From a virus: a stretch of DNA of 26,376 nucleotides. The position numbers and the translations under genes are program-made. The stretch spans positions 1-26,376 of IMG/VR virus record IMGVR_UViG_3300042474_001676. One strand, given 5' to 3'. This document shows positions 1-26,376 of the stretch, one piece after another; position 1 is the first letter of the stretch, and every line of letters begins with the position of its first letter. The notes below the pieces were generated by a model. That model did no database searches. It was given only the letters and a program-made list of their open reading frames with translations, and was not told where the DNA came from.

Positions 1-850
1 GCTTGAACGAGACCCTCATCCCTTTCTCACAGCGGAACGAGGTCTCCAGCGTCGAGGTGCGCCCGCTGGCCCATGCCGCCGTCATGTCCGAGATGGTGAT
101 GTCCTCCGTGCCCGCCCACGTCGCAGCCGTGAAAGCCGCATTCGTCGAGGTGAAGAAGTTCGCCGTGCCGCCTGCCGCCGTCGCGCCGAGCTTGGGGAAG
201 CAGCGAATGACGAGGTTGCCCTCCCATTGCAGTGCCGAGCCGTTGAAGACAAGATCGGGAAGCTCCACCGGCACCACGTTCAGGAACGTGCGCTGCGTCG
301 AGTCCCGCTGATTCACGATGAGCGAGTCCTGCTTCACCACCCACAGCCCGCCGTTCAGCGTCGCGCTGGTGATGTCCACCAGCGTCGGCGAGCCGGTCGT
401 GGTGGTGAGTGTGAAGGTGTCCTCATCCGTCGCCGTGACCGTATAGACTTCCGAGACGCTGAGCGCCGGCGTGCAGGCCGGGAATGCGCAGTCCCGGTAA
501 ATCTGCACCGTGTCCGAAGTGGAAAGCCCGTGCGACGCCGCGGAGAAATTGTTGTCCGTGTTCACTGCCGTGACGGGGATGGGCCGGGGCGCGACCGCCT
601 GCCCGTATCGGATTTTCTGCCACGAGGTGAAGAGCGGCAGCAGCGCCGCGAAAGTGCAGAGCACCGGGATCGTGAACTGATACCCCACATCCGAGATGAC
701 CTTGCGCTTGCGTCCGCTGGAGAGCGGCACTTCCACGTAGCCGCGGATGACTTTGTCGCTGATGTCCCCGCGCGCCGCAAATGCGGTGCCGCGAAGTGTG
801 AGTTTGGCATCTTGAGAGATGCGCTGGGCAGGAAGGTAATTGGTGCTCAT
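1..850 (-). CDS. Probable major tail (tube) protein, 3' end beyond window
   Basis: An open frame runs without a stop from an ATG at 850 to the window edge (283 codons so far), beginning MSTNYLPAQRISQDAKLTLR. The sequence is rich in Thr, Ser and beta-forming stretches (for example TYTVTATDEDTFTLTTTT-like segments around residue 155), as in phage tail-tube or Ig-like virion proteins. It directly follows the gp37-like gene, where Mu-like phages put tail genes. A segment near residues 60-75 is hydrophobic. The start is preceded by a CA-rich leader and a heptamer array, with no Shine-Dalgarno sequence. The tail-tube role is inferred from position and composition; no diagnostic motif is visible. 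Confidence 0.6.
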   Translation of the reverse strand, partial: MSTNYLPAQRISQDAKLTLRGTAFAARGDISDKVIRGYVEVPLSSGRKRKVISDVGYQFTIPVLCTFAALLPLFTSWQKIRYGQAVAPRPIPVTAVNTDNNFSAASHGLSTSDTVQIYRDCAFPACTPALSVSEVYTVTATDEDTFTLTTTTGSPTLVDITSATLNGGLWVVKQDSLIVNQRDSTQRTFLNVVPVELPDLVFNGSALQWEGNLVIRCFPKLGATAAGGTANFFTSTNAAFTAATWAGTEDITISDMTAAWASGRTSTLETSFRCEKGMRVSFK

Positions 851-876
851 GTGGTGTGTGTTGGTTGGTTCTTACT

Positions 877-911
877 TTGGACGTTGGATGTTGGACGTTG
901 GACGTTGGACG
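877..911 (-). repeat. Heptamer array A1 (five CGTCCAA units)
   Basis: Five head-to-tail 7-bp units, with one variant unit (CATCCAA). The array lies in the gap between the stop of the gp37-like gene (919) and the start of the tail gene (850). The minus-strand flank GAGCGAA precedes the array, as in two other copies in this window. It occupies half of the leader of the tail gene. Confidence 0.95.
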
Positions 912-918
912 TTCGCTC

Positions 919-1638
919 TTACGGGCTCGTCTTCTGCTGAAAGCCGGAAAGCGTCCGCCCCGTCGCAGTGCTCGCCGCGATCACCGTGGTGCCGCTGGAA
1001 ACCGCAAACGGAGCCGTGTAGGTCTGCACGCCATCCTCGCCGGGGAACGGATAATCCCCGTTCGTCGTGTAGTGAATGGTCTCTCCCGCGAAGCCCGCGC
1101 CGAGCAGCGTGCAGTTGCCCCCTGAAAATGTGATCGCCGGTTCCGCGCCGCGAACCTCGGAGGCAAGCTGCCCGCGAATGCTGAAAATAATCTCGTGCCC
1201 GTCGCCGCCCTTGCCGTCCGTGAAGGGCACGGTCTTTTTCCACACGAGCGTTGCATTGCTCATGCGCCGGTCGTGCAGGCGCTGCATCACGAGGTCTTTC
1301 AGCTCCTCGTGGGTGTAGCCGCACCGCAGGTCATCGGTGCCGTCGTGCTTGCGGTTTTCCATCACCAGCTCCACGACCGTGACGGTGTGCGTGCGGTCAA
1401 TCGTGAGCACCTGCGAAGACTTGTCCGAGGGCACTTCATCCGGCTGTTGCACGATAATGACCGCGCCGGGCAGCTTGCCCGCGGTGAATTTTCCCGCGAG
1501 CGCCTTGCCGAGTTCCGCGACGGTGTTGCCACGGAAGCGCGAGACGACCGCGATCTGCGAAAGCTCGTCCATCGTCGAGAGCAGCATCTCGATTCCCCTC
1601 TGCTCCTTCCGGCTCTGCGCTGGCGTGGGCGTGCTCAT
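919..1638 (-). CDS. Mu gp37-like (DUF1834-type) protein with chitobiase-like C-terminal domain
   Basis: 239 aa, starting MSTPTPAQSRKEQRGIEMLL one base after the stop of the gpG-like gene. Residues about 15-130 (LAGKFTAGKLPGAVIIVQQ and the following beta-rich part) resemble the small tail-completion proteins placed after gpG in Mu-like phages (DUF1834/gp37). The assignment rests on gene order and general features. Residues about 165-239 carry an IHYTTNGDYPFPG...YTAPFAVSSGTTVIAAS pattern. This is typical of the beta-sandwich domain at the C-terminus of chitobiases and of many Verrucomicrobiota surface proteins. Such a domain is unusual on a tail completion protein and could decorate the tail or bind host polysaccharide. 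Confidence 0.6.
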   Translation of the reverse strand: MSTPTPAQSRKEQRGIEMLLSTMDELSQIAVVSRFRGNTVAELGKALAGKFTAGKLPGAVIIVQQPDEVPSDKSSQVLTIDRTHTVTVVELVMENRKHDGTDDLRCGYTHEELKDLVMQRLHDRRMSNATLVWKKTVPFTDGKGGDGHEIIFSIRGQLASEVRGAEPAITFSGGNCTLLGAGFAGETIHYTTNGDYPFPGEDGVQTYTAPFAVSSGTTVIAASTATGRTLSGFQQKTSP

Positions 1639-1639
1639 G

Positions 1640-2254
1640 TCAGTTGGCCCCTCCCGCGCTGCGCGTCAGCAGGTAATCCACGTAGTTCCGCACGCCGAGC
1701 TTCGCCGCGACGCCGTATTCGTCGTCCGTGGGAATCAGCGTGCGGTCCTGCTTTTGAAAAACGGAACGCACGAGCATGTAGAGCCACGTCACCGAAGCGC
1801 CCTTGCCGGTGCCCTCGCGCCGCCCGAGCAGCGCGGTGGCCTTGCCCTTCGGCTGCGCGAAGAAAAGCCCCTGCATCCGGTAGGCGCGCTGATTGTAGGA
1901 CGAGGAGTGAATCGGAATGGTGAGCCATTTCTTTCCGCCGAGCGGAACGATCGTCACATCGTGCGCCGCGCGCCCGATGCCCTGCTGTCGGATGGTGATT
2001 GTCGCCGCCGCCGCAGTGTGCGTCTCCGTCGTTTTCTCCGCGGCCTGCGCCCAATGCCCGGAAGGCGTCGCGCCGAGCCGCTCCGCCGTGGCGTGCCGCG
2101 TGGCCGCGATGTGGATGAGATGATTCCGCGTGAGCCCGAGGCACTCGCGGCCCACCGCCTCGTGCATTCCAGCGCGGTCGCCCAGCCCGGCGATGAGCTG
2201 CGCATACCGGGCGGAGATTCCGTCCGTCACTTCGATGGTGAGCGCGGCGCTCAT
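1640..2254 (-). CDS. Phage virion morphogenesis protein (Mu gpG-like)
   Basis: 204 aa, MSAALTIEVTDGISARYAQL. Its start overlaps the stop of the gpF-like gene by ATGA, so the two are probably translationally coupled. The N-terminal half (about 1-60, with RNHLIHIAATRHATAERLG) and the later GLFFAQPKGKATALLGRREG segment fit the virion morphogenesis/tail-completion family that follows gpF in Mu-like phages. The family acts in head completion or head-tail joining. No catalytic motif is expected. Identification is by sequence character and order. Confidence 0.7.
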   Translation of the reverse strand: MSAALTIEVTDGISARYAQLIAGLGDRAGMHEAVGRECLGLTRNHLIHIAATRHATAERLGATPSGHWAQAAEKTTETHTAAAATITIRQQGIGRAAHDVTIVPLGGKKWLTIPIHSSSYNQRAYRMQGLFFAQPKGKATALLGRREGTGKGASVTWLYMLVRSVFQKQDRTLIPTDDEYGVAAKLGVRNYVDYLLTRSAGGAN

Positions 2255-3174
2255 AGCCCGGCAGCCCTCCGCAGATAGTCCGCATTCGATGATCCCTTGA
2301 GCGCGAGCAAGTCGTCCTTCAGTTCCGTGTCGAGGTCCGCGCGAACGGCGCGCAGGAAATCCGGGTCAAACTTCGCCGCCGCCTTCACGCCCTCGTTCAT
2401 GCTGGCCCGGCTGCCCTGGATGTCCGTGTCCGCGTTGATGACGCCGAGAGCGATGCACTCCGCGCGCGGCACTTCGCGCCAGCCGAATCCGCTGTTGAAC
2501 GCGAAGGGTGGGAAGGACGCATCGAGCGCGTCGTCAAACTCCCCCGAGTTGCCGAGCGAATCCCACACGGGCGAATCCTTGCGCGCAATCATGCGGCCGT
2601 CGAAAAAGTCGCCGCCGATTTTCTCCCAGCGGTCAGGCCACGACTGGCCGGGGTCGTCCACCATGCCGTCCTTCGTGCGGCGCAGGCCGCGCGGCACCGC
2701 GCGCGGGTAGATGCGCACCAGCTCGTACGCCGGGAACGCGAAGAGCGCGTAGTCGCTCTGTCCGCTCTCACGGAAAGCCGCGTTCGCCACCTGCCGCATG
2801 TTCGTTTGCAGCACGAGATCCACGCGGCCATTGCTCGCGAGGTCTTGCAAAGAGCCAGCGGTGACGGGTTCGCCTGGCATATCCGGGAAGCCGCCGCGCT
2901 CGGCATCGTAGCCGAGGCCGTCGAGCATGTCCTGAATCTTCGCCCGCGCCGTCGCGCCGTTCGTGTTGCCGTCGAGCAGGTCTGCAAGCTGCGTGCGGTA
3001 GCCTTGCAGCACCTCTGCCTTCGCCGTGCGTGCCGAAAAAAGCGAACGCGCCCGCAGGTCCGCCCCCCATTGCTCGCGAATCTCGCGCGAGGAAAGATGC
3101 GTGGGCAGCAGCCCCTTGGCATCGAGCATGTCGAGCGCCTGTTCCCAAGGCAGCGGTGTGTCGAAGGCGATCAT
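2251..3174 (-). CDS. gpF-like minor head protein (head morphogenesis)
   Basis: 307 aa from the ATG at 3174 (MIAFDTPLPWEQALDMLDAK). It is a portal-associated minor capsid protein of the phage Mu gpF/SPP1 gp7 type. Features seen are an N-terminal helical part and then LVLQTNMRQVANAAFRESGQ near residue 125, the typical 'N-x-x-x-A' helix of this family. Late Trp/Phe-rich segments follow. I chose 3174 because it overlaps the upstream small ORF by ATGA and has GGAAGGGGG nine bases upstream. The same frame stays open upstream through a heptamer array to a GTG at 3243. That extension would add an RPTSNVQ repeat peptide and is probably not translated from there. Confidence 0.75.
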   Translation of the reverse strand: MIAFDTPLPWEQALDMLDAKGLLPTHLSSREIREQWGADLRARSLFSARTAKAEVLQGYRTQLADLLDGNTNGATARAKIQDMLDGLGYDAERGGFPDMPGEPVTAGSLQDLASNGRVDLVLQTNMRQVANAAFRESGQSDYALFAFPAYELVRIYPRAVPRGLRRTKDGMVDDPGQSWPDRWEKIGGDFFDGRMIARKDSPVWDSLGNSGEFDDALDASFPPFAFNSGFGWREVPRAECIALGVINADTDIQGSRASMNEGVKAAAKFDPDFLRAVRADLDTELKDDLLALKGSSNADYLRRAAGL

Positions 3175-3335
3175 TCGCAGCATCCCCCTTCCGACATTGG
3201 ACGTTGGACGTTGGACGTTGGACGTTGGACGTTCCTGCGGCACCGCCCATCCGTGTCGCTCTGCGGCTCGCGCAGCCTCGCCTTCTCCCGCTTCGCCCGC
3301 ACCGTCTTCGTAAATTTGGCAGCGCCCTTGCTCAT
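3171..3335 (-). CDS. Small coupled ORF whose C-terminus is a heptamer array
   Basis: 54 codons, beginning MSKGAAKFTKTVRAKREKAR, very basic. It begins with an ATGA overlap on the stop of the 152-aa gene (3332) and ends with a TGA that overlaps the ATG of the gpF-like gene. It therefore bridges the two genes exactly. Residues about 35-47 (NVQRPTSNVQRP) are encoded by the heptamer array at 3197-3231. The double ATGA coupling argues that it is translated. Its product has no recognisable family. Losing or gaining a single 7-bp unit would shift its frame and uncouple the downstream gene. Confidence 0.55.
   Translation of the reverse strand: MSKGAAKFTKTVRAKREKARLREPQSDTDGRCRRNVQRPTSNVQRPMSEGGCCE
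3197..3231 (-). repeat. Heptamer array A2 (five CGTCCAA units)
   Basis: Five perfect 7-bp units lying wholly inside the 54-codon ORF at 3171-3335, on its coding strand. They are flanked by GAA on the 5' side and TGTCGG on the 3' side. Confidence 0.97.
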
Positions 3336-3790
3336 AGCCCTCCCATCCCGCCGCGCGTGAAGCGGCGTGTCGTGTCCGGCTCCACCGTGCGGATAGACGG
3401 CTGCGAGGGGTTCATCTCGCTGCTTCCGTCCGCGTCGTCCGGCGTTTCAAATCTCAGCTTCGCATCCATGATGCGGTTCAGGTAGCTCCGATCCTCGTCG
3501 GCCTGCTTCTGCTCGGCGGCAGTCATCTCCATGTCGAGATGGTCCTTCACCCGGCGCACGACCATGCGAGTGCCGAGGCCGAGCAGGCTGTTGGGAATCT
3601 TCGCCGTGTTGCTGTCGAGCGCATTGCCCGTGCTCACCGCGGAGCGCAGCATGGCCGTCACGTCCGCAATCATCTGCGGCAGCGGGTCCGCCTGGGCATC
3701 CGCATCGGCCCGCCCCTGCACGGCATCGACCAGCGCGGAGATTTTCCCCGTGCGAACAATGGTCTCAGTGATGGCGGTCCAGTTTGGCAT
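3332..3790 (-). CDS. Probable head-tail connector (position of Mu gp36)
   Basis: 152 aa, MPNWTAITETIVRTGKISAL. It lies directly after the major capsid gene on the minus strand, where Mu-like phages carry the small connector protein gp36. It is acidic and mostly helical. RMVVRRVKDHLDMEMTAAEQ and the following KQADEDRSYLNRIMDAKLRF suggest a helical connector core, with a Pro/Arg-rich disordered tail from about residue 120. I do not recognise a specific motif, so the role comes from position. The first base of a heptamer array touches its start codon (3788-3790). Confidence 0.5.
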   Translation of the reverse strand: MPNWTAITETIVRTGKISALVDAVQGRADADAQADPLPQMIADVTAMLRSAVSTGNALDSNTAKIPNSLLGLGTRMVVRRVKDHLDMEMTAAEQKQADEDRSYLNRIMDAKLRFETPDDADGSSEMNPSQPSIRTVEPDTTRRFTRGGMGGL

Positions 3791-3824
3791 TGGATGTTGA
3801 GCGTTGGACGTTGGACGTTGGACG
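3790..3824 (-). repeat. Heptamer array A3 (five units, two variant)
   Basis: Three perfect CGTCCAA units followed by CGCTCAA and CATCCAA on the minus strand. The array ends at the start codon of the 152-aa connector gene. It forms the 35 bp immediately upstream of that start and replaces any ribosome binding site. Confidence 0.93.
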
Positions 3825-3841
3825 TTCGTTCCGGCTCACTT

Positions 3842-3867
3842 CCGCGCCCCGGTTGCCCAGGGCGCGG
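3842..3867 (-). other. GC-rich hairpin just downstream of the capsid gene
   Basis: Perfect 8-bp stem CCGCGCCC/GGGCGCGG (3842-3849 with 3860-3867) around a 10-base loop. It lies 18 bases past the capsid stop codon in the direction of transcription. No U-tract follows, so it is not a canonical intrinsic terminator. It could stabilise capsid mRNA or attenuate read-through, which would help explain high capsid output relative to the downstream connector. Confidence 0.5.
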
Positions 3868-3885
3868 TGTGTGAACCGTCGCCGG

Positions 3886-4860
3886 TTAGGAGATGTTCCC
3901 CTTCTTCGCTCCCACGGTGGCCGTGGTGACGACGTTCGAGTAGTGCTCCACCGAGATGTCGATGAACTTGTCATGCTCCTCGCGATAGACGCGCAGGCCC
4001 ATGTCACCCACGGGGGTGACGAAGCGTTTCAGGTTGGTCGGGTCGTCCTTGCCGACGCCATCCGCCGCGTTGAACACCACGAAGTAAGCCCCGATGGTCT
4101 TGCTCTTCGCGGTGGCGCTGGACTGGTAGCGTTCGCTGGAGACGCGGCCCCCGGAGAGGCCGAGACGCTGCGCGACTTCGTTCACCGTGGCATTGAGCCC
4201 CGCGAATGCGCCGGCGGTGGCCTGCGCTTCGTAGGACGTGCGGCGGAGCAGCCATGCTGCAAAGCCATACACGATGCGATTCGGATTGATGCCCGAGCTG
4301 TCGCCCGCGGCGTCGATCCGGTTCATCACGTTGGAGTCCGGCGTGCCCGAGCTGCCCCAGGTGTAGGCCGTGCCGCTGTTGTCGATCGCGAGCAGCGCGG
4401 TCATCGCGCGGCGCAGGTCGTTGCGCAGGAGGCGCGTCTTGAGGCGCATCGTTGCGCGCTCCTCGTCGCCGTCGAGCATGTCGTCCTTGTCGATGCGGAT
4501 GGTGAGACCCTTGTTGTAGGTCTTCTCATTCGTCGAGGTGCCCTTGAACTCCACACGCTTGAACGGCGAGCCGATGGCGCGGATGTCGTCCGTTTCAGAG
4601 AGGAACTCCTCGCTGTTGGTGGCGTTCTTGAACTCGAAGCGGCGACCGACCGGCACCTCTGGTGCGATGAAGTCGAGCGTGCCCTTGATGTCTTCCGCAT
4701 CCTTCCAGCCCACGGAGTAAGCCGTGAGGGGCTGGGAGAAGTTGGCCGATGTGAAACGCGCCTCGTTCGCGAGATAGATCTCGCCGGAGCGGTTGTTGCC
4801 TCCGAGGTCGGCGGGAGTGATGAGCCCTTCGCCGGTCGGGATGATGAGTTGTTTTTTCAT
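3886..4860 (-). CDS. Major capsid protein
   Basis: 324 aa, MKKQLIIPTGEGLITPADLG. The size and position (after the decoration protein, before connector genes) fit the major head protein of Mu-like phages. Visible features are an N-terminal arm, a mixed central part (FIAPEVPVGRRFEFKNATNS), and a long helical spine segment (DEERATMRLKTRLLRNDLRR, residues about 130-150). It ends with RVYREEHDKFIDISVEHYSN near the C-terminus, typical of HK97-fold capsid proteins. It presumably self-assembles on the scaffold part of the 5791-6975 product. The start is preceded by a CA-rich leader without a Shine-Dalgarno sequence. Confidence 0.8.
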   Translation of the reverse strand: MKKQLIIPTGEGLITPADLGGNNRSGEIYLANEARFTSANFSQPLTAYSVGWKDAEDIKGTLDFIAPEVPVGRRFEFKNATNSEEFLSETDDIRAIGSPFKRVEFKGTSTNEKTYNKGLTIRIDKDDMLDGDEERATMRLKTRLLRNDLRRAMTALLAIDNSGTAYTWGSSGTPDSNVMNRIDAAGDSSGINPNRIVYGFAAWLLRRTSYEAQATAGAFAGLNATVNEVAQRLGLSGGRVSSERYQSSATAKSKTIGAYFVVFNAADGVGKDDPTNLKRFVTPVGDMGLRVYREEHDKFIDISVEHYSNVVTTATVGAKKGNIS

Positions 4861-4901
4861 GTGTGTGATCGTGTGTCTTTCGTTGGTGGTTCCGCCGTGG
4901 A

Positions 4902-5750
4902 TTAGCCGGTGATGGTGATGGCGTTGATCGCCTTGGCGTGGGCGCGCACATGCCAGCTCGTGCCGTCGCAGACGAACTCGGCCATGTCTCCGGCGAGCGC
5001 GACGTTGGCGACGAAGTTGAGCACGTCGCCCGCGGCATTGCCGTCCGCCACGGAGTCAGCCCCGCCGATATTGGAGGGCCAGCCGATGATGTTGTCAGCC
5101 GTCGCCGAGGCGATGATGTAGGCCGTGGTCGGCGCGGTTTTTACCACGAAGGGAAACCGCAGACCGAGCTTCAAGGCCGGCAGTGTGACGGTGAAGCCGC
5201 CTGCGAGGTCGAGGAACTGCGTGACGCCGCTATCCGCCGCCGTGAGCGTCTTCGCCGCGGTGACGAGCACCCCGCCGTCGAGCACGGTGGAAACGCGGTC
5301 ATCCACCTCCACCACGTCGCCGTCCGCGCCGGAGGTCTGCAAGAGGATGCCGACCTGCCGCTGCCCTGTGAGAGCAATTTTGCCGGCGGCAGCCTGGAAG
5401 ACCGGCACGCCGGTCGTGGTCATCGCCGCGTTGGCGACCATGCGCTTCGTCGGCCCCTTGCCGAGAAGGTCCACCGCGACGTATTCCTCCGCGGCGCTGG
5501 CCTCATCGGCGACCGTGCCGATTGCGACATCGTTCGCGCCTGCCACGGCGATGTGATCTGCGTCGGTGCCCACTTTGTAAAGCAGGTGGCGCGTGGTGAT
5601 GGCTGCATCGGTCAGCTTGGTAACGCTGTCCGTGTGGGTTCCCTCCGCGATATTCGCGAAGCCGGTGAGATTCTTCGTCCGCGCGCACAACGCGATGACG
5701 AGAACCGTGAGGACCGCAAGGGCGGCGCTGGTGATGATGAGTGTGTTCAT
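4902..5750 (-). CDS. Head decoration-like protein with N-terminal hydrophobic segment
   Basis: 282 aa. Residues about 25-120 (AEGTHTDSVTKLTDAAITTR, then AVAGANDVAIGTVADEA) look like a small phage decoration domain of the DUF2190 kind. Residues about 150-282 add a second beta-rich domain (GGFTVTLPALKLGLRFPFVV). The first 22 residues (MNTLIITSAALAVLTVLVIA) form a strong hydrophobic helix, odd for a virion protein. It may be a membrane-association or processing signal, or the true start may lie further in. The gene sits between protease/scaffold and capsid, as expected. It uses a CA-rich leader. Confidence 0.65.
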   Translation of the reverse strand: MNTLIITSAALAVLTVLVIALCARTKNLTGFANIAEGTHTDSVTKLTDAAITTRHLLYKVGTDADHIAVAGANDVAIGTVADEASAAEEYVAVDLLGKGPTKRMVANAAMTTTGVPVFQAAAGKIALTGQRQVGILLQTSGADGDVVEVDDRVSTVLDGGVLVTAAKTLTAADSGVTQFLDLAGGFTVTLPALKLGLRFPFVVKTAPTTAYIIASATADNIIGWPSNIGGADSVADGNAAGDVLNFVANVALAGDMAEFVCDGTSWHVRAHAKAINAITITG

Positions 5751-5790
5751 CTGTTTGGTTGGTTCTTTGGTGTGGTGTTGTGCCGCGGCG

Positions 5791-6429
5791 TTAGGCTTTG
5801 GCGGTTTGCTTCAGCAGCAGCGCGAGGTCTGCGTGTTCCTTCAGGGTTTCCTTCCAGGCACGATCCCAGTTGCCGTCTGCATTCTTGGTCATGCGCTCGT
5901 TTGCCAGTTCCACGACCTTGCCGGCCGCGTCGCTGGTTTCCTTGCGCTGTCCGAGATTCTTGGTGCGCGCTTCCGTGTGGATGGCGGGCTTTGCGTTCGC
6001 GAGTTCCACGCTCTTGGCGTCGAATGCGGTCGTGAGTTCGTTCGCCCACGGCTCGCGCTGGGCTTCCGTGATGCGCCCGTCGCGGATGGCGTTTGCGAGC
6101 AGTAGCTCGATGCGCGCCTTGCGCTCGGCGGCGAATGCGGCGCGCTCATTGGCGAGTTCTGCCCCGGCCTTTTCAGCCTCGGCCTTCTTGGCGGCGAGCT
6201 GCGTGTTCACCGCGGCGGTCGCGGCGGTCGCGGCGGCGAGCGATGCGGCGGCGGCGTCCTTCGCGGCCTTCTCGTTCGCGAGTTGCGTTTCAAGTTCTGC
6301 CTTTGCGGCCTTCTCGTTGGCGAGCGCGGGGCCGGTTTCTTTCAGCGAGGTAATCGCCGTGTTGATGGTTTCAGGCGTTGCCGTCTCGGGGTCGAGGCCG
6401 AGCAGCGCGGCGAGTTCTTTTGGATTCAT
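5791..6429 (-). CDS. Possible internal start for separate scaffold protein
   Basis: An in-frame ATG at 6429 (residue 183 of the protease/scaffold gene) begins MNPKELAALLGLDPETATPE. This is exactly where the protease domain ends and the coiled-coil scaffold begins. In Mu the scaffold gpZ is made from such an internal start in gene I. No good Shine-Dalgarno sequence precedes it (CCGACCAAGAC), but most starts in this window lack one. The proposal rests on domain position only. Confidence 0.35.
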   Translation of the reverse strand: MNPKELAALLGLDPETATPETINTAITSLKETGPALANEKAAKAELETQLANEKAAKDAAAASLAAATAATAAVNTQLAAKKAEAEKAGAELANERAAFAAERKARIELLLANAIRDGRITEAQREPWANELTTAFDAKSVELANAKPAIHTEARTKNLGQRKETSDAAGKVVELANERMTKNADGNWDRAWKETLKEHADLALLLKQTAKA

Positions 6430-6975
6430 GTCTTGGTCGGTTGTTTTTTCGTTTGCGTTGGAGAGCGGCATCACGCCGATGTTGGGCTCGTTGGTGAACC
6501 CGACGGATTTCATGCGCACCGGGCGGAACTGGCGGGATTTCCCCGGCACCGCTGCGCAGCCCCACACGGGGGAAAAATACTTGAACGTCTCATTGGCGAT
6601 GATGGCCTCGCCCTCCGCGTTCCACTTCACGCGCAGCCGCAGCCCGGCGTCGCCGACTTGCATTTCCTTCACCCAGCCGCGCGCGCCGCGGTCCTTGTAG
6701 GTGTTGGAAAACTCCGCCACATCGGGGTGCCCCACATACCACGGCAGCCCGCCGAAGGTGCGCGCCCCAAGCAGCGACTTGAAGTTCGCGACGATGGTCT
6801 CCGCGCTCGCGCGGTCGAAGACTTGCAGGCCGTTCTTGTGGTCGTGATTGCCGAATGGGATCTCGACCCACTCCGGCGGGCGCGTGTCGGCGAGCTGGTT
6901 CGCGAAGCCGACGTCGGCGGTTTCGGTTTCCCGGTCATTGGCGAAGATGGCGAGGAAGCGGGTGAAGAGGTTCAT
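5791..6975 (-). CDS. Mu gpI-like head maturation protease with scaffold domain
   Basis: 394 aa. Residues 1-180 match the Mu I protease type in character: PPEWVEIPFGNHDHKNGLQV, then GLPWYVGHPDVAEF, KDRGARGWVKEMQV, and NETFKYFSPVWG with the VGFTNEPNIG segment. From about residue 185 to the end the protein is an Ala/Glu/Lys-rich coiled coil suited to scaffolding. It has many LANE/ANEK repeats and ends with a helical tail. In Mu, protease and scaffold (Z) come from one frame, the scaffold from an internal start. The gene follows the portal and precedes decoration and capsid. The start lies six bases from a CACCAGT heptamer array. Confidence 0.8.
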   Translation of the reverse strand: MNLFTRFLAIFANDRETETADVGFANQLADTRPPEWVEIPFGNHDHKNGLQVFDRASAETIVANFKSLLGARTFGGLPWYVGHPDVAEFSNTYKDRGARGWVKEMQVGDAGLRLRVKWNAEGEAIIANETFKYFSPVWGCAAVPGKSRQFRPVRMKSVGFTNEPNIGVMPLSNANEKTTDQDMNPKELAALLGLDPETATPETINTAITSLKETGPALANEKAAKAELETQLANEKAAKDAAAASLAAATAATAAVNTQLAAKKAEAEKAGAELANERAAFAAERKARIELLLANAIRDGRITEAQREPWANELTTAFDAKSVELANAKPAIHTEARTKNLGQRKETSDAAGKVVELANERMTKNADGNWDRAWKETLKEHADLALLLKQTAKA

Positions 6976-6981
6976 GGGTTG

Positions 6982-7009
6982 TGATTGGTGACTGGTGACT
7001 AGTGACTGG
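6982..7009 (-). repeat. Heptamer array B1 (four GTCACCA-type units)
   Basis: Four 7-bp units (minus strand: CCAGTCA, CTAGTCA, CCAGTCA, CCAATCA). The variant CTAGTCA supplies the TAG stop codon of the portal gene. The remainder forms the leader of the protease gene. A second copy of the same family precedes the transposase start at 19466. Confidence 0.9.
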
Positions 7010-8645
7010 TGGAAAGCCCCTGCGCCGTGGCGGCGGACAGGATTTCAAAGAGCGCGGTGCTGCTCGCGGCGGAGGTGATGAGCGATTCCACGAAAGCCGG
7101 GTCGCGCAGCTTCGCATCCAGCGCCGCCGCACGCTCCGCGAGGCCTGCGTCGTCGCCGTGCAGGACCGCTGCAAGCGCCGCTTTCAACGGCTGCAAGTCG
7201 CGTGCAAGCGCCGCCGGGAACGAGTGCCGCGCCTTCGCCAGCAGCTTCCCAAGCACCGGAGAGTCCGCCCCGCCGCCGCGTTCATTCGCCAGCGCATCCG
7301 CCTCCTCCTGCTTCGCCTTTTCCTCCTGCTTCTTCGCCGCGTCCGCCGCGTCCGCCGCGGTTCCATCCTTCGGCTCCGGCTTGCCGAGCAGTTCCTCGCC
7401 TTCATCCGGCGTCACCAGCCCGAGCCGCTCGCGCGCATCCTTCACTGCGATCGGAATGCCGAGTTCCTTCGCGGCCCTCAGCACCTCGATGTCCAGCCGC
7501 GTGTCGCCATCGTCCCGCGTCTTGATGGTGATGTAGGCCAGCGGGCGCACGCCTTTGCCGAAATGGTATTCGATGACGAGCCGGGAGAGCTGCATCTGCA
7601 TCGTCTCCGCAAGCCATGCGGCGTCATCCTGCTCGAGCAGTTCCCCTTCGCCGCCTTGCACGCTCGCGCCTTGCCCCTCGCCGTTGCCGGCGCTCATGGT
7701 CGAAAGGTCCGCACCGCGCCAGAGGATCGCGATGGCGCGGTCCATCCGCTCGATGAGCGGCTCAAAGGGATTTTGCCCGCCGCCTGCGGAGGCTTCCACG
7801 AGCGAGATTTCCGCGCCCTGGTTCACCACGGCCGCCCAGTCGTTCATGAATGCGCCCACGGCGCTCTCCATCGCATTCCACTCCGCGCTGCCGGGTGTGG
7901 CGGGCGTCTTGCCGAGCAGGCCGGGCATCCCGAATTTTTCCGTGTAGCTCAGCCAGTCTTGCAGCGGCAAACGCTTGTAAAGGTAGGCCACCGCGCAGGC
8001 TTCCATGATGCCGTCGCCGACCGTCACGAGCCATTGCTCGGCGCTCATGTCCTTGCCTTCCGTGGCCGTGTCTTGGTCGAGGAAGCGCAGCTTGCCGGTG
8101 CGGTTCTCAAAGAACCAGAGCGGGCAGAAGCGCAGCTCGGCGGTGAGCCCGCCATCCTCCGCGCCGTCGCCGGGCTTCATCACGATCTCATGCACCGCAT
8201 ACTTTTTGCCGATGGCATCCGCCATCTGCCGCGCGAGGAGTGCGAAGCCGCCGCGCTGATTTTCATCGAGCGCATTGCAGGCGGTGACGTTGCCATAGAA
8301 ATACTCGAGCACCTCCTTGTGCTGCTCCGCCGTGGCAGCGAGCTCCTTGTCTTCGCCGACATCCGCGGTGAGAATCTCGAAGCCGTAGCGCGCGACGGCG
8401 GAGATGCGTTTGCGGCGGCAGGCCGCAATCTTGTCGTCGCGCCGCTCGATGGCATCCGCGAGCCGGGCGAACTGCCCGAGGTAGCCCTGCGCGAAAAGGT
8501 CGAGCGAGGAAGTGAGGTAGGCGGGCGTGAGCTGCGCGATCGGATTGTAGCGTGCCTGGAGCGAACGCTGCACGCGCTGCGGGGTGATTTGCGTCGCCGT
8601 CTGTGTGGCGGGTGCGAGTGCCTTGGGTTTGCGGGATGTCTTCAA
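6999..8645 (-). CDS. Portal protein, DUF935 (Mu gp29-like)
   Basis: 548 aa. The start is TTG at 8645, overlapping the terminase stop by TTGA. The N-terminus is basic. The core, residues about 60-400, has the DUF935 look: FARLADAIERRDDKIAACRR, then RRKRISAVARYGFEIL, KYAVHEIVMKPG, LRFCPLWFFENRTGKLRFL, LLGKTPATPGSAEWNAMESA, and ILWRGADLSTMSAGNGEGQG. The C-terminal part (about 430-548) is Ala-rich helical. A GCCGCGTCC 9-bp tandem lies in its coding sequence near 7340. The protein forms the dodecameric DNA channel at the head vertex. The last residues (LSTSH) and the stop are encoded by heptamer array B1. Confidence 0.88.
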   Translation of the reverse strand: MKTSRKPKALAPATQTATQITPQRVQRSLQARYNPIAQLTPAYLTSSLDLFAQGYLGQFARLADAIERRDDKIAACRRKRISAVARYGFEILTADVGEDKELAATAEQHKEVLEYFYGNVTACNALDENQRGGFALLARQMADAIGKKYAVHEIVMKPGDGAEDGGLTAELRFCPLWFFENRTGKLRFLDQDTATEGKDMSAEQWLVTVGDGIMEACAVAYLYKRLPLQDWLSYTEKFGMPGLLGKTPATPGSAEWNAMESAVGAFMNDWAAVVNQGAEISLVEASAGGGQNPFEPLIERMDRAIAILWRGADLSTMSAGNGEGQGASVQGGEGELLEQDDAAWLAETMQMQLSRLVIEYHFGKGVRPLAYITIKTRDDGDTRLDIEVLRAAKELGIPIAVKDARERLGLVTPDEGEELLGKPEPKDGTAADAADAAKKQEEKAKQEEADALANERGGGADSPVLGKLLAKARHSFPAALARDLQPLKAALAAVLHGDDAGLAERAAALDAKLRDPAFVESLITSAASSTALFEILSAATAQGLSTSH

Positions 8646-10159
8646 ACGAGTGCCCTCCGTTTCTTAAATTTGCCCGCTGCGCGCTCGACCGCCTGGTAAT
8701 GGAACGGCCCGCTGTGATTTCCCGCGGCGCGGATGGCGAGCGCGATGGCCCAGAATCGATCCGCGTGGTCTTTCACGTCGCGGGCGGCGGCGATGCTCAC
8801 GCGCCCGCCGGGGCTGGTGATTTTCTCCGGCTTGCGCAGATCGTCGCGCAGCGCGGGGTCGGGCGTGATTTCGATGGTCTTGTCCTCAAACTCCGCCACG
8901 AGGTTTGTCGCCATGATTTCCGTCACCTTCGCCGTGGGTGCCTTGCGTCCTTCGCTGCGAATCCGGTCGGTGACGGGTTCCGTGCTCGAGAAGTTCACGC
9001 CTTCGATGCGGTCGGTGCCGAACTTTTCCTCGGCCATTTCAAAAAGCCCGAGACCGTTGCCCGTCATGTCGAAGCACGCGCGGCGGAATTTCGGGAGCAG
9101 GCCGAGCCGCTCGAATTCGTCGAACTGCTGCTTGATGCGCATCTCCTGCATGGTGAGCAGGCCGATCATGCGCTTCACGCGGCCCACCTTTTCAAAGACC
9201 GCCTGCACGGAGAGGTCGCCGACGCGGGCGAAGTCCTGCCCCACGTAGATGTCGCCCTCGGCGCGGTGCATCCGTTGCAGGCTGTTCACGCTCCACTCCT
9301 GCTCGTCAATCGGGATCATCGCGCGCTCGGCGGCGCTGATGAGTTCCTGCGTGAGCAGCGCGGCGTTCTCATCCGCAAAGGTGCATTCGTAGTTTTGATC
9401 GTAGGCCCGCTTGTCAGCCGACTGCCGGCGCGCTTCGTCCGGCGTGATTTCTTTCCCGCTGATGATGCTGTGAATCCGCAGCGCACCCATCGCGTGGGCA
9501 TCCGACCGGCGCATCCGGTTGTAGGGAATATCCCCGCGCGAGACGAGCTGATAGAACATGTTCCGCTTCCCGTTGCCGGTGCTGGAAATGCGGCAGAGGA
9601 AATCCGGGTTGCTCGAAATGATGGGCTCAGCCGCTTCCCAAATCGCTTGCGAGTCTTCATGGAATGCGAATTCGTCGAGGATGAGGTCGCCGGAAAAGCC
9701 GCGCGCCGTGCGGGGATTCGCCGCGAGCACCTTGATGCGCCCGGTGATTCCGCCGACCGTGATCTTAATCTCGAAGCGCATCGCCTCGTATTTCAGATCC
9801 TCGCTCAAATCCTGACGCCCGTTCAGCTCATCCGCATTGCTCTCCGTCTCGACTCCCTCAATCGCGACGCCGAGCGCACGGCAAATCTCTTCGGCCTTGA
9901 TCACAAACTCCGCCCCGTTGTCGCGGGAGTTGGAAAGCACCGTCACAAGCCGCCCAGGGAACCGCAGCAGCCGATCCACGGCCCACGCCGCGAGCGTGTA
10001 GCTCTTCCCGATTTGCCGGGACCAGTGCAGGATCACAGTCTTGCTCTCATGGTCGCGGAAAATCGGCTCCTGATACGCACGGAACTTGATGAGTCCGATG
10101 GCGCCCTCCGCCTTGGACGTTGGACGTTGGACGTTGGACGTTGGACGTTTCGTCTTCAC
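8642..10159 (-). CDS. Terminase large subunit (Mu gp28-like)
   Basis: 505 aa ATPase/nuclease that packages DNA. Walker A is WSRQIGKSYT (residues about 47-56), Walker B is DLILDEFAF (about 157-165), and the coupling segment RISSTGNGKRNMFYQ follows. The RNase H-like nuclease has acidic positions in GQDFARVGDLS, CFDMTGNGLG and DVKDHADRFW. I chose the GTG at 10159. It overlaps the upstream stop by GTGA and has GGAGGTGAAG just before it, one of the few clear Shine-Dalgarno sequences here. The frame remains open further upstream, but that part is a shadow of the preceding gene. Residues 5-15 (RPTSNVQRPTS) are encoded by heptamer array A4. Confidence 0.92.
   Translation of the reverse strand: MKTKRPTSNVQRPTSKAEGAIGLIKFRAYQEPIFRDHESKTVILHWSRQIGKSYTLAAWAVDRLLRFPGRLVTVLSNSRDNGAEFVIKAEEICRALGVAIEGVETESNADELNGRQDLSEDLKYEAMRFEIKITVGGITGRIKVLAANPRTARGFSGDLILDEFAFHEDSQAIWEAAEPIISSNPDFLCRISSTGNGKRNMFYQLVSRGDIPYNRMRRSDAHAMGALRIHSIISGKEITPDEARRQSADKRAYDQNYECTFADENAALLTQELISAAERAMIPIDEQEWSVNSLQRMHRAEGDIYVGQDFARVGDLSVQAVFEKVGRVKRMIGLLTMQEMRIKQQFDEFERLGLLPKFRRACFDMTGNGLGLFEMAEEKFGTDRIEGVNFSSTEPVTDRIRSEGRKAPTAKVTEIMATNLVAEFEDKTIEITPDPALRDDLRKPEKITSPGGRVSIAAARDVKDHADRFWAIALAIRAAGNHSGPFHYQAVERAAGKFKKRRALV
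10113..10147 (-). repeat. Heptamer array A4 (five CGTCCAA units) in the terminase 5' end
   Basis: Five perfect units, in the coding strand of the large terminase starting at its fifth codon. They encode RPTSNVQRPTS followed by KAEGAIG. The downstream residues (FRAYQEPIFRDHESKTVILH) are where a normal terminase N-terminus would begin. Confidence 0.97.
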
Positions 10160-10830
10160 GCCTTCACCTCCGGGGCGGTGCCCCACAGCTTGAGCCGCAC
10201 CGCGGCAATCTTGTCGTCGGAACTCAGCGAACGGTCCGCCGCGATGGCCTTCAGTTCCTTCACAAATTTCAGCGCGGCCTTGGCCCCGTCGAATTGGAAC
10301 TTGTCGATCGCCAGTGCCAGCTCGCGCTCTTTGCGGTCGAGTTCCTGTGAGCGGTGCTTCAGCTTGGCCTTCGCCTCGCTCTGCTTGGCGTCCACCTCCC
10401 GGCGCTTCAGCTCCAGCTTGCGGAATTCCAGAAACGTCTCCGTGTCGGCAGACGCGGCGGCGATGGTGAGAAAGTTCCGCTCCAGTGCGGCGTGCTTCTC
10501 CTCGGGCGACATGCTGCCCTTGCTCGCGACCTCCTGCTCCATCTGCACCCGCGCCTCGGCTTCCACCTGCGCATACTTGGAGGACGAGCGCCAGAAGGCC
10601 AGCGCCGCGTAGAAGGCAGTGCAGCCGACCGAAAGCCCCCATTCCTTCTTGATCATGCGGCGGGCGTGCGCTTCGCCCTTCTCCGCCCACCAGCCGATGA
10701 CCTTGCGCTGGCGATCCATCTCGAATCCCTTGATCTTCGCGTCGCGACGGGCCGCGGGAAAATGCAGCGGCTCCGGCGCGGCGGCGCGGCGGCTGGTCTG
10801 GCGTTTGGATGTGCGGCGCTTGGGCGTCAT
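10156..10830 (-). CDS. Probable terminase small subunit (position of Mu gp27, DUF3486-like)
   Basis: 224 aa, MTPKRRTSKRQTSRRAAAPE. It has a very basic N-terminus and an HTH-like part (RRMIKKEWGLSVGCTAFYAA, residues about 58-77). A long coiled coil follows (RKLELKRREVDAKQSEAKAK onwards, about 135-175). This is the usual build of Mu-type small terminases, which bind DNA and recruit the large subunit. It starts by ATGA overlap and ends by GTGA overlap with the large subunit. Confidence 0.68.
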   Translation of the reverse strand: MTPKRRTSKRQTSRRAAAPEPLHFPAARRDAKIKGFEMDRQRKVIGWWAEKGEAHARRMIKKEWGLSVGCTAFYAALAFWRSSSKYAQVEAEARVQMEQEVASKGSMSPEEKHAALERNFLTIAAASADTETFLEFRKLELKRREVDAKQSEAKAKLKHRSQELDRKERELALAIDKFQFDGAKAALKFVKELKAIAADRSLSSDDKIAAVRLKLWGTAPEVKA

Positions 10831-11009
10831 TCACGGGTGGGTTGAGCGGGGAGGTCATGCGATGTAGGGTAGGGACGGTTTGCGGAAGGATTGCAGGCGC
10901 GATGCAAACGCGCGGAAACGTTATGCAAAACGCGCGGGAATGAATCCGAGGGGGTATGCCGCGGGCTGGCGGCAATCGGGGCGTGGCGGGCTTTGTGGGC
11001 GACGCTCAT
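10827..11009 (-). CDS. Small basic protein of unknown function in coupled operon
   Basis: 60 aa, MSVAHKARHAPIAASPRHTP, rich in His, Arg and Pro. It begins with an ATGA overlap on the 79-aa gene and ends with an ATGA overlap on the small-terminase gene. The two couplings are the main evidence that it is translated. There is no recognisable domain. Its coding sequence includes two near-identical sites, ATGCAAACGCGCGGAA and ATGCAAAACGCGCGGGAA, 21 bases apart (10902-10940). The region may therefore serve as a DNA site as well as, or instead of, a gene. Confidence 0.45.
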   Translation of the reverse strand: MSVAHKARHAPIAASPRHTPSDSFPRVLHNVSARLHRACNPSANRPYPTSHDLPAQPTRE

Positions 11010-11245
11010 CCCAGCACCTCCAGTTTGCCGTCCGCCGTGAATGTCCAGACCGTGCCGCGCAGGCCCGTGTCCGTGCCCTTCGCCATTGGTGGCTCCATGC
11101 GGGAGAGCTGCGAGAGCGTGGCGTTGATGTCCGCATCCGTCTCGGCCTTGCCCGTGAAATGCGGAACCTCGGCGGCGATGAGTGGCACCGTGATCGCGCG
11201 GCGCGCGGCGACCAGGACGTGAAGGATTGCCAGTGGAAGGGTCAT
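11006..11245 (-). CDS. Small protein of unknown function
   Basis: 79 aa, MTLPLAILHVLVAARRAITV. It has ATGA overlaps at both ends. The sequence suggests an N-terminal helix pair, a middle helix (ADINATLSQLSRMEP) and a C-terminal beta hairpin (GTVWTFTADGKLEVLG). This pattern is compatible with a small winged-helix fold, but no family is recognised. Its place between a membrane/coiled-coil gene and the terminase genes matches the small unknowns of Mu-like packaging regions. Confidence 0.6.
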   Translation of the reverse strand: MTLPLAILHVLVAARRAITVPLIAAEVPHFTGKAETDADINATLSQLSRMEPPMAKGTDTGLRGTVWTFTADGKLEVLG

Positions 11246-12015
11246 TTCGCATGACGAATAATGTTAGGCAGGTCGCGCTGGAACTGCTCGAAGGCGGCGG
11301 CGGTCTTGCCCTCGATGCCTGCGATGCGGTCCAGCCGTTCGGTGATCTCCGAGAGGCGCGAAGCCCCGGCGTCCTTCAGCTCCTTGAACATGGAGAGAAG
11401 CTCCGAGCGCGGGATGACGTGCTCGCGCAGCCTTTTGAGCTCCTTGTCGGTCTTGTCCGCGAGGTCTGTGAGCGCGCCGACCGTGGCGTATTCCCTCGCC
11501 TGCGCGACCATGATGGGCTGGCCGGTGATGCTCATCGTGCCGGTCTCTTTCACGCCCGCCACGTCGCGGATGTATTTTTGCAGGCGGAAGTGCGAGCCGA
11601 TGAGCGCGACGAACACGCCGAGCACGGACAGCGCGGCTGCGCCTTCGGCGATCTGGATGTCGGCGAGCGAGAGCGAACGTCCAACGTCCAACGTCCAACC
11701 GCGTAAAGCCGCGGGGGACGCGGCCACGCGGCCTTTACGCGGTCCAACGTCCAAAGAAAGAGGAGGCATCGCCCGCTCCGGTTCCCCAACCGGAGCGGGC
11801 ACCCTGTCCCCTGCTGCTGCCGTTCGCACCGGCAGCACCATGAAGGTGATCAAAATTGCGCCGCAAAGCAGCGAAGAAGCGAAGGCGGGCGCGGTGGACG
11901 GCGCGGGGGCCTGAGCTTTCGGCTCATGACATGGGTGCGCCTGCGCGTGACTCTCTTTGGGCACAACGCAACTCTTGCCCCCCTTCGCTGCTTCGTTGCT
12001 TCGCGGTAAAGTCAT
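11242..12015 (-). CDS. Membrane/coiled-coil protein, N-terminal half built from repeats
   Basis: 257 aa from ATG 12015, which overlaps the previous stop by ATGA. Residues 115-257 look like a normal small phage protein. They comprise a membrane helix (AAALSVLGVFVALIGSHFRL, about 126-145) and a helical, coiled-coil tail, similar in build to the DUF2730/gp25-type protein near the Mu terminase genes (inference). Residues 1-114 are mostly repeat-derived: a 146-bp inverted-repeat-bounded segment (residues about 4-52), a perfect 13-bp hairpin (residues about 72-81), and a heptamer array split by a palindrome (residues about 88-113). A second hydrophobic stretch (SSLLCGAILITFMVLPV) falls within or next to the first of these. 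All insertions keep the frame open. Confidence 0.6.
   Translation of the reverse strand: MTLPRSNEAAKGGKSCVVPKESHAQAHPCHEPKAQAPAPSTAPAFASSLLCGAILITFMVLPVRTAAAGDRVPAPVGEPERAMPPLSLDVGPRKGRVAASPAALRGWTLDVGRSLSLADIQIAEGAAALSVLGVFVALIGSHFRLQKYIRDVAGVKETGTMSITGQPIMVAQAREYATVGALTDLADKTDKELKRLREHVIPRSELLSMFKELKDAGASRLSEITERLDRIAGIEGKTAAAFEQFQRDLPNIIRHAK
11678..11754 (+). repeat. Heptamer array A5, split by a palindromic element
   Basis: Three CGTCCAA units (11678-11698), then C, then a 42-bp palindromic segment, then GTCCAA and one more CGTCCAA (11742-11754). Removing the 42 bp restores exactly five units. The array is antisense to the gene it lies in, the only one of the six in that orientation. It is preceded by GAGCGAA, as at arrays A1 and A6. 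Confidence 0.93.
11700..11741. mobile_element. 42-bp palindromic element inserted in heptamer array
   Basis: Ends are CGCGTAAAG and CTTTACGCG, a perfect 9-bp inverted repeat. The pairing continues inward through CCGCG/CGCGG with one bulge. It is a multiple of three in length and adds 14 in-frame codons to the host gene. Two diverged relatives with the same CCGCGTAAA start and ACGCGG partner lie at 19395 and 21555. Confidence 0.75.
11771..11800. repeat. Perfect 13-bp hairpin inside coding sequence
   Basis: GCCCGCTCCGGTT pairs perfectly with AACCGGAGCGGGC around a CCCC loop. It encodes part of VPAPVGEPERA (residues about 72-82) of the 257-aa protein. It is about 17 bp from heptamer array A5 and looks like a small palindromic repeat of the REP type. 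Confidence 0.9.
11861..12006. mobile_element. Possible MITE-like segment with 24-bp imperfect inverted ends
   Basis: The first 24 bp (beginning CCGCAAAGCAGCGAAG) match the reverse complement of the last 24 bp at 21 of 24 positions. The segment covers codons about 4-52 of the 257-aa gene. The ends are low-complexity GAAGC-rich sequence, so chance or slippage is possible. No target duplication is evident. Confidence 0.4.
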
Positions 12016-12512
12016 GCTGCGTCCTCCTGCGCGGCGAGCGCGTCCTTCCATTCGAGCTTCGTGCTGCTTTTGGGGATGCCGTTCTTGTCCACCTGCCTGC
12101 ACGCGGCGACGAGCGCCGGCGCCTTGGTCCCGAGGATCTCGGCGGCGAAGGTGCGGAATGCCTTGCCGTCCTTCTGCGTGCATTCAAAGACGGGCTTCAG
12201 CCGGTAGAAGCGCGCGAGCTGGCCGTCGCTGGCGGCTTCGATGCGGTCATGCACGTCGCTCTTCGGCGCGAAGGTCTTCACGAGCAGGTCGCTGGTGAAC
12301 ACGATGGGCAGCGTGATGCGCGTGCCCTTCGCCAAAAACTGCCGCCCTTCGCGGCTGGCGTCGGCGAGCGCCTCGTGCTCATCGGGGCGTGCCAGGGCGT
12401 CGGCTTCGAGCCGTTCCTCGATGGCGTCGAGTTCTGTCTTCGCGGACGCGATGGCCTGCGTGAGTTCCGCGCCGCGATCCACGTCGCGCAGGATGAGTGC
12501 GGCGGACCTCAT
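12012..12512 (-). CDS. Conserved-looking phage protein of unknown function
   Basis: 166 aa, MRSAALILRDVDRGAELTQA. ATGA overlaps join it to the genes on both sides. It has an N-terminal coiled-coil part (residues about 12-45), then a mixed globular part. That part includes TFAPKSDVHDRIEAASDGQL, ARFYRLKPVFECTQKDGKAF and FRTFAAEILGTKAPALVAAC. The even composition and clear secondary structure suggest a real folded protein. I do not recognise a family. The location between lysis and packaging genes suggests a late role. Confidence 0.65.
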   Translation of the reverse strand: MRSAALILRDVDRGAELTQAIASAKTELDAIEERLEADALARPDEHEALADASREGRQFLAKGTRITLPIVFTSDLLVKTFAPKSDVHDRIEAASDGQLARFYRLKPVFECTQKDGKAFRTFAAEILGTKAPALVAACRQVDKNGIPKSSTKLEWKDALAAQEDAA

Positions 12513-12787
12513 TGCCCGAGCCTCCCTTGCAAGATGGATGCGCGCTTCTCGATTGCAGCGGTGCGCTTCGCGATGCCCTTCATCTCTGCCGCGAGCACGC
12601 GCCCAGCGGCGAGGAACGCATTACGGTGCATCTTGTCGATTTTCATGATCGCGCGGCCCACTGCTTTCTGTGCGCCTTGGCAGGCGCGCAGGTGATCGCG
12701 CTGGAGCTTGAGCTTTTCGGCATCCGCCTTGCGGAGCTGGCTGGCGAGTTGCCGGAGTTCCTTCCGGTTTTCCTTGGTCATTGTCAT
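12509..12787 (-). CDS. Small helical coiled-coil protein
   Basis: 92 aa, MTMTKENRKELRQLASQLRK, almost entirely charged helix, with heptad-like spacing through residues 8-90. An alternative ATG lies two codons in (12781). It lies between the endolysin and the 166-aa gene, and its stop overlaps the next start by ATGA. It could be a spanin-like or chaperone-like late protein, but it has no membrane helix. The leader before it is CA-rich (ACCCCGACCAA) and lacks a Shine-Dalgarno sequence. Confidence 0.6.
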   Translation of the reverse strand: MTMTKENRKELRQLASQLRKADAEKLKLQRDHLRACQGAQKAVGRAIMKIDKMHRNAFLAAGRVLAAEMKGIAKRTAAIEKRASILQGRLGQ

Positions 12788-12814
12788 TTGGTCGGGGTGT
12801 TTGGGTTTAGGGTT

Positions 12815-13618
12815 TCAGGCAAAAATGTCTGTGCCGCTGGCGACGCGGCTGCGCAGCTCCTTGAGCATCGCACCTGTGCTCATACCGCGAGCCCACGCAG
12901 GTCTGTGCTCGGCGTGCGGTTCGTCCTTCAGGGCCTTCCAGTCGCCCCCCCATTCGAGGCCGGCGGCTTTTACGGCCGGCCCCCACACGCGGCGGTAGTG
13001 CGGCGATTCCCACACGGGCTCCCCGAGCGAGAAGAGCGTGGCGTCGCACGCGATGCCGAAATTGTGATTGCTATAACCGGCGGGCGCGTTCGTGACGATC
13101 GGCCCCGGAAGACCGCGGCCCTTGAGCCAGAGCTGGTGCTGCTGCGCGTAGGTGCGCGTGCCGCTGGTAATGACCCAGTGAAGACCGTTGCTCGCGACGC
13201 CCTTGTTTGCCGCGAGCAGCGCGGCGATGACGAGCGGCTGCGTGCGCTTGTGCAGGGTGGCAATCATCGCCTCGCTGCGGGCGTCCACTTGCCCTTCGAA
13301 TGGCTGCTCGACCGGCGGCTGCGGGAGCGAAGGCGGCGACACCTTTGCATCCAGCGCGCGGCGCACTGCCGCCCAGGTGAGCGCCCCGGCGATGCTGTCC
13401 GCCGGGCCGCTGTAAAGGTGCGCGCGGGTGAGGCTGCGCTGCGCGGTGGCGATCGCGGCGCGGAGGTTCGCGGAGCGCACGGTGTCAATGCCGAGGCCGA
13501 GTTCGTAGGCGATGCCGCCCCACGTCTGCGGTCCGGCGAGGCCGTCCACATTCACGCGGCAGTGACCGAGAGCGTTTAGCTTGGTCTGCACGGCGAGGAT
13601 GTCGTTCTGAAAATTCAT
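12815..13618 (-). CDS. Endolysin: peptidoglycan-binding domain plus M15 zinc peptidase
   Basis: 267 aa. Residues about 1-90 hold two peptidoglycan-binding-like repeats (VQTKLNALGHCRVNVDGLAG, then IATAQRSLTRAHLYSGPADS). Residues about 115-240 are an M15 (VanY/L-Ala-D-Glu peptidase) domain. It contains TSGTRTYAQQHQLW, the zinc site SNHNFGIACD (His185, Asp192) and DEPHAE (His235). The enzyme would cut cell-wall cross-links at the end of infection. No signal peptide is seen, so export needs the holin encoded immediately upstream (gap of 4 bases). Confidence 0.9.
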   Translation of the reverse strand: MNFQNDILAVQTKLNALGHCRVNVDGLAGPQTWGGIAYELGLGIDTVRSANLRAAIATAQRSLTRAHLYSGPADSIAGALTWAAVRRALDAKVSPPSLPQPPVEQPFEGQVDARSEAMIATLHKRTQPLVIAALLAANKGVASNGLHWVITSGTRTYAQQHQLWLKGRGLPGPIVTNAPAGYSNHNFGIACDATLFSLGEPVWESPHYRRVWGPAVKAAGLEWGGDWKALKDEPHAEHRPAWARGMSTGAMLKELRSRVASGTDIFA

Positions 13619-13622
13619 CGCC

Positions 13623-14102
13623 TTACTTCGCGAATCCCTTGTTGCGGCGGGGCAGCGGGAGATCCACTTGCCCGCCGACGTTGCTGCCGTTGAAATTCAG
13701 GCCGCCCTTCACGCGGACGCTTTTGCCGTCTGTCGTCACGTCGAGGTTTTTCTGGCCGTCCGCGTAGCTCAGGCCGGCGCGGACTCCGGTCTGCGCGCAG
13801 CCGGTGAATGTGATGAGCGCGAAGAGCGCGAGCAGTGTGGCGGAGCGACCGATGGTGAAGCGCAGCGGGCCGGTGGCTTTGCTGCGTGCCCAGATCGCGG
13901 AGATGAGCATCCCGACATTGATGAGCGTCTCGGCGGTCTGCTGCACTTCGGCGTCACCAAACTGGATGCCGAATTTTTTCAGCAGCGGCGCGATGAACGT
14001 GCCGAGGATGAGAATCCAAAACGTCTTGCTGGCGAGGACGGACTTCGCGCCGGAGGGTTCGGAGGGTTCGGAATTGACAACGGGAGAGGGTTCGGGTTGC
14101 AT
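13623..14102 (-). CDS. Holin-like protein fused to a lipoprotein-like domain
   Basis: 159 aa from ATG 14102 (MQPEPSPVVNSEPSEPSGAK). Residues about 26-44 (KTFWILILGTFIAPLLKKF) and 58-72 form two membrane helices of holin type. A third hydrophobic stretch (TLLALFALITFTGC, residues 89-102) ends in a lipobox-like TFTGC. It is followed by a soluble beta-type domain (AGLSYADGQKNLDVTTDGKS) that looks like an outer-membrane lipoprotein or o-spanin. A TTG at 14210 would lengthen the product by 36 residues with poor composition, so it was not chosen. The N-terminus contains a small GAGGGTTCG tandem. The gene precedes the endolysin. Confidence 0.6.
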   Translation of the reverse strand: MQPEPSPVVNSEPSEPSGAKSVLASKTFWILILGTFIAPLLKKFGIQFGDAEVQQTAETLINVGMLISAIWARSKATGPLRFTIGRSATLLALFALITFTGCAQTGVRAGLSYADGQKNLDVTTDGKSVRVKGGLNFNGSNVGGQVDLPLPRRNKGFAK

Positions 14103-14232
14103 GGGGCGAGGTTGCCCCGTCGAACCTTCGTTGTATAACGCACCGCGCGCATCGCGCGTATTGCGCGCAGCGATTTTCGGAAATGTGCGATTTTTTTCCG
14201 CTGCCGACAAAAAAAACCTTGGCGACGCGATG
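14103..14232 (-). promoter_or_regulatory. Probable control region at the head of the lysis/late operon
   Basis: A gap of 130 bases upstream of the holin start. On the minus strand it contains a T8 tract (14209-14216) directly after CCAAGG, which could end transcription from the repressor side. An A/T-rich patch (14191-14197) follows, and a TTATACA-like -10 candidate lies near 14127-14133. Between them are alternating GCGCGC stretches. No matching -35 box is seen, so an activator-dependent late promoter is possible. All of this is weak motif evidence. Confidence 0.3.
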
Positions 14233-14391
14233 GCACCGCGGCGGGCGCGGCGGGCGCGGCGGTGATGCGGGGCTCACTGGCGGGCTATTGCACCGCGGCG
14301 AACGCGGCGGGCGCGGCGATGATGTGCGGCTCGCGCTGCGGGCTATTGCACCGCGGCGGGCGCGGCGGGCGCGGCGAGGATGAGTGGCTTA
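14233..14391. repeat. 57/58-bp GC-rich direct repeats, 2.7 copies
   Basis: Copies begin with GCACCGCGGCG at 14233, 14290 and 14348, and the first two end with GCGGGCTATT. Each copy contains its own GCGGCGGGC 9-bp tandem. The block fills the gap between the Cys-rich gene (stop 14389) and the lysis operon and holds no convincing gene. Confidence 0.9.
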
Positions 14392-14955
14392 GAATGGGCA
14401 GTCCGCCGTCTCCACCTCCGCGTCGGCCTCCGCGTCCGCACTGAGCACTGAGCACTGAGCACTTTCCCCCTGCGTGGCGCGCACGGCTCCCGTGCGCATC
14501 GCCGCCGCGCGCACGTCGCGCATCTGCCCGGCATCCAGCTCGTGCAGGAATGGCAGCCCAGGCAGGCCGCACACTTTCGCGGCGATGCGGCGCAGGTAAA
14601 TCTCATCCATGCCATGCCCCTTGCACCGCTTGCCGAGGGAATACAGCAGCCGCCGGGCGTCGCCGGAGCGCATCCGCAATCCCCACTTGATGCCCTCGCA
14701 GTGGATCTCCTCCAGCCGGGCCATGAATCGCTCGTAGTCGCGGCCGTCGTCGCATTCCGTGGTGGATCGGAAGCCGGTGGCGGCTTCGAGGTGATGCTCA
14801 TACCAGCCGCAGAATCGGCACCCCTCCAACTTGCAACGCTTGCGCAGGCACCTTGCACCGTCTTCCGGCGCGAGTCCCTGCGTGCGGCAATGCGCCGCCC
14901 ACGCGAGCGCGAGCGCGGTGCGGAGTTCCGGCTGTTGGGAGCGGGAGAAGCTCAT
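14389..14955 (-). CDS. Cys-rich, possibly GemA-like regulatory protein
   Basis: 188 aa from ATG 14955 (MSFSRSQQPELRTALALAWA), two bases after the previous stop. An N-terminal cysteine cluster (CRTQG...CLRKRCKLEGCRFCGW, residues about 21-48) could bind zinc. Residues about 70-155 (ERFMARLEEIHCEGIKWGLR, then YLRRIAAKVCGLPGLPFLHE and LDAGQMRDVRAAA) recall the C-terminal helical module of GemA/DUF1018 proteins, early modulators in Mu. The match is by eye and moderate. The C-terminus (SAQCSVLSADAEADAEVE) is encoded by heptamer array C and a short GC-rich tandem, so it is probably repeat-derived. Confidence 0.45.
   Translation of the reverse strand: MSFSRSQQPELRTALALAWAAHCRTQGLAPEDGARCLRKRCKLEGCRFCGWYEHHLEAATGFRSTTECDDGRDYERFMARLEEIHCEGIKWGLRMRSGDARRLLYSLGKRCKGHGMDEIYLRRIAAKVCGLPGLPFLHELDAGQMRDVRAAAMRTGAVRATQGESAQCSVLSADAEADAEVETADCPF
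14439..14465 (+). repeat. Heptamer array C (CACTGAG units)
   Basis: Three perfect CACTGAG units followed by a partial unit (CACTTT). The array lies at the 3' end of the Cys-rich gene and is read on the minus strand as SAQCSVLSA. It is the third distinct 7-bp repeat family in the window. Confidence 0.9.
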
Positions 14956-14957
14956 GG

Positions 14958-15419
14958 CTATTTTTCGGGGATTGCGCCGGGCGTGCGCGCGACCGTCTCG
15001 AAACGCTGGGGACTGCCTTTCACCGCGAGCAGCTCGCCGTTCGCCCTCCGCACGACGACAACCCAGCCGGTGAGCTTTTCCGTGTGCGGGCCGTCGTGGT
15101 CGCTGTCCACATTGTAGAGACCGTGCTCCCGGCTGAGCAGCGTGTATTTTCGGCGCACGCTGTCGCGGTGCATGTCGCCCTCGGTGAACCACGAGGTCGT
15201 GACGTTCACCGTCTCGGCTTGCGGGCCGTTGTTGTCGATGCGGATCTCCATCGTGCGGCGACGCGACGGGCGCGGGTCGTTTGCTGTGGGCACGACGGTG
15301 AGGCGCATCTGCGCGGGCACGATGCGCTCCAGCTTGGCAGGCGCGGGCGTCGGCTCGGCGGCGGAAAGGTGAATCGTGAAGGCGCAAAGGAGCGAAGGAA
15401 GAAGGGTGTGGAGTTTCAT
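14958..15419 (-). CDS. Secreted protein of unknown function
   Basis: 153 aa. The N-terminus MKLHTLLPSLLCAFTIHLSA followed by AEP is a clear Sec signal peptide with an Ala-x-Ala-type cleavage site near residue 20. The mature part is beta-rich (MEIRIDNNGPQAETVNVTTS, then LLSREHGLYNVDSDHDGPHT and LTGWVVVVRRANGELLAVKG), possibly an Ig-like or jelly-roll domain. The start overlaps the repressor stop by ATGA, so it is expressed with the repressor in the lysogen. It may be a lysogenic conversion factor acting in the envelope. Part of its signal peptide is encoded by a GAAG-rich repeat. Confidence 0.7.
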   Translation of the reverse strand: MKLHTLLPSLLCAFTIHLSAAEPTPAPAKLERIVPAQMRLTVVPTANDPRPSRRRTMEIRIDNNGPQAETVNVTTSWFTEGDMHRDSVRRKYTLLSREHGLYNVDSDHDGPHTEKLTGWVVVVRRANGELLAVKGSPQRFETVARTPGAIPEK

Positions 15420-15886
15420 GGTTTGCGTTGGTTGCGTTTCTGTGTGCCGTATTTGACCGGCGTGGGCGAGTGATTGTTGGCACGCATTTGCATGGCGTGC
15501 ATGTATTCCTCGAAGAGTTCGCGCACCCGCGCGATGGCGAGCGGCAGAAAAGTGTGCGGCGTGGAAGACAGCTCGCGAAGCATTTCGGCGAGGCGGTGCG
15601 CCTTCATATCACCGCTATCCGTAGCATGGGATTCCTTCAAAGAGTTTGAATGCGACGGGAACCCGTTTTCTTCGTCGCCGTGGCCGGTGAGCAGCCAGTC
15701 GAGGTTCAGCCGGTATGCCTCGCACAGCGCGGCGAGATTTTCGTGGTACGGCGTGCTGCCGAGCGTCCATGCGCGCACCGCCGGTGGCGTGACGCCGAGG
15801 CGTCGCGCGACTGCCGACGAGCCTCCGGCCCTCTCGACAATGCGGGCGATGCGCTTCGTCAGCGCCTCCTTCTGGATGGGTGTCAT
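15416..15886 (-). CDS. XRE-family phage repressor
   Basis: 156 aa from ATG 15886 (MTPIQKEALTKRIARIVERA). Residues about 8-65 form a helix-turn-helix of the Cro/C1 type (GGSSAVARRLGVTPPAVRAW, then NLAALCEAYRLNLDWLLTG). The C-terminal half is helical and would dimerise. It has no LexA-like autopeptidase serine/lysine pair that I can see. The gene faces the Cro/Ner-like gene across a 91-bp region, as expected for the lysogeny switch. An upstream extension of the frame to 15943 would cover the promoter and is not used. Confidence 0.85.
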   Translation of the reverse strand: MTPIQKEALTKRIARIVERAGGSSAVARRLGVTPPAVRAWTLGSTPYHENLAALCEAYRLNLDWLLTGHGDEENGFPSHSNSLKESHATDSGDMKAHRLAEMLRELSSTPHTFLPLAIARVRELFEEYMHAMQMRANNHSPTPVKYGTQKRNQRKP

Positions 15887-15977
15887 GGGTGCATAAGAGC
15901 ACCCGCAAAATTTTTTGCAAACTTTTATTTGACACCCCGGCAAGACTATGAAACTCTTTGCGCAAGTTTGTTACTCA
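15887..15977. promoter_or_regulatory. Divergent promoter/operator region of the lysogeny switch
   Basis: This A/T-rich region separates repressor and Cro/Ner-like genes. It contains a perfect TTGACA at 15929-15934 (plus strand), without an ideally spaced -10. Symmetric elements that could be operators are GCAAAA-TT-TTTTGC (15906-15919), TTGCGCAA (15958-15965), and CAAACTT (15918-15924) facing AAGTTTG (15964-15970). No other stretch between genes in the window is as A/T-rich. Confidence 0.6.
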
Positions 15978-16217
15978 ATGAAAGGCACCCCGACATCCTA
16001 CCGCCCGAAGAAACGCAGCGCCGACAAGGTGATCCCGGCCCGCGAGATTTTGGAAATCGCCGCGAGCATCGCGCGCAAGCATCTCGATCTGCACCAAGTC
16101 GCGGCGAAGGCCCGCGTGAACTACGCGGTCGTCAGCGGGATTCTCAGCGGCGGAATCACCCGGCCTCGGCACATCCCCGCGATTCGCCACGCGGTCGCGT
16201 CTTTCCCCACTCCCTAA
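15978..16217 (+). CDS. Cro/Ner-like DNA-binding protein
   Basis: 79 aa from ATG 15978 (MKGTPTSYRPKKRSADKVIP). A basic N-terminal arm is followed by a helix-turn-helix-like core (REILEIAASIARKHLDLHQV, then AAKARVNYAVVSGILSGG). It is the first early gene, facing the repressor, where Mu-like phages carry ner. It would turn down the repressor and early transcription. An ATG at 15948 gives ten more residues. That start lies only 14 bases after a TTGACA box and would add an atypical hydrophobic peptide, so 15978 is preferred. No Shine-Dalgarno sequence precedes either. Confidence 0.65.
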   Translation: MKGTPTSYRPKKRSADKVIPAREILEIAASIARKHLDLHQVAAKARVNYAVVSGILSGGITRPRHIPAIRHAVASFPTP

Positions 16218-16238
16218 CCCCGACCCACCACCACACCC

Positions 16239-16745
16239 ATGATGCCGATGATTGATGCCATTACGATTCTTGCCGACGTTGCCTTTGAGCACGCCGACGC
16301 GAATGAGCTGCTCGCGCTTTACGACGCCGCCGCAGTCGCCTTTGCAACGCTGTGCCCCGAACGCGCCAAGGCCGCACGCAGCGCGGCGGTCACATTGCGC
16401 GACGCGCAGAAGTGCCAGCTTGAATTTCGCACGCTGCTCACAGTGAAGGGCGCGGACGGCTCGCGCGGCGATGCCGGTCCCGAGCGGGAGCTGTCTGCCG
16501 AGCATCGGCGGCGTGGCGGGATTTTCGCGGCGGAGACGCGGGGCGAGCGGGCCGGGCGGATGCTGGCGGACTTTGACCTGTATCGCGAGGAGCGCGGCGC
16601 GGCGGGGATGCAGGCGCTGGATGTCCACGGCTTCTCCTGCGTGTGGACCATCGGGAAGGAGAAGGATTTCACGCGTCCGCAATTCGAGGACGCACTCCGG
16701 CAGGCCGAGGACGACGCCGGGCTGCTCAGCACGGCGGGCTGCTAG
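16239..16745 (+). CDS. Early protein of unknown function
   Basis: 168 aa, starting at a cluster of ATG codons (16239, 16242, 16248) after a CACCACACCC leader. It has an N-terminal helical part (AITILADVAFEHADANELLA, then AKAARSAAVTLRDAQKCQLE) and an Arg-rich middle. The C-terminal part (VHGFSCVWTIGKEKDFTRPQ, then FEDALRQAEDDAGLL) is reasonably structured. I recognise no family. As the second gene of the early operon it may be regulatory or counter-host. Confidence 0.6.
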   Translation: MMPMIDAITILADVAFEHADANELLALYDAAAVAFATLCPERAKAARSAAVTLRDAQKCQLEFRTLLTVKGADGSRGDAGPERELSAEHRRRGGIFAAETRGERAGRMLADFDLYREERGAAGMQALDVHGFSCVWTIGKEKDFTRPQFEDALRQAEDDAGLLSTAGC

Positions 16746-16770
16746 AACTTTCACCAAACCCCACACACCC

Positions 16771-17193
16771 ATGATCACAGACACCACAAACCTATTCCCT
16801 CCATCGAAACCTCGCGCCGGTCTGAACTGGGCCGAGCTGCAACGGCTCTCCGACCTCCAGCGCGCGAGCGCGAAGCTGCGCGAGACCGTCGAGGCCGGCA
16901 CGGCTGAGCTGGAGCGGGCACGGGCCGCGTCGCCCCACACCGATGCCGCGCCGAAATTTCGCCATGCGGAGCGGCTGCTCACGCTGTTCGGAGGCATCGC
17001 GATTGCGCTGCTCGTCGTCGTCGCGGGCTTCGGCGATTCGATGACGTTCGACACCGCCTGCGACCTCTGCGTGATCATGGTCGCGGCGGCGTTCACGGCG
17101 CTCGTGATGCTCGCGCTCATCGTGGTGGACGATTGCCGCTCCCGCCGCGCCCGCCGCGACCGCCGCGGTAACAAGGAAGGCGGTGCGCTGTGA
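16771..17193 (+). CDS. Two-helix membrane protein of unknown function
   Basis: 140 aa, MITDTTNLFPPSKPRAGLNW. Residues about 18-50 form a helical/coiled-coil part (AELQRLSDLQRASAKLRETV). Two membrane helices follow (LLTLFGGIAIALLVVVAGFG, about 69-88, and CVIMVAAAFTALVMLALIVV, about 97-116). The basic cytoplasmic tail (RSRRARRDRRGN) is encoded by a CCGCCGCGC-type 9-bp tandem. The leader ends CACACACCC directly before the ATG. The stop overlaps the next start by GTGA. The role is unknown; superinfection exclusion or membrane anchoring is possible. Confidence 0.6.
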   Translation: MITDTTNLFPPSKPRAGLNWAELQRLSDLQRASAKLRETVEAGTAELERARAASPHTDAAPKFRHAERLLTLFGGIAIALLVVVAGFGDSMTFDTACDLCVIMVAAAFTALVMLALIVVDDCRSRRARRDRRGNKEGGAL

Positions 17194-17402
17194 AAAGCGG
17201 GGCAGACATCGACAAGCGCCGGACGCATTTCTCTGTGGATGTCGGCACAGGCGGACACGGCGCGGCGGGATACTTCAACATCCAAGAGATCAATCTCGCC
17301 TGCACCGCCTGGCTGGAAAAGCGAGGGCTGCGGACTGCGCAGGAGATGGCTTCGCAGGAGCGCATGACGCGGATGAATCAAGAGCGCCGGGAGCGCCTCT
17401 AA
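17190..17402 (+). CDS. Small early protein of unknown function
   Basis: 70 aa from GTG 17190, coupled by GTGA to the preceding membrane protein. The central part (HGAAGYFNIQEINLACTAWL) is plausible as a compact fold, and the C-terminus is a charged helix (EMASQERMTRMNQERRERL). No family is recognised. Coupling and codon character support it as a gene. Confidence 0.5.
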   Translation: MKSGADIDKRRTHFSVDVGTGGHGAAGYFNIQEINLACTAWLEKRGLRTAQEMASQERMTRMNQERRERL

Positions 17403-17416
17403 GCTACACCCACCCC

Positions 17417-17593
17417 ATGAAACGCAAATTCTCCAATGTCCCCACGACCCGCGAACGCATCGGCCAGGTGCTGCGCGAGATCGTCGGCGGTGTGCTCACC
17501 ATCTTCGGCGTGCTGCTCATTGCCGCCGCGATCGTCGCGATACTGATCGCGGCCGGGTTTCTCGCCCGCGCGCTCGGCCTTCTTCGGTTCTGA
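17417..17593 (+). CDS. Small single-span membrane protein
   Basis: 58 aa from ATG 17417 (MKRKFSNVPTTRERIGQVLR), after a CACCCACCCC leader. The basic amphipathic N-terminus is followed by one long hydrophobic segment (IFGVLLIAAAIVAILIAAGF, residues about 29-48). Its size and build resemble small phage membrane proteins that interfere with host functions. The exact role cannot be told. It lies 10 bases before the next start. Confidence 0.55.
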   Translation: MKRKFSNVPTTRERIGQVLREIVGGVLTIFGVLLIAAAIVAILIAAGFLARALGLLRF

Positions 17594-17603
17594 TTTTTTG
17601 CCC

Positions 17604-18008
17604 ATGCCCGCACTGTCACCCAAAGCCCTCGCGCTGCTGAACCGCGTCCCCGATGCCGGGGATCTGTTCTTCATGGTGCCGCCGGACCTGCGCTCGAAGA
17701 CCGTGCTGACGGCGGCGGAGGTTGCGCGCATCATCAAATTCCGCAAGCGCACCGTGCTGGATGAGGCGCAGAATGGGCGGCTCTCCGGCACGCGGACGCT
17801 GGAGCATTACGGGCCAAACAACCGCACGCGGACGGAGTGGAGATTCACGATGCGCGGAGTGATGCTTTGGCTCGCGGAGCGGTGGAACGGGAACACGCAG
17901 GACATGCCGGTGGTGATCGAGGACGTGCTGCGCACGCTGCCGGTGCCGCAGCTCATGCGCGTGGCGCAATTTTGCACCGCAGAAATTCAACGGAGGCCCA
18001 AATGCTGA
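17604..18008 (+). CDS. Probable helix-turn-helix protein (excisionase-like)
   Basis: 134 aa from ATG 17604 (MPALSPKALALLNRVPDAGD). Residues about 35-80 read LTAAEVARIIKFRKRTVLDE, followed by a linker and TRTEWRFTMRGVMLWLAERW. This order (helix-turn-helix, then a beta wing) is seen in MerR/excisionase-type winged helices. A TTG at 17598 could add two residues. The stop overlaps the next gene by seven bases. It may be an early regulator of transposition or transcription. Confidence 0.55.
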   Translation: MPALSPKALALLNRVPDAGDLFFMVPPDLRSKTVLTAAEVARIIKFRKRTVLDEAQNGRLSGTRTLEHYGPNNRTRTEWRFTMRGVMLWLAERWNGNTQDMPVVIEDVLRTLPVPQLMRVAQFCTAEIQRRPKC

Positions 18009-18481
18009 GCGAACGTCCAACGTCCAACGTCCAACTTCCAACGTCCAATGCGGAGGCGATTCAGGCGGAGCTTCCGCTCGCGGAGAAGGAGCGGCGCGAC
18101 CGCGAGCAGCTTTTCCTCGATGTCGCGGAATTTGAGGGGATGCTCGCGACCTTTGGCCGGCTCACGGCGCGGCAGATTTGCGCGCACCGCGCCGGGTGGG
18201 ATGACCGCTATGTGCGCAAGCTCGCGGAACGCTCGGCGGGGGTGCTCAGCTTCCCCGGCTCGCAGGGCTACTCGCTGATCGCGGCGGCGGGCGACGATGA
18301 GCTTCGGCACGCGGCAAACGCGATCGCCACGCAGGTGGCTGTGATGCAGGCGAAGCGCGTGCGGTTTGAGAACATCCTCGGCCTGCGGCACGCGGCGCAG
18401 AAGCTCGGGGATGCGCACGCGGCCAGCGATGCCGTGGCGCGGGAGCTTTCGGCGGAATACTTCGCGGAGGGGGCGCAATGA
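18002..18481 (+). CDS. Early protein with repeat-encoded N-terminus
   Basis: 159 aa from ATG 18002. Residues 1-16 (MLSERPTSNVQLPTSN) come from heptamer array A6. The rest is well structured: a helical part with AEFEGMLATFGRLTARQICA and HRAGWDDRYVRKLAERSAGV, which looks like a winged helix, then GVLSFPGSQGYSLIAAAGDD and a C-terminal helix pair. The gene overlaps the HTH gene before it by seven bases and the next gene by ATGA. Small early proteins of this build may control host or phage DNA processes, but no family is recognised. Confidence 0.6.
   Translation: MLSERPTSNVQLPTSNAEAIQAELPLAEKERRDREQLFLDVAEFEGMLATFGRLTARQICAHRAGWDDRYVRKLAERSAGVLSFPGSQGYSLIAAAGDDELRHAANAIATQVAVMQAKRVRFENILGLRHAAQKLGDAHAASDAVARELSAEYFAEGAQ
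18014..18048 (+). repeat. Heptamer array A6 (five units, one variant)
   Basis: Units 1-3 and 5 are CGTCCAA and unit 4 is CTTCCAA. The array is on the coding strand, starting at codon 5 of the gene at 18002. It is preceded by GAGCGAA, the same flank as arrays A1 and A5. Confidence 0.95.
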
Positions 18482-18630
18482 ACGAGATGCTTCCCTACTT
18501 CGATTTCGCGGTGGCGTATTTCAGGACGCTCGGACAGCCGCACGGAATCCCGATGCCGCTGATGCACGTCTTCAGCACGAGCGCAGACGGCAAGGCCGCG
18601 AGCGCGGGGATTTTCTTCTCACTCAACTGA
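18478..18630 (+). CDS. Small early protein of unknown function
   Basis: 50 aa, MNEMLPYFDFAVAYFRTLGQ, then PHGIPMPLMHVFSTSADGKA. It overlaps the upstream stop by ATGA and ends seven bases before the DUF3102-like gene. Composition is unlike a random GC-rich frame (Phe, Tyr and Met present), which supports it. No family is recognised. Confidence 0.5.
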   Translation: MNEMLPYFDFAVAYFRTLGQPHGIPMPLMHVFSTSADGKAASAGIFFSLN

Positions 18631-18637
18631 TCACTTT

Positions 18638-19402
18638 ATGACCAACACCCTGCAAGCACCCACACCCACACCCACACCCGACACGAAACTCGCGACGACC
18701 TCCCCGGCGTCGCCCGCCAATGCGCTCGCCACGGCGCTGCATCTCGCCGAGATGAACCCCGAACAGCTCGCCAGCGCGAGCAAGTCGCTGCTCGCCGCCG
18801 AAGAGCGATACGACCGCATGAGCGGCATCTGCGCGACGCTCAACGGCCTCGTGCTGCTGGAGGCGAAACGGCAGATTGCGCACGGCAACTTCATGCAGTG
18901 GGTGCAGGACGCCACTGGGCATAGCGACCGCGACGCTCGGCGGCGGATGCGCATCGCCGAGGAGTTCATCGCGAGCCTGTCGAAATCCAAAACGGACACG
19001 CGTGTCCGTTTTGAAAATGCCCAACAGTTGCTGCTTGACAATTTCACGGAACTACTGAGCGCGGACGCGGCTTCGCCGATGGATGAGAGCAACCCGGTGT
19101 TCGCAGCCGTGGCGCAATATGTGGACGGGCGCAGCTACCGTGCCCTGGCGGATGCGCTGCCGAAACCGCGCATGGGCGGGGCGCGCGTGAAAGACCCGAA
19201 CAAGCCTTACGATCCGAATGCGCCGATTGAGAACGCGCGCGATTTGCTGCTGCATCCGCTGCGCGCGGTGATGAGGCGCTGGAACGAGAAGGAGGCGAAG
19301 CTCCCGCTGTGGACGCACCTCCCCCCCGAGGAACTGCGCGAGATTGACGGGATGCTGCTCGACCTGCGGACCGACCTGAAAGCGGCGCTCAAGACCGCGT
19401 AA
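18638..19402 (+). CDS. DUF3102-like phage protein
   Basis: 254 aa. The N-terminus is a TPTPTPD stretch encoded by a CACCCA tandem. Residues about 60-112 (LNGLVLLEAKRQIAHGNFMQ, then WVQDATGHSDRDARRRMRIA) match the DUF3102 pattern seen in phage and plasmid early genes. The domain resembles the helical DNA-binding part of ParB-like proteins. Residues about 140-254 form a helical tail (LLLHPLRAVMRRWNEKEAKL). A 26-bp perfect palindrome lies in the coding sequence at residues about 117-126. The gene precedes the transposase, and its stop codon lies in a CCGCGTAAA hairpin. Confidence 0.7.
   Translation: MTNTLQAPTPTPTPDTKLATTSPASPANALATALHLAEMNPEQLASASKSLLAAEERYDRMSGICATLNGLVLLEAKRQIAHGNFMQWVQDATGHSDRDARRRMRIAEEFIASLSKSKTDTRVRFENAQQLLLDNFTELLSADAASPMDESNPVFAAVAQYVDGRSYRALADALPKPRMGGARVKDPNKPYDPNAPIENARDLLLHPLRAVMRRWNEKEAKLPLWTHLPPEELREIDGMLLDLRTDLKAALKTA
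18988..19013. promoter_or_regulatory. 26-bp perfect palindrome inside the DUF3102-like gene
   Basis: The half-site CAAAACGGACACG is followed immediately by its exact reverse complement, with no spacer. It encodes part of KSKTDTRVRFEN. It could be a binding site for a dimeric protein or an inserted palindromic repeat. The window shows only this copy. Confidence 0.6.
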
Positions 19403-19421
19403 AACGCTGCGCGTCACGCGG
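19395..19421 (+). repeat. CCGCGTAAA hairpin at the end of the DUF3102-like gene
   Basis: CCGCGT (19395-19400) pairs with ACGCGG (19416-19421) around a 15-base loop. The element supplies the last Ala codon and TAA stop (GCG TAA). It is related to the 42-bp palindrome at 11700 and the hairpin at 21555. It may act in 3'-end formation. Confidence 0.6.
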
Positions 19422-19433
19422 CTTCGCCAACCA

Positions 19434-19461
19434 TTCACCACTCACCAGTCACCAGTCACTT
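19434..19461 (+). repeat. Heptamer array B2 (four GTCACCA-type units)
   Basis: Units TTCACCA, CTCACCA, GTCACCA and GTCACTT end five bases before the transposase ATG. This is the same family as array B1 in front of the protease gene. It occupies the place of a ribosome binding site. Confidence 0.85.
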
Positions 19462-19465
19462 TCCG

Positions 19466-21562
19466 ATGATCCTCTCCGTTCCATCCCACGACGCCGCCGA
19501 GTTCGCCGGCCTGCCCATCGACGTGAAGATGGATGTCAAGGCGTGGCTGCGGGAGCTGGCGGTCATCGCCAAGGCGGAGCACAAGGGGCAGGCGTGCGCG
19601 AGGGCGGCGACGGCGCTGCACACGAGCGCGAAGACGGTGCGGAGGAAATACGATGCGTGGCGGCACAGTCACGACTGGCGCTCGCTGATCGATCAACGCA
19701 AGGCGCGCAGCGAAGACGCGGAGGGCCGCGTGCCCGATCCGATCGTGGAGGAGTACGCGAGGCTCGCCGATGGCAATCAGCGCAAGAGCCGCCCTGCGCA
19801 CCGCGAGCTGATGCGCCGCTGGCAGCGCGGAGACCTCGCGCATCTGCCCTGGCCGGAATTAGACGAGCGCGGCCTGCCGACCGGGTGCAGCTATGACAAT
19901 CTCCAGCGTCGGCTGCGCGAGATGGGGCGGCGGTCATTTGAAGTCAAGGCGATGCGCGACGGCCTCGGCGCGGCGCTCGGCGAGTTTGGCCCCAAGGTGC
20001 TCACGACGCGCGTCGGCCTGTGGGTGGGATCGCACTTCATCCCGGATGACGTGAAGCGCGACATCCGCGTGCTCATGCTTCGCGGGCAGGAAGCGTGCAT
20101 CCAGGAGCTTGGCGTGATGGACCTTTATTCCGGCGACCGTTTCGCCGTGCATCGTCGCCCGCAATTCGAGCGCGCGGACGGAACGAAGGACTCTCTGAAA
20201 GAGCGCGAGATGCGTTTCCTCTTCGCGCACATCTTCCGCAACATCGGCTACTCGCCGCGCGGCACGGAGATCCCCGCGGAGAAGGGAACGGCAGCGGTGC
20301 GCAAGGCACTCGCGAAATTCTTTGCCGATCACAGTGGCGGGAAGATCACCGTGCGCGAGCCGGGCATCATCGGCAAGGAGCAGGCAATCGCTGGATACTT
20401 CGGACGCGGCGGCGGCAACCCCCGGCACAAGGCGCGGCTGGAGGCGCATCACAATCTCATCCACAACGAGGCCGCGCATCTGCCCGCCGCGACCGGGCAC
20501 GACCGCAACCCGCCCGAGTGGCTGCACGGTCTGCAGGCGGTCACGGCGGGGGTCATCAAAGAGCTTTGCAACGGCGATGCAAAACGCGCGCAGCTCATGA
20601 TCGCGCCGATGCTGGAATACTGGCAGGCGTGCTCGCTGCTTCGCGAGATTGACGACCTGATCGCGTGGCGCACGGATCACGATCTGGAGGGATGGGTGGA
20701 GTGCGGGCACACGCTCGTCGAGTGGAAGCGCGATTTGCTCGGCGACGAATGGCTTTCCCCCGAGCAGTTCCTCGCCCTGCCGCATGAGCACCGGCACATG
20801 CTCACCACCGCCGCCGCGATGATGCCCGCGCTGCGCCGTGCGCGCAAGATGGCTCCGCGCGAGGTCTTCGGCGCTGGCATGAAGGAACTCGTGACGCTGC
20901 CCGACGCGGTGATCGCGCTCATGTTCTGCGACCGCGAACTGGGCGACGATTTGCGCAGGCCGAAGCAGCTCACCGCGGACGGGCTGATCGAGATTCAGGA
21001 CGCGGACATCGCGCCCGACCCGATGACATTCGAGGGCACGCTGGTCGCGCCGGACGGCGGATCGTATCGGCTCGCGGAGCGGACGAAGTATGGCGTGGTC
21101 GTGAGTCCGTTCGAGAACGGAGCGAAGAGCGTGCTGTGGGTGTATGGACCGCGCGGGGAATTCCTCGGCACCGCCGCGCGCCGCGTGCGCTCGAATCCGC
21201 ACGACACCGCGGGCATCCATCGTCAGCTCGGCCAGCGTTCGCATGAGATCAAGACGCTGCTCACGCCGCTGCGCGACCGCCACGCGGGAGCGGCTGCGGA
21301 GATCGAGGCAATCGTCGCGCACAACGACGCGGTGCGGAATGGCACGACGGCCACCGACCGCGCGGAGGCGCGGGCGATGGCGAAGGCGGATGAGCGGGCC
21401 GTGAACGTGGGCCGCGCCGTGCGCGGAGATAGCGGCCGGCCGGTCGCAGACGAGACCGCCGCGGACGATGCGGACGGCGCGGAATTTTTCAGTGCAACGC
21501 CCGCGCAGCAGCCCTGCGCGGACCATGCAGACGATGAGCCGGTGGAGTTTTTCCCCGCGTAA
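19466..21562 (+). CDS. MuA-type transposase
   Basis: 698 aa DDE-superfamily transposase that would cut and join phage ends and drive replicative transposition. Residues about 25-75 form an HTH part (ATALHTSAKTVRRKYDAWRH), and a second DNA-binding part follows to about 165. The catalytic core spans about 185-345. It holds PDDVKRDIRVLML (Asp194/195), GVMDLYSGDRF, GTEIPAEKGTAAV (Glu272 where many relatives of the fold have Asp) and NPRHKARLEAHHNLIHNE (Glu326). A beta-barrel-like part (residues about 520-580) and a C-terminal helical, acidic tail (ATPAQQPCADHADDEPVEF) suit MuB contact. The start is preceded by array B2, not by a Shine-Dalgarno sequence. Confidence 0.88.
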   Translation: MILSVPSHDAAEFAGLPIDVKMDVKAWLRELAVIAKAEHKGQACARAATALHTSAKTVRRKYDAWRHSHDWRSLIDQRKARSEDAEGRVPDPIVEEYARLADGNQRKSRPAHRELMRRWQRGDLAHLPWPELDERGLPTGCSYDNLQRRLREMGRRSFEVKAMRDGLGAALGEFGPKVLTTRVGLWVGSHFIPDDVKRDIRVLMLRGQEACIQELGVMDLYSGDRFAVHRRPQFERADGTKDSLKEREMRFLFAHIFRNIGYSPRGTEIPAEKGTAAVRKALAKFFADHSGGKITVREPGIIGKEQAIAGYFGRGGGNPRHKARLEAHHNLIHNEAAHLPAATGHDRNPPEWLHGLQAVTAGVIKELCNGDAKRAQLMIAPMLEYWQACSLLREIDDLIAWRTDHDLEGWVECGHTLVEWKRDLLGDEWLSPEQFLALPHEHRHMLTTAAAMMPALRRARKMAPREVFGAGMKELVTLPDAVIALMFCDRELGDDLRRPKQLTADGLIEIQDADIAPDPMTFEGTLVAPDGGSYRLAERTKYGVVVSPFENGAKSVLWVYGPRGEFLGTAARRVRSNPHDTAGIHRQLGQRSHEIKTLLTPLRDRHAGAAAEIEAIVAHNDAVRNGTTATDRAEARAMAKADERAVNVGRAVRGDSGRPVADETAADDADGAEFFSATPAQQPCADHADDEPVEFFPA

Positions 21563-21584
21563 AACCGCAAGGCTCGCCACGCGG
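21555..21584 (+). repeat. CCGCGTAAA hairpin at the end of the transposase gene
   Basis: CCGCGT (21555-21560) pairs with ACGCGG (21579-21584) around an 18-base loop. It supplies the GCG TAA end of the transposase. It shares CCGCGTAAAA with the element at 19395 and CCGC...GCCACGCGG with the element at 11700. Confidence 0.6.
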
Positions 21585-21602
21585 TTACTCGCTTTCCCCA
21601 CT

Positions 21603-21634
21603 GAACCCAAACCCGAACCCAAACCCGACCCAAA
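21603..21634 (+). repeat. CCCAAA/CCCGAA hexamer repeat in the MuB leader
   Basis: About five tandem 6-bp units alternating ACCCAA and ACCCGA, ending 13 bases before the MuB ATG. Like other leaders here it is C/A-rich and offers no Shine-Dalgarno sequence. Confidence 0.85.
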
Positions 21635-21647
21635 GACACCCAACACT

Positions 21648-22826
21648 ATGCAAGAAGAAACTGACACTCTCACCGAAGGCGGCATCGCCATCGGCGGCGC
21701 AATAAACCCGTCCATCGCCGTGATGGCGGAGAAGAAATTCAACATCTCCGGCGACCGCTTCGCCGACGCCGTGCGCGAACTCGGCGAGCGGGAGAAGACC
21801 GCGCTGCGCTGGCTCTTTGGCTATCTGCGCAGCAAGAATCTCGGCAGCAGCGATTGCGAGGAAGTGCTGCCAAAAAAGGACAAGGGCGGCTACTACTCCT
21901 GGGCGAGCATCTACGCTGCGCTCACTGGCCGTCGCGGCGACCAGGGCGCGAGCCTCACACCGATGGTGGAGAGCATCGAGGAGTTTCGCCGCACGCTCGA
22001 AGGCACGAGCCGTCTCGGCGACGGCGGCTTCATCATCACGCGGCTTTACCGCGAGATCGAGAAGCGCTGCGAGCGAGCGCGCAAGCGGCAGCGCATCTTC
22101 TTCCTCTTCGGTGATTCGCAAATCGGGAAGACGGAGGCGCTGAAGCACTACGCCTTCACGCACAATCACGGCTCGACGATCTACATCGAGGTCCCCACGG
22201 GCGGCGCGATCACGACTCTGCTGAAGGAGTTCGCCGAGAAGCTCGGCATCCCGGACTGCCGCACGCAGGACATGCGCGCGCGGGTGATGAAATGCTTCGA
22301 CGAGGGCGTGCTGCTCGTGCTCGACGAGGGGCACCGTCTTTTTCACGGCAAGCGCGGGCTGGAGTCACTCGACTTCATCCGCGAACTCTACAACCGCCGC
22401 GGGTGCGGGATCGTGATGGCGATGACGAACGAGGGCAAGAAGGAGTTGCTCACCGGCACCCACGCCAAACGCCTGGAGCAGCTCTGGCGTCGGCGCATCG
22501 CGCCGCTGCAAACTCCCAACATCCCGAGCGAGGCGGACATGGCGGATTTCTCGATCGCATACGGCCTGGACCCTGCGCACGACCGCGAGGTGAGGGTGCA
22601 GGTGGAAGTGGTGAACACCACGACCGGCGACATCGAGCGCAAGAACTACGGCGAGGCACCGCTCGCGCTCCAGAAGCGCGTGCTGGAGAGCGACGGGCTC
22701 GGCGTGTGGCTCACCATTTTGCAGGATGCGATCGAGATCAAGCACGAGGCCAAGAAGCCGATGAGCTGGGGCTGCGTGGTCCGCGCATACTGCGCCTATC
22801 GCGCCGACGCGGAGGTGTGGGCGTGA
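21648..22826 (+). CDS. MuB-type AAA ATPase, transposition target activator
   Basis: 392 aa from ATG 21648 (MQEETDTLTEGGIAIGGAIN). Residues about 30-110 form a helical N-terminal part. The AAA/P-loop domain has Walker A FGDSQIGKTEA (residues 154-164) and Walker B VLLVLDEGHRL (221-231). A sensor region (GIVMAMTNEGKKELL) follows, and then LEQLWRRRIAPLQTPN. The C-terminal helical part (about 330-392) would contact the transposase or target DNA. MuB binds DNA, chooses targets and stimulates MuA. It lies directly after the transposase, the standard Mu order. The stop overlaps the next start by GTGA. Confidence 0.88.
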   Translation: MQEETDTLTEGGIAIGGAINPSIAVMAEKKFNISGDRFADAVRELGEREKTALRWLFGYLRSKNLGSSDCEEVLPKKDKGGYYSWASIYAALTGRRGDQGASLTPMVESIEEFRRTLEGTSRLGDGGFIITRLYREIEKRCERARKRQRIFFLFGDSQIGKTEALKHYAFTHNHGSTIYIEVPTGGAITTLLKEFAEKLGIPDCRTQDMRARVMKCFDEGVLLVLDEGHRLFHGKRGLESLDFIRELYNRRGCGIVMAMTNEGKKELLTGTHAKRLEQLWRRRIAPLQTPNIPSEADMADFSIAYGLDPAHDREVRVQVEVVNTTTGDIERKNYGEAPLALQKRVLESDGLGVWLTILQDAIEIKHEAKKPMSWGCVVRAYCAYRADAEVWA

Positions 22827-23098
22827 GTGGGCCGCGACGCTCCGACTGCGCAGCGGACGGGCCGCCACTGCCCTGCGACATGCCGGAAGAATATCGTCAT
22901 TCACGCGAGGGCAGTTCGCTCCGGCGCATGATTGTGCCCTTTCGCGATGTAACCGTGACATGCACCGAGTGCGACACGGTGACTGAATGGAGGATGCAGG
23001 CTCCAGACGGACGATACCTCTACGAGTGCGATGACTGCGGCACGAGAACCCTTCAAGTGGTAACGTCTGGTTCGCAGAGCGATTTCACGAAAGACTAA
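22823..23098 (+). CDS. Small zinc-ribbon protein
   Basis: 91 aa from GTG 22823, coupled by GTGA to MuB. A later ATG at 22880 would give 72 aa. Two CxxC pairs (CTEC, residues 47-50, and CDDC, 69-72) spaced by a beta hairpin form a zinc ribbon. Such small proteins bind nucleic acid or act as subunits of larger enzymes. It stands at the head of the accessory cassette, one base before the DUF5131 start. Confidence 0.65.
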   Translation: MSGPRRSDCAADGPPLPCDMPEEYRHSREGSSLRRMIVPFRDVTVTCTECDTVTEWRMQAPDGRYLYECDDCGTRTLQVVTSGSQSDFTKD

Positions 23099-23099
23099 C

Positions 23100-24056
23100 A
23101 TGGGACAAGACTCTAAAATCGAATGGACTCACCACACGTTTAATCCGTGGTGGGGGTGTGTGAAGGTGTCGCCCGGCTGCGCTCACTGCTACGCCGAGAC
23201 GTTCGCCAAGCGCACGGGCAATGCCGTGTGGGGAGTGGAATCTCCGCGCAGATTCTTCGGAGAGAAGCACTGGAACGAACCGCGCAAATGGAACGCAGCG
23301 GCGCAGGCCGAAGGCCAGCGCAAGCGCGTCTTCTGTGCGAGCATGGCGGACGTGTTCGAGGATCGCGAAGACCTGCGCGACGAGCGCATGAAACTGCTGC
23401 ATCTGATCGACGCAACGCCGTGGCTCGACTGGCTGCTGCTGACGAAACGCCCGCAGAATATCGCCCGACTGATGGACGATGCTATGAATGGAAACTTCGA
23501 CCGGCTGCGCACGTTCCGCGACCACATGCCGAACGTGTGGCTCGGCACGACTGCCGAAGACCAAGAACGCTACGATGAGCGGATGCCTTGGCTGCTGCAA
23601 ATCGAGGCCACTGTCCACTTCGTGAGCGCCGAGCCGCTGCTCGGGCCAATCGTGATGAACGGCGGGCCGCGCCCTGACTGGCTGATTGTCGGCGGCGAGA
23701 GCGGAGGCAAAGCGCGCCCGATGCAACGCGCATGGGTGGAATCTCTGCGCGACCAGTGCGACGAGCGCACGGCTTTCTTCTTCAAGCAGTGGGGTGGCGT
23801 GGACAAGAAATCCACGGGCCGCGACCTAGACGGTCGGACTTGGGATGCGCTGCCTTCTGCGAACGCGCCTTGTTCTCCGGCATTCGTCGTCGAGGCGATG
23901 GTCGTCAACACAACGGAAAAGCGCATCTACTGGAAAGAGATTGCACGCTACGACGACCGTGAGAGTGCCGAGCGCGGGCCCAGCCACTACGAGCCGCCAG
24001 TGATGTCCACGCAGGAAGCCGCCACGATGAGCCACGCCTACGACCTCGACCGATGA
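23100..24056 (+). CDS. DUF5131 (phage Gp37/Gp68) family, radical-SAM-like Cys motif
   Basis: 318 aa. The N-terminus SKIEWTHHTFNPWWGCVKVS followed by PGCAHCYAE is the family signature. Cys20, Cys27 and Cys30 form a three-Cys cluster like that of radical-SAM enzymes, although the spacing differs from CxxxCxxC. Other hallmarks are RVFCASMADVFED, WLLLTKRPQNI, NVWLGTTAEDQERYDERM and DWLIVGGESGGKARPM, then FFFKQWGG near residue 225. The family is common in phages and has no settled function. A role in nucleic-acid or nucleotide modification is suspected. It is coupled by ATGA to the methyltransferase gene. Confidence 0.88.
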   Translation: MGQDSKIEWTHHTFNPWWGCVKVSPGCAHCYAETFAKRTGNAVWGVESPRRFFGEKHWNEPRKWNAAAQAEGQRKRVFCASMADVFEDREDLRDERMKLLHLIDATPWLDWLLLTKRPQNIARLMDDAMNGNFDRLRTFRDHMPNVWLGTTAEDQERYDERMPWLLQIEATVHFVSAEPLLGPIVMNGGPRPDWLIVGGESGGKARPMQRAWVESLRDQCDERTAFFFKQWGGVDKKSTGRDLDGRTWDALPSANAPCSPAFVVEAMVVNTTEKRIYWKEIARYDDRESAERGPSHYEPPVMSTQEAATMSHAYDLDR

Positions 24057-24757
24057 GTGCCCTGAAAATGCTGCAATCAATGGCGACGCACCGCCAGCAA
24101 TCGGAGGTCTTCGCGGCATTCGTGAAGCTCGGCGCGTGCGCCGTTTCTGGCGGGCTGCGCGAGACGGAATACATGGACGAAGCGAAGCGGTGGACAGGCC
24201 CGGAACTGAAGGGCTTCGCGGATGCGTTCGGCGCGCTTGTGCTGGAAATGGAAGCGAGGCCGTTTGCGGATCTGCTCGGCACTCTCTACATGGAGACGCT
24301 CGGTAGCGGGCAGGCGCGCGGCGGCGAGTTCCACACACCCAAGTCGCTGTGCGACTTGATCGGCGCACTCTCCGCTGGCGAGCTGCCAAAGGAAGGCCCG
24401 ATCAAAGTCGCCGAGCCCGCGTGCGGCGCGGGCGCGATGATTCTCGGGTTCGCGGCGAACCTGCCGCGTGAAGTCATCCCTCGGCTGCGTGTGGAGGCGT
24501 GGGACATCAGCCGCGTCGCCTGTGATATGTGCATGATCAACACAACGCTCTGGAACATCCCGACGCGCGTGACGCACGGCGACACGCTCTCAGGACAGAC
24601 GTGGGGCACATGGGCCAACTGGCCGCTCGTGATGGTCGCGCCGCTTTCGAGCCGAGCATTCTTGGGCGGCGGGGGTGGCTCGGAAAACCTCCCATCGGCA
24701 CCCGCGAAAAAGAACGCCGGGCTTCACCAACGCGCCGAGGACGCGCCCCCGCAATGA
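24053..24757 (+). CDS. N6-adenine DNA methyltransferase-like protein, short
   Basis: 234 aa. It has a helical N-terminus, then SGQARGGEFHTPKSLCDLIG (residues about 85-104) typical of HsdM-like enzymes. The SAM-binding motif EPACGAGAMILGFA (121-134) follows, then a motif-II-like VEAWDISRVACDMCMINTTL. The usual catalytic (N/D)PPY is absent. The place after HGDTLSGQTWGTWANWP reads LVMVAPLSS, and the tail is Gly/Pro-rich. Phage-borne members of this group are often short and may act with partner proteins, or this copy may be inactive. ATGA overlaps join it to genes on both sides. Confidence 0.75.
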   Translation: MSALKMLQSMATHRQQSEVFAAFVKLGACAVSGGLRETEYMDEAKRWTGPELKGFADAFGALVLEMEARPFADLLGTLYMETLGSGQARGGEFHTPKSLCDLIGALSAGELPKEGPIKVAEPACGAGAMILGFAANLPREVIPRLRVEAWDISRVACDMCMINTTLWNIPTRVTHGDTLSGQTWGTWANWPLVMVAPLSSRAFLGGGGGSENLPSAPAKKNAGLHQRAEDAPPQ

Positions 24758-25416
24758 AGCCGCCTATCCAATCCGAACCGGAGCTTTTCAGCACGACGCC
24801 AGGCGCGTTTGGTGCAAGCCCTGGTTCTCCGCCCGATTTAGAGCCGCCCGTGGCAGCAGAGTTGGCGGGGAGTGGGAGGCCATACATGGTTCCGATGACG
24901 CTCCGAAAGGCGAATGATTTCGTCGCGCAGCACCACAGGCACAACGGCCGCACCGCACGCAACGGAGGCAAGTGGTCTGCCGGCGTGGCGGTGGATGGTC
25001 GGCTTGTGGGGGTCGCGATAGTCGGAAACCCGCTCTCGGCGACACTGATGGATGGATGGACGGCGGAGGTTCTCCGCGTCTGCACGATAGAGCCCGCGCC
25101 GAAGGGAACGTGCTCGATGCTGTATGCCGCGTGCTGGCGAGCGTGGGAGGCAATGGGGGGACGGCGGATGATTACGTACACCCTCGAAACGGAAAGCGGC
25201 GCGTCTTTGCGGGGGGCAGGCTGGCGGGTGGTGGGGAAGACGAAGCCCGTAAAGGATGGTTGGCGGAAGGATGACCACCTGAATGAAAAGCGGACTCACA
25301 GCCCGGTGATGCTCGAAGTGAAAAACCGCTGGCAAAAAACCGCATCTACTCACAACGGCGCTGAGGCGGAGAACGTCGCGGTGAGCGACAAAGCCGCGCC
25401 GGGAGGGACGCCATGA
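24754..25416 (+). CDS. XF1762-family GNAT-like protein
   Basis: 220 aa from ATG 24754. After a Pro-rich N-terminus (about 45 residues), the core reads MVPMTLRKANDFVAQHHRHN, then GKWSAGVAVDGRLVGVAIVG, EVLRVCTIEPAPKGTCSMLY and MITYTLETESGASLRGAGWR. These are the marks of the XF1762 phage family, which has a GNAT-type fold. The layout (strand, LR-like substrate segment, SxLY helix, ESG-x-SLR-x-x-GW) recalls the acyltransferase fold of the Mu DNA-modifying protein Mom. A modifying role on DNA or protein is therefore possible (inference). Confidence 0.75.
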   Translation: MKPPIQSEPELFSTTPGAFGASPGSPPDLEPPVAAELAGSGRPYMVPMTLRKANDFVAQHHRHNGRTARNGGKWSAGVAVDGRLVGVAIVGNPLSATLMDGWTAEVLRVCTIEPAPKGTCSMLYAACWRAWEAMGGRRMITYTLETESGASLRGAGWRVVGKTKPVKDGWRKDDHLNEKRTHSPVMLEVKNRWQKTASTHNGAEAENVAVSDKAAPGGTP

Positions 25417-25622
25417 GCACGCAAGACGTTACCGGCGCGGATTTGTTCGCTCCACTGCGTGGTTCTGGGAACCCCGAACTAGAGCCGGGCGTCGAGCGCA
25501 CAAGTGATGCGGTGCGGAGCGGAGTGGGCGGAGATTCTAAACCAAAGCGCCTGCGCCTATCTGGAAAAATGATCGTCATAGACATAACGCCCGAAGAACC
25601 CGAAGAAGATGAGCAACCCTGA
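25413..25622 (+). CDS. Small acidic-tailed protein of unknown function
   Basis: 69 aa, MSTQDVTGADLFAPLRGSGN. It starts by ATGA overlap, and its 3' end overlaps the next gene by 14 bases. The C-terminus is strongly acidic (TPEEPEEDEQP) after a basic patch (KPKRLRLSGK). Small acidic phage proteins can mimic DNA or bind partners, but nothing here proves that. No family is recognised. Confidence 0.45.
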   Translation: MSTQDVTGADLFAPLRGSGNPELEPGVERTSDAVRSGVGGDSKPKRLRLSGKMIVIDITPEEPEEDEQP

Positions 25623-26295
25623 TTTCCAAATTGTGAAGGTGCATCCGCACCTGATTTCCTTCGTGGACGGTCTGCAAAGGAAGAACGCCGAGGCGCTGAG
25701 CTTCTACCCGAAATGCGTATTCGAGCGCGAGTCGGAGAATGGGCGAATCTTCCTTGGGATGCTCAACGGTGAGCCGTGCGGGTATCTCTACGTCGGCGCG
25801 CAAGGGGCGGACGTGAAGTGCCATCAAGTGTGCATCGAATACGACGCGCGGCGGCGACTCTACGGGGCCGCGCTGGTGGCGGCGATGGAGGAATACGCGG
25901 AGGGCGCTTGCACGCTGACGCTTCGCTGCGGGTTCGACCTCGACGCGAATACGTTTTGGGCGGAGATGGGGTATCAGTGCATCGGCGTGCAGGACGGTGG
26001 AATCCGGCGCATGAGAAAAATCAACGTGTGGCGCAAGGCGATGCAAATCGAACTGTTCGCGGATGCCTCCGTGGTGCCAGCCGTAGGGAAAACTGACGCC
26101 TCTGTGTGGCGCAAGAATAAGCAGACCGGACTCGTCACGCAGTTCATTCGCGGCAAAAGGATGCGCGACTATCGCGCACTCATTGTGGGCGGCGGGGGTG
26201 CGGAGCAGGTGGCGAACGTGATAGAGCGTGAGTCGGAGAGCGGCGCGGGTTCCCAGAACGGGGAGCACAGCAACACGCCGGAACCACGCGCATGA
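25609..26295 (+). CDS. GNAT-like acetyltransferase-fold protein
   Basis: 228 aa, MSNPDFQIVKVHPHLISFVD. The GNAT-like core spans residues about 10-140. It contains NGRIFLGMLNGEPCGYLYVG, VCIEYDARRRLYGAALVAAM (the position of the acyl-CoA loop; it lacks a clean Q/RxxGxG/A) and TLTLRCGFDLDANTFWAEMG, then GYQCIGVQDGG. A second part (NVWRKAMQIELFADASVVPA, then VWRKNKQTGLVTQFIRGKRM) follows. It is the second acyltransferase-fold gene in this cassette. The target is unknown. Confidence 0.65.
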   Translation: MSNPDFQIVKVHPHLISFVDGLQRKNAEALSFYPKCVFERESENGRIFLGMLNGEPCGYLYVGAQGADVKCHQVCIEYDARRRLYGAALVAAMEEYAEGACTLTLRCGFDLDANTFWAEMGYQCIGVQDGGIRRMRKINVWRKAMQIELFADASVVPAVGKTDASVWRKNKQTGLVTQFIRGKRMRDYRALIVGGGGAEQVANVIERESESGAGSQNGEHSNTPEPRA

Positions 26296-26376
26296 GCACG
26301 ACACCTGAGATCCTCACTCCGCACGGCAGCACACCAACAGGCGTGTTTGCTGATGCGGCTGGTTATCTTTCCGCCG
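26292..26376 (+). CDS. Start of a further early gene, truncated by window edge
   Basis: It opens with an ATGA overlap on the preceding stop. The visible product begins MSTTPEILTPHGSTPTGVFA and has 28 codons in the window. It is too short to classify, but the overlap shows the operon continues rightwards. Confidence 0.5.
   Translation, partial: MSTTPEILTPHGSTPTGVFADAAGYLSA

Follow-up and report, generated by a model that had tools for sequence, protein, structure and literature searches.

Positions 11676-11754 of the window, the whole stretch of DNA analyzed here (26,376 bp), appear to hold a copy of a dispersed repeat of composite structure, in which a GC-rich hairpin is carried inside a short heptamer array. 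We put the probability that this repeat has spread as a cassette through heptamer arrays at roughly 60%. The window is a linear virus record (IMGVR_UViG_3300042474_001676, here G000) and not a chromosome. It encodes a Mu-type portal, a terminase, a head-maturation protease, a TniB/AAA ATPase and a D-Ala-D-Ala peptidase, a gene set that identifies it as a Mu-like phage or prophage fragment. Relatives of its terminase at 58-62% identity occur in 4 of the 388 genomes sampled from the phylum of a Verrucomicrobiota MAG, and the host is therefore probably a Verrucomicrobiota bacterium, judging from sequence relationship. Among Verrucomicrobiota genomes, three-unit arrays were found in 7 of 289 and in 2 of 323, dense arrays in none, and the hairpin in none of the 388 sampled; the host search in the order of G144 returned no array-bearing genome.

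The composite repeat and its homologs

Direct reading of the sequence bears out the arrangement described in the earlier note: a 42-bp palindrome lies between the C and the G of the fourth CGTCCAA unit, and deletion of 11700-11741 leaves five perfect CGTCCAA units. Five units make up 37 bp including two extra bases, and the entire cassette is about 80 bases long (Table 1). The cut point of the hairpin is the center of the heptamer's ACGT dyad (GGAC^GTT), so that the stem gains one or two base pairs from the array. As DNA, hairpin and array together fold better than each of 200 dinucleotide shuffles (z = -3.05); as RNA, they do so for 199 of 200 (z = -3.73). By inspection, any target-site duplication at the hairpin junction is 1 bp at most, and the candidate of a MITE or DDE-transposed element, which requires a duplication of several bp, was rejected. 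A clean target-site duplication was also looked for by comparing the cassette with the relative L141, and none was seen.

Table 1. Repeats and associated features in the window (all positions are those of the window)
Feature	Positions	Strand	Remarks
Five-unit CGTCCAA-family array	877..913	-	Between two genes
Five-unit array	3197..3233	-	Start of gene 2251-3243
Five-unit array (two variant units)	3790..3826	-	Directly upstream of ATG of gene 3332-3790; absent from L142
Five-unit array	10113..10149	-	N-terminal codons of terminase large-subunit gene; present in L141, not in L142 or other listed relatives
Small gene of no known family	11242..11769	-	N-terminus holds cassette as ~29 in-frame extra codons (MPPLS-LDVGPRKGRVAASPAALRGWTLDVGRS-LSLADIQ); translation compared with L141 homolog MPPLPLAEIHLSEG
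Composite cassette (heptamer array, 42-bp hairpin, heptamer array)	11676..11754	-	Missing in its entirety from L141; shared with G002 as a unit
Three CGTCCAA units and C of the fourth	11678..11699	+	Units 11678-11698, C 11699
42-bp imperfect palindrome, CGCGTAAAG...CTTTACGCG	11700..11741	.	Identical in G002
Remainder of unit 4 and unit 5	11742..11754	+	GTCCAA, 11742-11747; CGTCCAA, 11748-11754
Perfect 13-bp inverted repeat, 4-nt loop	11771..11800	.	Directly upstream of start codon of small gene; conserved in L141
Five-unit array	18012..18048	+	N-terminal codons of gene starting 18002; present in L141

Comparison with related phages shows that array and hairpin are present or absent as a block. 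L141 shares about 95% identity with the window in the block to the left of the site and 93.5% in that to the right, and lacks the array and the hairpin together, a difference of 87 bp (array, hairpin and a few bases) that amounts to 29 codons and keeps the frame. Both are also missing from L142, a more distant relative. Close to the cassette, L141 matches the window at 98-100% identity on the right side and at about 60-80% over some 100 bp on the left; the cassette thus lies on a mosaic seam, and L141 gives an imperfect picture of the ancestral allele. The earlier note had proposed a comparison with related phages, and here the L141 homolog of the small gene is without the insertion, which is accordingly not common to all homologs. 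No Pfam or PHROG match was obtained for the longer reading frame, 11242-12015. CGTCCAA-type heptamers are free of stop codons in every frame, and for this reason the cassette is most likely neutral or tolerated at the small-gene locus.

A second copy of the hairpin was found in an independent metagenome record, IMGVR_UViG_3300042545_001008 (L080, here G002), which derives from an otherwise unrelated phage. All 42 bp are identical, in the same C^G phase and with the same 2:3 split of the units. The three-unit side in G002 consists of TTGGGCG and the two-unit side of TTGGACG, a difference that fits recombination inside an array. In the first 20 kb of G002, the sole strong DNA match to the window covers window positions 11675-11763 (94.4% identity over 89 bp, E = 1e-33); the next match is at 66% identity, followed by bare arrays. 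A relative of the G002 locus giving an empty site was sought, and none was found. An assembly artefact or a local chance palindrome might be suspected of a single record, the more so as repeats are hard to assemble, but recovery of the same 42 bp with the same junctions from an independent metagenome contradicts an artefact and makes this explanation extremely improbable.

Since L141 and L142 lack array and hairpin together and G002 shares both, the simplest reading is that the array-hairpin-array composite, and not the hairpin alone, is the dispersed unit, or else that the hairpin has spread by recombination between arrays; separate insertions into arrays that were already in place fit less well. 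The palindrome had been dated in the earlier note as a later arrival in a pre-existing array. With both parts missing together from L141 and L142 and both shared with G002, nothing shows an array at this site before the hairpin, and that order holds at most for the cassette's ancestor. Reading a nested repeat from a single sequence can therefore be misleading, as what looks like a target array and its insert may have traveled together. The suggestion that the palindrome is mobile stands insofar as it is interspersed and not fixed, being identical in the unrelated G002, and hence not confined to this record, and absent from the ~95% identical L141; it does not stand for an independent element, since no copy outside a heptamer array occurs among the matches listed from the viral and species-representative genome collections. 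The association of the hairpin with arrays is exclusive in the data searched.

Heptamer arrays in the window and in related phages

The earlier note described the array at 11678 correctly but was silent on five further CGTCCAA/TTGGACG arrays in the window (six in all), each of five units when variants are counted. Matches to two units with no more than 2 mismatches number 22, against 0.18 expected. Bare arrays, with no hairpin, are spread across the phage genome and lie mostly where genes begin or adjoin. They are probably recent, as far as sequence comparison goes, because L142 is without them at the sites open to comparison. Three arrays of other heptamers were also noticed in the window (GTGACTG at 6981-7011, GCACTGA at 14438-14463 and ACCAGTC at 19430-19459), as was a 58-bp tandem repeat of 2.7 copies at 14233-14389 with smaller 9-bp repeats within it.

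Exact tandem runs 21 bp or longer were counted in the window together with 79 terminase-related viral loci (1.38 Mb in total, with partly redundant loci). Sixty runs have period 7, compared with 6 of period 6, 14 of period 8, 20 of period 9 and 24 of period 14, and none of period 4, 5, 10, 11 or 13. A control set of 118 viral loci (1.1 Mb) contains no period-7 run. Period 7 is thus over-represented relative to other periods in the relatives, as expected of heptameric simple sequence repeats. The heptamer sequence varies from phage to phage, the period being common to them and the sequence not. No period-7 run was found in 380 kb of sampled stretches from two Verrucomicrobiota genomes with related prophages, as opposed to three in 19 kb of G262, and the arrays are therefore lineage-specific. 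Interrupted arrays in the order of G262 were limited to irregular ones, in G262 alone.

Several other phages have different arrangements of heptamer arrays. Inverted pairs of CGTCCAA arrays about 30-45 bp apart occur at 6297-6391 in L235 and 7167-7249 in L236, where they form long stems followed by TTTT. Small GC-rich hairpins of the GCGCGC..GCGCG type lie between inverted heptamer arrays at 6136-6226 and 7286-7415 in L154 and at 9423-9533 in L151, and GC-rich sequence separates the inverted arrays in all four of these phages. At 4729-4933 in L239, a weak, GC-rich stem-loop of 30 bp breaks into a long direct array of TTGGACT/TTGGACG without disturbing its phase; this 30-bp insert has no copy in 195 genomes.

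The placement of arrays at gene starts or junctions, together with the long stems and succeeding T-rich sequence formed by the inverted arrays of L235 and L236, could be read as the mark of a regulatory or terminator-like element kept by selection at gene boundaries, and translational regulation has been proposed by MacGregor for TAACTGA heptamers (PMC4679880). We regard this as quite unlikely for the composite: its hairpin is located inside an open frame, is not followed by a T run and is missing from phages near-identical or related to this one, and arrays occur in both orientations relative to genes, even inside coding N-termini.

Possible modes of spread

A GTAG-tagged REP is defined by that tetranucleotide at one end of a stem-loop (PMC3733652), and the earlier note had considered the palindrome to be REP/REPIN-like. 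Neither GTAG nor CTAC is found within 11678-11754, and a GTAG-tagged REP was rejected. The nearest CGTC is part of the heptamer and three to four bases from the hairpin stem, and a CGTC-tagged REP was likewise rejected, CGTC not being at the stem end. A REPIN, which comprises two REPs in inverted orientation, was rejected for a single stem-loop. The REP-associated transposase that the earlier note had suggested looking for is missing from the phage records, with no Y1 transposase in G000 or G002. On these grounds the REP/REPIN assignment is not upheld. Phage and plasmid collections gave no match to the hairpin; shorter patterns of the hairpin core gave chance matches alone, in unrelated phages and genomes, and L250-L252 and the terminator-like L253 have just arm 9-mers in common with it.

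The hairpin might still originate in the host as a non-autonomous, REP-like palindrome that a host Y1 (RAYT) transposase moves in single-stranded form and inserts with no target duplication at GGAC^GTT, with the arrays as its preferred target. It is an imperfect GC-rich stem-loop of REP size, it sits at the center of a small dyad, and a target-site duplication is absent. A host RAYT is possible, as Y1_Tnp genes are present in all 8 Verrucomicrobiota genomes tested (2 to 17 matches each). Opitutus terrae, of the Verrucomicrobia, has many GTAG REPs, and members of some REP families have inserted into other palindromes (PMC3733652). Against this, the cassette has no GTAG and its CGTC lies only within the heptamer, not abutting the stem; the palindrome is single and not a REPIN; no copy outside arrays occurs among the matches listed in any collection searched; and the 2:3 split is identical in both copies. 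We therefore consider such an origin unlikely.

Spread of the cassette by copying or recombination through heptamer arrays is the more probable course. The composite would be a five-unit array that carries the 42-bp GC-rich hairpin at the center of one unit's ACGT dyad, and it would have entered the small phage gene at its start, as one piece and in frame, lengthening it by about 29 codons. The arrays may arise or be copied in 7-base steps, by polymerase slippage or a similar process, and as short homologies over phage and probably host genomes they could act as seams for recombination. The hairpin-bearing array would then pass from one co-resident phage to another, or be acquired from the host chromosome, by copying or recombination, for which a dedicated transposase would not be needed. 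The composite is seen in two phages only, which calls for caution with this reading, and their identical phase and split could result from common descent of one transferred segment or from repeated site-specific insertion. As a long shot, the arrays in these phages and hosts might themselves be fixed-size mobile units of five 7-bp units, with copying machinery that imposes the 7-base period and not the sequence, the hairpin version being a loaded variant inserted at the heptamer-center dyad.

Comparison with known repeat systems

Heptameric repeats are reported to be over-represented in many bacteria, and polymerase slippage has been suggested as the cause (PMC4692102), on which there is no agreement. 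Known examples include TAACTGA in Beggiatoaceae, where sets have two to six copies (PMC4679880), GGGAATC in Xanthomonas and Nostoc, and cyanobacterial heptanucleotide repeats (PMC4679880, PMC4692102). The arrays described here resemble them in the 7-bp unit, the short arrays, the location mostly at gene boundaries, the patchy distribution and the stop-free translation, and inverted arrangements of heptamers have been reported in Xanthomonas too (PMC4679880, PMC4692102). Unlike the bacterial repeats, the present ones are found in phage genomes (with probable Verrucomicrobiota hosts) and comprise many different heptamers, and the CGTCCAA arrays of the window are held at five units, one with an embedded hairpin.

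The hairpin shares with REPs and REPINs (PMC3733652, PMC3116915) its short, GC-rich, imperfectly palindromic and interspersed nature and the lack of a visible target duplication, and some REPs are also inserted inside other small repeats (PMC3733652, PMC3116915). It differs in having neither GTAG nor a CGTC abutting the stem, in being single, in its low copy number in the collections searched and in being always flanked by heptamers. The hairpin within an array is an odd local curiosity and not a recognized REP/REPIN mobile element. A minisatellite-bearing MITE of Porphyromonas gingivalis (PMC4596501) likewise joins a tandem array to an inverted repeat within a single mobile unit, with the nesting reversed: its array lies inside the inverted-repeat element, whereas here the palindrome is inside the array. 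Heptameric repeats were already known in bacteria, and the hairpin-bearing composite adds a variation on them. Close phages that gain, lose and share arrays, with the hairpin as a tracer, offer a system in which the spread of arrays between genomes can be followed.
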